Shown: positions 1 through 64,000 of the stretch, one piece after another
Layout: every line of letters begins with the position of its first letter
Numbering within the stretch: the stretch's first letter is position 1
NCBI GenBank assembly: GCA_947477885.1
Contig: CANJUD010000002.1
Location: forward strand, 62,001 to 126,000
Reading direction: 5' to 3'
DNA length: 64,000 nt
From: Bacteroidota bacterium
GTDB lineage: Bacteria > Bacteroidota > Bacteroidia > UKL13-3
The notes under the pieces: generated by a model
What the model was told of the DNA's origin: nothing
The model's database searches: none
Seen by the model: only the letters and a program-made list of their open reading frames with translations
Translations under genes and position numbers: made by a program

Positions 1-1152
1 ACCGAATTTCAAAATTTTATTGTAAGACATGCTTATGATAAAGAGCTGAAACGCCCGTGGCTGTGGCTTTTGGGGGCTGGTTATCTGTCGTATGTAAATG
101 GAGAATATGCCCAAGCAGTCATGTATTATAAAGAAGCTGAGAAATTAAATACCAATGATTCAGCATTCCAAAACCAAGTAAAATTATTGCTGCCTTTAGC
201 ATATATGAAATCACAGACTGTCATAACAATAAAAGAGGAAAGAGAAGCATTAAACTATCTTGAAAAACTAGAATCGGTCACCAATGTGCAACATAAAGAT
301 GATATAAAGGATGAATTACTAAATATGTTCATAGATAAATATACCAAACAGCATGATGCTGCAAAAGGAATGGGGATTAAAAATATATATTACAATATTG
401 ATAATTTGATTAATCATCCCCGCGATTTGAATCTTGATTCTATGATTAAATTCATGGAAACACCTTCTGTTAAACCCTATGATAATATATGCAAATTGTT
501 AAGTAAATATAGTACATCCCAATTAAGAATAACTAGAGCAAGTGTGTTAATTGGGAAGCATCAATGGCGAGCAGCTCATGCGGAGATAGAACTTACAGGT
601 GATTTATACACTGCCGATGGCGATGCATTTGTTAATATAGACATAGAAAGAACTAACAATGCGGGAATCAAAACCCAAAGAAGTGATTATTGCAAAAAGA
701 TGCTTGAACTTCAGGAAAAAATAAATAACAATAAAGCGACTGCAGATGAAATTTTAAAATACGCAAACGGATTATATAATATCACCTATTGGGGAAATGT
801 TACTTCACTTTCTGAATATAAATATACCACTTGTTTTAATTATTACAGCGACTTTGCTAAGTTATATGAATACCCCATGTTTGCATGCGAATCAGCCGAG
901 AAATATTATTTGATGGCAGCTTCTATTGCTAAAGATATAGAGTTTCAAGCTAAATGTTATTTTAGTGCTGCTATCTGCGAACAGAATAGTTATTATACAA
1001 GCACAGACTATAGCAATGACAATGAAGCAGGTTTAAAAATAAAATACCGTACCTACTATAAAATCCTGAAACAGCAATATCGTAATACTAAGTACTATAC
1101 AGATGCTTTGAAAACTTGCAGTTATTTGGATGCATTTGACAAAATGAATTGA
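1..1152 (+). CDS. TPR-like hypothetical protein, 5' partial
   Basis: The frame is open from the first base of the window with no stop upstream, so the true start lies outside; 383 residues are visible. A TTG at position 70 is a possible but unlikely start, because readable protein continues before it. Residues about 20-60 (GAGYLSYVNGEYAQAVMYY onward) look like a TPR helix pair, and a later stretch (FACESAEKYYLMAASIAK) again looks like paired helices. The rest is Tyr/Asn-rich and helical with no catalytic motif. The next gene starts one base after the stop, so the two are probably cotranscribed. It could be the C-terminal part of a larger surface or periplasmic TPR protein. Function unknown. 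Confidence 0.7.
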   Translation, partial: TEFQNFIVRHAYDKELKRPWLWLLGAGYLSYVNGEYAQAVMYYKEAEKLNTNDSAFQNQVKLLLPLAYMKSQTVITIKEEREALNYLEKLESVTNVQHKDDIKDELLNMFIDKYTKQHDAAKGMGIKNIYYNIDNLINHPRDLNLDSMIKFMETPSVKPYDNICKLLSKYSTSQLRITRASVLIGKHQWRAAHAEIELTGDLYTADGDAFVNIDIERTNNAGIKTQRSDYCKKMLELQEKINNNKATADEILKYANGLYNITYWGNVTSLSEYKYTTCFNYYSDFAKLYEYPMFACESAEKYYLMAASIAKDIEFQAKCYFSAAICEQNSYYTSTDYSNDNEAGLKIKYRTYYKILKQQYRNTKYYTDALKTCSYLDAFDKMN

Positions 1153-1153
1153 T

Positions 1154-1780
1154 ATGGAAATCAATATCAGGAAAGCTATAAAAGCTGATTTAGAGTCAAT
1201 CGCAGCATGCCATTTGATGTGTTTCCCGAAATCCTTGGGATCAAAACTGGGTAAGAAATTTATGATGGATGCGTTGCGACCTTACTTGGTTGATGAAAAT
1301 AAATGTATATTCATCGCTCACGAAAATAATATTTGCATTGGTTATATAAGCTGCAAATTGCGAGATGGAAGTTTGGGCTCAGCAAGTGTGATGATACAAA
1401 GTGGATTTAAGCAGGGAATCAGATCATTTATTTCAAAACCTTGGTTATTGTTCCATCCCGAGATGATGAATAAATTGTCATTGGTTTTGAAAAATATATC
1501 CAGAAAAATACTGAATACTGAAACTGAAAAAACTATCATCTATGATAATGTTCCAACAGTTGGCTTGCCAGGTGTTTGTGTATCGCCGGCTTATCAGGGT
1601 AAGGGATTGGCCAAACAGTTGATTCATGCAGCTGAGGTAGAAGCAATACTTATGGGTTATGAAAAACTGCGGCTTACTGTTTCTAAACAAAATTTACCAG
1701 CCATAAGAGCTTATGAATATGCTCATTTTGTAATAGTTGCAGAAAATAAGGATAGTTATAAGATGGAGAAATATATTTAA
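1154..1780 (+). CDS. GNAT family N-acetyltransferase
   Basis: 208 residues. The acetyl-CoA loop is visible at about residues 138-150 (VCVSPAYQGKGLAKQL), matching the Q/R-x-x-G-x-G/A motif A of GNAT enzymes, followed by the usual LRLTVSKQNLPAIRAYE helix-strand unit that ends the fold. The N-terminus (MEINIRKAIKADLESIAACH) is also typical. The enzyme transfers an acetyl group from acetyl-CoA to an amine; the acceptor cannot be deduced. There is a longer-than-usual insert in the middle (residues about 70-125). The ATG lies 1 nt after the stop of the preceding gene, which suggests translational coupling. Confidence 0.85.
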   Translation: MEINIRKAIKADLESIAACHLMCFPKSLGSKLGKKFMMDALRPYLVDENKCIFIAHENNICIGYISCKLRDGSLGSASVMIQSGFKQGIRSFISKPWLLFHPEMMNKLSLVLKNISRKILNTETEKTIIYDNVPTVGLPGVCVSPAYQGKGLAKQLIHAAEVEAILMGYEKLRLTVSKQNLPAIRAYEYAHFVIVAENKDSYKMEKYI

Positions 1781-1836
1781 AATAACTGCTCTATCAAAAT
1801 AGGTATAGTTGTTTGATAATAAGTGAAATGTGATTT

Positions 1837-1888
1837 TTTTTGCAAAAAATGCAAAAAAAACATTCCGTTTTTGCATTTTTTGCAAAAA
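1837..1888. repeat. 21-bp perfect inverted repeat, loop 10 nt
   Basis: Two 21-bp arms at 1837-1857 and 1868-1888 are exact reverse complements. Each contains TTTTTGCA and TGCAAAAA, so the arms are themselves nearly palindromic. It lies 57 nt after the stop of the GNAT gene and about 50 nt before the start of the TonB-dependent receptor. It may act as a transcription terminator in both directions or as an operator for the receptor. A TAcTTCG sequence near 1897 could be a -7 box just downstream of it. Confidence 0.65.
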
Positions 1889-1940
1889 TGGTAACTTACT
1901 TCGCCGACATCTTTGCCCGCACAAATAAAAAATAAAAAAT

Positions 1941-4370
1941 ATGCAAAAATTATCTTTACTCATTCTGCTTTCTGCATTTAGCACTTACATCTTTGGCCAG
2001 CAGAACCTCCGAGGCACCATAGCCGATCGTGAGAGCAAACGCCCACTAGCAGGTGCTACTATCAAAATGATGTCTGATAGTTTAACTGGCTATGAAAGCA
2101 CTACCGATGCTTCCGGAAATTTCATCATTAACAATATTCCAGTGGGGCGTTACAATTTCGGTATCATTCTTAAAGATTACCGTTCTGAATATTTGCAGAA
2201 CATCATCATCAACCAAGGCAAGGAAACTATTTTAAATATAGAACTTGACCAACAAGCAGAAGAAATGAAGCAAGTAAGTGTGGGTGGCAAAAAGGGAAAA
2301 GGCCAAGTATCAAACGAAATGAGTTTGGTGAGTTCACGGCAATTCACCGTAGATGAAACAGACCGATTTGCTGGTAGTAGGGGTGATCCTGCTCGTATGG
2401 CTAGCAATTTTGCGGGGGTACAAGGTGCAGATGATTCACGCAATGATATAGTGATACGCGGTAACTCGCCACAAGGAGTTTTGTGGAGGGTGGAAGGTGT
2501 AGATATTCCCAATCCCAATCACTTTGCAATACCCGGTACTACAGGTGGCCCCGTATCCATGATCAATAATAAAATTTTAGCCAATAGCGATTTTTATACT
2601 GGGGCATTCCCTGCCGAATATGGAAATAGCACTGCAGGTGTTTTCGATTTGAAATTACGCAATGGCAATAATAAACGCCACGAACGCAGCACACAGTTTG
2701 GATTTTTAGGTTGGGATTTGATGATGGAAGGTCCGCTCAGCAAAAACTCGAAAGCCTCTTATTTGGTTACTTATCGTTATTCAACTTTGGCATTGTTTAG
2801 TAAAATGAATATAAAACTAGGTACCGAAAGTACGCCTGTATATCAAGATGCTTCATTCAAATTAAATTTCCCTTTGAAAAATGGTAAAGGTACATTTGGA
2901 ATATTTGGAATAGGCGGAACCAGCAGCATTGATATTAATATTAGTAAAAAGCCATACAAGAGCGACGACGACCTTTATGGGCAGGATGACCGTGACCAGC
3001 AATTTGCCAGTAAGGCAATGATGACAGGAGCTAATTTTCTATATTCCATTGATAAGAAAAGTTATATCAAAGTTACTTCTATATTTTCATCACAAGCACA
3101 AGTTACAAGCCACGAATTGGTATATAGACATATTGATTCAACAGATGTAAAAAACTTGCAATATAAACTTGATTCTATTAGACCAAATTTGAATTATACA
3201 TTTAACCAAAAAACAATCAATACACATATATTATATAATGCACGACTTAGTGGTAAAACTACTTTCAGAGCAGGTATGATATTAAATACTTATATTGCTA
3301 ATTATACCGACAGTGCTACAAATTTTGATACGTCATCTGCTAACTTTGGGAAGTGGTCTACCCGCTGGAATAGCAAAAGTGATATGTCACATTTGATACA
3401 AGTATATGCACAAGCAAAACATAATTTCAATTCAAAATTCTCCGCAACATTTGGCTTACATGCCCAATATTATACATTGGGAAAAGCATCCAGTTTATTT
3501 GAACCTCGCTTGGGACTCAAATATTTATTGAATAATAGGAGTTCACTAAGCTTGGGATTGGGCGTCCACAGCCAAACACAACCTCTATATACTTATTATT
3601 ATATACTACCAGATAGTGCGACTCCCCATAATCTGGATATGAAATTTACCATGAGCAATCATTATGTATTATCCTACGATTTAAAATTAAGCAGGTCGAC
3701 ACGTTTCAAATGTGAAACTTACTATCAACAATTATATAATATACCTGTAGAAGTAAAAAGTAGCTCATTCTCTTTAGTGAATACAGGTGCGGCCTTCTCT
3801 CGCTTCTTCCCAGGCAAATTGCAAAATACAGGAACTGGCTATAATTATGGTGTTGAATTCACCTTAGAAAAATCGTTCACCAAAGGTTATTATTATATGA
3901 CCACTTTGTCGCTGTTTGATGCAAAATATAAAGGCAGCGATGGCATACTTCGCAACAGTGACTTTAATACCAATATCGCATATAATGCATTGCTTGCCAA
4001 AGAATGGGTATTTAACAGTAAAGGAAAGAACAAAAAATCCTTGAACTTGGGAGGTAAATTTACCTATGCGGGGGCACGCAGATTCTCACCCATTGATACT
4101 GCGAAATCATTCAAAGAACGTGAATATGTGGAGTCAGACGCCCTTAAAAATACTGAACGTTTCGACCAATCCTATATTCGTTTCGATTTGAGAATATCAT
4201 ATAAGATTAATTCAAAACGTTTAACTCATGAATTTGCCATTGATATTATAAACCTTTTCGATCGTAAAAATGTATTAAAGTATACTTTTGCCCCCACAGC
4301 CACCAATTATAGTAAGGTGGATTATCAGTTGGGACGCTTACCTTTGTTCTACTATAAACTCGATTTTTAA
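1941..4370 (+). CDS. TonB-dependent receptor with carboxypeptidase-regulatory-like domain
   Basis: 809 residues. A Sec signal peptide (residues 1-19, ending IFGQ) is followed by a CarboxypepD_reg-like Ig domain (about 22-105; LRGTIADRESKRPLAGATI), a plug domain (about 130-235; DDSRNDIVIRGNSPQGVLWRVEGVDIPNPN) and a beta-barrel ending with an aromatic residue (YYKLDF), the usual outer-membrane insertion signal. Such receptors import ligands across the outer membrane using TonB energy. No SusD-like partner is present, so the substrate cannot be predicted. The ATG is well placed in front of the signal peptide. The following gene begins 1 nt after the stop. Confidence 0.9.
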   Translation: MQKLSLLILLSAFSTYIFGQQNLRGTIADRESKRPLAGATIKMMSDSLTGYESTTDASGNFIINNIPVGRYNFGIILKDYRSEYLQNIIINQGKETILNIELDQQAEEMKQVSVGGKKGKGQVSNEMSLVSSRQFTVDETDRFAGSRGDPARMASNFAGVQGADDSRNDIVIRGNSPQGVLWRVEGVDIPNPNHFAIPGTTGGPVSMINNKILANSDFYTGAFPAEYGNSTAGVFDLKLRNGNNKRHERSTQFGFLGWDLMMEGPLSKNSKASYLVTYRYSTLALFSKMNIKLGTESTPVYQDASFKLNFPLKNGKGTFGIFGIGGTSSIDINISKKPYKSDDDLYGQDDRDQQFASKAMMTGANFLYSIDKKSYIKVTSIFSSQAQVTSHELVYRHIDSTDVKNLQYKLDSIRPNLNYTFNQKTINTHILYNARLSGKTTFRAGMILNTYIANYTDSATNFDTSSANFGKWSTRWNSKSDMSHLIQVYAQAKHNFNSKFSATFGLHAQYYTLGKASSLFEPRLGLKYLLNNRSSLSLGLGVHSQTQPLYTYYYILPDSATPHNLDMKFTMSNHYVLSYDLKLSRSTRFKCETYYQQLYNIPVEVKSSSFSLVNTGAAFSRFFPGKLQNTGTGYNYGVEFTLEKSFTKGYYYMTTLSLFDAKYKGSDGILRNSDFNTNIAYNALLAKEWVFNSKGKNKKSLNLGGKFTYAGARRFSPIDTAKSFKEREYVESDALKNTERFDQSYIRFDLRISYKINSKRLTHEFAIDIINLFDRKNVLKYTFAPTATNYSKVDYQLGRLPLFYYKLDF

Positions 4371-4371
4371 T

Positions 4372-5574
4372 TTGGAACAACAACATAAAATACAGGCCAA
4401 CCGTTTGTTACACTTAAAACAACTGGTTGGCCTTTTTGATTTAAGCAAACCTCTGGAAGTATTTATTAAAGAATATTTCCAACAGCACAAAAATTTTGGT
4501 TCACGCGATAGAAAATTCTATCGCAATATTGTATATAATTACTTCCGATTATCCAATCTGAAACTTGCTGAAAATATTCAATACCACTTAGCTGCTGCCA
4601 TCAGCGGCGACGAAGTGTTCGGAGCATATATGGCTTCCCTTACTTCTTTGGATTTGCCACCAAATTTGCCCATAGAAGATTATATAAAAGAGGTTAAAAA
4701 AAATACATCAGATATATATCCATTGTGTAATTATATTAGTGAGCAAATTGATGTAAAAAACTGGGTCAACAATTTCTTTAATAAAACTAGAGTTTGGACC
4801 CGAGTTGAGAAAGGAAATATCAATAATTTGGTAGAATATTTTAATGCCAATGCAATCCCTTTTACCAATGAAAAAGCCAATACATTTAGTTTCGATACCA
4901 ATATTGATATTAAAGATCTTTCAGCAAAAACAAGTTCAACTATTATTGTTCAAGACCTAAGCTCGCAGCTTGCCACAGGCGATATCCAGATAAAAGAAGA
5001 CAGTAAAGTTTGGGATTGTTGTGCGGGCTCTGGCGGAAAAAGTTTGTCATTACATAGCAGGTACCCATCAGCCAATTTTTATGTGAGCGATATTCGCGAC
5101 AATATTTTGGATAATTTAAAACGTCGTTTCAAATCGTCAGGTATCAAAGATTATGCTTGGGGAGTGATAGATTTATTATCATTAAATCAAGAAAAAATAT
5201 TTTTTAATTCCATTGATTCTGACCATAAACCTGCCGTTGCTATTAAAAGTTTAGATACTATAATAGTTGATGCCCCATGCAGTGGTAGCGGGACATGGAA
5301 GCGAACTCCCGAGCAGTTGAAACAATTTACTGAGCAGAATTTGAATGATTATGCAGCTAGACAAATTCAAATTGTAAACAATATAATTCCCTACCTAAAA
5401 CGTGGCGGCAAAGTTATATATATGACTTGTTCAATATATAAAAACGAAAATGAAGATATAGTTAACTATTTGGTAAAAGAAAAAAAATTGGATTTAATCA
5501 ATTCTCAATATTATAATTGCACCGATAAAGGTGGTGACAGTATCTTTAAAGCGGAGCTGCAGAGTAATATGTGA
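4372..5574 (+). CDS. RsmB/NOP2-family RNA (cytosine-C5) methyltransferase
   Basis: Start taken at TTG 4372, right after the receptor stop; it gives 400 residues and an N-terminus (LEQQHKIQANRLLHLKQLV) without the receptor overlap that an earlier TTG would need. The SAM-binding motif I (VWDCCAGSGGKSLSLH) is near residue 212, the motif IV cysteine (VDAPCSGSGTWKRTPE) near 300 and the catalytic TC of motif VI (MTCSIYKNENEDIV) near 351, so both cysteines of the m5C mechanism are present. It methylates rRNA or tRNA cytosine at C5. The N-terminal region could be an NusB-like RNA-binding domain as in RsmB. The exact target base is not certain. Confidence 0.87.
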   Translation: MEQQHKIQANRLLHLKQLVGLFDLSKPLEVFIKEYFQQHKNFGSRDRKFYRNIVYNYFRLSNLKLAENIQYHLAAAISGDEVFGAYMASLTSLDLPPNLPIEDYIKEVKKNTSDIYPLCNYISEQIDVKNWVNNFFNKTRVWTRVEKGNINNLVEYFNANAIPFTNEKANTFSFDTNIDIKDLSAKTSSTIIVQDLSSQLATGDIQIKEDSKVWDCCAGSGGKSLSLHSRYPSANFYVSDIRDNILDNLKRRFKSSGIKDYAWGVIDLLSLNQEKIFFNSIDSDHKPAVAIKSLDTIIVDAPCSGSGTWKRTPEQLKQFTEQNLNDYAARQIQIVNNIIPYLKRGGKVIYMTCSIYKNENEDIVNYLVKEKKLDLINSQYYNCTDKGGDSIFKAELQSNM

Positions 5575-5587
5575 CCATAGAGCCTCG

Positions 5588-5668
5588 TTGTGGTTGTTGG
5601 GGACACCAACCCACAGGCATTATAGAGAGTGGTGTGGTTGGAAACAACACCAACCCACAGGCATTATA
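5588..5668. repeat. Two tandem copies of a hairpin repeat (GGTTG...CCAACC-cacaggca)
   Basis: The 22-bp sequence ACACCAACCCACAGGCATTATA (written here as ACACCAACCC-ACAGGCATTATA) occurs at 5603-5624 and again at 5647-5668. Each copy is preceded by GTGGTTG that can pair with CAACC, giving a short stem-loop followed by cACAGGCA. A third, better-paired copy of the same family lies inside a gene at 29182-29210. The repeats fill the space between the methyltransferase stop and the start of the oxygenase gene. Confidence 0.7.
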
Positions 5669-5701
5669 TATAAAATATCAATTAAAAAATATAAAATAGT
5701 T

Positions 5702-6646
5702 ATGAGTATTCCTTCAGTCGATCTAGCCGATTTCATGCATGGAGATGCGGCAAGCAAACAAAATTTTGTAAAGCAATTAGGCGAAGCTTATGAGAATATA
5801 GGCTTTGTAGCAGTTCGTAACCATTTATTCAAAGATGGACTTGAAGAAAAATTATATAGCGAGGTAAAGAAATTTTTCTCCTTACCACACGAAACAAAAC
5901 TAAAATATGAAGACCCGCATATTGCTGGGCAACGTGGCTACACATCTTTTGGTAAAGAGCACGCCAAGGGCAGCACGGTGGGGGATTTGAAAGAGTTCTG
6001 GCATTTTGGCCAGGAGGTTACGGATGGTGACGGAATTAAAAATGAATATCCCGAAAATATATGGTGCGATGAACTTCCAGAGTTTAATAAAGTAGGAATT
6101 GAAGCTTATAAAGCCATGGAAGAAACAGGTAAATATATGTTGCGTGCCATTGCCTTATTTTTAGGATTAGACGAGTTCTATTTTGATGCAAAAATACATA
6201 ATGGAAACAGTATACTTCGCCCCATACATTATGGCCCTTTAGTGGGCGAACCTGCAAGTGCAGTGCGTGCAGGGCAGCATGAGGATATCAATCTGATTAC
6301 ACTTTTGATGGGAGCATCGGCTGATGGATTGGAAGTTTTGAACAAAAAAAATGAGTGGGTTACTGTCACCGCATTGCCCGAGCAAATTGTAGTGAATGTT
6401 GGTGATATGTTGCAACGTTTAACTAATAATCGTTTAAGCAGTACCACACACAGAGTAGTAAATCCACCCCGTGAAATGTGGGGCAGTTCGCGTTATTCTA
6501 TTCCCTTCTTTTTGCATCCACGTTCCGAGATGCGATTGGATTGTTTACCCCAATGTATCACTGCAGAAAATCCTATAAATTATGAACCTATTAGTGGAGG
6601 AGAGTATTTGGATGAAAGGTTGAGGGAGATAGGTTTGAAGAAATAG
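5702..6646 (+). CDS. 2OG-Fe(II) oxygenase (isopenicillin N synthase-like)
   Basis: 314 residues from the ATG at 5702 (MSIPSVDLADFM); the upstream extension of the frame is read through repeat DNA and is rejected. The DIOX_N domain (residues 1-120; GFVAVRNHLF, FFSLPHETKLKY, QRGYTSFGKEHAKG) precedes a jelly-roll core. The Fe(II) triad is visible as HED (about 193-195, QHEDINLITLL) and the distal His in STTHRVVN (about 249), and the 2-oxoglutarate-binding R-x-S is RYSIPFF (about 263). Family members hydroxylate or cyclise small molecules in the cytoplasm using O2 and 2-oxoglutarate (or O2 alone in IPNS). The substrate is unknown and no biosynthetic cluster surrounds it. Confidence 0.88.
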   Translation: MSIPSVDLADFMHGDAASKQNFVKQLGEAYENIGFVAVRNHLFKDGLEEKLYSEVKKFFSLPHETKLKYEDPHIAGQRGYTSFGKEHAKGSTVGDLKEFWHFGQEVTDGDGIKNEYPENIWCDELPEFNKVGIEAYKAMEETGKYMLRAIALFLGLDEFYFDAKIHNGNSILRPIHYGPLVGEPASAVRAGQHEDINLITLLMGASADGLEVLNKKNEWVTVTALPEQIVVNVGDMLQRLTNNRLSSTTHRVVNPPREMWGSSRYSIPFFLHPRSEMRLDCLPQCITAENPINYEPISGGEYLDERLREIGLKK

Positions 6647-6733
6647 TTGGGAGCGTATAAAGTAGCAGGTGTAATACCCCCGAAAAACAGTACAATTTAA
6701 AAGTATAAAAAATCTTATTAAATTGCACAAAAA

Positions 6734-6889
6734 ATGAAACAAAGTAAATTTACCCCCGAACAAATTGCCAGTGTTTTAAAAGAATTTGAAAACGGCAAAA
6801 ATGTACAAGAGATCACCCGCAAACATGGCGTGAGTAGTTTTCCCAATTCCCTTTTCAGCTACTACGCAGGTTATTTCTCCAGCCTTTAA
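6734..6889 (+). pseudogene. IS3-family transposase OrfA remnant
   Basis: The first 36 codons from ATG 6734 read MKQSKFTPEQIASVLKEFEN and continue GKNVQEITRKHGVSS, the N-terminal helix-turn-helix of IS3/IS911-type OrfA. After that the frame runs into unrelated sequence and stops at 6887-6889. No OrfB (DDE integrase) follows. The preceding 70 bp (AATACCCCCGAAAAACAG, then T/A-rich) could be the left end of the lost element. This is a truncated, non-functional insertion sequence. Confidence 0.75.
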
Positions 6890-7257
6890 TTCGAGTGTGA
6901 GAGGTTCGAATCTAAAGTTCTACCTTTGCCTTCATATACTTTTCCCAAACCTTGGGTAGTTAACATCACTTTATTTATAGTGGCTGGATGAGCAGGGACT
7001 TTGCTTCTCTCTTTCACTTCTCTGCAAACGATTTCCATTTCAGCTCGCAAACCGTTCATAAGCTCTTTGTGGTCCATACTTTCGTCTGACAGGGCATTAT
7101 ACTTTTTTCTGATATCCAGAATTTTTAATTCCAAGTTTCTGTTCAAGTATAAGTCAGCTCCCTAGGCCAGCACGATGCGTCTAGCCCTTGATCGCCTAGA
7201 GTCTTGGGTAAGTTGCCAAAGCTCATCAAGCCGTTTGTGTAAAAATTGCGCTTCCAT
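6886..7257 (-). pseudogene. Small helical protein gene interrupted by an in-frame TAG
   Basis: From an ATG at 7257 the frame reads MEAQFLHKRLDELWQLTQD, continues for 31 codons, meets TAG at 7162-7164, and then stays open in the same frame to a stop at 6886-6888. The downstream part (LNRNLELKILDIRKKYNALS then MNGLRAEMEIVCREVKER) is strongly helical. The two halves look like one protein of about 123 residues broken by a nonsense mutation; alternatively only the downstream 86 residues (TTG start) are expressed. The gene ends where the transposase remnant ends, so its 3' end may have been cut by the insertion. The family is not recognised. Confidence 0.5.
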
Positions 7258-7346
7258 TGCTACAAATTAATCTGTTCTTTTGTGAGTTATCTAATTTTAT
7301 TTTTACAAACGATATTCAAATCAAAAAGCAACATTCCAAATTATAA

Positions 7347-7973
7347 ATGAAGTCAACTATTATATATAAATACCTAACTGCCATCTCAGCAGGATTTATT
7401 TCTGCTTGGCTGGCGTTGTTTGTTGAAAAACTTTTCCATTTCAATGAAGGTGGTGAAACAAATTATTATACTGCGTTCATTGATAATTTTTTTCTGGTTT
7501 CCCTCGTTGAAGAATTTGCTAAATTTTTTTTTGTTATGATATTTACTTTAATAGTAAAAGACCGCAAGAAATTATTATACTGGGGAATTTGTATCGGATT
7601 GGGATTTTCAATTTTTGAGGAAGGAAAATATATAATGGAAGGCTATATTTATGATTCAAAATTGATCATCCCCTTTTTCTTTCATATATTTTTATGTATG
7701 ATACAAATGCATATCTTAACCCAAATTCGGTTTGACAGAATCAACAAATATTTCTATCTAAACCTTTCTTGGATAGCTACTTGGCTCATCCACGGATTCT
7801 ATGATATGTCCCTCACTTTAGGCTTTGATTTGGCTTGGATTTTAATATATACTGCGATTGCTTTGTATAGTTTATATATTTTGTTTAAGAAAGAAAAAAC
7901 TGATGTGGTGGTAGATGCAAATATAATAGACGAAACAGAAAAAGATGAAAATGATTTTGGATTTTTTAGATAG
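7347..7973 (+). CDS. PrsW-like intramembrane protease family protein
   Basis: 208 residues with about six predicted transmembrane helices. The conserved motifs of the PrsW/CPBP-like membrane metalloproteases are in order: EE-x-x-K (LVEEFAKF, residues about 54-61), F-x-x-x-E (GFSIFEEGKY, about 86-95), a membrane His (FFFHIFLC, about 112) and H-x-x-x-D (HGFYDMS, about 149). These residues are thought to bind a metal or take part in catalysis. The C-terminus is a charged cytoplasmic tail. The target is unknown; in Bacillus PrsW cleaves an anti-sigma factor, but no anti-sigma gene is adjacent here. The DUF2400 gene follows after 21 nt. Confidence 0.75.
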   Translation: MKSTIIYKYLTAISAGFISAWLALFVEKLFHFNEGGETNYYTAFIDNFFLVSLVEEFAKFFFVMIFTLIVKDRKKLLYWGICIGLGFSIFEEGKYIMEGYIYDSKLIIPFFFHIFLCMIQMHILTQIRFDRINKYFYLNLSWIATWLIHGFYDMSLTLGFDLAWILIYTAIALYSLYILFKKEKTDVVVDANIIDETEKDENDFGFFR

Positions 7974-7994
7974 TTTAGTTACCAGTATAAAAGC

Positions 7995-8780
7995 ATGAAA
8001 CAAAAAAACCTCAAACAATTTCTCGACGAACAGGTATTGAAAATCAATACACCTGGATTTATAGCAGCCGATCCTATTTCCATCCCCAAACTTTTCACCC
8101 AAAAACAAGATATAGAAATTATGGGTTTTTTTGCAAGTATATTGGCCTGGGGGCAAAGAGTAACCATATTAAACAATTGCAAAAAACTGATAGAACTATT
8201 CGAGAACCAACCCTACGAATTTATAATAAACACTGCACCTAAGGACTGGCAAAGGTTTGATGGATTTGTTCACCGCACATTTAACAGCAGCGACTTATTA
8301 TATTTTATCGATTTTTTTCATCACTATTATAATACCCATGAATCATTAGAACAATTATTTTTGCAGGGATTGAAACATCCCGAATCTTATTCGGGAGATG
8401 AAAATATGGAGCATAGTCTGAATCATTTTAAAATGAAATTTTTCGAACGCAACGTACATTTAAGGCGTACAGAAAAACATATATCTTCGCCGGCACAAAA
8501 CTCGGCATGCAAAAGATTGAACATGTATTTAAGATGGATGGTAAGACAAGACGATGCAGGCGTAGATTTTGGAATATGGAACAATATAAATCCTTCCCAA
8601 CTCCTGTGCCCACTGGACGTGCATGTAGGCCGAACCGCACGCCAGCTGGGCATCCTCACCCGCCCACAAGACGACTGGAAAGCTGTAATTGAATTAACAT
8701 CAAACTTAAAAAAATTAGATAAATTTGACCCTGTGAAATATGACTTCGCTTTATATGGAATGGGGATTAGTAAACAGTAG
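7995..8780 (+). CDS. TIGR02757/DUF2400 family protein
   Basis: 261 residues; the characteristic family sequence is present (GFFASILAWGQRVTILNNCK near 50; ACKRLNMYLRWMVRQDDAGV near 175; PLDVHVGRTARQLG near 205; FDPVKYDFALYGMG at the end). The family is widespread in Bacteroidota and has a helical, HhH-glycosylase-like appearance; its biochemical role is unknown. Two oddities: residues about 128-135 (HPESYSGDE) are encoded by a perfect hairpin at 8376-8400 that looks inserted in frame, and the last codons (ISKQ-stop) are made by the heptamer array that starts at 8769, so the native C-terminus has been replaced. Confidence 0.88.
   Translation: MKQKNLKQFLDEQVLKINTPGFIAADPISIPKLFTQKQDIEIMGFFASILAWGQRVTILNNCKKLIELFENQPYEFIINTAPKDWQRFDGFVHRTFNSSDLLYFIDFFHHYYNTHESLEQLFLQGLKHPESYSGDENMEHSLNHFKMKFFERNVHLRRTEKHISSPAQNSACKRLNMYLRWMVRQDDAGVDFGIWNNINPSQLLCPLDVHVGRTARQLGILTRPQDDWKAVIELTSNLKKLDKFDPVKYDFALYGMGISKQ
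8376..8400. repeat. In-frame palindrome TCCCGAAT-ctt-ATTCGGGA
   Basis: An 8-bp perfect stem with a 3-nt loop (8378-8396), extended by CA/GATG flanks, lies inside the DUF2400 coding sequence and is read as PESYSG. A related hairpin (TCCCGATA-gt-TATCGGGA) sits in the core of the heptamer island 400 bp downstream, and TCCCGA-attag-TCGGGA occurs at 50428-50444. Confidence 0.6.
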
Positions 8781-8930
8781 TCAGTAAACAGTGGTCAGTG
8801 CCTCCCGATAGTTATCGGGACGGCTGATGCTCCGCTGTCTACTGACTACTGTTTACTGACTACTGTTTACTGACTACTGATTACTGATTACTGATTACTG
8901 TTTACTATTTACTGATTACTGTTTACTATT
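8769..8930. repeat. Heptamer-repeat island A (AGTnnnC / ACTnnnT arms)
   Basis: Left arm: AGTAAAC, AGTAGTC, AGTAAAC, AGTGGTC from 8769. Core: GCC, then the hairpin TCCCGATAGTTATCGGGA at 8803-8820, then CGGC. Right arm: twelve units of ACTGACT/ACTGTTT/ACTGATT from 8841 to 8924, then ACTATT running into the start codon of corA. The right arm is the reverse complement of the left-arm words. The stop codon of the upstream gene (8778-8780) is part of the second heptamer, so the island fills the whole spacer. No other promoter or ribosome-binding sequence is visible in front of corA. Confidence 0.85.
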
Positions 8931-10043
8931 ATGACCTTCGATAAAAAAAGAACAAAAAAACAACACATCGATTTACAAATCCCAAAATTCTCTGGCCTTG
9001 GCAATGGAGATACGGGCGTGTTGCCACCTGCTCGTATGTATACGTATGATAGCGAATTGTACGACGAAACTTCTATTGATTCATTAGAAAAAATTGAGGA
9101 TGCTGTAAAGAATAAATCGGCCACAAAAGTGCTGTGGATTGATATTGAAGGGAAATTGAGCAAGGATATTGCAGATGAGCTTGGAAAAATTTTCAATCTG
9201 CATGAACTTGAATTGGAAGATATTATAAACCTTTACCAAAGGCCCAAAGTAGAGGAGTATAACAACCATTTGTTTATGGTATCACGGATGTTATATTATA
9301 ATAAGCATTCAAAAAACCTGACAAATGAGCAGGTGAGTTTTTTTGTATATGAAAATGTATTGCTCACTATACAAGAAGAAGATGAGGATGCATTTGAACC
9401 CGTGCGTGAAAAACTGAGGAAAAGCAAAACAAATTTAAGAAGCGGCAATGCCATGCAGTTGGCGTATTTCTTAATGGATGCAATTGTAGATAATTATTAT
9501 CCGATGCTGGAGGAAATAGGTGACCGTTTGGACGACCTAGAATCGCAACTGCTAAAATCGCCAGACAAATCATTATTGCCGCAGATACAGAATACGAAGC
9601 GGGAAGTGTTTTTCCTCCGCAAAGCAATCTGGGCTGAGCGTGACAAGGTGAACGAGCTTATCCGTTTCGAGCACCACTATATTGATGATAAATTAAGAAT
9701 CTATCTGCGAGATACTTACGACCATTGTGTGCAGATCATTGATATCATTGAAAGCCACAAGGAAATCTCTTATTCATTGGCCGATGTTTATCTAAGTTCA
9801 CAGAATAATAAAATGAGTGAGGTAATGAAAGTACTTACCGTAATTTCCAGTATCTTTATACCACTTACATTTATAGCAGGAGTTTACGGTATGAACTTTT
9901 CGCATATAGATGAAAGCGGGAAAGTAGCTCCCTATAATATGCCTGAATTATACCAAGATAATGGGTACATATTCGTGATGGCGGGCATGCTCATCCTTGC
10001 ACTTGCCGAGGTGATTTATTTCAGGTATAAAAGGTGGATTTGA
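8931..10043 (+). CDS. corA: CorA-family magnesium/cobalt transporter
   Basis: 370 residues. The long soluble N-terminal domain (residues 1-300; WIDIEGKLSKDIADELGKIF, ELELEDIINLYQRPKVEEY) is followed by two transmembrane helices at the C-terminus. The signature GMN is present after the first helix (FIAGVYGMNFSH, about residue 319), and the protein ends in a basic tail (YFRYKRWI) as in other CorA proteins. It forms a pentameric inner-membrane channel for Mg2+ and possibly Co2+ or Ni2+. The start codon directly abuts the heptamer island and lacks a visible Shine-Dalgarno sequence. Confidence 0.93.
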   Translation: MTFDKKRTKKQHIDLQIPKFSGLGNGDTGVLPPARMYTYDSELYDETSIDSLEKIEDAVKNKSATKVLWIDIEGKLSKDIADELGKIFNLHELELEDIINLYQRPKVEEYNNHLFMVSRMLYYNKHSKNLTNEQVSFFVYENVLLTIQEEDEDAFEPVREKLRKSKTNLRSGNAMQLAYFLMDAIVDNYYPMLEEIGDRLDDLESQLLKSPDKSLLPQIQNTKREVFFLRKAIWAERDKVNELIRFEHHYIDDKLRIYLRDTYDHCVQIIDIIESHKEISYSLADVYLSSQNNKMSEVMKVLTVISSIFIPLTFIAGVYGMNFSHIDESGKVAPYNMPELYQDNGYIFVMAGMLILALAEVIYFRYKRWI

Positions 10044-10072
10044 TTTTTTTTTATATTTAGAAGCATTAGTCT

Positions 10073-10080
10073 TATCTTTG
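10073..10080 (+). promoter_or_regulatory. -7 box TATCTTTG
   Basis: A perfect match to the Bacteroidota -7 consensus TAnnTTTG, followed by C, 31 nt upstream of the ATG of the first lipoprotein gene. The spacer between corA and this gene is otherwise T/A-rich. Confidence 0.6.
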
Positions 10081-10111
10081 CAAACGATTAAAAAAAAATC
10101 TAATATAAAAC

Positions 10112-11023
10112 ATGAAAAAAATTACTTACATTCTAGCTGTTGCTGCCCTAGTTGGTACAACACTTTTTACCAGTTGTAAAAAAACTGACACTGCTGAACC
10201 AACTATTGCGTTTATACCAGATGCAACTACTGCAACCAAAGGACCAGGCGAAATTATTACTTTCACTGTGGTTCTTAATTCAGACGCAAATACAAAATTA
10301 GACAAATTAGATATTACCCGTCAGTACGGCTCTACAGCAGCTGCCTCTTTTAAGTCAGAAACTTTAACTGGCACTACTCAAAATTATGCTTTCCTTGATA
10401 CCATTCCTTTTGGTATTAATACTGTTAAATATTCTTTCACAGTTACTGACAAAAATAGCAAAACAGCTACTAAGGATTTTACTATAACTGTTACTCAACC
10501 TAGTACTTGGGGTACCATCACTCCTGTAGTGGGTTTCGTAATGGATAATCAGATTACTCCTAGTGGTAGTCAATTCTGGGGCTTAAGTTTAACAACTGCA
10601 GCTCTTGATATTGCTACAGCAAAAACCAATGCAGCTAAAATTGATTTTGTATTTGGCCATCGCGGAGCGTTGAATGGTGGTGCTTTCTTAGGAGCTCCTA
10701 ATTCTGCAGATGCTAAAGTAATATACGACAACACGCCTCCAAATAAACTTTCTACATGGAGTGTATTGAACAAAACCTTGTTTAAAACAACCACCTTAAC
10801 TCCAGCACAATTTGCTCTTTGCAATAGCGACTCTATGATTCTTGCTCAAACCGCAATAGGAGTTAACAACGATTCATATAAAACTGTTAAAGCCAACGAA
10901 GTTGTTGCTTTCATTACTGCATCGGGTAAAAAAGGCCTGTTTAAAGTTAACAGTGTTAGCGGTTCTTTTGATAGCAATGCAGCAGGTCAAATAAACTTCG
11001 ACGTTAAATCTGCTGACAAATAA
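10112..11023 (+). CDS. Lipoprotein, Ig-like N-terminal domain (paralogue 1)
   Basis: 303 residues. A lipoprotein signal peptide ends in the lipobox TLFTSC (Cys about residue 22). Residues about 30-130 (TIAFIPDATTATKGPGEIIT, then TNTVKYSFTVTDKNSKTATK-like strands) look like an immunoglobulin-type beta sandwich. The C-terminal half (STWGTITPVVGFVMDNQITP onward) is a separate domain ending in VVAFITASGKKGLFKVN. It is a near-duplicate of the following gene and shares its C-terminal module with the fragment at 15742-16038. It is expected to be anchored in a membrane facing the periplasm or cell surface. Function unknown. Confidence 0.85.
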   Translation: MKKITYILAVAALVGTTLFTSCKKTDTAEPTIAFIPDATTATKGPGEIITFTVVLNSDANTKLDKLDITRQYGSTAAASFKSETLTGTTQNYAFLDTIPFGINTVKYSFTVTDKNSKTATKDFTITVTQPSTWGTITPVVGFVMDNQITPSGSQFWGLSLTTAALDIATAKTNAAKIDFVFGHRGALNGGAFLGAPNSADAKVIYDNTPPNKLSTWSVLNKTLFKTTTLTPAQFALCNSDSMILAQTAIGVNNDSYKTVKANEVVAFITASGKKGLFKVNSVSGSFDSNAAGQINFDVKSADK

Positions 11024-11044
11024 ACAAAAAATCTAATATAAAAC

Positions 11045-11962
11045 ATGAAAAAAATTACTTACATTCTAGCTGTTGCTGCCCTAGTTGGTACAACACTTTT
11101 TACCAGTTGTAAATCACAAGGTGTAGATGATAATCCACCAACTATTCGGTTTGATCCTGATTCAACTACAGCAACCAAAGGACCAGGCGAAATTATTAAT
11201 TTCAGGGTGATTCTTAAATCTAATGGTGATAAAAAATTAGACAAATTAGATATCACCCGTCAGTACGGCTCTACAGCTGCCTCTTTTAAGTCAGAAAATT
11301 TAACTGGCACAATTCTATATTATGATGTCATCGATACCATTCCTTTTGGTATTAATACTGTTAAATATAGTTTCACACTTAGTAAAGCAAATGGCAAAAC
11401 AGCTACTAAGGAATTCACTATAAATGTTAAACAACCTATTACTTGGGGTGCCATCAAGCATCATGCAGAGAGTTTCGAAATGGATAATCAGATTACTCCT
11501 AGTGGTAGTCAATTCTGGGGCTTAAGTTTAACAAATACAGCTCTTGATATTGCTGCAGCAAAAACCAATGCAGATAAAATTGATTTTGTATTTGGCCATC
11601 GCGCAGCGTTGGATGGTGGTGCTTTCTTTGGAGCTCCTAATTCTGCAGATGCTGCAGTTATTTATGACAACACGGGCACAAATAAATTATCTACTTGGAG
11701 CATCAGAAATAAAACCTTATTTAAAACAACCACCTTAACTCCAGCACAATTTGCTTCTTGCACTAGCGACTCTATGATTCTTGCTCAAACCGCAATGGGA
11801 GTTAACAACGATTCATATAAAACTGTTAAAGCCGACGAAGTTGTTGCTTTCATTACTGCATCGGGTAAAAAAGGCCTGTTTAAAGTTAACGGGGTTAGCG
11901 GTTCTTTTGATAGCAATGCAGCAGGTAAGATAAACTTCGACCTTATATCTGCTGCCAAATAA
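11045..11962 (+). CDS. Lipoprotein, Ig-like N-terminal domain (paralogue 2)
   Basis: 305 residues, closely similar to the preceding gene along its whole length. The 5' end is identical at the DNA level: about 20 bp upstream of the ATG plus the first 23 codons match base for base, including the lipobox TLFTSC. Differences concentrate in the mature N-terminal domain and around residue 140 (GAIKHHAESFEMDNQ versus GTITPVVGFVMDNQ). This points to a recent tandem duplication or gene conversion of the leader region. The 22-nt spacer suggests one transcript, ending at the terminator at 11987. Function unknown. Confidence 0.85.
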   Translation: MKKITYILAVAALVGTTLFTSCKSQGVDDNPPTIRFDPDSTTATKGPGEIINFRVILKSNGDKKLDKLDITRQYGSTAASFKSENLTGTILYYDVIDTIPFGINTVKYSFTLSKANGKTATKEFTINVKQPITWGAIKHHAESFEMDNQITPSGSQFWGLSLTNTALDIAAAKTNADKIDFVFGHRAALDGGAFFGAPNSADAAVIYDNTGTNKLSTWSIRNKTLFKTTTLTPAQFASCTSDSMILAQTAMGVNNDSYKTVKADEVVAFITASGKKGLFKVNGVSGSFDSNAAGKINFDLISAAK

Positions 11963-11986
11963 ATAAAAAATTAGAATATAAATTCC

Positions 11987-12015
11987 AACAGGCTGCCCCA
12001 CAAAGGCGGCCTGTT
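11987..12015 (+). terminator. Rho-independent terminator
   Basis: AACAGGCTGCC pairs with GGCGGCCTGTT across a 7-nt loop and is followed by TTATTTT. It lies 25 nt after the second lipoprotein gene and immediately before pfkA. Confidence 0.8.
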
Positions 12016-12030
12016 TTATTTTAAACAAAT

Positions 12031-12999
12031 ATGCAAAACATAGCAGTATTCACTTCAGGCGGAGATGCACCCGGAATGAACGCAGCCATACGTGCAGTAG
12101 TGCGTACAGCCTTACATTATAATATAGGCGTTAAAGGGATTGTGAATGGTTATGATGGTTTGATTAATGGAGATATTATCGATATGGATTCGCGTTCAGT
12201 AGCTAATATTATACAACGTGGCGGCACCATTTTAAAAACTAGTCGCAGTGAAGAATTTAGAACCGCTGAAGGACGAGCCAAGGCTGGCCGCATGGTGAAG
12301 GAACACAATATAGAAGGATTGGTGGCTATAGGTGGAGATGGCACCTTTACTGGTGCAGAAATATTTTGCCGAGAAACAGGCATTACGGTAATGGGAGTTC
12401 CAGGCACTATAGATAATGATTTATACGGGACCGACTATACGATTGGTTTCGATACCGCAATCAATACAGCCATTGATGCCATTGACAAAATACGTGACAC
12501 TGCAGATTCGCATAACCGAGTTTTCTTGGTAGAAGTAATGGGCCGTCATGCTGGATTTATAGCGTTAGAAGTAGGAATTGGCGGCGGTGCTGAAGCTATA
12601 TTAATTCCTGAGGAAGAAACAAAAATTGAAGACCTTATTAATTTTTTCTCGAAAGAAAAACGCAAGCAGAAATCATTTTCTATCATAGTAGTTGCCGAAG
12701 GTGATGATGCGGGTGGAGCATTTGATATTGCTAAAAAAATGAAGGCAGCAATACCAGGTTTTGATCCACGGGTGTCTGTTCTAGGGCATATACAACGTGG
12801 TGGCAAACCTAGTGCTTACGATCGCTTACTTGGCTCGCGACTTGGCAGTGGTGCCGTGGTTGAATTATTGGAGGGTGAAACAAATAAAATGGTAGGAATT
12901 GTTAGTAATGAACTTGTGCTCACGTCATTCGCCGAAGCTATAGGAAAAAGCAAACAGGTTGATAGAAGTTTATTGAAGCTCGCAAGCATCTTGGCATAA
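12031..12999 (+). CDS. pfkA: ATP-dependent 6-phosphofructokinase
   Basis: 322 residues, the usual length for bacterial PfkA. The N-terminal phosphate loop (FTSGGDAPGMNAAIR), the nucleotide site GGDGTFTG (about 102-109), the catalytic PGTIDND (about 124-130) and MGRHAG (about 170) are all intact. Glycine rather than aspartate follows GGD, which indicates ATP rather than pyrophosphate as donor. It converts fructose 6-phosphate to fructose 1,6-bisphosphate in glycolysis. The ATG follows the T-run of the lipoprotein terminator by 11 nt, so its promoter must overlap that region. Confidence 0.95.
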   Translation: MQNIAVFTSGGDAPGMNAAIRAVVRTALHYNIGVKGIVNGYDGLINGDIIDMDSRSVANIIQRGGTILKTSRSEEFRTAEGRAKAGRMVKEHNIEGLVAIGGDGTFTGAEIFCRETGITVMGVPGTIDNDLYGTDYTIGFDTAINTAIDAIDKIRDTADSHNRVFLVEVMGRHAGFIALEVGIGGGAEAILIPEEETKIEDLINFFSKEKRKQKSFSIIVVAEGDDAGGAFDIAKKMKAAIPGFDPRVSVLGHIQRGGKPSAYDRLLGSRLGSGAVVELLEGETNKMVGIVSNELVLTSFAEAIGKSKQVDRSLLKLASILA

Positions 13000-13040
13000 T
13001 ATTATATAAGTTTATACGTTATATATAAATATATACTACT

Positions 13041-13481
13041 ATGAAAAACAAGATTAAAATTGTTGTTATTTTTACAGCAATGCTGGCCATGAGTTTTAAA
13101 ACACTCAACCCTCAAGAAGAAGTTACCTTTTACAAAGGAACCTGGAAAGATTTATTTGCGAAAGCCGAATCGGAGAACAAACCTGTAATGGTATTCATGA
13201 CAGCCACTTGGTGCGGCTTATGCGAGTTTACAGAAGACTCTGTTTTCACTATCGATACCGCATATACTTTCCTCAACGAAAACTTTATATGTTACAAGTT
13301 GGATGAAAAAGCCAAAGAAGCGAAAAAGTTAAGGGCTGAATATCCTATTGAAGGTTATCCATGCTATTTCTATATGACTCCAACTGGTAAATTATTACGA
13401 CAAACCAATACTTTCATGTTTTCAGCACAGTTAAAAAAGGATGCTGAGAAAGCGTTGAAGAAGTTTAAGAGAGGATTCTAG
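13041..13481 (+). CDS. Thioredoxin-fold protein, periplasmic
   Basis: 146 residues. An N-terminal hydrophobic segment (residues 5-18) looks like a signal peptide, so the protein is probably exported. The thioredoxin-like active site is CGLC (about residues 58-61, in TATWCGLCEF) and the cis-proline region is EGYPCYFYMTPTG. This resembles DUF255/thioredoxin_7 proteins involved in thiol-disulfide exchange in the periplasm. An additional Cys in the cis-Pro segment (GYPCYF) is unusual. The stop codon is followed by a heptamer island shared with the gyrB 3' end. Confidence 0.82.
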   Translation: MKNKIKIVVIFTAMLAMSFKTLNPQEEVTFYKGTWKDLFAKAESENKPVMVFMTATWCGLCEFTEDSVFTIDTAYTFLNENFICYKLDEKAKEAKKLRAEYPIEGYPCYFYMTPTGKLLRQTNTFMFSAQLKKDAEKALKKFKRGF

Positions 13482-13485
13482 TATC

Positions 13486-13556
13486 AAGGAGTACGGGGCA
13501 AGGAGCTGACGCCGCATGGCACTTACTCCTTACTCCGTGTCCCCTTATTCCTTTTA
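13486..13556. repeat. Heptamer-repeat island G (AAGGAGT / CTTACTC arms)
   Basis: Left arm AAGGAGT, ACGGGGC, AAGGAGC; core TGAC-GCCGCATGGC at 13507-13520; right arm CTTACTC, CTTACTC, CGTGTCC, CCTTATT, ending exactly at the gyrB stop codon. The core and words match island H near 24.54 kb in reverse orientation (GCTGACGCCGCATGG shared). It lies between two convergent genes. Confidence 0.75.
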
Positions 13557-15656
<2,100 letters not shown>

Positions 15657-15741
15657 CTAATTTTTATTGAATTTGGCTCAAAAAGTATTATATTCAAAAC
15701 GGGGGATTGGGAGTGTTTTTAATATAAATATTAAAAATAGG

Positions 15742-16038
15742 CTATTGTGCCATTTTATATTCAAATTCTAAAGACCCTGCTTGCTGCGTTGCAAAGTCTC
15801 CACCTACTAATTTTACCCAAAGCAATCCTCTTTTACCACTTGAAGTAATAAATGCGATTACATTATCGACTTTAAAGGAATTATCGATCGAATAGTAAGG
15901 CATATTTGATGATGTTTGATATAAAATCGCAGAATCGTTGTTGTACTGAGCAAACTGAGTTGGCGTTATATCAGTAAGATTAAACACTGTTTTATTTCTA
16001 GAAGTCAGAGTTGACAACCTTGCCTGGCCCTGCGACAT
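15742..16038 (-). pseudogene. C-terminal fragment of a third lipoprotein paralogue
   Basis: 98 codons from an ATG at 16038. The sequence LSTLTSRNKTVFNLTDITP, PTQFAQYNNDSAILYQTSS and NVIAFITSSGKRGLLWVK aligns with the last 90 residues of the two lipoproteins at 10.1-12.0 kb (LSTWSVLNKTLFKTTTLTP, PAQFALCNSDSMILAQTA, EVVAFITASGKKGLFKVN). There is no signal peptide, no lipobox and no N-terminal Ig domain; a stop lies about 60 nt upstream in frame. It is most likely the remnant of a third family copy separated from the others by gyrB and in opposite orientation, though a free-standing small protein cannot be excluded. Confidence 0.65.
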
Positions 16039-16114
16039 TATATACTGCCATAAAATTGCTGGAAAAGTAAAATTGTATAACGAAACAGTGAGATTTAATT
16101 AAGTAGCATATACC

Positions 16115-17257
16115 CTATCTTTGATACAGCTGATACAGCTTTTTTGTATTCAATTCATTGTCGAAATAAGCTAACTGCTTCCCTGTATTTGATTCCAATT
16201 CTTTCAGCCTTTGTGCATCATTGCACAGGATATATAGTTTTTCGGCAATATCATTGGATTGTTTGGGGTTTGCATATAATGCAGTATTACCTGCAATCTC
16301 CTCAAAGCAGGACCCCCTACTACTCAAGCTAGCCTTGCCCCTTGCCATGGCTTCTACCAAGGGTATCCCAAATCCCTCAAACAAACTCGGATACACACTG
16401 AATGCACAACCATCATATAACAGAGGTAAATCTTCGTGCTGCACATAATCCAAATGCACCACAGGCAGTTTATGCTCGTGTATATACTTCAGCACCTCTC
16501 GGTGGTTATCGCCCGCTCCACCGCATAATACCAATGGTATCATATCACCTTTAGAGGTCCAATGCTGGCACTGCTGCTTATATGCTTCTAAAAAATTGAG
16601 ATGGTTTTTTCGCTTATCGGTTTTACTCACAAACAATATATATTTTTCGGGTAAATGATATACTTTTTTTGCTTGTTCAATTTCTTCAACCGTATTTTTA
16701 TTATAATATATGTTGCTGCAATTTTGATATACCACTTCAATTTTGTCTGAGCTAATATTAAAAAATTCTATAATATCTTTTTTGGTCTGATTACTCGTGG
16801 CTACTACATGCTTGGCGGTTTGGCAAGCCCGTTCAAATTTGCGTTTATATATTCCTCGGTCTGTACTACTAAAAAAATTAGGATGCCTCAAGAATATAAG
16901 ATCATGTATGGTAACTATTGTTTTAATATTTGTATTTTCAATTCCAATCGGCAGCTCATTGCTCAATCCATGATATACATCTAGCTTCTTTGTTTGGGCC
17001 AGCTTGGTGCTGCCATAACTTCGCCAAAGCGTGTGAAATGCTTCGTAAAATATATTATGCGGCGTAAGTGTGTGCACCTGTTTATTCCTCAGCACAGGCT
17101 GCCAAAACTTCTCTATATCTTTATCCAATTTGGGCGTGAACAAATAATAATCATCCTCCGGAAAATAGTGCAACAGATTCTCCACCACCCTGCGGCTGTA
17201 ATTTCCCAGCCCGGTAGCATTGTTAAAAGCCCGCTTCGCATCGAATCCTATTTGCAT
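16115..17257 (-). CDS. Glycosyltransferase family 4 (GT-B)
   Basis: 380 residues. The N-terminus (MQIGFDAKRAFNNATGLGNY) and the C-terminal nucleotide-sugar site (YPSLFEGFGIPLVEAMARGK, with the E-x7-E pattern) identify a GT4-type retaining glycosyltransferase. The central segment ILFVSKTDKRKNHLNFLEAY is the typical start of the second Rossmann domain. It transfers a sugar from a nucleotide donor, probably to a polysaccharide or lipid. It lies next to a flippase-like membrane protein on the same strand. A -7 box (TATTTTTG at 17266-17273, minus) is only 8 nt from the ATG. Confidence 0.88.
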   Translation of the reverse strand: MQIGFDAKRAFNNATGLGNYSRRVVENLLHYFPEDDYYLFTPKLDKDIEKFWQPVLRNKQVHTLTPHNIFYEAFHTLWRSYGSTKLAQTKKLDVYHGLSNELPIGIENTNIKTIVTIHDLIFLRHPNFFSSTDRGIYKRKFERACQTAKHVVATSNQTKKDIIEFFNISSDKIEVVYQNCSNIYYNKNTVEEIEQAKKVYHLPEKYILFVSKTDKRKNHLNFLEAYKQQCQHWTSKGDMIPLVLCGGAGDNHREVLKYIHEHKLPVVHLDYVQHEDLPLLYDGCAFSVYPSLFEGFGIPLVEAMARGKASLSSRGSCFEEIAGNTALYANPKQSNDIAEKLYILCNDAQRLKELESNTGKQLAYFDNELNTKKLYQLYQR

Positions 17258-17265
17258 ATGTTTCG

Positions 17266-17273
17266 CAAAAATA
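17266..17273 (-). promoter_or_regulatory. -7 box TATTTTTG, 8 nt before the ATG
   Basis: Matches TAnnTTTG on the minus strand. The distance to the glycosyltransferase ATG leaves a leader of only a few nucleotides. Confidence 0.5.
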
Positions 17274-17300
17274 AGGGAAAAAGTTTAAGGAGGAGGGGCT

Positions 17301-17335
17301 GGAAGTTGGAAGACCGAAGTTAGAAGTCAGAAGTT
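17301..17335. repeat. Heptamer-repeat array I (GAAGTT words)
   Basis: Five units in a row: GGAAGTT, GGAAGAC, CGAAGTT, AGAAGTC, AGAAGTT. The stop codon of the flippase-like gene (17327-17329, TGA on the minus strand) falls inside the fourth unit. No second arm or GCC-GGC core is visible. Confidence 0.65.
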
Positions 17336-18325
17336 CTTAACTCTGTGGTTAGAAAAAAATCTTCTGTAAAGGAGATACACCGCACCAGCAAAACACATCA
17401 AAAATGTAAACACCGTTTGCCCACCATGTATTATCATCGCCAAGGCTTTGCCGTACGATGAGGGAACATTATATAATACCAAGGCTGCTCCCACCAGGTA
17501 ATGATATGCCCCCATCCCACCGCCACTAATGGGTATCGAACGACCAATGGTTCCGATGGTGCATATCGTAAGTCCAGCTAATAGGGTAAGCGATGCAGTT
17601 TCAGGAAATATATAAAACCAACAATAGGTAAGCATATAATAACATACCCATATAATAATTGTATATAATATAAATCTCACTTTTTGTTTCAGTGCTATAA
17701 TACTTTTTAGTCCGCTTACAAAGTTGGCGAAGAATTTATATTTGATGAGTTTAATATAACTATAGTAAATCACAAATAGCAATACAATGCCAGCAACAGC
17801 AACCCAATACCAGTTATTATACAATGTGTCGAATGTGTTTTCAAAGCCCGCTTTCCATATATTATGATAAAAAAAACTATATACTTTATCGTATTGCAAT
17901 ATAATAGTAAACACTATAAGCAGTAGCAACATCAATATATCTACAAGCCTTTCTAGCAAAAGAGTCCCTAGCGACACAGTAAGCGGTATCTGTTGATTCG
18001 CTTTCTGCCAAGTGCAACGATAAACCTCTCCTAACCTCGGCACGAAAAAACTAATGCCATAAGCAAATGCCGTGGCAATAAATGTATTCGCAAATGTGGT
18101 TTTCTGCCCCGCCGCATTCAGCAATAAATTCCATCGCAAAGTTCTTATTACATATACCAAAACTGAAACCGCCAATGCAGCCCAAGCCACTGTAAAATCA
18201 GCCGTGCTGATGTTTCGCTTCACCTCTTCCCAATCGCTGCTGCCAATAAATGTATATAATAAATAAATCCCTAAAAATACGAACAATAAAAATACCAGTG
18301 CGTTGAATATTTTTATATAATTCAT
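17327..18325 (-). CDS. Flippase-like domain membrane protein (UPF0104/LPG-synthase TM family)
   Basis: 332 residues with about eight transmembrane helices. It matches the lysylphosphatidylglycerol synthetase transmembrane / YbhN-like family by its general layout and by segments such as YVIRTLRWNLLL, GISFFVPRLGEVYRC and the glycine-rich SIPISGGGMGAYHYLVG near residue 265. Family members are thought to move or modify lipids across the inner membrane. The gene probably forms a unit with the glycosyltransferase downstream. The last two codons are contributed by the heptamer array at 17301-17335. Confidence 0.82.
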   Translation of the reverse strand: MNYIKIFNALVFLLFVFLGIYLLYTFIGSSDWEEVKRNISTADFTVAWAALAVSVLVYVIRTLRWNLLLNAAGQKTTFANTFIATAFAYGISFFVPRLGEVYRCTWQKANQQIPLTVSLGTLLLERLVDILMLLLLIVFTIILQYDKVYSFFYHNIWKAGFENTFDTLYNNWYWVAVAGIVLLFVIYYSYIKLIKYKFFANFVSGLKSIIALKQKVRFILYTIIIWVCYYMLTYCWFYIFPETASLTLLAGLTICTIGTIGRSIPISGGGMGAYHYLVGAALVLYNVPSSYGKALAMIIHGGQTVFTFLMCFAGAVYLLYRRFFSNHRVKNF

Positions 18326-18347
18326 CAGGGAATTTTAAAGACGAAAA

Positions 18348-19061
18348 CTATTTAATATTATGATATACTTTTTGTACATCATCATCCTGCTCCATTTTCT
18401 CAATCATCTCCATCACTTCTGTTTCTTGTTCTTCGGTTAATTCCACAAAAGTATTACCCACGCGTTCCAACTCAGAGCTTACGATAGGAAGATTTTTTTC
18501 TTCTAATGCTTTTTGCATTAGGCTATAATCTTGGAAGGCGGTATATATAATAATTTGATTTTCTTCGGCATCAATAAACAATTCTTCCAAACCACTATCA
18601 ATCAAATCGAGTTCTACTTCTTCTGGGTCAAGGCCCGCAGCATTAAGTTTAAACATTCCTTTTCGGGTAAAAATGAAATCGAGCGAGCCTGTTTTATTTA
18701 AAACACCTTCAGCTCGGGTAAAGTATGAACGAACATTTGCCACGGTGCGATTGGTATTATTGGTAGCTGTTTCAAGCAAAACTGCAACACCATAAGGTCC
18801 ATAACCTTCATATACATGCTCTTCAAAAATCTCATCACTTTTTTCACTTGCTCTTTTAATTGCCGCTTCTATGCGGTCTTTGGGCATATTCAATCCCTTC
18901 GCAGTTTGCATGGCAGCGCGCAATCGTGGATTGCCACCAGGGTCTGGACCCGAGTTTTTTACTGCCATCGAAATTTCTCTGCCAATGCGAGTAAACGCTT
19001 TGGCCATCTTATCATAACGGGCAAACATCACATGTTTGCGTTTTTCAAATGCACGTCCCAT
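18348..19061 (-). CDS. yebC: YebC/PmpR family (TACO1-like) protein
   Basis: 237 residues. The family signature is clear: MGRAFEKRKHVMFARYDKMA at the start, GGNPRLRAAMQTAKGLNMPK near residue 42, then EGYGPYGVAVLLETATNNTN near 85. YebC proteins were described as transcription regulators and more recently as translation factors that help with proline stretches; which applies here is not decidable. The start is firm because the family always begins near this ATG. A -7 box lies only 7 nt before it. Confidence 0.93.
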   Translation of the reverse strand: MGRAFEKRKHVMFARYDKMAKAFTRIGREISMAVKNSGPDPGGNPRLRAAMQTAKGLNMPKDRIEAAIKRASEKSDEIFEEHVYEGYGPYGVAVLLETATNNTNRTVANVRSYFTRAEGVLNKTGSLDFIFTRKGMFKLNAAGLDPEEVELDLIDSGLEELFIDAEENQIIIYTAFQDYSLMQKALEEKNLPIVSSELERVGNTFVELTEEQETEVMEMIEKMEQDDDVQKVYHNIK

Positions 19062-19068
19062 ATGGGTG

Positions 19069-19076
19069 CAAAAATA
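19069..19076 (-). promoter_or_regulatory. -7 box TATTTTTG, 7 nt before yebC ATG
   Basis: Minus-strand TATTTTTG followed by CACCCAT and ATG. The start codon is fixed by protein homology, so the transcript must be leaderless or nearly so if this box is used. Confidence 0.55.
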
Positions 19077-19203
19077 AGGAGAAAACTATAAAAAAATACG
19101 AATAGTGATTTGTGATTTTTTTATCAATTTTTGTTTCTAAAATCAAATACGAATAGAAGTGAGGACATTGCTTAACAAATTATATATTTTTCTCTCAAAA
19201 AAA

Positions 19204-19229
19204 ACCCCATCCTCCAAAGAGAACGGGGT
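19204..19229 (-). terminator. Rho-independent terminator of the 19273-20229 gene
   Basis: On the minus strand ACCCCGTTCTC / GAGGATGGGGT forms an imperfect stem followed by a run of eight T. It lies 44 nt beyond the stop of the unknown gene and upstream of yebC. Confidence 0.7.
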
Positions 19230-19272
19230 ATACTAATTAAAATAATACAATAGCCTTATATTATTTTATTTA

Positions 19273-20229
19273 TTAAGCCGCAGGTTTCAAGTGGGCTGCG
19301 GGTTTCAGTGGCATGATATGATAATCTTGTTGGGCCATTTCTTCTATGTGATTGAAAGCCATCAACATTTTTTCGAAGATATCGTTCTTGCTGAAGTTGT
19401 TCATCAAACTATAATAGTAACGGTCTGAATCTGGAGCATTGAGTGGGTGCCAATGTTGTCCTTTTATTTCGGTTACCAAACTGCTGGGTTGTAATATTTC
19501 TTGATTTTCGAAATCGACACAGATGCAGGTGGTATTGCTTTGCGATGAATAGCTTTCGTATTTTTCTACAAACAATACTTTCCCTTTTGAAGCATATACA
19601 GGAATCATACTTTCTTTCAAAGAATTGAACTGTAAACTGTCGGCAAAATCGAGATACTCTTGCAAATAATTAAGGTCGAATTTCTCCAAGCGATTCAACA
19701 TCATTTGGCGGGCATCGCCACTGCTGTATCCGGCAAGTGCTACATTCTTCAATATATATGAATCTTTGCTGCAAGTGCGAAGTTCGTTTAATACATTTTG
19801 TGCTGAATCTGCATTTTTCAAAAACACTTGATTATATACAAACTCATTATAACTGTGGCGACCAATTCCCAAATCTGCAAGCACATCATTAGCTTCGTAA
19901 CCATATAATAATGCTTCGTCTAAATAGCTAACATCGCTACGCAAGAATTCGTTCAAATAACTTTTATATTCTTTATCAAGGCGAGCCATGAGTTGGTGCA
20001 CTTCATCTTCGCCCATTAAGTATACTTCTTCCCAAGGTAGCAAATCCAAATTGGGTCCGCTGGTGGGCAGGTGATAGCGGCGTATAATACGCTCACTCAA
20101 AATAATAGATTCTTCGAAAAGTTCGATACTGTGCAGGTCGGTCATACGGTCGAACTGGATTCCTTCGCGGGCAAATAATTCTTTCAATACATTGCAATAG
20201 CGGGTGATTAAATCAAATGTGGTTGTCAT
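19273..20229 (-). CDS. Conserved-looking hypothetical protein, 318 aa
   Basis: Start chosen at ATG 20229 (MTTTFDLITRYCNVLKELFA) because a CACCTTTGC promoter-like box lies about 35 nt upstream within the longer frame. The protein is soluble and mainly helical, with no signal peptide or recognised motif; acidic and tyrosine-rich segments alternate (DEVHQLMARLDKEYKSYLNE). The C-terminus carries a short direct repeat, LKPAAHLKPAA. It is divergently transcribed from a WYL-domain regulator with only 78 nt between start codons, so it is a plausible regulatory target. Function unknown. Confidence 0.7.
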   Translation of the reverse strand: MTTTFDLITRYCNVLKELFAREGIQFDRMTDLHSIELFEESIILSERIIRRYHLPTSGPNLDLLPWEEVYLMGEDEVHQLMARLDKEYKSYLNEFLRSDVSYLDEALLYGYEANDVLADLGIGRHSYNEFVYNQVFLKNADSAQNVLNELRTCSKDSYILKNVALAGYSSGDARQMMLNRLEKFDLNYLQEYLDFADSLQFNSLKESMIPVYASKGKVLFVEKYESYSSQSNTTCICVDFENQEILQPSSLVTEIKGQHWHPLNAPDSDRYYYSLMNNFSKNDIFEKMLMAFNHIEEMAQQDYHIMPLKPAAHLKPAA

Positions 20230-20295
20230 ATTAGTATTTTTTAATTGGTTGGTTAATGATGCAAAGGTGCTGTGCATTTTTGACAACTTGTGTCG

Positions 20296-20303
20296 TAGAT
20301 TTG
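20296..20303 (+). promoter_or_regulatory. -7 box TAGATTTG, 4 nt before the WYL regulator ATG
   Basis: TAGATTTG-CAGC-ATG. With the usual spacing the first transcribed base would be the A of the start codon, that is, a leaderless mRNA. The same 78-bp spacer holds the promoter of the divergent gene. Confidence 0.55.
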
Positions 20304-20307
20304 CAGC

Positions 20308-21201
20308 ATGCCTCCACAACAAAAAATTCTTCGTGTATTCAAGTTAATCAGCCACTTAAAATCGGATAGCCGCAAAACAGTGGGCGAACTTGCCAAACTC
20401 ATGGAAACCACAGAACGCAGTATCTACAGGTACTTCGGGCTGTTGGACGAAATTGGTTTCGCTATCGACAAAGATTTTGAAAACCGTTTCTTCATCCAAA
20501 TGTGGGACGACCAAGATAATCCCGTTCAAGAATTTTCGCTCGACGAATCTAAGCTTCTGAGTGATATGCTTAAGTCGACCAAGCACCCTTTAAAAAGTTC
20601 TTTGCTTGAAAAAATACATACACGAGGTGAGTTGCCAGGTATGGCAAAAAACATCGTGAAAGCCAAATCAGCAAAGACTATATCTACTCTTACCAAAGCA
20701 ATGGAACTGCACAAACAGGTTATATTAAAGAAGTACCACTCAGCCCGCTCCAATACATTAACTGACCGCACCGTAGAGCCTGTTTGCTTCACCGATAACT
20801 ATATGAGTATTGTAGCTTTTGAGCCCGCCAACAAAGACAATCGCCACTTTAAAATAGACCGCATCGCTGAAGTAGAACTCACCGACAAGACTTGGAAACA
20901 TGAAGCCAAACACGAAAAACCGCAAGTAGATTTGTTCGGCATGGGTGGCAATAAAGAAACCGAAGTATATATAACAATGGGACACAAAGCCTATCTATTA
21001 TTTATAGAAGAAATCCCCAATGGCAAAAACTATATAACAAAAAAAGGAACTAAATATATATTACAATGCAAAATATATGACCCTAAAGGAATCGTTCGTT
21101 TCTTGGCGGGTGTGGTGGATGATATTATAGATGTGGAACCAGTCGTAGTAAAAAAAGCGTTGTATAAACATTTAGAGAATGGAACAAAGAAAATGGAATG
21201 A
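20308..21201 (+). CDS. HTH/WYL-domain transcriptional regulator
   Basis: 297 residues. An N-terminal winged helix-turn-helix (residues about 5-60; RVFKLISHLKSDSRKTVGEL, TERSIYRYFGLLDEIG) precedes a WYL-type ligand/nucleic acid-sensing domain (about 130-225; LKKYHSARSNTLTDRTVEP, YMSIVAFEPANKDNRHFKID RIAEVELTD split). The WYL triad is degenerate here (YMSIVAFE). A WCX-like C-terminal segment follows. Such regulators respond to nucleotides or DNA damage or control accessory systems. Its divergent neighbour at 19273-20229 is the likely target. The stop is followed by three GTTGnGn heptamers. Confidence 0.8.
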   Translation: MPPQQKILRVFKLISHLKSDSRKTVGELAKLMETTERSIYRYFGLLDEIGFAIDKDFENRFFIQMWDDQDNPVQEFSLDESKLLSDMLKSTKHPLKSSLLEKIHTRGELPGMAKNIVKAKSAKTISTLTKAMELHKQVILKKYHSARSNTLTDRTVEPVCFTDNYMSIVAFEPANKDNRHFKIDRIAEVELTDKTWKHEAKHEKPQVDLFGMGGNKETEVYITMGHKAYLLFIEEIPNGKNYITKKGTKYILQCKIYDPKGIVRFLAGVVDDIIDVEPVVVKKALYKHLENGTKKME

Positions 21202-21206
21202 GAAAA

Positions 21207-21227
21207 GTTGCGAGTTGTGGGTTGTAA
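21207..21227. repeat. Short heptamer array (GTTGCGA, GTTGTGG, GTTGTAA)
   Basis: Three 7-bp units start 5 nt after the stop of the WYL regulator and run into GCCCATTGG. This is the weakest member of the heptamer family and is reported because period and position agree with the others. Confidence 0.4.
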
Positions 21228-21329
21228 GCCCATTGGTGATGCATGCTCACAGATTATACAAATATCATTGTAAATAATTATACAAATCGAATTGTGTAAA
21301 TTTGGAACCCCAAAATTACGTTGTAAATA

Positions 21330-21791
21330 TTATAATACTTCTAGAATAGTATAAACCCTATCATTAAATTTAATTTTATCGCCTGTATGTTTCCCCATCA
21401 TTATCTGAGCAAGCGGTGCGGTAAGTGAAACGGCAAAGTATATAGTTCCCTCAATATCGAATTTGCCTGCTCCGATAGCTATATAATAGTTGCCAATATC
21501 TGTAATAACCAAACTTCCGGTTGCTACTTTTTTACCTGTAATTTCAGGATTTATTTTTAATAGTATTTGTTGCAGTTTATTGGCTTCTTTCATTTGCGTA
21601 CCCAATTTTTCTTGCTCGAAATGCATCATGGCTCTAGTAGTTTCATACTTATCGCCCATCGAGCTTTTTGTATCTTCAGTAGATGCTTCGCGTGCATTGT
21701 TCACAGCCAATTGTATAGTGGCAATACGCTGCTCAATATAGATTTTGCAGCAATTATATATTTGTATTTTACGGTTTAATTGGGAGTCCAT
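21330..21791 (-). CDS. GreA/GreB-like transcription factor
   Basis: 153 residues. The N-terminal half is a predicted antiparallel coiled coil (IEQRIATIQLAVNNAREAST, DKYETTRAMMHFEQEKLGTQ) and the C-terminal half resembles the Gre FKBP-like domain (IAIGAGKFDIEGTIYFAVSL, TAPLAQIMMGKHTGDKIKFN). Gre factors enter the RNA polymerase secondary channel and stimulate transcript cleavage; Bacteroidota carry short divergent forms of this shape. The start codon lies 23 nt inside the end of the upstream gene, so translation is probably coupled. It could have a role other than transcript cleavage. Confidence 0.7.
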   Translation of the reverse strand: MDSQLNRKIQIYNCCKIYIEQRIATIQLAVNNAREASTEDTKSSMGDKYETTRAMMHFEQEKLGTQMKEANKLQQILLKINPEITGKKVATGSLVITDIGNYYIAIGAGKFDIEGTIYFAVSLTAPLAQIMMGKHTGDKIKFNDRVYTILEVL

Positions 21792-23145
21792 TTTCTTCTT
21801 CGCCTTTCATTGCCTTTTCTGTGTCAGGCATACGCAGGTATTTATATCTATCAAACGGAAAATGTTGTTTCCCTTGTATTCTTTTCCATGCTTCAAAGGT
21901 CATAGAATCCCAGTGTAGCAATGAAGATCGGTATTGGTAAATCTGGAAACTATTATGAGAAATAAATACAAACACAAATACAAACATCAGCCATGATTTC
22001 TTTTTTAATTTAGCGATACAGGTATCAAAAAAAGCTGCCAATGGGAATATCCAAAATGCAAAAGATTCGACATACGCACGCAAACTATAGCTACCGCCAT
22101 ACCACCAGCACCACCAACTGCTCACCATATATATAGCTACAACAGTATATATTATAATAGCCAAAAAACCAGTTTGCACCTTTTTTTTCAAAAAGAAAAA
22201 GCCTATAAATGCAAACAGCATAATGGGCGTATATATAAACAAACCTTTACGGAAACTGATAAATGTGCTTAGTATATGTGGATTGTTAAAAAAGAATTTC
22301 TCATCGCCATAGGAATAAAAAAACCAATCTCCTGTTACATATTTCCAATATGCCAATTGAGGAATATAGACTGCGAATGCGAGTATGCCCATCAGGATTA
22401 GTTTCGGTATATTTTTCCACCAAAACAAAAATCTTTGTCTCAAACTTTGCCAAGTGGTAACCCCCCATAGTGCTGGGATAATTACTATAATAATATTTGA
22501 GGGTCGCACCAATACACACAAGCCTGCCAAAAGCCCCATTATTGTGATGGTACGCCAACTGGGTTTTTGATAGAACCTGATTGTTAATTCGAGCATCAAA
22601 GTGAACAAGAACAAACTATAGGCATGGCCCAACATTCCTTCCATAGTAGTATAATAGTACAAGTTGGTAGAAAGCCCAATTGCCAGGATGGCCAACGCCA
22701 CTGCCCCACTGCTGAAAAACCGAGTGAGCAATCGTGATGATAACCACAAGCCCAATAGACAATAAAATATACTGCTAAGTCCTAACCAAAACTGATAGGG
22801 CACGCTCCATCCATCGGTAACATCGCCTGTAATGATAGCATGCACATGCCCGATAAAAAAGAAGGGACTATATAATACCGCCATCCCCATGCTTGTTTTT
22901 TGTACACGGGCACCATTTTCAGATTTTACCCAAAAATAGTTATGCTCTTTATACATATTGGAATCAACAAACTGGAAGGTTAGATCGTGGTGAATAAAAT
23001 AGGCGGGCAGATAGCTATAATAAGCTTTCATATCCCAAATAATCAAATTTTTCTTTTTGTATTCACCAATATTGAGGTAAGTCCAAAGCCATACAATTGC
23101 TACTACAGCAAGAGCTAGGCGAATATATAAGGGTTTTGATTGCAT
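21769..23145 (-). CDS. Multi-pass membrane protein, glycosyltransferase 39/PMT-like
   Basis: 458 residues with about ten transmembrane helices separated by short loops. An acidic residue and aromatic cluster in the first loop (LIIWDMKAYYSYLPAYFIHH) and the membrane pattern resemble GT-C glycosyltransferases and related hypothetical proteins common in Bacteroidota. The C-terminal tail (YKYLRMPDTEKAMKGEEENG) is soluble. It overlaps the Gre-like gene by 23 nt. A -7 box (TATATTTG, 23159-23166, minus) lies 13 nt before the ATG. The substrate is unknown; assignment as a glycosyltransferase is tentative. Confidence 0.7.
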   Translation of the reverse strand: MQSKPLYIRLALAVVAIVWLWTYLNIGEYKKKNLIIWDMKAYYSYLPAYFIHHDLTFQFVDSNMYKEHNYFWVKSENGARVQKTSMGMAVLYSPFFFIGHVHAIITGDVTDGWSVPYQFWLGLSSIFYCLLGLWLSSRLLTRFFSSGAVALAILAIGLSTNLYYYTTMEGMLGHAYSLFLFTLMLELTIRFYQKPSWRTITIMGLLAGLCVLVRPSNIIIVIIPALWGVTTWQSLRQRFLFWWKNIPKLILMGILAFAVYIPQLAYWKYVTGDWFFYSYGDEKFFFNNPHILSTFISFRKGLFIYTPIMLFAFIGFFFLKKKVQTGFLAIIIYTVVAIYMVSSWWCWWYGGSYSLRAYVESFAFWIFPLAAFFDTCIAKLKKKSWLMFVFVFVFISHNSFQIYQYRSSLLHWDSMTFEAWKRIQGKQHFPFDRYKYLRMPDTEKAMKGEEENGLPIKP

Positions 23146-23201
23146 GGGGTTAGGTGTGCAAATATATGATTGTCTTTCCTTAAATTAATAAAAACAAAAC
23201 A

Positions 23202-23223
23202 GCCCAATCAGTTTTGATTGGGC
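23202..23223 (-). terminator. Rho-independent terminator
   Basis: GCCCAATCA-gttt-TGATTGGGC is a perfect 9-bp stem. On the minus strand it is followed by TGTTTTGTTTTTA, so it ends transcription from the Rossmann-fold gene upstream of the membrane protein gene. Confidence 0.75.
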
Positions 23224-23380
23224 GTTCTACCTAAAAAAATGACCATAATAATTTTTGAAACTGATTGTGGTTTTATAAAATTCACAATCAACTCAAAATC
23301 AACACCTAATCCGATATGAAAATATCCAACTGTGCGCTAAAGCACATTAAAAAAATGGATATTTAAATGTGTATTGTATA

Positions 23381-24043
23381 TTATTTTTTAGATAAATTTA
23401 TAATATCTTTCACTTCCAAAATAGACTTGTCATAGCCTTTTGCTGCGGCATTTATCATAGCCAAACCCAGCTCACTCAATGTGGACACAAAACTGGGGAA
23501 AAAAGTACGCCACATAGGATACATCCAAGAAACATATTTATAATATTTTAAAGTATTTTTCATTCCCTTAGTTGGCTGCATATATCCGGGACGAAACATA
23601 TAAGTTTTTTTGAATGGTAGTTTCATCAAATCATTTTCTGTTTTTCCTTTTACTCTTGCCCACATACTTCTGCCCTTTTCGCTACTATCAGTATGGGCTC
23701 CCGATATATAACAGAAAGTCATATCGGTATTTAAACGCGAAAGTGTTTGAGCCACATGCATAGTTAAAGTATATGATAACTTTGTATAAGTTTCTTCGTT
23801 CATTCCAATGGAACTCACACCCAAGCAGAAGAAACAGGCATTATAATTTTGCAATTGATTTTCTATGGAAGAAAAATCAAAAAAATCAGCGTGAATAATT
23901 TCTTTTAGTTTGGGATGGCTACTGCCGCAATTCTTTCTGTTTATTACTAATACTTGCTCCACATCCTCATGCAAAAGGCAATAGTACAATACACCCTCGC
24001 CTACCATGCCTGTAGTTCCAGTAATTATTACTCTTATTTTCAT
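23381..24043 (-). CDS. NAD(P)-binding Rossmann-fold protein (atypical SDR)
   Basis: 220 residues from ATG 24043 (MKIRVIITGTTGMVGEGVLY); the longer frame with an N-terminal CKSQRIYY extension is rejected because a TATCTTTG box (24073-24080) lies there. The dinucleotide-binding G-x-x-G-x-x-G is TGTTGMVGEG (residues 8-17). Later segments (FCYISGAHTDSSEKGRSMW, FKKTYMFRPGYMQPTKG) match the extended/atypical SDR group of HTATIP2/oxidoreductase type. The catalytic Tyr-x3-Lys is not obvious, so it may bind NAD(P)H without classic SDR chemistry. Substrate unknown. Confidence 0.8.
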   Translation of the reverse strand: MKIRVIITGTTGMVGEGVLYYCLLHEDVEQVLVINRKNCGSSHPKLKEIIHADFFDFSSIENQLQNYNACFFCLGVSSIGMNEETYTKLSYTLTMHVAQTLSRLNTDMTFCYISGAHTDSSEKGRSMWARVKGKTENDLMKLPFKKTYMFRPGYMQPTKGMKNTLKYYKYVSWMYPMWRTFFPSFVSTLSELGLAMINAAAKGYDKSILEVKDIINLSKK

Positions 24044-24072
24044 ATAATATATCCTTTGGCTTTTGCACACTG

Positions 24073-24080
24073 CAAAGATA
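24073..24080 (-). promoter_or_regulatory. -7 box TATCTTTG for the Rossmann protein gene
   Basis: Perfect TAnnTTTG on the minus strand, 29 nt before the chosen ATG. Confidence 0.55.
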
Positions 24081-24224
24081 TTTGCACCTAATCATTTCTG
24101 CGGTCTACAAAAAAATTTGTGCAAGGGTATTTTCCAAGCAATATAAATGCCTGATATTTAACATGTTAATAAATAATAAAAGGGTATTCCATTTGTTTAT
24201 GTAGGTTAATTGGGCATTATCCCC

Positions 24225-24232
24225 TAATTTTG
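24225..24232 (+). promoter_or_regulatory. -7 box TAATTTTG for the cold-shock gene
   Basis: Perfect TAnnTTTG, 30 nt upstream of the ATG, giving a leader of about 25 nt. The leader is much shorter than the long cold-responsive leader of E. coli cspA. Confidence 0.55.
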
Positions 24233-24262
24233 TAGCTTAAACTCAATAAATTAAATTTTTAA

Positions 24263-24457
24263 ATGAAACAAGGTAAAGTTAAATTTTTCAACTCCGATAA
24301 AGGATTTGGATTCATCTGTGACAACGAAACAGGACAAGACATTTTTGTCCACACTTCAGGCTTAATTGACACTATCCGCGAAGGCGATAATGTTAGTTTT
24401 GAAGTTGAAGAAGGTAAGAGAGGACTAAACGCAGTTAAGGTTAGCATTGCTTCCTAA
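24263..24457 (+). CDS. Cold-shock domain protein
   Basis: 64 residues, a single OB-fold cold-shock domain. RNP1 is KGFGFIC (about 13-19) and RNP2 is DIFVHTS (about 28-34). Such proteins bind single-stranded RNA or DNA and melt mRNA structure. The gene is monocistronic, with its own promoter (24225) and a strong terminator (24481-24513). Confidence 0.95.
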   Translation: MKQGKVKFFNSDKGFGFICDNETGQDIFVHTSGLIDTIREGDNVSFEVEEGKRGLNAVKVSIAS

Positions 24458-24480
24458 ATAGTTTTTTTACTTAAAAGAAA

Positions 24481-24513
24481 AATCCGTTCATTAATTTGAA
24501 CGGATTTTTTTTT
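24481..24513 (+). terminator. Rho-independent terminator of the cold-shock gene
   Basis: AATCCGTTCA-ttaatt-TGAACGGATT is a perfect 10-bp stem followed by at least seven T, 23 nt after the stop. Confidence 0.9.
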
Positions 24514-24522
24514 CGTTTTTTT

Positions 24523-24575
24523 AAGAGGGATAAGGACCATGCGGCGTCAGCCTCCTTACTCCTTGCTCCTTACTA
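24523..24575. repeat. Heptamer-repeat island H (AAGGAGT family)
   Basis: AAGAGGG, ATAAGGA, then the core CCATGCGGC-GTCAGC (24537-24550), then CTCCTTA, CTCCTTG, CTCCTTA, CTATTCC. Reverse-complemented, the core GCTGACGCCGCATGG equals that of island G at 13.5 kb. The stop codon of the DUF1028 gene (24573-24575) falls in the last unit. Confidence 0.75.
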
Positions 24576-25568
24576 TTCCTTTACAATTTTTCCAGTCCCT
24601 ATTTTCAAATCGCCTTTATAAAAATTAATAAAATATAACCCACTATTTAATTTATATAAGTCGAGGTCGAAGGAATAGGAATGTATATATTTGCTGATGA
24701 GCACTTGACCTAATAAACCTAGAACTTCCACTTTGTTTGGTTTAATATTATTTAGATTAATAGATATAATACCTTCTGTTGGGTTTGGAGTTATCGATAT
24801 TTCTAAAGGAGTATTATATTCATTTTGTATAATACCTACTGTTGCTTTCCAAGTATTATATTTAGTTTGTAATTTATCTATAGGATCATTACCTGCAGTA
24901 GTGGCAGCGATATTCAAATCTACATATATATTATTGATTGAATCAGCGGGTTTGGCAACTCGCAAAAATGCTGACAAGGAACTGGTACCATTGGGTTTAC
25001 AGCGTGTATCGGCTCCTACTACTTTTGCACCTTGTAATGCGGCCATCAATTTATCGGCAAGAGATCCTTTGGTTTTGTTAAACCCATTTTCCATTGAGTC
25101 TAATATTTGTTGCCCCAGCAGAATATTTCCTTGAATAGAATAATTGGGACCAATATTATGATTCTTATAATCATTGCACTGCGAGCCTGTAAAAGCCGCA
25201 CTTCGTGGGTGACCATTATTATAATCAACTACACCATATTGACGAATGCTAGAATCAAATTCTGCATCGTTAGCCATGAGCCAATTTAATATAGCTTGTG
25301 GACTGTAACCAGCCAACATTTTAGCATGTGCATTTGCCTGATTGGTGAGATTATGAAACGCCTGTGTATGCATAGCACCCTTGCCGGGAATAAGATCACT
25401 AATAATCTTTGCACCAGGAGTTCCTGGCCATATAATACTATCGCCACAAGTAGCACCCGCACTGCCTATTTCGCCTGTAATGGAATCGACTGCGACGATA
25501 GAAAATGTGTGTTGGGATTTGCCCATAAAGGGAAAAATGAATAACCAGAATAGTATATATATTTTCAT
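24573..25568 (-). CDS. DUF1028 (Ntn-hydrolase-like) protein with T9SS sorting domain
   Basis: 331 residues. A signal peptide (residues 1-18) is followed by the DUF1028 domain (about 19-225; HTFSIVAVDSITGEIGSAGA, QAFHNLTNQANAHAKMLAGY, AAFTGSQC), related to Ntn hydrolases. A C-terminal T9SS type A sorting domain (about 255-331; ISITPNPTEGIISINLNNIK ... GLYFINFYKG) directs secretion to the cell surface. The enzymatic substrate is unknown. A -7 box TATATTTG (25592-25599, minus) lies 23 nt upstream of the ATG. The stop codon comes from heptamer island H. Confidence 0.88.
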   Translation of the reverse strand: MKIYILFWLFIFPFMGKSQHTFSIVAVDSITGEIGSAGATCGDSIIWPGTPGAKIISDLIPGKGAMHTQAFHNLTNQANAHAKMLAGYSPQAILNWLMANDAEFDSSIRQYGVVDYNNGHPRSAAFTGSQCNDYKNHNIGPNYSIQGNILLGQQILDSMENGFNKTKGSLADKLMAALQGAKVVGADTRCKPNGTSSLSAFLRVAKPADSINNIYVDLNIAATTAGNDPIDKLQTKYNTWKATVGIIQNEYNTPLEISITPNPTEGIISINLNNIKPNKVEVLGLLGQVLISKYIHSYSFDLDLYKLNSGLYFINFYKGDLKIGTGKIVKE

Positions 25569-25662
25569 AGCGGATAATTTTATTTACTGGGCAAATATAG
25601 TAGTTTGAATCAATGATTTTTACATTCTGATATTTAATTGTTTCTTTTATATTTGTCAATTA

Positions 25663-26197
25663 TTTCTCACAGAACACACAGATTTTCAGAGAACATAAAT
25701 AATAAATTAAAAACGAAAAATAAAATCATGGAACTTGATGCCATCACTTATGAAATCAGAAAAGCAATTTTTGAGGTTCACAAAACACTAGGCCTGGGCT
25801 AGTTTGAAAGTGTTTATGAGCAAGCATTACTTTATGAATTAAATCTCCTCGGATTAAAGGCTCAAACGCAAGTTGGGCTTCCAGTAATTTATAAAGGGCG
25901 TTAACTAGAAATGGGATTTCGTATTGATATCTTGCTAGAAGATAATGTAATAATTGAAATAAAATCTACTGAAACATTGTTGAACGTTCACAAAAAACAA
26001 TTAAATACCTACTTAAAACTATCAGGTAAAAAACTAGGTGTACTTGTAAATTTCAATGTGAATGTATTCGTAAACAAAGAAAATTTAATTCGAATAATTA
26101 ACTAATTTGATCAAAACATAATCTCTCACAGATAGCAAAGATAAATTCAGAAAAATATCTATGCATTCACCGCGGCGAATGTGTGTTCTGTGAGAAA
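25663..26197. repeat. 18-bp perfect inverted repeats flanking the GxxExxY pseudogene
   Basis: TTTCTCACAGAACACACA at 25663-25680 and its exact reverse complement TGTGTGTTCTGTGAGAAA at 26180-26197 bracket the GxxExxY locus (535 bp in all). Further partial matches (TCTCACAGA at 26123, CAGAGAACA at 25687) occur just inside. No target-site duplication was recognised with confidence. The arrangement resembles a small mobile unit with terminal inverted repeats. Confidence 0.75.
25728..26105 (+). pseudogene. GxxExxY-family nuclease-like protein, two in-frame stops
   Basis: From ATG 25728 the frame reads MELDAITYEIRKAIFEVHKT, then LGLG, TAG at 25800-25802, FESVYEQALLYELNLLGLKA, TAA at 25902-25904, then [20 protein letters not shown] to a stop at 26103-26105. 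Together this is one complete GxxExxY protein of about 125 residues in a single frame. The PD-(D/E)xK-type core (D in [10 protein letters not shown]-x-K in IIEIKS) is kept. Two nonsense codons make it a pseudogene; the last 64 codons (ATG 25911) are still open. The family's role is unknown. It is enclosed by inverted repeats. Confidence 0.85.
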
Positions 26198-26210
26198 AAA
26201 ATATGATTTA

Positions 26211-26990
26211 TTACACTCCCCTAGTGGGGCCGTTCTTTCTATAATCAGTTAACTGATGGGGTGATTTGGAAACTGCTTTGGAAACTTGCACCAACTGCTT
26301 TCTGCCAAGTTCCAAATTCACCTTACTCTGCACGCTGGCATACTCATTCATGCTCTTCACCGTTTCGCTAAACTTGGATGAAATATTATATAAGAATCCA
26401 AGTATCTCCGCTTTTTCTTTTTCAGTGCTTGCCTCGATAAATGAATTCAAAGCTTTACGCAGGTGTGCCGATTTCGATTTCAATGTATACGAAATTAAAT
26501 ATGTATAATTGGCAAGTCGGTTGTTTTGGTCTGTTATAATTTCGTTGTTGCGGATTAACTCCTGCTCCTTTATTTTAGTTTGTGTTATATCGGTAACATG
26601 TACAAAAAATCCTTTAACAACTCCATTTACTTTATCGGCAGTATAGGTTGTAATAGAATGATGCGTGGCTCCCGATTTACATAAAGTTTCTTGTTCGAAA
26701 ACTTGTGTTTTGCCTTTTAATACCTCTTTTAAATGAGGCAGATTATTATCATATAATGAGCCGAGAAATTCTTTCATCAGCATTTTGTCTATCAAATCTT
26801 TATGGGCTCTTCCGTGCCATTTCACATAAGCAATATTCGCAAATCGACAGATTTCATCTCTGTCCCAATAAGCTACCATAGCACTTACTTGATTTACCAC
26901 TTGCAAACCAAATTCATTTTGTTTCCCATCTTGGGAATTGTCTTCTAAAAAATCACCTTTCTTCTTGAGACTTTGTTCCATATTTTTCAT
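26211..26990 (-). CDS. PAS-domain protein with degenerate histidine-kinase DHp segment
   Basis: 259 residues. A PAS domain (about 28-140; VSAMVAYWDRDEICRFANIA, FFVHVTDITQTKIKEQE) is followed by a helical segment (about 145-235; NNRLANYTYLISYTLKSKSA HL split) that aligns with the DHp helix of Bacteroidota sensor kinases, usually NxRLxNFAxIVSHNLRSH. The phospho-accepting His is replaced by Tyr (ISYTLKSK) and there is no HATPase domain. It is therefore unlikely to be an active kinase and may be a decayed kinase or a sensory adaptor that still dimerises. Promoter-like TACTTTTG lies near 27110-27120 on the minus strand. Confidence 0.8.
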   Translation of the reverse strand: MKNMEQSLKKKGDFLEDNSQDGKQNEFGLQVVNQVSAMVAYWDRDEICRFANIAYVKWHGRAHKDLIDKMLMKEFLGSLYDNNLPHLKEVLKGKTQVFEQETLCKSGATHHSITTYTADKVNGVVKGFFVHVTDITQTKIKEQELIRNNEIITDQNNRLANYTYLISYTLKSKSAHLRKALNSFIEASTEKEKAEILGFLYNISSKFSETVKSMNEYASVQSKVNLELGRKQLVQVSKAVSKSPHQLTDYRKNGPTRGV

Positions 26991-27173
26991 TTATATATAT
27001 TTTTTTTATAGGTATAAACAAACTTTACTATGATATATGATAATACCTCCTATTTTGGCATCCATTCTTTATCAATGTAAAACTTGCTATATACTTTATG
27101 TGTAAATAACAATGCAAAAGTAGCCTAGTACATTACTATGGAATAATGATACACGTCACGTAAAAGAGATAAG

Positions 27174-27291
27174 AGTAATCAGTAATCAGTGGTTAGTAGT
27201 CAGTGGTTAGTGCCATTCGGCAGATAACCGATAACAGGCTACATATAACAAGTGGGTAAGCATGAGCGTTACTGACCACTGATTACTAACG
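27174..27291. repeat. Heptamer-repeat island B
   Basis: Left arm AGTAATC, AGTAATC, AGTGGTT, AGTAGTC, AGTGGTT; core AGTGCCATTCGGC at 27209-27221; a second word type AGATAAC, CGATAAC, AGGCTAC, ATATAAC (27222-27249); a unique segment; right arm ACTGACC, ACTGATT, ACTAACG (27271-27291). Its reverse complement matches island C at 38.8 kb, including CACTTGTTAT and GTTATCTGCCGAATGGCAC. The stop of the YdeI-like pseudogene lies in the right arm. Confidence 0.85.
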
Positions 27292-27843
27292 CAGTTTCTT
27301 CCCTATCTCACTGCTGCTGATCAGTATTTTCATACGCTTGGCTTGCGTAATTTCTTACTTGGCATCCATTATTCCAGTGCGTGAGTAATTTTTGATATCT
27401 AGGAGCTTGTATAGTAAAAAATGACCATGCTTTTTTATTGGTCTTGAATTGCTTTTCAAATGCAGGAGAAAATTGGAAGCTTCTTTTTCGTAACTATATA
27501 TTTTTGATTTATGCGTTTTGCGTTTTGCAAAAGCTGCAAGTCCTTCTGGTTTCATTAATCCTTGTGCAGTTAGCTCTTCTGCTTTTTTAATATTGATTGC
27601 ACTCCATATACTTGTTGCTCTTCGTGGCGTAATCCTAACAGTATAACTTTCCTCATTATATGACCTACATACCCCATCTATCCAGCCAAAACAAAGTGCT
27701 TCATCAAACGATTGTGGCCAAGTGATGCTGGGCTTATTAGAACCAACCTCTTAAAAACCTACTATAAGTTCTTTTTCTTTCAAATTATTTTTTTCGCACC
27801 ACTTTCTGAAATCTGATTGTCTAGGGAAGAAATGAGGGGACAT
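27286..27843 (-). pseudogene. YdeI/OmpD-associated family protein pseudogene
   Basis: From ATG 27843 the frame gives SPHFFPRQSDFRKWCEKNNL, KEKELIVGF, a TAA at 27751-27753 where a Tyr is usual, then SFDEALCFGWIDGVCRSYN, NIKKAEELTAQGLMKPEGLA and KSKIYSYEKE. Near 27435 the homology shifts frame to FSPAFEKQFKTNKKAWSFF, and near 27345 it shifts again to TQAKRMKILISSSEIGKKLR, ending TAG at 27286-27288. One nonsense codon and two frameshifts make it a clear pseudogene. The family is linked in annotations to bacteriocin or polymyxin protection. The final stop belongs to heptamer island B. Confidence 0.85.
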
Positions 27844-27942
27844 AGAATCACTTGCAAATGGACAATATATCCAAGTAAAATCCACAATTTAAAATTGATT
27901 TGATAATATATCCTAATATTGCACAACCCAAAAACAACCCCC

Positions 27943-29463
27943 ATGCTCAAAAAAATCTCCCTACTTATCCCTATCATATTCATCCAAAAACTCCACGCCC
28001 AAATACATATTGGACCTGGGCAAACGTATGTTAACATTCAAGCCGCATCTGCTGTTATCACTCCGGGCGACACGGTATTTGTGCATGCAGGTTCGTATAC
28101 AAAATACCAAGGTATTATAGGATTGAAAGGCACCGCTGCGAAACCGATTGTTATAATGCGTTATCAAAACGATGTGCATGACATCAGCGGGTGCTGGCAG
28201 TTTCAGGCTTGCGAACATATAACTTTTCGTTACCTCAATTTCCAAGCAAATGCCAATGCAAATGGACGCGTTATTAATATGGACAATAATGGAAGTTGCA
28301 CCACGCAAGCTAAATATATTATATTCGATAGCTGCTATTTTACAAACGTAACTGATGCTGCATCCATCACTGCGGTTAAGTTTGGCGGGTGTGATTATTT
28401 CCAAGTAACTAACTGTGTATTCAAAAATATTCCTAATTGCGATGCGTTGGATTTTAATGTTTGTCACCATGGTGTGATTAGTGGAAACCGTTTTGAAAAT
28501 TGCTTGCAAGCTGGTCATATAAAAGGCGGTTCTTCCGATATCACGATGCAGCGTAATATATTTATCAATGCATCAACACTCGGCACAATGACTTGGGAAT
28601 TGGGCGGCGATACTGGACCACAATTCTATTGCCCCAATGATACTTTTGAAGTGCGGGATTTGCGATTCTATTCCAACCTCATCATCGGTGGTGGACGTGG
28701 ACTTGCCTTGTCCTCAGCCCGAAATTGCGAAGTGATAAATAATACATTCTACAACTGCAATGGCCCCACTATCCGACTTTTAAATACGAGTTCATTATAT
28801 CCCAAACTATATGACAACAAAATAGAAAATAATATATTTGCTTTCGGTATTACGGCATATATGAATGCAAGTCAACAACAAGCGGGTTCAACTTATTTCA
28901 AAAATAATATATATTATAGTTTGGTCAGTCCTACTTTTAAAGGCCCTTACTGGGATTCGCCAGAGATGGACTCGGTGAAAGAAGCAAATCCTTTAATATA
29001 TACTAGTGATACCATGATGTTTGTGGATACTGCAAAACACGATTTTCATTTGGCCGTTGGAAGTCCGGCTAATGGCACTGGCAAAACTGAAACACAACCC
29101 ACATCAGATTATTTTGCATATATATTCAAATCGCCGAGGTCGATTGGTGCTGTGGAGTATAATTCTGTGACTGGCATTGGAGTGGTCGGTGAAAACACCG
29201 ACCACAGGCAGGAACATAGGCAGATTTATATAATATATCCGAATCCGGCAAATGGAAATATCAATATAATAAGTAATGATGCGAAACAAAATCAGTATCA
29301 TAAAACGATACAGATATTTTCTGTTTCTGGTGAATTGGTTTATTCTTCACAAACTGTTCAAGTGCCTGCAAATATTAGTACCAAAGAGTTTTCTACAGGG
29401 ATATATATAGTTCGTATTGCGGGGAATGATTTTGTGGAGGTGGAGAGGTTGGTTGTGGAGTAA
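27943..29463 (+). CDS. Parallel beta-helix (pectate-lyase-like) protein with T9SS sorting domain
   Basis: 506 residues from ATG 27943 (MLKKISLLIPIIFIQKLHAQ), which begins a clear signal peptide; an earlier TTG is rejected. The body has repeated right-handed beta-helix coils (HITFRYLNFQANANANGRVI, YFQVTNCVFKNIPNCDALDF, CEVINNTFYNCNGPTIRLLN). It ends with a T9SS sorting domain (IYPNPANGNINII ... GIYIVRIAGNDFVEVERLVV). Just before it, residues about 414-426 (VGENTDHRQEHRQ) are encoded by a hairpin repeat inserted in frame. The protein is probably a cell-surface polysaccharide-binding or -degrading protein; the catalytic residues are not recognisable. A TAATATTG box lies at 27914-27921. Confidence 0.87.
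   Translation: MLKKISLLIPIIFIQKLHAQIHIGPGQTYVNIQAASAVITPGDTVFVHAGSYTKYQGIIGLKGTAAKPIVIMRYQNDVHDISGCWQFQACEHITFRYLNFQANANANGRVINMDNNGSCTTQAKYIIFDSCYFTNVTDAASITAVKFGGCDYFQVTNCVFKNIPNCDALDFNVCHHGVISGNRFENCLQAGHIKGGSSDITMQRNIFINASTLGTMTWELGGDTGPQFYCPNDTFEVRDLRFYSNLIIGGGRGLALSSARNCEVINNTFYNCNGPTIRLLNTSSLYPKLYDNKIENNIFAFGITAYMNASQQQAGSTYFKNNIYYSLVSPTFKGPYWDSPEMDSVKEANPLIYTSDTMMFVDTAKHDFHLAVGSPANGTGKTETQPTSDYFAYIFKSPRSIGAVEYNSVTGIGVVGENTDHRQEHRQIYIIYPNPANGNINIISNDAKQNQYHKTIQIFSVSGELVYSSQTVQVPANISTKEFSTGIYIVRIAGNDFVEVERLVVE
29182..29210. repeat. In-frame hairpin GTGGTCGGTG-aaaa-CACCGACCAC followed by AGGCA
   Basis: A perfect 10-bp stem with a 4-nt loop inside the beta-helix gene, read as VVGENTDHRQ. 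The stem plus ACAGGCA tail matches the two copies at 5588-5668. Confidence 0.7.
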
Positions 29464-29467
29464 GTCC

Positions 29468-30196
29468 CTAATCCACCAAAACCCGCACCATCTGCCCATC
29501 CATATCAATCACATACATTCCCTTCGCAAATCCCGAAATCGGAATTGTATATAATACTTCTCCATTTGTTTGGGTCGTATATATTTTTCTTCCTTGCAAA
29601 TCATATAATATAATATTCGTTTTTTGCGATGGCAATCCCGATATACCAATTTGCTCTTTTGCGGGAACTGGGAATATATTTAACTTCGATATATTATAAT
29701 CTATCACCCCAAGTGCTACAACCGTATTATATACTACATTTACAACTACAGAGTCTGACGGATTATTTACATCATAAAACTCATAAGTTATATGATTTAT
29801 ACCACGAATATGCACTTTATTGTCGAATAAATAATGTGCTGTGAAACCACTGTCGCTGGTGCCTGTGGGCATGGTTAAGTGAAAAGGTGATTCATAGGTG
29901 CCGGTATCGTAACACTGACCTGCAAAACAAATAGTATGCTGCACATCTTTTTGCAACTTTTCAAGCTCTATTTTTCGGGCACCAACTTCTATTGTAGTCA
30001 TGCCGATATTCTCCACAATAATTCGAATACCCAACGACTCCGCCCCCACCCAACCGCCATTATCGGTCGATTGTATATAAACAGTGTCGTTAATTACTTG
30101 ATGATTTGCAAAGTTTTTTACACGCAGACTTTGTGCATCCAATCCGTGAACTGCCGCAAGCAAAAAAACGAGTATATATAATTTTCTGCCTTGCAT
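29468..30196 (-). CDS. Secreted protein with T9SS sorting domain
   Basis: 242 residues. A signal peptide (residues 1-21, ending GLDAQ) precedes a beta-rich domain (about 22-160; GIRIIVENIGMTTIEVGARK, VHIRGINHITYEFYDVNNPS) resembling a CARDB-like or fibronectin-like surface module. The C-terminal T9SS type A sorting domain is clear (LNIFPVPAKEQIGISGLPSQ ... GFAKGMYVIDMDGQMVRVLV). It is convergent with the beta-helix gene, with only 4 nt between stops, and starts 5 nt after the Omp28-like gene ends, so it is probably in one operon with it. Function unknown. Confidence 0.82.
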   Translation of the reverse strand: MQGRKLYILVFLLAAVHGLDAQSLRVKNFANHQVINDTVYIQSTDNGGWVGAESLGIRIIVENIGMTTIEVGARKIELEKLQKDVQHTICFAGQCYDTGTYESPFHLTMPTGTSDSGFTAHYLFDNKVHIRGINHITYEFYDVNNPSDSVVVNVVYNTVVALGVIDYNISKLNIFPVPAKEQIGISGLPSQKTNIILYDLQGRKIYTTQTNGEVLYTIPISGFAKGMYVIDMDGQMVRVLVD

Positions 30197-30201
30197 TTAT
30201 A

Positions 30202-31347
30202 TTATCTGTTCAATATAATTTTTTGAGTCGAAACTCCATTGGCTGAATTCACTTTCACTATATATATTCCATTAGAATTATTAGACAAATCTATTGCTGA
30301 TTGTTGTCCGAAAAGTTTAGAACTATTATATATATATTTGCCTTGCATGTCAGTTATTTCAACAGTATAATTAATCAAATCGTAATTATTGATATATAAC
30401 ATTCCATTGGAAGGATTGGGATAAATACTAAAATTATTACTTGCTACTTCGCTTACGGCTGTAAGGGCATCGCCATAAAAATTACTACGTGTGGCATTAC
30501 TAATATTGCCCGTAAACGATTGCACACCTTTAAAATTCTTTTGGTCGGCTATATACATGGTGAGTTTGCAATGCACGGGATTGCATGCGATATTTCTGTA
30601 TTTGGCAGGCATGGTATATTTATAAGTCCGGCTAATCATCGTGCCTTTTTTGGTATTGAAAACAGTATCGCCTGCAAAGCCATTGATATTATCTCTAAAT
30701 ATATTTGTATGATTAAAACTGGGATTAAAACCATTGTTTGCAGTATAAAATTGCGGATCATATTGTGTTGATATGATTGAATCTTCGGTAATCGCAATTT
30801 GTATATAGTTGGTATCGGTTGCCGCATCAGCAGTATAGTAAGCTTGGGCATTTATGGTAATTTCCCTAGTGGTAGGATTATAACTCGGTGCCATATATAA
30901 ATTAACGGGCGAAACTTCTTGCACCAATTTATCAGCCTCGGGTTGAACCTGATTGTTATTAGGGCCAAATATAAAAGTTGAACCATAAGGAACTCCACGG
31001 TCGAGGCGGTTTACCATCATGTTCAAATAAAACGGCCAGTTTAATCCTTGGGGTTTGGAATTAAATATCGTATCACCATACCAAGTACGAAAATCTTGAG
31101 CCAGTGCACCTGCTTGTGGCGTAGCATCGGGACCAAAATGATACTCAATCAACATGCCTCTGCCAGGGTGCGATTCGATAACAGTATCGCACTTTTTGGC
31201 AATGCCGTGGCAACTTCCACATACTTGGCCTGTGCCTTTTTCAATGAGGAAGTTTTTGTTTTGTACTTTTGTTGAAACGCCTGATTGTGCATGCAATTGG
31301 GTTGCTGAGAATAGGCCAATCAAAGTAATGAGGTAAATATATTTCAT
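30202..31347 (-). CDS. Omp28-related protein with T9SS sorting domain
   Basis: 381 residues. A signal peptide (1-20) is followed by an Omp28-like thioredoxin-fold domain with a CGSC motif (residues about 42-45, GQVCGSCHGIAKKC), a second beta domain (YNPTTREITINAQAYYTADA) and a T9SS sorting domain (FSIYPNPSNGMLYINNYDLI ... GIYIVKVNSANGVSTQKIIL). Omp28 proteins are outer-membrane or surface proteins of unknown function in Bacteroidota. The C-x-x-C-H arrangement also looks like a haem-binding motif, but the surrounding sequence fits Omp28. The next gene in the operon is a smaller T9SS cargo. Confidence 0.85.
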   Translation of the reverse strand: MKYIYLITLIGLFSATQLHAQSGVSTKVQNKNFLIEKGTGQVCGSCHGIAKKCDTVIESHPGRGMLIEYHFGPDATPQAGALAQDFRTWYGDTIFNSKPQGLNWPFYLNMMVNRLDRGVPYGSTFIFGPNNNQVQPEADKLVQEVSPVNLYMAPSYNPTTREITINAQAYYTADAATDTNYIQIAITEDSIISTQYDPQFYTANNGFNPSFNHTNIFRDNINGFAGDTVFNTKKGTMISRTYKYTMPAKYRNIACNPVHCKLTMYIADQKNFKGVQSFTGNISNATRSNFYGDALTAVSEVASNNFSIYPNPSNGMLYINNYDLINYTVEITDMQGKYIYNSSKLFGQQSAIDLSNNSNGIYIVKVNSANGVSTQKIILNR

Positions 31348-31467
31348 GAATTAATATTGTTTAGGTTTCAAAAATAAGAAAAGAAAATGGAATAAAAACT
31401 ACAAATAAAACTTTGTTGATAGTAAAAAATACTGCGAAATTAATTATTCATTATAATAGATAATTTA

Positions 31468-31848
31468 CTAATTAGTATCATATATATTTTCAATCGACAA
31501 ATCAGGAATCGCATTGAAATCATTTATGTTCCGAGTAACTAATGTAAAATCATGGGCAATGCCTGTAGCTGCTATCATGGCATCAGGGAGTTTGATTCGG
31601 TGATTTTTCCTAATATCAATTGTTGTGGTAATTATTTTTTTATCCAATGTTATCAAATCAGCCAAACCAATAAAATCTTCCATTGAGGAGGTGGCATGTT
31701 TGTATCCGAGGAACTCAATATAGGAAATAACTGAAATCGTAAAACTTTCATTTATTATTTCCGCTAGTCTTTTAGCAGATTCTTCAGACAGTCTTCCGCT
31801 CTGACCATCGATTAGCACATTCGTGTCTATTAAACATCTCTTTCCCAT
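31468..31848 (-). CDS. vapC: PIN-domain toxin, VapC family
   Basis: 126 residues, the normal VapC length. The four acidic residues of the PIN nuclease site are present: D8 (LIDTNVLID), E near 45 (SYIEFLGYK), D near 89 (KLPDAMIAATG) and D near 107 (TRNINDF). VapC toxins are ribonucleases that cut tRNA or rRNA when freed from their antitoxin. It overlaps the antitoxin gene by 19 nt, so the two are translated together with the antitoxin first. Activity is inferred from the intact site. Confidence 0.9.
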   Translation of the reverse strand: MGKRCLIDTNVLIDGQSGRLSEESAKRLAEIINESFTISVISYIEFLGYKHATSSMEDFIGLADLITLDKKIITTTIDIRKNHRIKLPDAMIAATGIAHDFTLVTRNINDFNAIPDLSIENIYDTN

Positions 31849-32063
31849 TCTTTGCGGCTTTGGGTAAGATAATCCTGCATTTTTTGTCCTTCTTCTGTGC
31901 TGAGTGAGCCGAAGAAATCAGATGGTTTTTTTAAACTAGTGGTTTTATCTTTCATTCCTTCACCCTTAGTAAAAGCAATAATCTCAACCTCCTTCCCGAC
32001 ATATTCGTTAGGAATTTCAAATTGTACTTGTCGAGAACTAGGAACTATAATAGTGTGTACCAT
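31830..32063 (-). CDS. Antitoxin partner of the PIN-domain toxin
   Basis: 77 residues. The N-terminal half (QVQFEIPNEYVGKEVEIIAF) resembles a short beta-strand/AbrB-like or DUF2281-type antitoxin domain, and the C-terminal half (SDFFGSLSTEEGQKMQDYLT) is the helical region that usually binds the toxin. Position directly upstream of vapC with a 19-nt overlap makes the assignment. Antitoxins of this kind normally repress their own promoter. Confidence 0.8.
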   Translation of the reverse strand: MVHTIIVPSSRQVQFEIPNEYVGKEVEIIAFTKGEGMKDKTTSLKKPSDFFGSLSTEEGQKMQDYLTQSRKEWERDV

Positions 32064-32216
32064 ATAATCTGTTTATTAAATGCAAATTTAAGCTTTACCT
32101 GCCAAAAAATCAAACATTTATTCGTGTACGGCTTTTTATTCTCATTGTTAAAAACCAATTGGTAACTTTTGTAAAAACTTAGCGAACAATGTCACAACTT
32201 TGCGGTTCTATATACA

Positions 32217-35066
32217 ATGGCCAAAACACACAACAATCCTATTATAATTAAGAATGCCCGAGTACACAACCTCAAGAACCTGAGTGTGGAGTTCAAACGC
32301 AATAAACTCACTGTGGTTACTGGTGTTTCAGGCTCGGGCAAGTCAACTTTGGTATTCGATACTTTGTATGCCGAAGGACAGCGTAGGTATGTGGAAAGTC
32401 TGTCGTCGTATGCACGACAATTTATGGGCAGGATGAACAAACCCGATGTGGATTATATCAAAGGGATTAGTCCGGCGGTGGCGATTGAGCAAAAAGTGAA
32501 TACGAGAAACCCGCGTTCTACAGTTGCAACTAGTACTGAGATTTATGATTATCTGAAATTATTGTTTGCCCGTGTGGGTCATACTTTTTCACCCACCACC
32601 AAAAAAGAAGTGAAAATGCATACCATCGATGATGTGATGTTGCAGATCAGTGAAATGGAAGATGGGAGCAAATTATATTTATTGGTCGAAATAAAAGCTA
32701 CCGAACGTGGTTTGCTAAAAGAACTGGAAGTGCTACTACAAAAAGGTTTCACCAGAGTGATATTAAACGAAGAAATATATAATATTGAAGAAACGATTGC
32801 TGATCATAAAGCTTTCGATAAACAAGCAGCCAAACAAAAACTATATCTTCTGATTGATAGATTCGTTACCGACAAAAATGACGAAGAATTACAAACCCGA
32901 ATGGCCGATAGTATACAAACTGCTTTCGCTGAAGGTCACGGTGAATGCACGTTGATGCTGACCGGTGAGAGCAAAGTATTATATAGTTTCTCCAATAAAT
33001 TTGAAGCCGACGGACAATTATTTGAAACCCCTACCCCACACTTTTTTGCATTTAATAATCCGTATGGTGCCTGCAAAAGATGTGAAGGATTTGGCAGTGT
33101 TTTAGGTATCGATCCTGATTTAGTTGTTCCCAATAAAATACTATCAGTTTTCGAAGATTGTATTGCCCCTTGGCGTGGCGAAAAAATGAGTGAATGGAAA
33201 AACCATTTCATTGCACTCTCTCGCAAAAATGATTTCCCGATTCACCGTTCCTATAGTGAATTGAATCAGGAAGAAATTGATTTCTTATGGCATGGTGGAA
33301 AAAACTGGGAAGGTATTGATGGATTTTTTGCTGATATCGAAAAACAAACATATAAAATACAATACCGCGTAATGCTCAGTCGCTATCGTGGCCGCCAAGT
33401 ATGCCCCGACTGTAAAGGAACACGCCTGCGTAAAGACACTGCGTATGTGCGATTGGTGGATACAAAAAACTATAATAAGATAAACACAAAAAGCTTTGAT
33501 CCATTCACGCAATTATTGTCATTGCACGAAGTATTGTTAATGTCGGTTGACAAAGCAAAAGATTTTTTCGCAAACTTTATATTAAACGAATACGAAGAAA
33601 AAGTTGCCAATCGTATATTAAAAGAAATACGAAACCGACTATTATATTTAAGTGATGTAGGCTTAGGATATTTAAGTTTAAATCGTTTAAGTAATACACT
33701 TTCTGGTGGTGAATCGCAACGCATAAATCTTGCTACATCGCTTGGTAGTAGCCTTGTGGGAGCCATGTATATATTAGATGAACCGAGTATTGGTTTGCAT
33801 AGCAGAGACACACAAAGACTTATTATAGTTCTCAAACATTTGCGTGATTTGGGAAATACTGTTATAGTAGTAGAACATGATGAAGAAGTAATGGAAGCAT
33901 CAGATGAGTTGGTGGATATTGGTCCGCTAGCAGGTAGAAATGGCGGTGAATTGATATTCCAGGGAACGCTGAAAGAAGCTCTCACCCATAAAGAAAGTTT
34001 GACCGGACAATACTTATCAGGCCGCGAAAAAATAGAGGTACCAAAAAGGAGACGCAAGTGGACACATTATATAGAAGTGCAAGGTGCGAGAGAAAATAAT
34101 TTGAAAAACTTAAATGTAAAATTTCCGCTCAATACATTAACTATGGTAACTGGTGTTTCTGGTTCGGGAAAAACTACTTTGGTAAAAGGAGTTCTATACC
34201 CTGCTTTGCAAAAAGAAATCGGTGGATATTTTGGTGAGCAAACAGGAAAATTAGATAAGCTAGAAGGCAATATAAAAAATATAAAAGCGGTAGAAATGAT
34301 TGACCAAAATCCTATTGGAAAATCGAGTCGTTCAAATCCTGTTACTTATATAAAAGCGTATGATGCGATTAGAGAATTATATGCCAACCAAACGCTCTCC
34401 AAAGCCAGTGCTTTCAAGCCATCGCACTTTAGTTTTAATGTAGAAGGTGGCCGTTGTGATACCTGTCAGGGAGAAGGAGAAACGACTATTGAAATGCAAT
34501 TTATGGCTGACATAAAACTTCCCTGTGATGATTGCAAAGGCATGCGTTTCAAAAATGAAGTTTTAGAAGTATTATATAACAATAAAAGTATTGGCGAAAT
34601 ATTAAATATCACAGTAGATGAAGCAATGCAATTATTTGCATCAGAAAAAAGTATTATAGATAAATTAAAACCTTTGCAAGATGTAGGTTTGGGATATGTA
34701 AAACTCGGACAGAGTGCAAGCACTTTAAGTGGGGGAGAAGCACAACGTGTAAAGCTTGCATCATTCCTAGGCAAAGGTGGACAAAGTGATAATCATATAT
34801 TATTTATATTTGACGAACCTACCACAGGTTTGCATTTTCATGATATCAAAAAACTATTAAACAGTTTCAACGCACTTCTCGATAAAGGACATAGTATTAT
34901 AGTAATAGAACACAACCTCGAAATGATCAAATCAGCCGACTGGGTTATCGACCTTGGCCCTGAGGCTGGTGATGTTGGTGGAAATTTGGTATTCGAAGGT
35001 ACGCCTGAGGATTTGGTGAAAGTTAAGAGTTCTTATACTGGGAAGTATTTGAAGGATAAGTTGTAG
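32217..35066 (+). CDS. uvrA: Excinuclease ABC subunit A
   Basis: 949 residues. Two ABC ATPase modules are intact: Walker A GVSGSGKST (about 39) and GVSGSGKTT (about 645), signatures LSGGESQRI and LSGGEAQRV, and Walker B LDEPSIGLH and FDEPTTGLH. Zinc-binding CxxC pairs are visible (CKRCEG, CPDCKG, CDTCQG, CDDCKG). UvrA recognises bulky DNA damage with UvrB in nucleotide excision repair. The promoter-like CAACTTTG (about 32190) lies about 20 nt before the ATG. The gene is monocistronic and is followed by a MITE-like element. Confidence 0.96.
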   Translation: MAKTHNNPIIIKNARVHNLKNLSVEFKRNKLTVVTGVSGSGKSTLVFDTLYAEGQRRYVESLSSYARQFMGRMNKPDVDYIKGISPAVAIEQKVNTRNPRSTVATSTEIYDYLKLLFARVGHTFSPTTKKEVKMHTIDDVMLQISEMEDGSKLYLLVEIKATERGLLKELEVLLQKGFTRVILNEEIYNIEETIADHKAFDKQAAKQKLYLLIDRFVTDKNDEELQTRMADSIQTAFAEGHGECTLMLTGESKVLYSFSNKFEADGQLFETPTPHFFAFNNPYGACKRCEGFGSVLGIDPDLVVPNKILSVFEDCIAPWRGEKMSEWKNHFIALSRKNDFPIHRSYSELNQEEIDFLWHGGKNWEGIDGFFADIEKQTYKIQYRVMLSRYRGRQVCPDCKGTRLRKDTAYVRLVDTKNYNKINTKSFDPFTQLLSLHEVLLMSVDKAKDFFANFILNEYEEKVANRILKEIRNRLLYLSDVGLGYLSLNRLSNTLSGGESQRINLATSLGSSLVGAMYILDEPSIGLHSRDTQRLIIVLKHLRDLGNTVIVVEHDEEVMEASDELVDIGPLAGRNGGELIFQGTLKEALTHKESLTGQYLSGREKIEVPKRRRKWTHYIEVQGARENNLKNLNVKFPLNTLTMVTGVSGSGKTTLVKGVLYPALQKEIGGYFGEQTGKLDKLEGNIKNIKAVEMIDQNPIGKSSRSNPVTYIKAYDAIRELYANQTLSKASAFKPSHFSFNVEGGRCDTCQGEGETTIEMQFMADIKLPCDDCKGMRFKNEVLEVLYNNKSIGEILNITVDEAMQLFASEKSIIDKLKPLQDVGLGYVKLGQSASTLSGGEAQRVKLASFLGKGGQSDNHILFIFDEPTTGLHFHDIKKLLNSFNALLDKGHSIIVIEHNLEMIKSADWVIDLGPEAGDVGGNLVFEGTPEDLVKVKSSYTGKYLKDKL

Positions 35067-35134
35067 TACTTCTTAAAAAACCTCTGTGGTAATAATACCC
35101 TAAAAGTTGTGAAGACCATTGTCAGCCCTCTTCA

Positions 35135-35285
35135 ATATTCCGTCCCTACGGGACTTATGCCTCTTAACTATTTCTGTTTCTACCGATATATCGTCCCGCT
35201 GGGACTAAAAAAGTCCTGTAGGGCCTATATATCGGTAGAAGAATAATGCCCCACCCTATCAAAGTCCTGTAGGGACGACATATTA
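35135..35285. repeat. MITE-like nested inverted repeat, CGTCCCTACGGGACTT type
   Basis: Outer arms: CGTCCCTACGGGACTT near 35141-35156 and AAGTCCTGTAGGGACG near 35262-35277. Inner arms: TTCTACCGATATATCGTCC (35178-) ending GGGACT, and AGTCCTGTAGGGC ending ATATCGGTAGAA (35212-35240), separated by AAAAA. The 150-bp unit can fold into two nested hairpins and has no coding capacity. It resembles non-autonomous repeats that are common in Bacteroidota spacers. It occupies the space between uvrA and the RlpA-like gene. Confidence 0.8.
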
Positions 35286-35336
35286 AATCTTCCAAATAAT
35301 AGCGATGAGAATATCACACGATAAATATATAGAAAA

Positions 35337-35693
35337 TTACTCCACCTTCTCCACTGTAACCCAAGCAACGCCCATCCTTCTGATCCCAATACTATCGGCA
35401 GCGGAACCGCTTAAATCTATAATACGTTTATGACCGAAAGGGCCACGGTCAGTAACTTTTACAGTAACACTTTTTTTTGTTTTGTGGCAATATACTTTTA
35501 GCATGGTACCAAAAGGATATGTTCTGTGAGCACACATCAAACTATCTTTATGATACCTAACTCCACTCGCTGTTTTTCTACCCGTGAAATTATCTGCATA
35601 ATAAGTTGCAAAACCTTCGTGAGAATCGCTTGCACCAATAAATGCCGTAATAAAAAAACTACAAATAAATAGGGTGATGATAGTTTTTTGCAT
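35337..35693 (-). CDS. RlpA-like double-psi beta-barrel protein
   Basis: 118 residues. A signal peptide (1-20) precedes a single RlpA double-psi beta-barrel domain (GFATYYADNFTGRKTASGVR, AHRTYPFGTMLKVYCHKTKK, VKVTDRGPFGHKRIIDLSGS). The conserved Asp of the VTDRGPF loop and the first-strand His/Asp pattern are present. RlpA proteins act on or bind denuded peptidoglycan. There is no SPOR domain, so this is the minimal form. A -7 box TATACTTG (35698-35705, minus) lies only 4 nt before the ATG. Confidence 0.9.
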   Translation of the reverse strand: MQKTIITLFICSFFITAFIGASDSHEGFATYYADNFTGRKTASGVRYHKDSLMCAHRTYPFGTMLKVYCHKTKKSVTVKVTDRGPFGHKRIIDLSGSAADSIGIRRMGVAWVTVEKVE

Positions 35694-35697
35694 GGTG

Positions 35698-35705
35698 CAA
35701 GTATA
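35698..35705 (-). promoter_or_regulatory. -7 box TATACTTG, 4 nt before the ATG
   Basis: Minus-strand TATACTTG-CACC-ATG. One base departs from TAnnTTTG. If used, transcription starts at or next to the A of the start codon. Confidence 0.45.
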
Positions 35706-35770
35706 TGGGAGAAAATTAATGTTACAAAATCTAATATCCCTGTGTCATAGCTTACGTCCCCACCCAGCCC

Positions 35771-35869
35771 GTCATGCTGAACTTGTTTCAGCATCTAATT
35801 TGAGGTTCGATGGCAAGCATACAATTATTAGTAAAGTGTAACAGATGCTGAAATAAGTATAGGATGACG
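35771..35869. repeat. MITE-like inverted repeat, GTCATGCTGAAC type, copy 1
   Basis: GTCATGCTGAACTTGTTTCA plus GCATCT at 35771-35796 is inverted, with a few mismatches, as AGATGCTGAAATAAG to GGATGACG at 35843-35869. A related copy lies at 44753-44852, and a shortened copy lies inside alaS. Confidence 0.75.
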
Positions 35870-35891
35870 CTTGTTTTCCTATACATGATTC

Positions 35892-38708
35892 TTAAAAATT
35901 ACTCTTCCCCGCAGGCTTCTTAAACTGCCTAAAGTTATAAGTAAACGTCAACATAAAATAACGCTGTAATAAACTGGTATGAACATCCTGTGTATAGGTT
36001 TCTGTAATAGTTCTGCTAATGCTGGTATTTTGTTTTAATATATCAAAAACTCTGAGTCTAAATTCGCCCATATTATCTTTTAGGAATTTATATCCGATGG
36101 CTGCATTCCACAATAAGAAACTTTGATCGTAGCCATTGCTCAAACCTTTATAATACTGGTGGGTCATATCGGTATTAAATACCCAGTGTTTCTTAAATAT
36201 GATATTAAATTTAAAAGTACTTGTTTGATTATAATAAGAATTATTGGACGCTTTGTTTAAGGTATTTACTACACTGGTATAACTGCTATTGCTGCCAATA
36301 CTAAAATCAAGGTCTTTGCTAATATTACTCGATATCACCAAGCCCCCGCCGTAGCTAGGTGAATTGGCATAGTTTGTTTGATTATTGAGCAAACCGGGTG
36401 TGCGGGTATAACTAATATTTGCATTCAAGTTTATATTAGATTTAATAAATTTCATTGGCCTTCCATAAGTGAGAAATGAACCTACATTATAATAACCATT
36501 TACATTAACGGGCATGGTAAGTTGCGAACCACGGTGCAAACTCACACCATTTAATACGGTATCAGCAGATGCAATTTGTGTACTATTTGCAATATAGTTT
36601 TGAGTAGTGTTTCCCCTAAGCAATGCAAAGAAACTGGATGATTTTGCAGGATTGGTATAAGAATATCTAATAAACATATTTTGCTCAAAGGTTTGCTTAA
36701 GCGAAGGATTCCCTATACTCAATTGCAAAGTATTACTATTATTCAATACATTTTGCAATTGTGATACATCTGGTTGGTTGGTATTGGTTCTGTAATTCAC
36801 CCTCAAATTCTTTTTTGAACTGATATTATAACGCCATTGTACAGAAGGTAATAAATTATTGAAATTGCGAGAGAAGATAGTGTCATGAGGAAAGGTCTGC
36901 ACACTTGCCAAATAAGACGTTTGCATATTTGCACTTACAATAATTTGCGACTTGGTTGTAGCATATCTAAATCCTATTCCTACTGTATGTGTATGATAAT
37001 TATTTTTAAATTGATTAGATAAAGCAGGAACCACATCATTATAGGTATTTGAAGTTTTAGAAAAATTATCGGTATTCTTATTATTATTTGTTTGATTGAA
37101 CGAATTGGCATAAGTAAGTTGTATCATACTTTTTTTGCCAATAGGTTCGGTATAGTTTAATGTATTATTAATACTCCAACCCTTCTTGTTTGTAGCACCT
37201 TGCTGGTTTATGACAGAATCGGTGTAGGCAAAAGTATTATAATATTTATTGTCGCTATTCAATCCTGTATTTCCATTGGAGTTATTATGTCCCGGATTTG
37301 ATTCAAGTGAAATTGTACGACCATATTTCTTAAATTTATGCCTATATAATATCCCTGTAGAAAAATTTAAACCATTCGATTCGGATGTGGTATTGTTTAC
37401 TGTGCTATTCAGTGTTTTTGAATCATTATTTGTCGAACCTATTAAACCATTGGTTCCATTATTATCTTGTATAGAGAGTTTGGGTGTAAACAATATAGAA
37501 TTATTGGAATCGATAAACCAATTGAGCCTCACATTGATTTTATGATTTAAGTTCCTTGATATATTGGTATCGTTTTCTGTATATTGCTGTGCACGACCAA
37601 TTACATAATGTTTAATCAAATTTTGATCGGTAGTTGTATTGGTATGATTTATAAAATAACTGGCTGTTACATCTATTTTTTTGCCCCATTTATCAGTATA
37701 GTTTAATCCCAATGCGTTGGTGGTTGTAATTCCATTTTTGCTTTGAACCGAAAAGTTATTGTTGCCTCCTCCTCCACCGCCTGGCTGGCCGCCACGCATA
37801 CCTCCAGGACCACCTGGGCCACCTCTTCCACCACCACTTTGCCCCATTACACCCAGCATGTCATCAGCCGCAAAATTTTGCTCATTGATATTATTCGACT
37901 GTGCCAAAACAGAAATCCGTCTGTCGCCTTTTAGTATATTATAATTCACTCCGACTTTATAAGTATTTTGGTCGCCATAGCCTGCATATGCTTTTCCGAA
38001 TTTCCCATTTCGCATATTGGATTTGGTCACAATATTTAAAGTTTTGGAAGTATTGCCATCGTTAAATCCACTAAATATACTTTGATCACTTTGCTGATCG
38101 AAAACTTGTATTTTATCAACCGATTCTGCAGGTAAATTTTTGAGAGCCGCACTGGGATCATCACCAAAAAATGGTTTCCCATCCACCAATACTTTTTTCA
38201 CATCTTCTCCTTGTGCCTGTATTTTCCCATCTACTGATGTAATACCGGGCATTTTAGTCACTAAATCTTCAGCAGTTGCATCGGGGTTCACTTTAAAGCT
38301 TGCTGCATTAAACTCGACCGTATCTCCTTTTTGGGTAACTGCTATTTGTTTACTTATAACCGTAACCGATTGCATCATCGCCACATCCGACTTCAATTGT
38401 ATATTTCCCAGATAGGTGACTGAAGATATCACATTTACACGTTTATAATAATCATAATAACCAGTAACCGATATTTTCAGATAGTAACTGCCGTTTGCTA
38501 TTTCTTCTAACGCAAATTTACCCTCAGAATCAATCTGGGTTTGCTTGTATAATAAAGAATCGGGAACAGAATATATATATATATTACCTTTGTTAACTGA
38601 CAACCCTTCTTTGGTGCCATATATAATCCCGCTAATAGAATAAACCTGAGCGAAGGAACTTACACTACACAATATAAAAATAAATGTAGCCGTGAAAAAT
38701 TTTACCAT
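35892..38708 (-). CDS. Outer-membrane beta-barrel receptor (TonB-dependent-like) with Gly-rich loop
   Basis: 938 residues. A signal peptide (1-20, ending SSFAQ) is followed by a CarboxypepD_reg-like domain (about 22-105), a plug-like domain (about 130-230; TAEDLVTKMPGITSVDGKIQ, FFGDDPSAALKNLPAESVDK) and a long barrel matching the outer-membrane beta-barrel family 3. Residues about 287-320 form a Gly/Pro-rich loop (GGGRGGPGGPGGMRGGQPGG). Asn and Ser are abundant in the predicted extracellular loops. The substrate is unknown; no SusD-like gene is present. The C-terminus (KPAGKSNF) ends in Phe as expected for barrel assembly. Confidence 0.88.
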   Translation of the reverse strand: MVKFFTATFIFILCSVSSFAQVYSISGIIYGTKEGLSVNKGNIYIYSVPDSLLYKQTQIDSEGKFALEEIANGSYYLKISVTGYYDYYKRVNVISSVTYLGNIQLKSDVAMMQSVTVISKQIAVTQKGDTVEFNAASFKVNPDATAEDLVTKMPGITSVDGKIQAQGEDVKKVLVDGKPFFGDDPSAALKNLPAESVDKIQVFDQQSDQSIFSGFNDGNTSKTLNIVTKSNMRNGKFGKAYAGYGDQNTYKVGVNYNILKGDRRISVLAQSNNINEQNFAADDMLGVMGQSGGGRGGPGGPGGMRGGQPGGGGGGNNNFSVQSKNGITTTNALGLNYTDKWGKKIDVTASYFINHTNTTTDQNLIKHYVIGRAQQYTENDTNISRNLNHKINVRLNWFIDSNNSILFTPKLSIQDNNGTNGLIGSTNNDSKTLNSTVNNTTSESNGLNFSTGILYRHKFKKYGRTISLESNPGHNNSNGNTGLNSDNKYYNTFAYTDSVINQQGATNKKGWSINNTLNYTEPIGKKSMIQLTYANSFNQTNNNKNTDNFSKTSNTYNDVVPALSNQFKNNYHTHTVGIGFRYATTKSQIIVSANMQTSYLASVQTFPHDTIFSRNFNNLLPSVQWRYNISSKKNLRVNYRTNTNQPDVSQLQNVLNNSNTLQLSIGNPSLKQTFEQNMFIRYSYTNPAKSSSFFALLRGNTTQNYIANSTQIASADTVLNGVSLHRGSQLTMPVNVNGYYNVGSFLTYGRPMKFIKSNINLNANISYTRTPGLLNNQTNYANSPSYGGGLVISSNISKDLDFSIGSNSSYTSVVNTLNKASNNSYYNQTSTFKFNIIFKKHWVFNTDMTHQYYKGLSNGYDQSFLLWNAAIGYKFLKDNMGEFRLRVFDILKQNTSISRTITETYTQDVHTSLLQRYFMLTFTYNFRQFKKPAGKSNF

Positions 38709-38790
38709 ATAAATAAGTTGAGGCTAATACCTTAGTGCAATATTAACCGATTTTTTTTATTTAGACGTAAATAATGGAAAAGGTTTAATT

Positions 38791-39302
38791 TAGTAAACAG
38801 TAATCAGTGGTCAGTGGTCAGTTTCGCACAGGGCAGACACACTTGTTATTAGTTATCTGTTTCCAGTTATCTGTTATCTGCCGAATGGCACTAATTACTA
38901 ATTACTGTTTACTAAAAAAGCCCATCCCAAAAAAGAGACAGACTTTTATATGTTTTTGAAGATTTGTAGCTGTAATCGGTTATCCGTTATCTGCCGAATG
39001 GCACTATTTATTGATTACTGTTTACTAAAAAAGCCCATCCCAAAAAAGAGACAGACTTTTATATGTTTTTGAAGATTTGTAGCTGTAATCGGTTATCTGT
39101 TATCTGCCGAATGGCACTATTTATTGATTACTGTTTACTAAAAAAGCCCATCCCAAAAAAGAGACAGGCTTTTATATGTTTTTGAAGATTTGTAGTTGTA
39201 ATCTGTTATCAGCCGCATGGCAGTAAATACTGTCTACTGACTACTGACTACTGTCTACTGACTACTGTCTACTGTCTACTGACTACTGTTTACTGACTAC
39301 TA
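38791..39302. repeat. Heptamer-repeat island C with three 113-bp tandem units
   Basis: Starts with AGTAAAC, AGTAATC, AGTGGTC, AGTGGTC, then CACTTGTTAT and GTTATCT-type heptamers, core GCCGAATGGC (38880-38889) and ACTAATT, ACTAATT, ACTGTTT. A 113-bp unit then repeats: CCCATCCC at 38921, 39034 and 39147, cores at 38993-39002 and 39106-39115, each unit carrying an A-rich GCCC...GGC/GAC terminator-like stretch, GTTATCT words, core and ACT words. A last core GCCGCATGGC (39212-39221) leads into ACTGTCT/ACTGACT units that end in the stop codon of the DUF5686 gene. This accounts for the whole 590-bp gene-free space apart from about 80 bp after 38709. Confidence 0.85.
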
Positions 39303-41891
39303 AAAGCTAAACTGATTCCTCCTCCTATCGAAAAACTCGAGTGATATTTTGACTCCTTTGCCAAAAATGGTATTCTGCAAAACCGGGATACTGGGATTCT
39401 GCTTGTGCCAATTGCCGGTCTGCCGGTCTTTGGTATATCCCAGTGCATAATATATACCTAGCCTAAATCGATAACGCTCGATTTTGAATACGCGTTCCAA
39501 TCCAAATATCATTTCGAAATAATATACTTTAGCTTCAGGAGCAAGTAAAAAACCTGTACCTGCAACTTCATTAATATTCAACTTTTTGAAATACGGAATT
39601 TTGTTGCTGAAGAATCCACTGAAACGATGTAGATAATGAAACTCAGTAAACCAATTAAAAGTATATATCGTTGTATCCAACATCTGGAAAGTACTGATGG
39701 GATTGGTAAAAAATAATGGATCGCCACGACGTTGATATTTATAATCAATAGTTTTTACCAGATTTTGATTTAAGAATTGTCCTCCGCGTAATCGGTATTC
39801 ACTGATGCCGAGCACACCCAAATTTATACGCTGCCTCATTGAAAGTTCTATATAATCATAGTTAACAGTGCTGCCAAAAAGATTGGGAATACCTTTACGC
39901 CAAATAGCATAAAATGTGGGCCAACGTGAGCCTAGTATAACTTTTTCATAGGGTTCACGCATGTATTTTTGAAAAGGCACAAATGTAAATTTCACTTGCC
40001 CAGTTAATGCATTATATGAAGGGAATGGAACAGGTGCATTACTGCTATCTCCAAATATTGTACTACTCACTGTTCCATATTTATAATCAGCAACACTTCT
40101 GCGGGTAGAATATTCAACATACATATCTAGATATAAACCATTGGTCAATTCAATTTCATGATCCAAATTTATATAGTTATTTAAATAAAAATTATTTCGT
40201 CTCAATCTGCTCACCCAAGCCGCATTGCCATATATCAAATCAAAACCTCGGCCCATGGACAACCCAAAGGTGCCTCGTTTATAGGGATTATATAAAGTAT
40301 TAAATGTGAAGTCGCCCTGCCAGTCATGGTTTCGAACACCCCAAGTAGCATTGGGGGCAATACCAATTGTTTGCTTTTTCTTGAACTTCTTATAATAACT
40401 AATCCATGCATTTATCCTAGGCCCAGCAATTTGTATCGGAGTATATAATGATACCACAGAAGGGAAATTCCAATATTGTTGTTTTACTCTGTTTATATGG
40501 CCTTGTCCGTACCATAATATATTGAGAAAAGTAACTTTATTATAGGATGAATCCAAGCTATCTAAATATTCTTTTTTACTATGTGCTTCTTTCAAACTAT
40601 CTGAAGTATGCATTAGGCGAATTTCCTTTGCGGTTAAGGGTTCACTGCGGGCAGAATCCCAATAAGCGGTGTCTTTATCATAGGCATCATCTTTGGTATA
40701 ACTTAGTTCATTGCCAAAAAACCTTTTGGGGAATTCTACATTCAATTTATAGTTATTATAATAACAAACGGTACGACCATTTATTGCTCCACGTTTTATT
40801 TTTACTTTATATATAAACTCTTGCCTTTTCATGATATAAAATGTATCCTGCTCTGCACCAAATTCCTGATTAATGGTAAACTCATCATACTCTTTTAATT
40901 TATTTGGCGTAAGTGAAAGACTCAATTTGCGTATGTTCCACAAACTTTCGTTCACATGTATTTCGCCACTCATCAATGCATTTCCTAGCGATCGCGGAGT
41001 AATTTTTATGATATATACTTTTGTATCGCCCACACTATATATACCTTTCATATCAAACTTATAACTTACAAAAGCAAAATCGTTCAAAGGGCTGATAAAT
41101 GTATTATCACTTAAACCTTTTACAAATAATGAACCTTGATAGAAATCGAAATTTCCTTCGGTACTGCTCAAATAAAACAAGCCATCCAAATCGCCAATTT
41201 TATGCTGGGCCTCCTTTACTTCCTTTATATAATTGGGTTGGTGAAAACTGCGATTGATAATAAGCTCCGTAAAATTCATTCCTTCTTTATCCGGCTGCTC
41301 TTTTCCTTTATTATTCTTTTTCTTTTTTGCTGCTGCTGAAGTATCAGCTTTAATAGCATTACTATCTACTAAATATTTTAATAAACTATCAGGTATATCT
41401 TGGGGTTTACTTTTCTTGTTTTTCTTCAACATATTTGTTTCATCGACCGCACGTATATATAATTGGCAAGTACTTGATTTTAATTGGGTTAGCCAACGTT
41501 CCTTACTGTCAATTACATGATGCATTACCTCATTGGCACGGTCGCGTTTACTGCCTCTTATCACAACTCCCTGCATCTGCTCCACCTTAGGAATCAATAC
41601 CATATTGCGAATGATATTTTTGTCTAAAGTTATTTCTGCATATAAACCTTCGTATCCAACTGCTGCAAAATATATCTTATAATAACCTTGCTCCAGTTTT
41701 ATAGTATACTGACCACGTGCATTTGTGAAAGTACTGATATCAGCACCTTGCACCGTAACATTAACACCTTGTATAGGTTTCGATGAGCTATCAAGTATGG
41801 TGCCGCTGACCGCAAACATAGCTTGCGCATTTGCAGCAAACGAACAAATGCATATGATACTAAATAACAATAAATGTTTGTATAATTTCAT
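39300..41891 (-). CDS. DUF5686 family protein with carboxypeptidase-regulatory-like domain
   Basis: 863 residues from ATG 41891 (MKLYKHLLLFSIICICSFAA), which begins a signal peptide; the longer frame crosses the TATTTTTG box at 41914-41921. After an Ig-like CarboxypepD_reg domain (about 24-105; FAVSGTILDSSSKPIQGVNV) comes the DUF5686 region (RGSKRDRANEVMHHVIDSKE, then barrel-like strands to the C-terminal RRRNQFSF). A Lys-rich linker (about 175-205) is low in complexity. It is an outer-membrane barrel-like protein of unknown function, typical of Bacteroidota. Its stop is supplied by heptamer island C. Confidence 0.87.
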   Translation of the reverse strand: MKLYKHLLLFSIICICSFAANAQAMFAVSGTILDSSSKPIQGVNVTVQGADISTFTNARGQYTIKLEQGYYKIYFAAVGYEGLYAEITLDKNIIRNMVLIPKVEQMQGVVIRGSKRDRANEVMHHVIDSKERWLTQLKSSTCQLYIRAVDETNMLKKNKKSKPQDIPDSLLKYLVDSNAIKADTSAAAKKKKNNKGKEQPDKEGMNFTELIINRSFHQPNYIKEVKEAQHKIGDLDGLFYLSSTEGNFDFYQGSLFVKGLSDNTFISPLNDFAFVSYKFDMKGIYSVGDTKVYIIKITPRSLGNALMSGEIHVNESLWNIRKLSLSLTPNKLKEYDEFTINQEFGAEQDTFYIMKRQEFIYKVKIKRGAINGRTVCYYNNYKLNVEFPKRFFGNELSYTKDDAYDKDTAYWDSARSEPLTAKEIRLMHTSDSLKEAHSKKEYLDSLDSSYNKVTFLNILWYGQGHINRVKQQYWNFPSVVSLYTPIQIAGPRINAWISYYKKFKKKQTIGIAPNATWGVRNHDWQGDFTFNTLYNPYKRGTFGLSMGRGFDLIYGNAAWVSRLRRNNFYLNNYINLDHEIELTNGLYLDMYVEYSTRRSVADYKYGTVSSTIFGDSSNAPVPFPSYNALTGQVKFTFVPFQKYMREPYEKVILGSRWPTFYAIWRKGIPNLFGSTVNYDYIELSMRQRINLGVLGISEYRLRGGQFLNQNLVKTIDYKYQRRGDPLFFTNPISTFQMLDTTIYTFNWFTEFHYLHRFSGFFSNKIPYFKKLNINEVAGTGFLLAPEAKVYYFEMIFGLERVFKIERYRFRLGIYYALGYTKDRQTGNWHKQNPSIPVLQNTIFGKGVKISLEFFDRRRNQFSF

Positions 41892-41925
41892 CAATAATAT
41901 ACCGAACGGCTTTTGCAAAAATAGG

Positions 41926-44550
41926 TTACAATAGATTGGAAAGTTGCAGAGCTTTCTCTACTGCTGCCTTAAGTCCGGAGGTATTGGTACCACCAGCAGT
42001 AGCATAGAAAGGCTGACCACCACCTCCACCATGTATGGCCGTGGCTGCTTCTTTTACAATATTTCCTGCGTGCAGATTTTTAGATTTCACCAATTCTTCA
42101 TTAATGATTACGCTGAGCAAAGGTTTATCATTGATTATTGCACCAAACACACAATATAAATTGTCGACTTCTTTATTTAGTTGAAATGACAAATTCTTCA
42201 ATTGTTCTGAGGATGATATCTCTATAATTCCTGATAATATATGATAACCATTTTGTGATCTTATTTTCGATTTCAAACTGTTTTTTATGATAGCAGTTTT
42301 TTCATTTTCAAATTGCTCTAATTTTTTCTGTAATATATTTCTTTCATCGAGCAAACTTTGTACACTCTTTATTATATCTTTTGCTTTTAATAATTCTTTC
42401 AATCCATCAAAAGTAATTTGATATTCATTTACTAGCTCCTCCAACTTATCGGCAGTAATCGCCTCAATACGACGAACACCTGCAGCTACGGCACTTTCGC
42501 TAGTTATTTTAAAATAACCTATTTGCCCCGTAGCTTGCACATGGCAACCACCGCAAAGTTCTCTACTATAGTGTTCATCAAAGGTTATTACGCGAACACT
42601 ATCTCCATATTTCTCGCCGAACAAGGCCATAGCACCTAGTTTTTTAGCTTCTTCAATAGGCACATTTCTACGTTCATCTAAATGTATATTTTCTCTAATT
42701 TTTGTGTTTACGATATGTTCTACTTCTGCAATTTCTTCATCCGTCATAGCTTTGAAATGCGAGAAATCGAAACGCAAATAATCAGCATTTACCAACGAAC
42801 CTTTTTGCTCGACATGAGTGCCCAATACCTTACGCAAAGCCGCGTGCAGCAAGTGCGTAGCACTGTGATTGTTTTCTGTAAGTTTGCGTTTATTAAAATC
42901 AACCTTAGCCACAAAATTCGCATTCGGATTTTCGGGTAAACGTTCTGCTAAATGTATAATTAGATTGTTTTCTTTTTGCGTATCGACAATTTTTATTTTC
43001 TCATTGATACTTTCTATAATACCTGTATCTCCAACTTGTCCGCCACTCTCGGCATAAAAAGGTGTGTTATTAAATACCAATTGAAATTGCTCTTTTCCTT
43101 TTGCTTTTACTTTACGATAACGGGTAATTTGTATATCTTTTTCTAGTTCATCGTAGCCTACAAATTTCAAATCATCATTCTCTTGCAATACAACCCAGTC
43201 GTCTGTTTCCATGGCTGTGGCTTTGCGGGAGCGGTCTTTTTGTTGTAATAATAATTCTTCGAATCCTTTTTCATCAACCGTGTACCCTTTCTCCGCTGCA
43301 ATCAGCTTTGTCAGGTCTATAGGAAATCCAAATGTATCATATAATTCAAAAACAAATTCACTGTTAAGATTAGATTCATTTTCTAATTTCTGTAAACCTA
43401 ATGCTAACGTCCTCAAAAACGCTTTCTCCTCCTCTAATATCACATTCTCCACAAAGTCTTTCTTGGCCTTCACTTCGGGGAAAATATCTTTAAAAGATTC
43501 GCCCATTATAGGAAGCAATTTATATAAGAAAGGTTCTTTCACATTTAATATAGAATAGTAATAACGCACCGCTCTGCGAAGTATTCTTCTTATTACATAT
43601 CCAGCTCCAGTATTGCTTGGTAACTGTCCATCTATAATTGCAAATGTGATAGTACGTATATGATCTGAAAGTACACGCATCGCGATGCTTCGACTGCGCT
43701 CAGCATGACTTTCACTCAACTCTGATTCTCTATAATTATATCCTGTTTCCTTTTCTATAAATTGTATATAAGGCATAAACACATCCGTATCATAATTAGA
43801 TGATTTACTTTCTATCGCCCTCACCAATCTTTCAAAGCCCATTCCCGTATCCACATGCTGTGCGGGGAGTTTTTCCAAGCTGTTATCAGCTTTGCGGTTG
43901 AACTCCATAAATACATTGTTCCAAATTTCTATTACTTGGGGATGGTCGTTGTTTACCAGCGTTGCACCGCTAATACTTTTTCTGTCCGCATCAGTTCTTA
44001 AATCTATATGTATTTCGCTGCAGGGGCCGCAGGGTCCTGTGTCGCCCATTTCCCAGAAATTATCTTTTTTATTCCCTGGCAAAATGCGATCCTCAGCAAT
44101 CCATTTTTTCCATTCATCATAAGCTTCTTGATCGACCGCTAGTCTTTCTTTTTCATCACCTTCAAAATAGGTAACATATAATCGGTCCTTATCAAGTTTA
44201 TATACATCGGTCAACAATTCCCAAGCCCATTCGATGGCTTCCTTTTTAAAATAATCGCCAAAGCTCCAATTGCCCAGCATCTCGAACATGGTATGATGAT
44301 AAGTATCCACGCCAACTTCTTCCAAATCATTATGTTTGCCGCTCACACGCAGGCATTTTTGTGTATCAACCGCACGTTTGTATTTGGGAGTTTCGTTGCC
44401 AAGGAACCAATCTTTAAACTGGTTCATGCCTGCATTAGTGAACATAAGCGTAGGGTCATTCTTCACCACAATGGGTGCAGAGGGAACAATAGTATGGCCT
44501 TTGCTCTCGAAGAACTTGAGGAAGGTATTTCTTATTTCGTTTGAAGTCAC
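41926..44550 (-). CDS. alaS: Alanyl-tRNA synthetase
   Basis: 874 residues. The class II core is present (MTSNEIRNTFLKFFESKGHT, MFTNAGMNQFKDWFLGNETP, DNFWEMGDTGPCGPCSEIHI), as are the editing-domain zinc ligands (HSATHLLHAALR and CGGCH) and the C-terminal Gly-rich module (GGGGGQPFYATAGGTNTSGL). It charges tRNA-Ala. Residues about 280-290 (SESHAERSRS) have no counterpart in the normal family sequence at this point and are encoded by a REP-like repeat (43683-43709), inserted in frame just before IAMRVLSDHIRTI. The surrounding conserved residues are intact, so the enzyme is probably functional. Confidence 0.95.
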   Translation of the reverse strand: MTSNEIRNTFLKFFESKGHTIVPSAPIVVKNDPTLMFTNAGMNQFKDWFLGNETPKYKRAVDTQKCLRVSGKHNDLEEVGVDTYHHTMFEMLGNWSFGDYFKKEAIEWAWELLTDVYKLDKDRLYVTYFEGDEKERLAVDQEAYDEWKKWIAEDRILPGNKKDNFWEMGDTGPCGPCSEIHIDLRTDADRKSISGATLVNNDHPQVIEIWNNVFMEFNRKADNSLEKLPAQHVDTGMGFERLVRAIESKSSNYDTDVFMPYIQFIEKETGYNYRESELSESHAERSRSIAMRVLSDHIRTITFAIIDGQLPSNTGAGYVIRRILRRAVRYYYSILNVKEPFLYKLLPIMGESFKDIFPEVKAKKDFVENVILEEEKAFLRTLALGLQKLENESNLNSEFVFELYDTFGFPIDLTKLIAAEKGYTVDEKGFEELLLQQKDRSRKATAMETDDWVVLQENDDLKFVGYDELEKDIQITRYRKVKAKGKEQFQLVFNNTPFYAESGGQVGDTGIIESINEKIKIVDTQKENNLIIHLAERLPENPNANFVAKVDFNKRKLTENNHSATHLLHAALRKVLGTHVEQKGSLVNADYLRFDFSHFKAMTDEEIAEVEHIVNTKIRENIHLDERRNVPIEEAKKLGAMALFGEKYGDSVRVITFDEHYSRELCGGCHVQATGQIGYFKITSESAVAAGVRRIEAITADKLEELVNEYQITFDGLKELLKAKDIIKSVQSLLDERNILQKKLEQFENEKTAIIKNSLKSKIRSQNGYHILSGIIEISSSEQLKNLSFQLNKEVDNLYCVFGAIINDKPLLSVIINEELVKSKNLHAGNIVKEAATAIHGGGGGQPFYATAGGTNTSGLKAAVEKALQLSNLL
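43683..43709. repeat. REP-like repeat inserted in frame in alaS
   Basis: On the minus strand, GTCATGCTGAGCGCAGTCGA then AGCATCG, a 27-bp (9-codon) sequence of the same GTCATGCTGA...GCATC type as the elements at 35771 and 44753. It is read as SHAERSRSI. Length divisible by three keeps the frame. Confidence 0.8.
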
Positions 44551-44710
44551 AAGAGGGGATTTTATATTTTTTATTTACTATTTTTTATTTTTTAACTAAC
44601 CGCAACTATCTCTTTTTCAAGTTATAATAATTATTTTGCGTATCTTAGGTAATCTAAGAGCCGCAAAAATCGGTGTAAAAAGGTAGAATAGGAAATATCA
44701 ATGAAAACAA

Positions 44711-44883
44711 TAGACCTCTTTCAAAATTCCTGAAAAATTTGTGAGGAAATAAACGTCATACTGAATTTATTTCAGCATCTCTTAGTGTGCAGATAATTAT
44801 ATACATAGCAATGAGCCTTGAATCAGATGCTGAAACAAGTTCAGCATGATGGCCGGGCGGGATGTGAATTATGAAAGAGGTCT
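44711..44883. repeat. Nested MITE-like element, copy 2 of the GTCATGCTGAAC type
   Basis: Outer inverted repeat TAGACCTCTTTCA (44711-44723) and TGAAAGAGGTCTA (44871-44883). Inner inverted repeat ACGTCATACTGAATTTATTT with CAGCATCT (44753-44780) and CAGATGCTGAAACAAGTTCA with GCATGATGG (44824-44852). It lies in the 415-bp space between the divergent alaS and LptF/G genes. The 150 bp next to alaS (44551-44700) hold only AT-rich sequence. Confidence 0.8.
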
Positions 44884-44930
44884 AATATATAATACAAAAA
44901 ATCTCATTCCAATTAATGCAGCGAAAGGGT

Positions 44931-44938
44931 TAATTTTG
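44931..44938 (+). promoter_or_regulatory. -7 box TAATTTTG
   Basis: Perfect TAnnTTTG, 27 nt upstream of the TTG start of the LptF/G gene. Confidence 0.55.
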
Positions 44939-44965
44939 CGGACTTATCAATTGATTTGATTTAGT

Positions 44966-46420
44966 TTGAAGAAGCTACACCTATTTGTATTCAGGGAGTT
45001 CATAGGCCCCTTTGTGCTCACCTTCTTTATCTCCATGTTTGTACTGGTGATGCAGTTTCTATGGCTGTGGATTGATGAATTTGTAGGCAAAGGATTGGAG
45101 TGGTACGTAATTGCCCAAATATTTATTTACCAAAGCGAAACATTGGTACCATTGGCTTTGCCGCTTGCTGTGCTGCTTTCCACCATCATGACCTTTGGTA
45201 ACCTAGGCCAAAATTACGAGCTGGTTGCTATGACATCGGCAGGTATTTCATTAAGGAGAATCTCAATGCCCATTTTTATTTTTTGTGGACTGATGATGAT
45301 ACTAGCTTTTTATTTTGCCAATGTTCAAATTCCAGATGCCCAGTTAAAAATTAGAACATTATTGTATGATATACAGCAGCAAAAACCTGCATTCAATATC
45401 AAAGAAGGAATATTTTATAATCAAATAGATGGTTACAGCATCAAGGTTAGTAAAAAAGATGCCGACCAAACTATGCACGATATTATGATATATGACCACA
45501 CTTCTACCAAAGGAAATGTAAGTTTAATTTTGGCCGACAATGGCAAAATGGCCATGAACGAAGATAAAGATAAATTGATGGTGACTTTATATAATGGCAC
45601 TCGCTACGAGGAAATGGAAGACCGAGATAACAATAAACGTACTTATCCTTTTAGCGTCACCAATTTCAGTAAGCAGGAAATGGTGTTAGATTTAAGTGCC
45701 TTTAAACTGAACCGCAGCGATGAAGATTTTTTTAAAGAGAATTATCAAATGCTCAATATTTTAGAATTAGATGAAGCTATAGATTCTTTGAATATAGGAG
45801 AGGTAAGCAAACGCCTCGGGTTTCTCAATAATATGTGTACCTATTTTCATCTTCACGATAGTGACGGGCAAAAACGAATTGTAAAAAATCCATACATAGT
45901 AAAAGGGAATGACCTCACTGCCAATTTATCAAAAACCGAAAAACAACGTGCGTATACCGCAGCATTAAACAGCGCCCGAACCCTGAAAGGTATCGCCGAT
46001 TTTTCGATGGTTACTTTGCAAAATGGATATGAATTTGCCAATCGATTTCGATTGGAATGGCACCGAAAATTTACGTTAAGTTTTGCATGTATTATTTTCT
46101 TTTTTATCGGTGCACCCTTCGGAGCTATTGTACGCAAAGGTGGATTGGGCATGCCTATGGTATCAGCTATTGTAATATTTATTACATATTATATGATAAC
46201 CGTGGCGGGCGAAAAAGCTTCGAACGAAAGTGTGTTTAGTCCTTTTGTAGGAATGTGGTTGAGTAGTTTTGTCATGATTCCTTTGGGCGTGTTTCTATCA
46301 TACAAAGCTAGCATCGATAGTAATTTATTCAACAAAGAGTGGTATTATAATGTCGCCCGAAAAGTGCAGGCATGGGTACAATTTAAAAAGGAAAAAGAAC
46401 TAACTGCAAATCCTGAATGA
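44966..46420 (+). CDS. LptF/LptG family permease
   Basis: 484 residues, start TTG 44966 (a stop lies 7 nt upstream in frame, so no earlier start exists). Transmembrane helices flank a periplasmic domain as in YjgP/YjgQ proteins: REFIGPFVLTFFISMFVLVM at the start, LVPLALPLAVLLSTIMTFGN near 70, a beta jelly-roll in the middle, and three C-terminal helices (FTLSFACIIFFFIGAPFGAI). With LptB it forms the transporter that extracts lipopolysaccharide from the inner membrane. Bacteroidota have two such genes; which one this is cannot be told. The glycosyltransferase gene overlaps its stop by 4 nt (ATGA). Confidence 0.9.
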   Translation: MKKLHLFVFREFIGPFVLTFFISMFVLVMQFLWLWIDEFVGKGLEWYVIAQIFIYQSETLVPLALPLAVLLSTIMTFGNLGQNYELVAMTSAGISLRRISMPIFIFCGLMMILAFYFANVQIPDAQLKIRTLLYDIQQQKPAFNIKEGIFYNQIDGYSIKVSKKDADQTMHDIMIYDHTSTKGNVSLILADNGKMAMNEDKDKLMVTLYNGTRYEEMEDRDNNKRTYPFSVTNFSKQEMVLDLSAFKLNRSDEDFFKENYQMLNILELDEAIDSLNIGEVSKRLGFLNNMCTYFHLHDSDGQKRIVKNPYIVKGNDLTANLSKTEKQRAYTAALNSARTLKGIADFSMVTLQNGYEFANRFRLEWHRKFTLSFACIIFFFIGAPFGAIVRKGGLGMPMVSAIVIFITYYMITVAGEKASNESVFSPFVGMWLSSFVMIPLGVFLSYKASIDSNLFNKEWYYNVARKVQAWVQFKKEKELTANPE

Positions 46421-47613
46421 AAGTCTTGTTCCTAAGCAACCGCGTTCCTTTTCCACCCAATGATGGTGGCACTGTGGGTGTGTACCAAGCACTCATGGGC
46501 CTTGTGGATTTAGGGATTGACGTTACTTTTTTTTCTTTAAATCCTTCCCGAAATCATACCAACATTGAAGATACCAAAGAACTAGAAAGGATCCCCCACA
46601 AATACATATATAATATCAATACCGATATAACAGCTTGGGGAGCATTGTCTAATTTATTACAAAACAAGTCCTATCATATATCGCGTTTTTACAATCAATC
46701 CATTGCAAATAATCTTGCCGAGTTATTACAACAAAATAGATATGATATCGTCCATTTCGATGGATTACAAATTACCGTATATTTGGACATCGTTCGCCAG
46801 CACAGCCAAGCCAAATGCGTGATGCGGGCGGCCAATGTGGAACACAAAATATGGGAAGGACTTGCCGCCAATGAAACCAATATATTAAAAAAATGGTATT
46901 TAAAAACTGCTGCCAAGCAACTCAAAACTTATGAATTAACAACTATTAAAAAACTTGATGGTATTATAAGCGTAAGTATAGAAGATAAAGATTTTTTCAA
47001 GCAGTCGGGATATAATAAACCTATACATATTGGATACACCGGCTTTGATGTTACTAAACTCCCTGCAATTACCAACGTCGAAAATTGTATATATCATATT
47101 GGAGCGATGGACTGGATGCCCAATATAGAAGGATTGCGTTGGTTTATGAAAGAAGTATGGCCACTCGTTCATAGTCAAAAACCAGATTATATATTACATT
47201 TGGCGGGGAAAAATATGGGGGAAGAGTTTTATCAATATCAAAACCTCAATGTGAAAAATCACGGACAAGTTTTCAATGCAATGGAATTTGTTGCTGATAA
47301 GTCGACACTGATAGTTCCGCTATTTTCTGGCAGTGGCATGCGGGTAAAAACGGTAGAAGCCATGGCCATGGGTAAATGTATCATAGGGACCGAAATGGCT
47401 GCCCAGGGCTTACCTTCAGACGTAAAAAAATATCTGATTATAGTAAACTCAGCCCAAGAATTTGCAGAAAAAATTATATATTATGCCCATAATCCAGACG
47501 AAGCAAACGCACTGGGCCAGCAAGCAAAACTATATGCCATGAAACATTTTGAAGTAAAACAAATTGCGGAAAGCGTTGTTCAATATTATAATACAGTAGC
47601 AAAAATAAAGTAG
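46417..47613 (+). CDS. Glycosyltransferase family 4
   Basis: 398 residues. N-terminal Rossmann domain with MKVLFLSNRVPFPPNDGGTV, characteristic of GT4 transferases that act in exopolysaccharide synthesis; C-terminal domain with VPLFSGSGMRVKTVEAMAMG. The ATG overlaps the stop of the LptF/G gene (ATGA), which suggests translational coupling and a role in envelope glycan or lipopolysaccharide assembly. The sugar donor is unknown. Confidence 0.9.
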   Translation: MKVLFLSNRVPFPPNDGGTVGVYQALMGLVDLGIDVTFFSLNPSRNHTNIEDTKELERIPHKYIYNINTDITAWGALSNLLQNKSYHISRFYNQSIANNLAELLQQNRYDIVHFDGLQITVYLDIVRQHSQAKCVMRAANVEHKIWEGLAANETNILKKWYLKTAAKQLKTYELTTIKKLDGIISVSIEDKDFFKQSGYNKPIHIGYTGFDVTKLPAITNVENCIYHIGAMDWMPNIEGLRWFMKEVWPLVHSQKPDYILHLAGKNMGEEFYQYQNLNVKNHGQVFNAMEFVADKSTLIVPLFSGSGMRVKTVEAMAMGKCIIGTEMAAQGLPSDVKKYLIIVNSAQEFAEKIIYYAHNPDEANALGQQAKLYAMKHFEVKQIAESVVQYYNTVAKIK

Positions 47614-47663
47614 CAAGTATAAAGACTCGATACTGGCAATTTAATTTAATAACCCATAAAGCA

Positions 47664-47708
47664 GGCGTAAGCCACTAACGACTAATTACTAACGACTAAC
47701 CACTCATA
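47664..47708. repeat. Heptamer-repeat array J (ACTAACG words)
   Basis: ACTAACG, ACTAATT, ACTAACG, ACTAACC, ACTCATA from 47674 to 47708, ending 2 nt before the ribBA start codon. A GC-rich GCAGGCGTAAGCC precedes it and may be a diverged core. The opposite arm is not recognisable. Confidence 0.65.
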
Positions 47709-47710
47709 AA

Positions 47711-48904
47711 ATGTTCGATAAAATAGAAGACGCAATAGCTGATATAAAGGCCGGCAAATGTATTATAGTAGTAGACGACGAAGAGCGTGAGAACGAAGGC
47801 GATTTCCTTTGTGCGGCACGCCATGCTACGCCTGAGATGATAAACTTTATGAGCAAGGAAGGTCGTGGACTTATCTGTGCTCCTATTACCGAAAAACGTT
47901 GTAAGGAATTGCAATTAGATTTGATGGTGGGCGTTAATACTACAAGTCATGAAACACCGTTTACTGTTTCGGTCGATTTACTTGGTAAAGGTTGCACTAC
48001 CGGAATCTCTGCACAGGATCGTTCCAAAACTGTATTGGCATTAATTGATCCTGCCACTCGTCCCGATGAATTGGGAAGACCAGGTCATATATTCCCACTT
48101 AAAGCCAAAGACGAAGGCGTTCTCCGCAGAGCTGGGCACACCGAAGCCACCGTTGATTTAGCCCGCATGGCCGGACTAGAACCCGCAGGTGTGATATGCG
48201 AAATCATGAAAGAAGATGGCACGATGGCACGCTTAGATGATTTGAAAATTGTAGCAGAAAAATTCAATTTGAAATTAATTACTATAAAAGATTTAATAGA
48301 ATACCGACTCAAAAATGAATCATTAATCAAACGCGAAATCTCGGTAGAAATGCCAACAAAATATGGCGATTTTGATTTGGTAGCATATAGACAAATTGTA
48401 TCGGGCGAAGAACATTTAGCACTGGTAAAAGGACACTGGGAACCCAATGAAGCCGTAATAGTGCGCGTACACAGCAGTTGTGTAACAGGTGATATATTCC
48501 ACTCACTTCGCTGCGATTGTGGTGACCAATTGCACCAAGCTATGCAAATGATTAATGATCATGGACACGGCGTAGTAGTATATATAAACCAAGAAGGAAG
48601 AGGTATAGGATTATTGAATAAACTAAAAGCATATAAACTCCAAGAGCAAGGTCTCGATACCGTAGAAGCCAATGAAAAACTCGGTTTTAAAATGGACGAA
48701 CGCGATTATGGTGTAGGTGCCCAAATCCTACGTGACCTAGGCGTAACAAAGATGCGACTCATCTCCAACAATCCCACAAAACGTGTAGGACTTATAGGAT
48801 ATGGTTTGGAAATAGTAGAAAATATTCCGTTAAAAATTGCTTCGAATCATCATAATGAAAATTATTTGAATACAAAGAAGAATAAGATGGGGCATGATTT
48901 GTAG
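47711..48904 (+). CDS. ribBA: Bifunctional DHBP synthase / GTP cyclohydrolase II
   Basis: 397 residues. The N-terminal RibB domain (1-200) has [15 protein letters not shown] (metal and substrate site) and [13 protein letters not shown]; the C-terminal RibA domain (205-397) has the zinc site [19 protein letters not shown] and the GTP-binding [20 protein letters not shown]. It makes 3,4-dihydroxy-2-butanone 4-phosphate from ribulose 5-phosphate and opens GTP, the two entry steps of riboflavin synthesis. No FMN riboswitch is visible upstream; a heptamer array ends at the start codon. Confidence 0.96.
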
Positions 48905-48926
48905 GGTTATTATATAATAGTTATGT

Positions 48927-49496
48927 TTGAAACTAAATAAGTATATAATAATCGTAGCTATTATAATTATTGTATTTATCTATAACAGATTAAATACTTA
49001 TTTTAATTATACTTCACAATCTATTGAAGTGTATATTAAGGAGGAAGAAAAAGCAATAATCCCAATCATTGAATATTTAAATAAAGTTCAAACCATTTTC
49101 CCAAAATATATGATTGAGAATAGTCTTGGGTCTGGCATTCATTATGATAACCGTGATTATAATTTTTCTTCTTGGTCTCTTGACAGCATGAAAAAATTCA
49201 AATGGGAAAATAGAAAAAGATTAGATGGTTCTGACACAATTGCTTATATAGGTTATTTTTTGGATTTTAAATTACCTGATTTATATATAAAAGAATTAGA
49301 AAGGCTGGATATTGACAATATAAGATGTGACAGTTTGAAATGTGTATATCGCATTGAATTTCATCACTACAGAAAGTTCAGTAATAGTTCAGACAATTGC
49401 TATATAATAAAACCAGAACTGAAAAATTTACCTCAATTTCAAAATAATTTTAAGCATCAATTTCAATTAGGTTCTTATATGGTTTATTATAATTAG
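48927..49496 (+). CDS. Hypothetical protein with one N-terminal membrane helix
   Basis: 189 residues from TTG 48927, which gives a strongly hydrophobic N-terminus (KYIIIVAIIIIVFIYN) that is likely a membrane anchor or uncleaved signal. The rest is polar, with YIKEEEKAIIPIIEYLNKVQ near residue 40 and two Cys (RCDSLKCVYRI near 130) that could form a disulfide outside the cytoplasm. Codon use is very AT-rich. No family was recognised. The gene is 22 nt after ribBA and convergent with the KilA-N gene. Confidence 0.6.
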   Translation: MKLNKYIIIVAIIIIVFIYNRLNTYFNYTSQSIEVYIKEEEKAIIPIIEYLNKVQTIFPKYMIENSLGSGIHYDNRDYNFSSWSLDSMKKFKWENRKRLDGSDTIAYIGYFLDFKLPDLYIKELERLDIDNIRCDSLKCVYRIEFHHYRKFSNSSDNCYIIKPELKNLPQFQNNFKHQFQLGSYMVYYN

Positions 49497-49509
49497 AAAA
49501 GATAGAATA

Positions 49510-50334
49510 TCATTTCAACCCCTTCAAACTTCCTCTCCGCACCAAAGACTTCATCTGCGAAATTGCTAGCTGATTGAGCTGCTTTAGGCGTTCACTTTGT
49601 TTTAAATTTTGATGTATTAATACTGAATTTATACTTTCTAAATTTGATAATACTACTAGTTGTTCAATGTTTGCTGCATCTCTAATATTTCCTTCTTCTT
49701 TTGGATTTGTTTCTCTCCATGCTTTTGCAGTCATACCAAACAATGCCATGTTTAATATATCAGCTTCGTTTGCATATATATAATTAATCTGGGTTTTATC
49801 GAGTTCCTTAGGAATTAGTTTTTCTTTGATAGCATCGGTATGAATATGATAGTTCACTTTTGCGAGGGTGCGTTGAAGGTTCCATTCTAGTTTGAGACGG
49901 GAATTTTCATCTTCTTTGAGGCGTTGGAATTCTACTATCAGATAAAGTTTGAATTCAGAAGAAACCCATGTAGCAAATTCAAAAGCAATATCTTTGTGGG
50001 CGAATGTGCCTCCATATCTGCCAGATTTAGAAATTATTCCTATTGCCTTTGTTGATTCAATCCACCTTTGTGGTGAAAGTACAAAGTAATTACTTCCAGC
50101 TTCATTTTTAAACCTCTCGAATTCGAGAGGTTTAAAATCAGGATTACAAAGTTTCTCCCACAAGCCTACAAACTCAATAGTACTCCTACTTCGCAACCAA
50201 TTATTAATTATTGCATATGGTTCAGAGCTATTTCTAGATTTAGCAATATCTGTTAAGGATATATAGTCATTTGCTGAATTGGAAATGACCGTGACCTCAA
50301 TCCCTTTTACATTAATTGTTTTATTTTTTGTCAT
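49510..50334 (-). CDS. KilA-N domain protein
   Basis: 274 residues from ATG 50334 (MTKNKTINVKGIEVTVISNS); the longer frame adds an unlikely N-terminus. The KilA-N DNA-binding domain spans about residues 10-120 (DYISLTDIAKSRNSSEPYAI, WLRSRSTIEFVGLWEKL, GGTFAHKDIAFEFATWVSSE). The C-terminal part (about 150-270) is helical. Such genes derive from phages or selfish elements and occur singly in Bacteroidota genomes; the role is probably DNA binding. A perfect 32-bp palindrome lies at 50106-50137 inside the domain. No phage genes surround it. Confidence 0.87.
   Translation of the reverse strand: MTKNKTINVKGIEVTVISNSANDYISLTDIAKSRNSSEPYAIINNWLRSRSTIEFVGLWEKLCNPDFKPLEFERFKNEAGSNYFVLSPQRWIESTKAIGIISKSGRYGGTFAHKDIAFEFATWVSSEFKLYLIVEFQRLKEDENSRLKLEWNLQRTLAKVNYHIHTDAIKEKLIPKELDKTQINYIYANEADILNMALFGMTAKAWRETNPKEEGNIRDAANIEQLVVLSNLESINSVLIHQNLKQSERLKQLNQLAISQMKSLVRRGSLKGLK
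50106..50137. repeat. Perfect 32-bp palindrome inside the KilA-N gene
   Basis: The half TTTTAAACCTCTCGAA is followed directly by its exact reverse complement (centre GAATTC, no loop). It encodes FKPLEFERFKN, a conserved-looking part of the domain, so it is not an obvious insertion. Confidence 0.85.
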
Positions 50335-50414
50335 GATATATATATTGATACCACAAATATCAAACATTCAAATACGAACTCATGAACAGATTTTGAACTA
50401 GAAATGAACAATGA

Positions 50415-50530
50415 GTTTGTCATGCTGTCCCGAATTAGTCGGGATAATCGAAGCATGCACTAACATTACACAACTTTATATCATGAAACATTCCCCTCCG
50501 AATGTCGTCTTCGATAAACTCAGACTGACA
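50415..50530. repeat. MITE-like element, TTTGTCA...TGACA type, copy 1
   Basis: Begins GTTTGTCATGCTG, holds the hairpin TCCCGAattagTCGGGA (50428-50444), and ends TCGATAAACTCAGACTGACA, 3 nt before the pyrD stop codon. The ends are roughly inverted (TTGTCA/TGACA). It shares CTCCGAA and the terminal GATAAACTCAGACTGACA with the element at 58309-58416. Confidence 0.7.
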
Positions 50531-50533
50531 GTA

Positions 50534-51535
50534 TTATATCTCCCCCAACTCACTCAGCAACCCTGGCCCACCATATATAAACCCCGTGTAAAGCTGCACC
50601 AGTGACGCTCCTGCATCTAATTTCTCTTGAGCATCTTCCACAGAATGTATGCCGCCAACGCCAATCAATGGAATTTTCCCGAGTGATTTTTTATGTATAT
50701 AATGTATAACTTCTGTTGAACGTTTTGTAACTGGTTTGCCACTTAAACCACCTGCTTCATTAGCATTAGATGATTCTAAATTATTGCGTTCAATTGTTGT
50801 ATTGGTTGCAACAATTCCTTCAATTCCTGTGTGAAAATATATAGTAATAATTTCATCCAATTGTTCGTTAGTCAAATCGGGTGCAATCTTTAATAAAATA
50901 GGTTTGTGTGATCGTCCCTCATTAATATATAATTGACGTGTAGAAACCAAACTACTTAATAAATGCATCAAAGGTTCTTTGTCCTGCAACTCACGAAGAC
51001 CGGGTGTGTTGGGACTACTCACGTTCACTGTAAAATAATCTACAAAGTTATATAGTTTCTTAAAACATATTTGATAATCTAAAAAAGCCAGATCATTCGG
51101 TGTCGTTTTATTTTTTCCAATATTGCCCCCTACTATCAAACCCTTTGGACGATTCTTCAAATACTCCACCATACTATCAACCCCCAAATTGTTAAACCCC
51201 ATTCGATTGATAAGAGCTTCATCTTTTAGCAAACGAAACAATCTAGGTTTGGGATTTCCGGGCTGTGCCAGTGGCGTAACAGTGCCCACTTCTATATGTC
51301 CGAAACCGAGCATTTGCAGTTCGGGTAACCAGCGTGCATCTTTATCAAAACCGGCAGCTAATCCAATTTTATTGGGAAAATGCAGACCCAGAAAATCAAC
51401 GCCAACTTGTTTATGTGTTTTGAAAAACAATTTGCCCAAGCCCAATACACGAAATACTCGCAGCATATACATGGTGAAGTAATGTGCCCGTTCAGGACGC
51501 ATTAAAAACAATATATTTTTGGCTAGGGTGTACAA
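50534..51535 (-). CDS. pyrD: Dihydroorotate dehydrogenase (quinone), class 2
   Basis: 333 residues, start TTG 51535. The N-terminal membrane-associating helices (LAKNILFLMRPERAHYFTMY) mark the class 2 enzyme. FMN- and substrate-binding segments are present: GLAAGFDKDARWLPELQMLG, INRMGFNNLGVDSM, NVSSPNTPGLR (catalytic Ser-containing loop) and GLSGKPVTKRSTEVI, LIGVGGIHSVEDA. It oxidises dihydroorotate to orotate with quinone in pyrimidine synthesis. The TATCTTTG box at 51544-51551 (minus) is 8 nt before the start. A heptamer island separates it from the B12 operon upstream. Confidence 0.94.
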   Translation of the reverse strand: MYTLAKNILFLMRPERAHYFTMYMLRVFRVLGLGKLFFKTHKQVGVDFLGLHFPNKIGLAAGFDKDARWLPELQMLGFGHIEVGTVTPLAQPGNPKPRLFRLLKDEALINRMGFNNLGVDSMVEYLKNRPKGLIVGGNIGKNKTTPNDLAFLDYQICFKKLYNFVDYFTVNVSSPNTPGLRELQDKEPLMHLLSSLVSTRQLYINEGRSHKPILLKIAPDLTNEQLDEIITIYFHTGIEGIVATNTTIERNNLESSNANEAGGLSGKPVTKRSTEVIHYIHKKSLGKIPLIGVGGIHSVEDAQEKLDAGASLVQLYTGFIYGGPGLLSELGEI

Positions 51536-51543
51536 AACGGAGG

Positions 51544-51551
51544 CAAAGATA
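51544..51551 (-). promoter_or_regulatory. -7 box TATCTTTG, 8 nt before the pyrD TTG
   Basis: Perfect TAnnTTTG on the minus strand, followed by GCCTCCGT and TTG. The predicted leader is only a few nucleotides long. Confidence 0.55.
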
Positions 51552-51557
51552 ATACGA

Positions 51558-51766
51558 TAATGGTTAATGGTTAATGATAAATGGTTAATTTGTTTTCGCC
51601 TGATTTATGACAAAGATTGATATCGCTTCCCTATCAATGGTTAATAGCCGATGCGGATATTATGTTATTACTCAATTGCATGAACCTTTAACAATCTATC
51701 ACTAACAATTCAAAATAGCTATTGCCGAATGGCATTAACCATTAACCATTTATAATTAACCATTAT
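51558..51766. repeat. Heptamer-repeat island D (TAATGGT / ATTAACC arms)
   Basis: Left arm TAATGGT, TAATGGT, TAATGAT, AAATGGT (51558-51585); a middle stretch containing TGCGGATATTAT; core GCCGAATGGC (51724-51733); right arm ATTAACC, ATTAACC, ATTTATA, ATTAACC, ATTATTT, ending in the stop codon of the DUF5074 gene. The middle stretch, reverse-complemented, resembles that of island E (ATAATATCCGCAT). Confidence 0.8.
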
Positions 51767-52791
51767 TTAAAAAGGAATCCATTAGGTATAATACCCGTTT
51801 TGAAAGAATTGATAGCAGTTTTTAATTGCGGATCTATAATATATATCAACCCATTCGTGACATATTCTTTGGCATCAGCCGCATATACAAGCGATGACAC
51901 AGGGTCAACACCCAAGCCATAAAAATTATTGCCGTTGCTTGTAAAAATTGGGCTTGTGGGCAGTACAAGTGAGTTAGTAGGCAATGCATATATATGTTTA
52001 TTTATATAATATAATATATCACCCGTTTTATTAATTCGCAAATCACTTATATATTCTTTGGCATTTGTTAATGGAATACTTTTCAAAATATTTTTTCCAT
52101 TCGCTGCAATACAAGTAATACCGCCTTTGAAGCCTTTTAATGAATCGCCCAAACTGGCTACCCATATATTCCCATCTTTGTCTTTGGCCAAACTATTACT
52201 GCCATAAAACACTTTGGTACTATCAGAAAGTGTATGGGTTTTTGTGTCGATTTTATATACATAATCAGTGTGAATATTCGATACATAAACAGCATCATCA
52301 TATAATAACATTTCTTCGGTCCACCCATAAATTGGGATATGGCTTATGATACTGTTATTAGTTAAATCAACCACTGAAATTTGATTATCATACAGGTCTG
52401 TCACATAGGCTCTGCCTGCACTTACAGGCATAAAGAAGCGTGGACTTTTAAAACCTGTGATGGTAGCCAAATGTTTGAAATCTGTTTTATTTACTACTTC
52501 TATTTTACCAGAGTTATTCACTACAATATAATATTTTCCATTATATTCATAAATGCTTTGGGCAATATCGCCCAATTTGTAATTATTGTTTCTGAAAAAG
52601 ATATTGTCTTCGATAGTTTTTGTATCAGGGTCATATAAACTAATTTCTCCATTGCCCCAACCGAAATTTCCTTCATTCACAATGAACACTGATGAGGGCT
52701 TAATAACAACAGGTATAGGCTTTGGCATGCTTTTTCGGCAACTAATTTCCACTACAAAAATGAGGAATATATATAATATTATTTTATGCAT
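51763..52791 (-). CDS. DUF5074/YncE-like beta-propeller lipoprotein, BtuG-like
   Basis: 342 residues. A lipoprotein signal peptide ends at VVEISC (Cys about 18). Repeated four-strand blades follow (SSVFIVNEGNFGWGNGEISL, YIVVNNSGKIEVVNKTDFK, AYVTDLYDNQISVVDLTNNS, VYVSNIHTDYVYKIDTKTHT, YAADAKEYVTNGLIYIIDP), a layout of a seven-bladed propeller of the DUF5074 type. Last gene of an operon headed by a cobalamin riboswitch and a BtuB-like receptor, it matches the position and build of Bacteroides BtuG, a surface protein that binds B12 with very high affinity and hands it to BtuB. Function is inferred from this context. Confidence 0.8.
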   Translation of the reverse strand: MHKIILYIFLIFVVEISCRKSMPKPIPVVIKPSSVFIVNEGNFGWGNGEISLYDPDTKTIEDNIFFRNNNYKLGDIAQSIYEYNGKYYIVVNNSGKIEVVNKTDFKHLATITGFKSPRFFMPVSAGRAYVTDLYDNQISVVDLTNNSIISHIPIYGWTEEMLLYDDAVYVSNIHTDYVYKIDTKTHTLSDSTKVFYGSNSLAKDKDGNIWVASLGDSLKGFKGGITCIAANGKNILKSIPLTNAKEYISDLRINKTGDILYYINKHIYALPTNSLVLPTSPIFTSNGNNFYGLGVDPVSSLVYAADAKEYVTNGLIYIIDPQLKTAINSFKTGIIPNGFLFK

Positions 52792-52792
52792 A

Positions 52793-53758
52793 CTATAACT
52801 TAATCAATTTCGAGAAATAAGATTTTAAACCGTCAGTTATTTTTATACAATACACTCCGCTTTGCAATATGGATAAATCAATATTGTCACTTATCTTATT
52901 TAAGATAATAGTTTTTCCTGCAATATCAATTATTTCGAATGATGAATTGCTGGCGATATTTTCAATTACTATATATTCATTTGCAGGATTTGGATAAATA
53001 TTTATAGGTTTATTTGTTGTCAAATCTGCAATTCCTGTATGGTTCAAATCGTGAATCACACCCACTGCATCCAAATCGAAACCGCTTGAAGGGAAAGGCG
53101 TGGGCCAAGGGTCATTTATCTTATATCCACGACTATCTCTGGTGCAAAATGAATCATTAATTGAACCAATTACGTCAATCAGCTTTAGAAATCTTATATC
53201 ATTCACATTCAATCCGGGCATATTTTTCAACTCCTCTAAATCGAATGGATTGCCATATCTTCCTTTATATTTACTTGCCAAATTGTTTAATTTAGTGGCA
53301 TCCATGTTAGCTGCATTATCATACTGAACTGTTGTATCATTATTTGAAACTGAAGAAAACCTATAATAATTCTGTCCATCAGAACTAACTTCTACAAAAG
53401 CCAATTCTAAAAACCCTTCATTAAATCCGTTTTCAAATATGGCAAAATCAGGCCCTGTTCCATTAAAAATAGGGGAACTAAAAGTAAGTATTACAGTTCC
53501 CCCATCGCCTAAACTTATTACATTATTATCTGCTATACCTAATATACTATTACTATCTCCCACGGTAGTTTTTCCCAATGATTTATCAGCAATATTTTGC
53601 CAACCTCGATTGATGATACAACCAGTTGCCCATGATACAAAAATATTTGAATCTTTGTATATGGACTTGCTTCCTGCTTGCCCAGCAGGTGGGTCGTATT
53701 GTGCCAAAGAGATATTTGGCAAACCTAGTAATAAAACAATATAGCAGAGAAATTTCAT
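52793..53758 (-). CDS. Secreted surface protein with T9SS sorting domain, B12 locus
   Basis: 321 residues. Signal peptide (1-19, ending SLAQ), then a domain typical of B12 loci in this phylum (KSIYKDSNIFVSWATGCIIN, ISLGDGGTVILTFSSPIFNG, PDFAIFENGFNEGFLELAFV, SGFDLDAVGVIHD) and a T9SS sorting domain (INIYPNPANEYIVIENIASN ... GVYCIKITDGLKSYFSKLIK). Its ATG shares a base with the stop of the DUF4465 gene (TAATG), so translation is coupled. It probably binds cobalamin or a related ligand at the cell surface; that is inferred from the operon. Confidence 0.8.
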   Translation of the reverse strand: MKFLCYIVLLLGLPNISLAQYDPPAGQAGSKSIYKDSNIFVSWATGCIINRGWQNIADKSLGKTTVGDSNSILGIADNNVISLGDGGTVILTFSSPIFNGTGPDFAIFENGFNEGFLELAFVEVSSDGQNYYRFSSVSNNDTTVQYDNAANMDATKLNNLASKYKGRYGNPFDLEELKNMPGLNVNDIRFLKLIDVIGSINDSFCTRDSRGYKINDPWPTPFPSSGFDLDAVGVIHDLNHTGIADLTTNKPINIYPNPANEYIVIENIASNSSFEIIDIAGKTIILNKISDNIDLSILQSGVYCIKITDGLKSYFSKLIKL

Positions 53759-54726
53759 TATTGCTTCACAAATTTAGTTTGTAATACTTCTGTTCCGTCC
53801 AAAATTTGCAATAAATACATACCTTGAGCCAAAGAAGTGATATCAATATTGTTATTAGAAGCACTTAAGTTATTATATACTTTATGGCCCTGCATATCAT
53901 ATATACTTACACGTTTTCCATTCAAACTTTCGCTGGTATATAATACTTCATTTGCAGGACAAGGATATACAAATATTTCTTTGCTTGATGATATATTTTG
54001 TAACCCAGTATAATGATCTGATGTAGTGAAATTATCCATACAGAAATAGCCGGGCGTATTCATTCCGTATTGACCTGTATCGGTTGAAGAGAACATAAAT
54101 GTGAGGCTATCCACATTGCCAAGACTTGTCAAATCAACCCATGTCCAGCCCTTAATGATATAGTCTTTACTATTGTCTTTGTTTTGATAATCGGCCAAAT
54201 AAAAATCTTTCATTTTGCCTGCACTGCTATTATTCAAATAACCACTAATTGTAATCTTAAACCAATCAGTATCATTTCCTGAAACGCCACCAAATTTTTT
54301 GGCAAAAGTACTGTCTCCATTTTTCATACTCAAATATGCATAAGTATTATTGGTTACCCAAAATCCTTTGGCTTCCTTACCTGCTGCTTGGTTTTTTAGT
54401 ACCACAACTGAATAAGAATATCCAACTGCGTAGTTAGCTGAATTATAACCTTTCCCCGCAATTGCACTGTACTGATTAAAATATCCTGCAGTAATTGTAT
54501 CAACTTTATTACTCACCGCAAAGCCATACCACGAGCCACCCCAAGCAGTATCATAGTTGTTACGCAATATAATATTACCTGATTCAAGCTTTTTACTTGC
54601 ATCACTCCCATTGAGGTAACCAGAAGTTGGAATAGTAATGTTCTCAAAATCGGAAACTGTTTGGGCGTTTGCCGTAAAAACCGCTAGCATAATCAATGCT
54701 ACAAATGTGTAGATGTGTTTTGTCAT
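53758..54726 (-). CDS. DUF4465 protein with T9SS sorting domain, BtuH-like
   Basis: 322 residues. Signal peptide (1-21, ending ANAQ), DUF4465 beta-sandwich (about 25-235; DFENITIPTSGYLNGSDAS, NNYDTAWGGSWYGFAVSNK, GKGYNSANYAVGYS, GYFCMDNFT), then a T9SS sorting domain (IFVYPCPANEVLYTSESLNG). Proteins of this kind occur beside btuB in Bacteroidota; I recall that the BtuH class of B12-binding surface proteins has such a domain. Here the anchor is T9SS rather than lipid. The gene lies 11 nt after the receptor gene. Confidence 0.83.
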   Translation of the reverse strand: MTKHIYTFVALIMLAVFTANAQTVSDFENITIPTSGYLNGSDASKKLESGNIILRNNYDTAWGGSWYGFAVSNKVDTITAGYFNQYSAIAGKGYNSANYAVGYSYSVVVLKNQAAGKEAKGFWVTNNTYAYLSMKNGDSTFAKKFGGVSGNDTDWFKITISGYLNNSSAGKMKDFYLADYQNKDNSKDYIIKGWTWVDLTSLGNVDSLTFMFSSTDTGQYGMNTPGYFCMDNFTTSDHYTGLQNISSSKEIFVYPCPANEVLYTSESLNGKRVSIYDMQGHKVYNNLSASNNNIDITSLAQGMYLLQILDGTEVLQTKFVKQ

Positions 54727-54737
54727 GTTGTTAATTG

Positions 54738-56705
54738 TTATTGTTTTTTTTGTTTTATGTTTAATATAATTGATAGTTCAAAATATCGGCCCGGTAAGGC
54801 GTAGTTTTGTAATGTTTGATAATATATATTCGCTAAATTTATTAATTTCACTGAGCCGACAAATTCAGCTTGTTTTACTTTGAAAATATTTTGTAAATAG
54901 ATATTCTGAATCAGATAAGGCTGCAACCATGCTGTATTATCAAGGTTTGTATAGCGTACACCCGTTTGTTGCAGCAAATAAATAAGGGATGTTTTCCTAT
55001 ATTTAAACTCCACAAACCAATTCAATTTAAAAGGTGGAATGTATATCATTTGTTTATAGTCGACACGAGAAGCAAACACAGGATTTGAAATCACATTTAA
55101 CGATTGTGTATATCCTATATTTACTTGACTTTTAATATCTATTTTTTTATACTTTGTTGCTATAGTGTAAATAAACTCCAAACCATTTATTTTAGTTTCT
55201 TTAAGATTGGTAGGCTCTACATAAACTGGACTATTCAAATTTATCCATACCACTCGGTTAGAAATGTGGTTATAATAATAGGTAAATTCCAAATCATGTT
55301 TAATTTTTTTACCCATATACTTATATACCAATCCTACTTCAAACTGCTTCGTATTTTCAGGTTTTATATTGATATTCCCCCCAGGTTGGTAATAGCGTTC
55401 GTTAAAAGTAGGCAATCTGAATCCTTTGGTGGCATTAGATTTAACAAGCAATGTATTTCTATTTTTCTGCACCATAATATATTGCAAACCCACAAAAGGA
55501 GAAAAGAATGGTTTTGAAAATGTATAATATTGCTCACGTACATTCGCTGATATTTCTATTTTTTTTGTCGGATTAACTCTATACCGAAGCATCACCGCGG
55601 TGCGGTTTTCAAAATGCGTAATATTATAATTAGTTTGTTCGCCTTTTACATACTGGTGCTCAATTGCCACAGATAATTTATGTATCTTATATAATGGATT
55701 AAAAAAATGTTCAAATGAATTTTGCCACTGTAATATAATCGTTCGTGAATAGGTATTATTAATTGACCTAGCATCATAAATTTCATCTTGATTAAGCAGC
55801 CCTGTTTTGATTTGGGTAATACCCAATTTGTTTTTAAAATCAAGATGAAAACCATTCACCATATTATATCCTGAACGTTTGCCCTGCGCTATATCAATGC
55901 CAATAGGCGGCTGAATATTTATGGTATATATATTCACCAAACTTAAAAATTTAATAGATATACTTTTATTGATTTTATACAATGCCGAGCCATTGAAAGT
56001 CTTTTTATTCAATGAGCACTCAGGCATTTGTTCCCCGGGCATTCCTGGTTTGAAAGGATTGATAAAGGTAAAACTGTTTGCATTGTCTCTATATACAATT
56101 CCTAAATTTACAATCAGTTTTTTAATCCCAAAATTAGTATTAAAAGCGGTTGTACATCCACCAATACTATTATAATTGCCGATAAAATTTACCAAGTCTT
56201 TTCGTTCGAAATTTTGGTCTATCACCACCGTTCCTCCTATGGCTCCACTCCCTGCAAATGTCGCATTGCCGCCTGCAAGTAGCGTGATTTTCTCCCCAGA
56301 ATTGCTTGTTAGATTTGACAAATCTGTTAATCCCAAAGCAGGATTATTCAACTGAAAACCATTCCACAATACATTGGTGTGCTCTGCTCCTGTCCCTCTA
56401 AAAGAAACAGTTGATAAGGCTCCATTGCCATAGTTTTTAAGGTAAGCTGTACTACTTAAGTTTATAATATCAGCTAGGTCCTTATAATTGTTTATATACT
56501 TTAATGCCGAGTCGGGATTAAAAGTTTTAATACCTATTTCAGAAATTTTATAGTTTTTAGAAATGATATCAGCCGCTGGTAATTGCTGGGCTTTGGTGGT
56601 GTCTATAATAGTTTGTGCACTTGTATTATCCAACAAAAAATATAATACCACACAAACAAATATTCGCTTGTATAAAGTAAGTGTATTATATATATTTTTG
56701 TCCAT
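54738..56705 (-). CDS. btuB: BtuB-like TonB-dependent vitamin B12 receptor
   Basis: 655 residues, about the size of BtuB and without the CarboxypepD_reg domain of the larger receptors in the window. Signal peptide (1-30, ending NTSAQ), plug (about 60-165; ALSTVSFRGTGAEHTNVLWN, GNATFAGSGAIGGTVVID), and barrel ending in a strand close to the C-terminus (ELSIILNIKQKKQ). The basic tail after the last strand is unusual. The cobalamin riboswitch directly upstream identifies the ligand class. It is the first gene of a four-gene operon. Confidence 0.88.
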   Translation of the reverse strand: MDKNIYNTLTLYKRIFVCVVLYFLLDNTSAQTIIDTTKAQQLPAADIISKNYKISEIGIKTFNPDSALKYINNYKDLADIINLSSTAYLKNYGNGALSTVSFRGTGAEHTNVLWNGFQLNNPALGLTDLSNLTSNSGEKITLLAGGNATFAGSGAIGGTVVIDQNFERKDLVNFIGNYNSIGGCTTAFNTNFGIKKLIVNLGIVYRDNANSFTFINPFKPGMPGEQMPECSLNKKTFNGSALYKINKSISIKFLSLVNIYTINIQPPIGIDIAQGKRSGYNMVNGFHLDFKNKLGITQIKTGLLNQDEIYDARSINNTYSRTIILQWQNSFEHFFNPLYKIHKLSVAIEHQYVKGEQTNYNITHFENRTAVMLRYRVNPTKKIEISANVREQYYTFSKPFFSPFVGLQYIMVQKNRNTLLVKSNATKGFRLPTFNERYYQPGGNINIKPENTKQFEVGLVYKYMGKKIKHDLEFTYYYNHISNRVVWINLNSPVYVEPTNLKETKINGLEFIYTIATKYKKIDIKSQVNIGYTQSLNVISNPVFASRVDYKQMIYIPPFKLNWFVEFKYRKTSLIYLLQQTGVRYTNLDNTAWLQPYLIQNIYLQNIFKVKQAEFVGSVKLINLANIYYQTLQNYALPGRYFELSIILNIKQKKQ

Positions 56706-56777
56706 TGCTTTGTTTTAAAAAAAGCTAGAGGAAAAATGAATGACAAATGATGGGGTTTCCAAAATTCACCAAACGCT

Positions 56778-56998
56778 TTTTACCCGAAAGCTTTGATACT
56801 ATCTAGTTCAGGCAGGTCTTCTGACTTCCCCCTTTTTTGTGGCCTTCCCATTCAGTAAAACTGAGCAGTGGCAATGGTTACAAAAAAATTCCTCCGTAGG
56901 AAGGGGGTTTACAGCATCGGGAAATGTTCATGATTTGCACATGATTCCCTTTTAATCCGCCTGTTTTGTTTAAACATGGAGGAACCCAAACCGATGCA
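56778..56998 (-). ncRNA. Cobalamin (B12) riboswitch
   Basis: On the minus strand the leader contains the conserved AAAAGGGAATCATGTGCAAA with TCATGAAC, then CCCGATGCTGTAA, the GCCACTG segment (complement of 56866-56872) and the B12 box AGTCAGAAGACCTGCCTGA (complement of 56808-56826). These are the hallmark conserved blocks of the adenosylcobalamin riboswitch in the right order. It lies in the 353-bp space between btuB and the divergent FAD oxidoreductase and is expected to reduce expression of the operon when cobalamin is plentiful. A promoter-like CACCTTTG lies just upstream (near 57000). Confidence 0.93.
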
Positions 56999-57046
56999 AA
57001 GGTGCAACTAGTTTTGAATAGTACAATATTTTTTTGTCAACATGCC

Positions 57047-57054
57047 TAATATTG
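57047..57054 (+). promoter_or_regulatory. -7 box TAATATTG, 4 nt before a GTG start
   Basis: TAATATTG-CACC-GTG. One base departs from TAnnTTTG; the same octamer occurs upstream of the beta-helix gene (27914). Expected transcription start is at the GTG itself. Confidence 0.5.
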
Positions 57055-57058
57055 CACC

Positions 57059-58309
57059 GTGATTTTAGAGAATGAATATGAGGTAATAATTGCAGGGGCT
57101 GGTCCGGCTGGAGCTAGTTCTTCCATTTTTTTATCGCAGGCAGGTATCAAACATTTATTAATTGACAAAGCAGAATTTCCGCGTGATAAAGTTTGTGGCG
57201 ATGCTCTCAGCGGGAAAGTTTTGAGTCACCTGAAACATGCTATTCCTGATGTGGCTGCTAAGTTTGCTCAAAATCAAAAAGATTATTTGCCTAGCTACGG
57301 AGTTCGTTTTGTAGCACCCAATGGCAAGCAGGCTGATATTCCTTTTCTGCCCAATATTACCAAAGATTCTCCGCCTCCTGGATTTATTTCTAAACGAATT
57401 GATTTTGATAATTTCTTATATAATAATACTTCTTCCGATTTTGCAATTCGCATATCAAATGCAGAATTGACGGGAATAAAAAAAGAGAATGATATCATAC
57501 AACTCCAGATTAAAAATGGAGAAACTATATATCATACCAAAACAAAAATACTTATAGGTGCTGATGGCGAACGTGGCATCTCGCACAAATACGTGTCAGG
57601 AGGCAGTAAGCGTGACTTGGAGGCATTCTCAGCGGGTATTCGTGCATATTATACTGGCATTGCGGGATATCATGAAATGAACTATATAGAACTTCATTTT
57701 TTACCTGAAATTTTGCCCGGATATTTTTGGATTTTTCCGATGGCCAATGGTGTGTCAAATGTGGGTTTGGGAATATTATCTTCTGAAGTTTCGAAGCACC
57801 ATTTGAATCTTAAAAAAATATTTAATGATATATTAAACCTACCCCAATTTAAAGGACGATTTGCAAATGCAAAACCTGAATCGCAAATACAAGGCTGGGG
57901 TTTGCCGCTTGGCAATAAATATGTAAAACGCTCAACAGATAACGTAATCTTAACAGGTGATGCTGCTAATTTAATCGATCCATTCACAGGCGAAGGAATT
58001 GGGAATGCTATATTATCTGGACGTTATGCTGCTTATGCAGCTATTAAAGCTTTAGAAAATAAGATTTATACTGAAGCATTTTTTAAAGAACACTATGATA
58101 CGCTAATCAAACAAAAAGTGGGGCATGAATTGAAAGTTGGTTCTACACTTTTAAAACTGTGTCGTTATAAATTCCTATTCAATTTTGTAGTAAACAAAGC
58201 CTCCCGTAACAAGGAGTTCAGAGATACCATCTCTTGCATGTTTGCCAATATCGATTTACGTTCCAAGTTTGGCAATCCGATGTTTTATCTGAGGATGCTA
58301 TTTGGGTAG
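57059..58309 (+). CDS. FAD-dependent oxidoreductase, geranylgeranyl reductase-like
   Basis: 416 residues, start GTG 57059. The FAD-binding dinucleotide motif is VIIAGAGPAGASSSIFLSQA (about residues 9-28), followed by FPRDKVCGDALSGKVLSHL (Cys-Gly-Asp typical of the family), IGADGERGISHKYV and the C-terminal GDAANLIDPFTGEGIGNAIL. Members reduce isoprenoid double bonds or act in lipid and quinone modification. The substrate here is unknown; no isoprenoid gene is next to it. The stop codon is followed at once by a MITE-like element. Confidence 0.87.
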   Translation: MILENEYEVIIAGAGPAGASSSIFLSQAGIKHLLIDKAEFPRDKVCGDALSGKVLSHLKHAIPDVAAKFAQNQKDYLPSYGVRFVAPNGKQADIPFLPNITKDSPPPGFISKRIDFDNFLYNNTSSDFAIRISNAELTGIKKENDIIQLQIKNGETIYHTKTKILIGADGERGISHKYVSGGSKRDLEAFSAGIRAYYTGIAGYHEMNYIELHFLPEILPGYFWIFPMANGVSNVGLGILSSEVSKHHLNLKKIFNDILNLPQFKGRFANAKPESQIQGWGLPLGNKYVKRSTDNVILTGDAANLIDPFTGEGIGNAILSGRYAAYAAIKALENKIYTEAFFKEHYDTLIKQKVGHELKVGSTLLKLCRYKFLFNFVVNKASRNKEFRDTISCMFANIDLRSKFGNPMFYLRMLFG

Positions 58310-58416
58310 TTTGTCACCCTGAGTTAATCGAAGGGCGACAAACTAGAATGCACTTTAATTAAGACAATTGAAACGATATACTCCGAAAGTGGTCCTCGAT
58401 AAACTCAGACTGACAA
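58309..58416. repeat. MITE-like element, TTTGTCA...TGACAA type, copy 2
   Basis: GTTTGTCACCCTGAGTTAAT with CGAAGG at the left end and CCTCGATAAACTCAGACTGA with CAA at the right end are inverted relative to each other. The left end also folds on itself (GTTTGTC ... GACAAAC). It begins in the stop codon of the FAD gene. Related to 50415-50530. Confidence 0.75.
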
Positions 58417-58484
58417 TTCTTTTTAATTCTTAAGCGGAGCTCACAAGGGATTCCGATATGCATTGGAAGTGACGACGTTGATAT

Positions 58485-58492
58485 TATATTTG
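58485..58492 (+). promoter_or_regulatory. -7 box TATATTTG
   Basis: Perfect TAnnTTTG, 18 nt upstream of the ATG at 58511. Confidence 0.5.
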
Positions 58493-58510
58493 CATTAAGA
58501 AAAATCCGAT

Positions 58511-59440
58511 ATGCTTAACAAAATTCTTTCATTAACTATTATATACTTCTTCCTAGCAAAAGCCGCCAAGGCAGAGAAGCCTGTCGATGTATTTGACAGC
58601 ACCAAGAACTTCCTAGGAGAATATGGTTATCTATACCAGGGCCAAAAACTATATGTAAAACCCCTAAACGATGACCTCAAACAATTTGGCTATTCTGGCT
58701 TTATTCTTGATTATAAAATAGACAAAGATATTCCCGAAAATATATATTATCCCGATGGGAATAATCATACCAAATACGACAGATTATTCGGTAAATATTT
58801 TCAGATAATTGATATAATAAAACCCATGACTGATAGTGCCAACTATGGCATGGGACAAGACTTTGTATTCAAGCTCATCAATCTTTCCAATAATGATACT
58901 TTGTATTTTATATATCAAGGAGAATTCGAACATACATTTCCTTTTATAGTTGATGGTTATTATCAGAAACAAAAGAAATTGGCGATAGGTAAAAAATTTG
59001 TATTTAAAGATGAACTTATTGCAACTGCAGTTGACTTAGATAAAGGTATATTAGTAGACACAAAAACAGGTGAAGTTTGGACTTGTACCGATATAAAGAT
59101 TGATGATGCATATTCATCGCTCTCCGTGATTTTTCAAAACACAAAGGGCAAGAAAATTGCCTTGCCTATTGAGCCAACTGTTGGTGTACAAAAGCAATGG
59201 AAAACATATACCAAAGCAGAAGCTGATAAATATATTAAGGAATTTGGCAGAGTAGCATATTATAATATTTTGCAAGGTATTGTTACAGTTGGTATCAACA
59301 GAAAAATGTGTAGCATGGCTCTGGGACTGCCTAAAGATAAAAAAGAAACAATGGTTGGAAAAATAAAAAAAGAGGTTTGCACATATAATAATGGACAAAT
59401 TTTGACTTTTGAAAATGGGATATTAAAAACAATAAAGTAG
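58511..59440 (+). CDS. Secreted hypothetical protein, 309 aa
   Basis: A short hydrophobic N-terminus (residues 4-19, LSLTIIYFFLAKAAKAEK) suggests a signal peptide. The body is rich in Lys, Asp and Tyr with alternating strands (YLYQGQKLYVKPLNDDLKQF, DTLYFIYQGEFEHTFPFIVD), and the end (ITVGINRKMCSMALGLPKDK, KKEVCTYNNGQILTFENGIL) resembles a SmpA/OmlA- or DUF-type lipoprotein C-terminal motif in which a gene-expression-like GxxK segment precedes paired strands. No family assignment is safe. Confidence 0.65.
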   Translation: MLNKILSLTIIYFFLAKAAKAEKPVDVFDSTKNFLGEYGYLYQGQKLYVKPLNDDLKQFGYSGFILDYKIDKDIPENIYYPDGNNHTKYDRLFGKYFQIIDIIKPMTDSANYGMGQDFVFKLINLSNNDTLYFIYQGEFEHTFPFIVDGYYQKQKKLAIGKKFVFKDELIATAVDLDKGILVDTKTGEVWTCTDIKIDDAYSSLSVIFQNTKGKKIALPIEPTVGVQKQWKTYTKAEADKYIKEFGRVAYYNILQGIVTVGINRKMCSMALGLPKDKKETMVGKIKKEVCTYNNGQILTFENGILKTIK

Positions 59441-59451
59441 TATGAAAGTTT

Positions 59452-59484
59452 GAGCGGAGTCGAAGAAGACGATTCGACTCCGCC
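59452..59484. repeat. Strong hairpin GCGGAGTCGAA / TTCGACTCCGC
   Basis: A perfect 11-bp stem (59454-59464 and 59473-59483) with an 8-nt loop, 13 nt after the stop of the secreted hypothetical. No T-run follows, so it is not a standard terminator; it may be a REP-like element or an mRNA-stabilising structure. Confidence 0.65.
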
Positions 59485-59554
59485 AAGGGCAGCACTTCGA
59501 TTACCAAACATTTCTTTCTTCCACCCGTTATCATATATACAAAAAAATAAAAAT

Positions 59555-60271
59555 ATGTCACAATACATTTTACATCCTTCAAATACCCGTGGCCATGCAA
59601 ACCACGGCTGGCTTGATGCCCATCACAGTTTTAGTTTTGCCAGTTATTACGATCCTTCGCGGATGCATTTTGGTGTATTGCGTGTGCTAAATGACGATAA
59701 CATTGCAGGCGGTATGGGCTTCGGCCAGCACCCGCATGACAATATGGAAATTATTACTATTCCATTAGAAGGCGATTTGGAGCACCAAGACAATATTGGC
59801 AACAAAGAAGTGATTCGCCAAAATGATATACAAGTGATGAGTGCCGGAACTGGCGTGGTTCACAGTGAATATAATGCCAATAAAGACAAGCCCGTAAAAC
59901 TGTTCCAGATATGGTTATTCCCCAATAAAAAAGATGTAACACCTCGGTACCAACAAATCACTCTGAACGAATCAGACCGAATCAACCATCTGCAACAAAT
60001 ACTCTCCCCCAATGAAGCCGATGAAGGCGTTTGGATACACCAAGATGCATGGTTCCACATGGGTAAACTAAGCTCAGGTTTTACCACCGACTATCATATT
60101 AAAAAAGAAGGAAACGGTGTATATATATTTGTGATAAATGGCACCGTAACAATTGATGGTCACACGTTGCAAACCCGCGATGCAATAGGTGTGTGGGACA
60201 CGACTCAATTTAATTTAAAAGCAGATAGTGACTGTGAGATGCTGTTGATGGATGTGCCGATGGGGGTGTGA
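59555..60271 (+). CDS. Pirin family protein
   Basis: 238 residues from ATG 59555 (MSQYILHPSNTRGHANHGWL); the longer frame runs back through the hairpin and is rejected. The cupin metal site is intact: HPHDNMEIITIPLEG (two His) and GVVHSEYN (His, Glu). The conserved DAHHSFSFASYYDPSRMHFG is near the start. Bacterial pirins of this type may act as quercetin dioxygenase-like enzymes or as regulators of metabolism; the function cannot be chosen from the sequence. The tsaB frame follows closely. Confidence 0.92.
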   Translation: MSQYILHPSNTRGHANHGWLDAHHSFSFASYYDPSRMHFGVLRVLNDDNIAGGMGFGQHPHDNMEIITIPLEGDLEHQDNIGNKEVIRQNDIQVMSAGTGVVHSEYNANKDKPVKLFQIWLFPNKKDVTPRYQQITLNESDRINHLQQILSPNEADEGVWIHQDAWFHMGKLSSGFTTDYHIKKEGNGVYIFVINGTVTIDGHTLQTRDAIGVWDTTQFNLKADSDCEMLLMDVPMGV

Positions 60272-60303
60272 AAAATTGCTCCAATTTTAGCGTTATTATA
60301 GTC

Positions 60304-60311
60304 TATTTTTG
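60304..60311 (+). promoter_or_regulatory. -7 box TATTTTTG, 7 nt before the tsaB TTG
   Basis: TATTTTTG-CACCGCT-TTG. If used, the tsaB mRNA starts almost at the start codon. The box lies inside the longer reading frame, which supports the shorter start. Confidence 0.5.
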
Positions 60312-60318
60312 CACCGCT

Positions 60319-60987
60319 TTGAATAACCACATCCTACTTTTAGAAACCACAGGAGATACCTGCTCTGCTGCCATTTGCAGAGATGGGGAGATTGTTTCAT
60401 ATAACTTTGAGGATGGGAAAAAGCATTCATCGGTAATCACTTTGCTTATCGCCCAAGTTTGCAAAGAAGCCAATTTGCTCTTGAAAGAAACACATGCAGC
60501 CGCACTCAATATAGGCCCAGGTTCTTATACTGGCTTGCGTGTGGGCTTGTCGGCAGCCAAGGGTATCTGTTATGCCAATGAGATTCCTTTGATTTCGGTG
60601 AATGGTTTCGAAATATTATATCATTTGCTAAGCAAAGAAAACCCCGCAAACGAAGCAAATTTCATTATCCCAGTCATTCATGCCCGTAAGGATGAGTTCT
60701 TTTTCTCGGTTTTGAACAAGGATGGCGAAGTGATAGAAGCCTCTAGTTACTTGCTGGCAAATGATTTGACTATGCACGCCCAAGCAAATTACCCGGGTTT
60801 TATTTTTTGTGGTGAAGACAGAGATTTATTCACGAAATTTGCAAACCAAAATATCGAATATATACAAACAGAAAAAATTAATGCTACACACTTGGCAACT
60901 ATCGCAAATCAGAAATATATAAATAGCATGTTTGCAGATTTAGCATATAGCGAACCATTATATATAAAAGAATTCCAATCCTATTAA
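60319..60987 (+). CDS. tsaB: tRNA threonylcarbamoyladenosine biosynthesis protein TsaB
   Basis: 222 residues from TTG 60319 (LNNHILLLETTGDTCSAAIC), the usual N-terminus of the family; the frame from 60268 would add an unlikely Cys/Phe-rich extension. The signature GPGSYTGLRVGLSAAKGICY (about residues 70-89) is present. TsaB binds TsaD and is needed for the t6A37 modification of ANN-decoding tRNAs. It is a pseudo-ASKHA protein without catalytic activity. folD follows after 17 nt, probably on the same transcript. Confidence 0.9.
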   Translation: MNNHILLLETTGDTCSAAICRDGEIVSYNFEDGKKHSSVITLLIAQVCKEANLLLKETHAAALNIGPGSYTGLRVGLSAAKGICYANEIPLISVNGFEILYHLLSKENPANEANFIIPVIHARKDEFFFSVLNKDGEVIEASSYLLANDLTMHAQANYPGFIFCGEDRDLFTKFANQNIEYIQTEKINATHLATIANQKYINSMFADLAYSEPLYIKEFQSY

Positions 60988-61004
60988 AAAACTATTATAA
61001 TACA

Positions 61005-61904
61005 ATGCAATTACTCGACGGCAAATTGGTATCGGAAACCATCAAAGAAAAACTGAAAACCGAAATTGAAAGTTATATATCGCAAGGAAAACGCAAACCC
61101 AAATTAGTTGCTATTATAGTTGGCGACAATGGTGCAAGTCAAACCTACGTGGCCAGCAAAGAACGCAATAGCAAAGCAGTAGGCATGGAATCAGAAGCGA
61201 TACGGTTGGATGTTGCTACCACAGAAAATGAACTTTTGGATTTGATTGCCAAACTAAATAATGACGATACAGTTGATGGTATGTTGGTGCAATTACCACT
61301 ACCAAAACATATAGATGCAAACAAAGTAACCGATGCTATTTTGCCTCACAAAGATGTGGATGGTTTCCATCCCTATAATACCGGACAAATGGTGAAAGGG
61401 GTTGACACTTTGCTGCCCGCAACTCCCTTTGGAATTTTATTAATGCTAGAACATTATAATATACCAACAGTTGGCAAACATTGCGTAGTAATTGGCCGCA
61501 GTGACATTGTGGGCAAACCGATGTCGATATTGATGAGCCGCAATGCATACCCTGGCAATTGTACAGTAACTATGTGTCATAGCAAAACCCAAGATTTGAA
61601 TTCATATACTTTGCGTGCTGATATATTAATTGTAGCATCTGGAATACCCGAAATGGTAACAGGCGATATGGTAAAACCCGGAGCAGTTGTTATAGATGTA
61701 GGCATTACCCGCATGGATGCAGACAATGAAAAAGGATACGTAATAAAAGGCGATGTCCATTTTGAAAGTGCAAAAGAAGTTGCTTCGTATATCACTCCCG
61801 TTCCCGGCGGCGTAGGATTAATGACTATTGCAGGGTTGTTGATGAATACTTTGAATGCGTATAAGAAACATATGGGAATAGAAGAAGTAATTGTTAATGG
61901 TTAA
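61005..61904 (+). CDS. folD: Methylenetetrahydrofolate dehydrogenase/cyclohydrolase
   Basis: 299 residues. All signature segments are present: ASQTYVASKERNSKAVGMES (catalytic region with the Tyr/Lys pair), QLPLPKHIDANKVTDAILPH (substrate loop), VVIGRSDIVGKPMSILM (NADP site) and TPVPGGVGLMTIAGLLMNT. It interconverts 5,10-methylene-, methenyl- and 10-formyl-tetrahydrofolate. The last two codons (NG) and the TAA come from the heptamer array at 61893, so the native C-terminus ended near IEEVIV. Confidence 0.95.
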   Translation: MQLLDGKLVSETIKEKLKTEIESYISQGKRKPKLVAIIVGDNGASQTYVASKERNSKAVGMESEAIRLDVATTENELLDLIAKLNNDDTVDGMLVQLPLPKHIDANKVTDAILPHKDVDGFHPYNTGQMVKGVDTLLPATPFGILLMLEHYNIPTVGKHCVVIGRSDIVGKPMSILMSRNAYPGNCTVTMCHSKTQDLNSYTLRADILIVASGIPEMVTGDMVKPGAVVIDVGITRMDADNEKGYVIKGDVHFESAKEVASYITPVPGGVGLMTIAGLLMNTLNAYKKHMGIEEVIVNG

Positions 61905-62046
61905 TGGTTAATGGTTAATGGTTAATACCATTCGGCAAAAACTCATTATATAATATCCGCATTGCGACATTAACAATTAACAATTTACAATTAACCATTA
62001 ATAAAGGTTCGCATCGCGACATCAACCATTAACCATTAACCATTAA
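61893..62046. repeat. Heptamer-repeat island E (GTTAATG / ATTAACC arms)
   Basis: Four copies of GTTAATG (61893-61920), then GTTAATACC, core ACCATTCGGC (61927-61936), a middle stretch with ATAATATCCGCAT and a second CGCATCGCGAC, then ATTAACA/ATTTACA/ATTAACC units and finally AACCATT repeats ending 3 nt before the start codon of the ABC-F gene. The folD stop (61902-61904) is inside the second unit. Confidence 0.85.
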
Positions 62047-62049
62047 AGA

Positions 62050-63921
62050 ATGCCAAATATAGTTTCAGTAGAGAAAATGAGCAAAAGATACGGTGATCGT
62101 ATCCTGTTCGAAGATATAGTTTTTGGGATTGAGAAAGGTGAAAAAGTTGCTTTGATTGCTCAGAATGGCACAGGAAAAACTTCGTTGCTTAACATATTGG
62201 CAGGTATTGAAAGTCCTGATACAGGTGGGGTTGCGTTCAATAAAGATTATAGAACGGGCTACCTTCCCCAAGACCCAGATGTAGCTAAATTTCATTTGGT
62301 AAGTGATTATATATTCAATGATCAAAATCCCCAGCAACATGTGATAAAAGAATATGAACTTGCGATAGAACATGGTGATATAAATGCAATAGAGAAAGCA
62401 ACCAATGCAGTGGATGCTTTAAATGCTTGGGACTATGAAGTTCGTATCAAACAAATTATTACAAGTTTTCAAGTTCCGGGTTTTGAAACAGAAATTAAAA
62501 CACTGAGTGGTGGTCAGAAGAAACGCTTGGCTCTAGCAGCTCTGCTCATCGACCAACCTGACTTTATTATATTAGATGAGCCTACCAACCATCTGGATTT
62601 GGAGATGATAGAATGGTTGGAAAATTATTTAACGCAGCAAAATATAACTGTATTATTAGTAACACACGATAGATATTTTTTGGACCGTGTATGCAATCGC
62701 ATATTGGAAATGGACCAAACAAAACTATATCAATATGACGGTGATTATGAGTATTTTTTGGAGAAGAAAAATGAGCGGATGTTTAATGAATCTCGTGAAA
62801 CTGATAAAGCCAAAAACTCCTATAGAACTGAACTGGAATGGATACGCAAGATGCCCAAGGCACGAGGGACTAAGTCGAAAAGCAGGATACAAGCATTTGA
62901 TGCAATAAAAGAAAAAGCATTACGCAAAACAGGTTATCAGGAACTAAAATTTGATGTGAAGATGAACCGCATCGGTGGCAAAATTTTAGAACTGAAAAAT
63001 ATACAAAAAAAATACGGAGATAAGAATATTATAAAAGGCTTTGATTATACATTTAAACGTGGAGATAAGATAGGAATTGTAGGAAAAAATGGCGTTGGAA
63101 AATCTACTTTTTTAAATATAATAACCGGCGATGAGCCTATTGATTCTGGGAAGCTGAACAAGGGCGAAACTATTATCATGGGTTACTTCAAACAGGATAA
63201 TATTAAACTTCCAAATGATACAAGAGTAATTGACGCGATTAAGAATATTGCTGATATCATACCCACAGCCAATGGTGGACATATCACCGCATCGCAAATG
63301 CTTACTGCTTTCCATTTTCCGCCCGACAGGCAGTATACATTTGTAAGCAAGCTAAGTGGTGGTGAAAAACGCAGATTATATTTATTAACTTTATTGATGC
63401 ACAATCCAAATTTTTTAATTCTGGATGAGCCCACCAACGACCTCGATTTACTTACCCTAAATGCACTGGAAGAATTTCTCCAGTACTTTGCCGGATGCCT
63501 AATAATCGTAAGCCACGACAGATATTTCCTCGACAAGCTAGTTGACCAATTATTTGTATTTGAAGGCGATGGTTTAATATCAATATATAATGGCACTTAC
63601 TCAGAATATAGAGAATATACTAAACTAAAAGAGAAGGAAGCTTTAGCTGCGAAAAAAAACAATAACAATACTATAAATGTTGAAACTAAAGCACCAGAAA
63701 AATCAAACAAGAATAAATTAACTTATAAAGAAAAATTCGAATTTGAAACGCTCGAAAAAGAATTACCCCAGTTTGAAAAAGAAAAACAAGAACTCGAAGA
63801 AAAACTAAACCTAGGCAGCGCAAATCACGAAGAACTATTACAATGGGGACAAAGACTCGAATTCCTTATCGGAGATATAGACAATAAATCTTTGAGGTGG
63901 TTGGAACTTTCGGAGAAATAG
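62050..63921 (+). CDS. ABC-F family ATPase (Uup-like)
   Basis: 623 residues. Two ABC modules: Walker A AQNGTGKTS (about 36-44) and GKNGVGKST; signatures LSGGQKKRLALAALL and LSGGEKRRLYLLTLLM; Walker B ILDEPTNHLD and ILDEPTNDLD. The linker between modules carries the P-site-tRNA interaction motif region (YRTELEWIRKMPKARGTKSK), and the C-terminus is a coiled coil (KLTYKEKFEFETLEKELPQF), as in Uup. Such proteins bind ribosomes or branched DNA and are not transporters. The start codon abuts heptamer island E and the stop codon lies in island F. Confidence 0.94.
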   Translation: MPNIVSVEKMSKRYGDRILFEDIVFGIEKGEKVALIAQNGTGKTSLLNILAGIESPDTGGVAFNKDYRTGYLPQDPDVAKFHLVSDYIFNDQNPQQHVIKEYELAIEHGDINAIEKATNAVDALNAWDYEVRIKQIITSFQVPGFETEIKTLSGGQKKRLALAALLIDQPDFIILDEPTNHLDLEMIEWLENYLTQQNITVLLVTHDRYFLDRVCNRILEMDQTKLYQYDGDYEYFLEKKNERMFNESRETDKAKNSYRTELEWIRKMPKARGTKSKSRIQAFDAIKEKALRKTGYQELKFDVKMNRIGGKILELKNIQKKYGDKNIIKGFDYTFKRGDKIGIVGKNGVGKSTFLNIITGDEPIDSGKLNKGETIIMGYFKQDNIKLPNDTRVIDAIKNIADIIPTANGGHITASQMLTAFHFPPDRQYTFVSKLSGGEKRRLYLLTLLMHNPNFLILDEPTNDLDLLTLNALEEFLQYFAGCLIIVSHDRYFLDKLVDQLFVFEGDGLISIYNGTYSEYREYTKLKEKEALAAKKNNNNTINVETKAPEKSNKNKLTYKEKFEFETLEKELPQFEKEKQELEEKLNLGSANHEELLQWGQRLEFLIGDIDNKSLRWLELSEK

Positions 63922-63965
63922 TGGTCAGTAAACAGTAGTCAGTGGTCAGTGCCATTCGGCTGCTA
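63920..63965. repeat. Heptamer-repeat island F (AGTGGTC words)
   Basis: AGTGGTC, AGTAAAC, AGTAGTC, AGTGGTC from 63920, then AGTGCCATTCGGC. The stop of the ABC-F gene (63919-63921) overlaps the first unit. The opposite arm is probably beyond the window end. Confidence 0.75.
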
Positions 63966-64000
63966 TTTGATAATAAAAAAGGAAATGCAACAATAAATAA

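Follow-up and report, generated by a model that had tools for sequence, protein, structure and literature searches.

Why should arrays of heptamers open inside the stop codon of one gene and close at the start codon of the next, as they do downstream of the DUF2400 gene? An earlier note on this DNA proposed either insertion limited only by coding selection or a 3'-end function such as termination or mRNA stability. Here, we evaluated both readings in the window, the 64,000-nt stretch presented above, and in six contigs that make up 1.85 of the 3.12 Mb of the genome. A hexamer model was used to call genes, and gene starts were taken from a home-made caller. The gene names (DUF2400, DUF5074 and the like) are those of the earlier note, and the DUF2400 gene was traced through homologues.

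We found that stop codons lie within an array or at its edge at seven loci (DUF2400, flippase-like, DUF1028, DUF5686, DUF5074, folD, and ABC-F), exactly where the earlier note had placed them (Table 1). At its YdeI site (27286), a right arm is present, and an intact gene was not called there. The note had also described arrays that run to within 0 to 3 nt of the next start codon. This is the case before 8931 and 62050, while the array before 47711 halts 6 nt away.

Table 1. Heptamer arms, cores, and associated stop codons in the window
Feature	Position	Strand
DUF2400 left arm of AGTRRWC heptamers (AGTAAACAGTAGTCAGTAAACAGTGGTCAGT), encoding the terminal S-K-Q-stop (homologues without array end GLGVEKF-stop or similar)	8769-8799	+
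DUF2400 stop TAG, inside arm AGTAAACAGTAG, 12 nt in from array edge	8778-8780	+
GC-rich core hairpin, beginning GCCTCCCGATAGTTATCGGGACGGC	8800-8834	+
Right arm, inverted heptamers (GWYYACT), 0 nt from next start codon (8931)	8835-8930	-
ACTTCNN array over stop of flippase-like gene (17327-17329, 8 nt inside)	17302-17335	-
DUF1028 stop TAG (24573-24575) opening AAGGAGT-family arm, then GCTGACGCC; core GCTGACGCCGCA at 24540-24551	24540-24575	-
AGTRRWC arm, then GCCATTCGGC core; right arm near 27271-27289	27164-27212	+
Arm of long composite element; outer end (first units) overlaps DUF5686 stop TAG (39300-39302)	39228-39311	-
ACTAACG-family right arm behind GCGTAAGC core; ends 6 nt before ATG 47711	47672-47704	-
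TTAATGG-family arm; first triplet is DUF5074 stop TAA (51763-51765); GCCATTCGG core inward	51733-51765	-
TTAATGG-family left arm; supplies last residues of folD and TAA stop (61902-61904), 17 nt inside	61888-61926	+
Right arms (ATTAACC/ATTAACA); gap of 3 nt to ATG 62050	61969-62046	-
AGTRRWC left arm; first triplet is ABC-F stop TAG (63919-63921), then TGGTCAGT; core GCCATTCGGC after arm	63919-63945	+

Abundance and anatomy of the elements

The heptamer arrays were confirmed as a genome-wide phenomenon. In the 1.85 Mb, self-similarity at lag 7 yielded 129 segments, as compared to 3 to 8 at lags 4 to 6, 8, and 9 (3 at lag 5, 8 at lag 6, 4 at lag 8, and 5 at lag 9), 0 to 2 at lags 10 and 11 (2 at lag 10), and none at lag 7 in Markov-simulated sequence. 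Almost all lag-7 segments (122/129) are intergenic. The commonest family is AGTRRWC, a unit devoid of G-tracts, and the length of the arrays is highly variable, with a maximum of 559 nt. Arrays in which ACT heads six successive heptamer positions (ACTNNNN) were found in 128 of the 295 sampled Bacteroidia genomes, with variable letters that are specific to the lineage; thus, the phenomenon is broad. The heptamer element had no matches in viral contigs, and an Rfam search assigned no family to the arrays. The sole Rfam match lay elsewhere, a cobalamin riboswitch at 56793-57004 on the minus strand.

When the spacers were read as a whole, the arrays proved to be mirrored arms flanking a GC-rich core (GCCATNCGGCGTCAGC). 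This had escaped the earlier note: rather than standing free, the arrays pair up as the ~31-nt arms of a single inverted-repeat element, the core of which is conserved. Because of this arrangement, the same motif appears, mirrored, at both the stop and the start. The core motif GGCGTCAGC occurs in 84 copies in the 1.85 Mb, while similar 9-mers occur 0 to 5 times, and 53 of the 84 copies lie no more than 60 nt from a detected array. It is followed by arms of the AGTRRWC, TTAATGG, ACGATTT, or AAGGAGT family. Among 48 paired arms, the commonest gap is exactly 14 nt (17 pairs), and arm lengths peak at 31 to 33 nt; reversed sequence is a poor control for this arm profile, as period-7 arrays partly match it. 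Read inward from the gene edge, the outermost arm starts with AGT at 135 of 176 edges. Matches to the core with at most one mismatch numbered 29 in G000, 35 in G001, and 9 in G002, and outside the genus, the core was nearly absent from the other relatives searched.

Folding of the arm pair at locus C3_211 predicts a hairpin of -37 to -44 kcal/mol. However, when the two arms are compared in register, their variable positions match slightly less often than in shuffled pairs (0.793 versus 0.822), and selection for pairing or template switching between the arms was therefore rejected. In the window, two heptamer arms enclose 3.1 tandem copies (96% matches) of a 113-bp unit at 38866-39210; the unit itself holds pieces of heptamers. 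Tandem copies of the element at G000:C6:67654-67873 and G000:C4:224825-227638 carry duplicated bits of the start or stop region of the neighbouring gene, which suggests duplication via the arms or the core.

Overlap with stop and start codons

Across all array families, the stop is overlapped by 61 of the 170 arrays that face one, and the start by only 9 of the 180 that face one (Fisher p=1e-13). The AGTRRWC arms showed the same asymmetry (49/92 versus 5/84, p=2e-12), as did two congeners with other dominant heptamers, in which the ratio of stop to start overlaps is 12:0 (G001) and 18:1 (G002). The earlier note held the pattern to be stronger than expected of neutral spacer repeats. Under a null in which elements fall uniformly on the free spacer and on 25 nt of the gene at each side, stop overlap of AGTRRWC arms exceeds expectation only modestly (49 observed, 36.8 expected, p=0.0016), and the main departure is the depletion at starts (5 observed, 29.5 expected). 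Thus, the asymmetry mainly reflects exclusion from starts, although the mild excess leaves room for some attraction to the ends of genes. Joining might be favoured where a stop codon offers TA to the TAG terminus of the element. Between arms and starts, we found short, A-rich linkers (such as ACT-AAAA-ATG). A-rich leaders are favoured in Bacteroidota translation, and the linkers are consistent with this preference.

Palindromes free of heptamers are also present. One of them (TTTGTCACCCTGAGTTAATCGAAGGGCGACAAA, 58307-58340) starts directly at the stop codon of the ORF at 57059-58309, and a stretch of about 107 bp from the same start has many copies in the sister genome G001. In a heptamer-free family of the CTGAGTTTATCGAAG type (n=27), 9 members lie within 10 nt of a stop and none overlaps it.

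The arms themselves are rich in stop triplets. As 7 cannot be divided by 3, successive units fall in different reading frames, and a small number of units carrying a stop triplet is enough to close most or all of them. Read inward, an AGTRRWC arm closes 2.31 of the three frames within 31 nt, as compared to 1.29 for other spacer DNA, and all three frames are closed in 50% of these arms but in 6% of other spacers. The stop codon inside an arm is TAG in 30 of 49 cases, versus 314 of 1503 (21%) genome-wide, and the depths to which arms overlap gene ends fall in several reading frames. Among arrays near a stop, those whose heptamer contains a stop triplet extend across the stop codon more often than those of stop-free families (53/69 versus 11/28, p=0.0008, with the family grouping picked after the counts were seen), while a narrower contrast, restricted to arrays at least 4 nt into the gene, was not significant (p=0.17). 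Of the two readings offered by the earlier note, limitation by coding selection is thus the better supported: the arms hold stops in multiple frames and enter genes in different frames, overlap is tolerated at stops but not at starts, and stop-free families overlap less. The combination of a period of 7 with a stop triplet offers a simple explanation, open to testing, for the closeness of heptameric repeats to stop codons.

C-termini and arms at orthologous sites

The earlier note had suggested that arrays replace the last residues of some genes. This is the case for DUF2400 and folD, as well as for C3_76, C5_45, and C3_74, while DUF5074 and others keep their native stop, which abuts the array. 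The DUF2400 product ends in GMGISKQ here and in GMGISKQSLVD in the sister genome L117, where another heptamer family follows; homologues lacking the array end in KYDFALFGLGVEKF or similar. At this locus, L117 carries a long array (1820-2450) that mixes ACTAACG (7 nt) and ACTAACAG (8 nt) units. FolD ends in GIEEVIVNG here, and in GIEEAYTV or GIEETIMNYK in relatives. In contrast, DUF5074 ends in GFLFK here and in the nearly identical GFLFR in G002, in which the array is absent. Orthologous gene ends thus follow two routes: the native stop is kept with an abutting array, or the last residues are replaced by array-encoded ones. In the latter case, heptameric repeats rewrite the C terminus of the protein. 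Identity over the last four residues averaged 1.88 of 4 for genes entered by an array and 2.80 otherwise (p=0.06, n=17), which is only suggestive of C-terminal divergence.

Arrays are shared at orthologous 3' ends above chance, both with G001 (6 versus 1.3 expected) and with G002 (8 versus 3.1), reflecting either inheritance or hot spots. We also found sites at which the core is kept but the arms belong to another heptamer family, an observation that is new. At C3_211, arms and core read AGTAGTCAGTAAAC, GGCTGACGCCGTATGGC, and GTTTACT here, as compared to AGGGATAAGGAATAAGG, GGCTGACGCCGAATGG, and CCTTATTCC in G001, and the arms also differ at C5_45, 47, 48, 69, 70, and 80. The change could represent replacement in place or re-insertion at hot spots. 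Sister species might keep core and position while both arms are replaced together (AGTRRWC by AAGGAGT or CATTAGT), as if new arms were copied onto the elements in place, from a template or a pool of donors that serves the whole genome; we regard this idea of a fixed core with exchangeable arms as rather unlikely. With their exchangeable heptamer arms, the palindromes at these sites point to a class that has been little described.

Origin of the elements and relation to known repeats

The arrays belong to a dispersed, non-coding inverted-repeat element whose insertion and expansion are probably tolerated up to coding limits. A complete element consists of an arm of ~31 nt (TAG with about 4.5 heptamers), a GC-rich core of ~14 to 17 nt or longer, and a reverse-complement arm that ends in CTA. 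We infer that such elements arise in spacers by dispersal and heptamer slippage, essentially blind to the reading frame. Most arm units, read from either gene inward, carry TAG or TAA, and because the arms close several frames, insertion or growth over the last codons should be nearly harmless: an arm over a gene end would provide the gene with a few residues and a fresh stop codon. Where an arm instead grows towards a start, into the A-rich leader or the first codons, purifying selection would act against it, so that arms mostly halt several nucleotides short. In this way, spacers would come to be occupied over their whole length, from stop codon to start codon. The simplest reading is a passive element that is limited by coding needs.

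The second reading of the earlier note, in which the elements are transcribed hairpins that end transcription or protect mRNA and are held at stops by selection, appears improbable. The median distance to the upstream stop (-1 nt), the fact that the stop is the nearer of the two codons for 48 of 64 codirectional elements, and the strength of the C3_211 hairpin all agree with it, as does the finding in Xanthomonas that starts or ends of transcripts are more frequent at heptamer repeats able to form quadruplexes (PMC4692102). However, terminators and mRNA 3'-end elements are expected between convergent genes, and the elements occupy 26 of 222 convergent and 31 of 222 divergent spacers (p=0.57); this lack of enrichment does not support a 3'-end function. 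In addition, the element at 8769-8930 shows no terminator-like site or U-tract, the two arms are not matched above shuffled pairs, arms are lost or swapped at orthologous sites, and they occur where no gene ends. The elements thus do not resemble intrinsic terminators, which combine a GC hairpin with a T run and are enriched between convergent genes. Growth in place by replication slippage from heptamer-like native sequence, including the native stop region and involving no mobile element, is equally doubtful. The widely varying array lengths and two gene ends that already read AGTAGTTAG or CAGTAA in a relative (C5_80 and C4_185) argue for it, but slippage alone cannot produce a shared core with mirrored arms at scattered loci.

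A transposable MITE with a preference for TA targets, in which TAA or TAG serves as the target and a TAG-ended insertion regenerates the stop, is somewhat more plausible, yet still tentative. It is compatible with the passive, dispersed element that we favour, and, if correct, would mean that stop codons also attract the element actively. A T precedes the outermost AGT in 36 of 59 stop-side and 45 of 67 start-side arms (61 to 67%, versus 33% T in spacers), the stop codons borne by arms are mostly TAG, and 5'-TA-3' termini are known from Correia, ERIC, and RUP elements (PMC2229807). On the other hand, none of the relatives compared offered a clean empty site with duplication of a TA target; their sites are mostly occupied by another repeat rather than empty. 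A RAYT/Y1 transposase was rejected as the mobiliser, as none of the four Y1_Tnp (IS200-like) genes (G000:C8, C6, C10, and C5) is flanked by arms or core. A search for a reverse transcriptase that might template the heptamers found none.

A pattern of heptamers hugging stop codons has already been described for Xanthomonas and Nostoc, in which GGGAATC or GGGGAYT repeats of about four units form inverted pairs and overlap stop codons (Rehm et al. 2015, PMC4692102), with 70 to 75 convergent (inverted) array pairs per Xanthomonas genome (PMC4692102). The arrays studied here are similar in that the 7-nt unit is over-represented as compared to other lengths and intergenic, about four units (the 31- to 33-nt peak) are typical, inverted pairs are frequent (48 here), and the arrays lie near or over the upstream stop and farther from the next start. 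However, the Xanthomonas and Nostoc repeats are G-rich and quadruplex-forming, while those described here are AT-rich and rich in stop codons, with AGTRRWC lacking a G-tract. The present elements also have a conserved core and arms from several heptamer families that can replace one another, and the phyla differ.

TAACTGA direct repeats, described from Beggiatoaceae, Cyanobacteria, and five Bacteroidetes (MacGregor 2015, PMC4679880), are likewise intergenic heptamers whose unit contains stop triplets. Some Bacteroidetes have long arrays while close relatives may have none, and in the genome described, the repeats lie mostly just upstream of starts and were read as translational signals. The arrays reported here instead overlap stops and use other units, and their inverted arms around a core have no counterpart in the portions of that account considered here.

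REP sequences and CGTC- and GTAG-tagged palindromes are dispersed and lie mostly downstream of genes (Di Nocera et al. 2013, PMC3733652). The core of our element contains CGTC and its arms contain GTAG; however, tagged REPs are units of 20 to 40 bp with a short stem beside the tag (PMC3733652), while heptamer arms form the stem of the present element, which has no link to a transposase. An assignment to CGTC-tagged REPs (8- to 9-bp stem, 4- to 5-nt loop, CCA tail) was rejected by inspection, as the CGTC of the core is directly followed by a heptamer arm. Last, like the MITEs with TA termini (Correia/NEMIS, ERIC, and RUP), the elements are short, non-autonomous, intergenic inverted repeats (PMC2229807), and RUP even carries stops in all six frames (PMC2229807). 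The terminal repeats of Correia/NEMIS, ERIC, and RUP, however, are unique sequences, while those of the present element are heptamer arrays.
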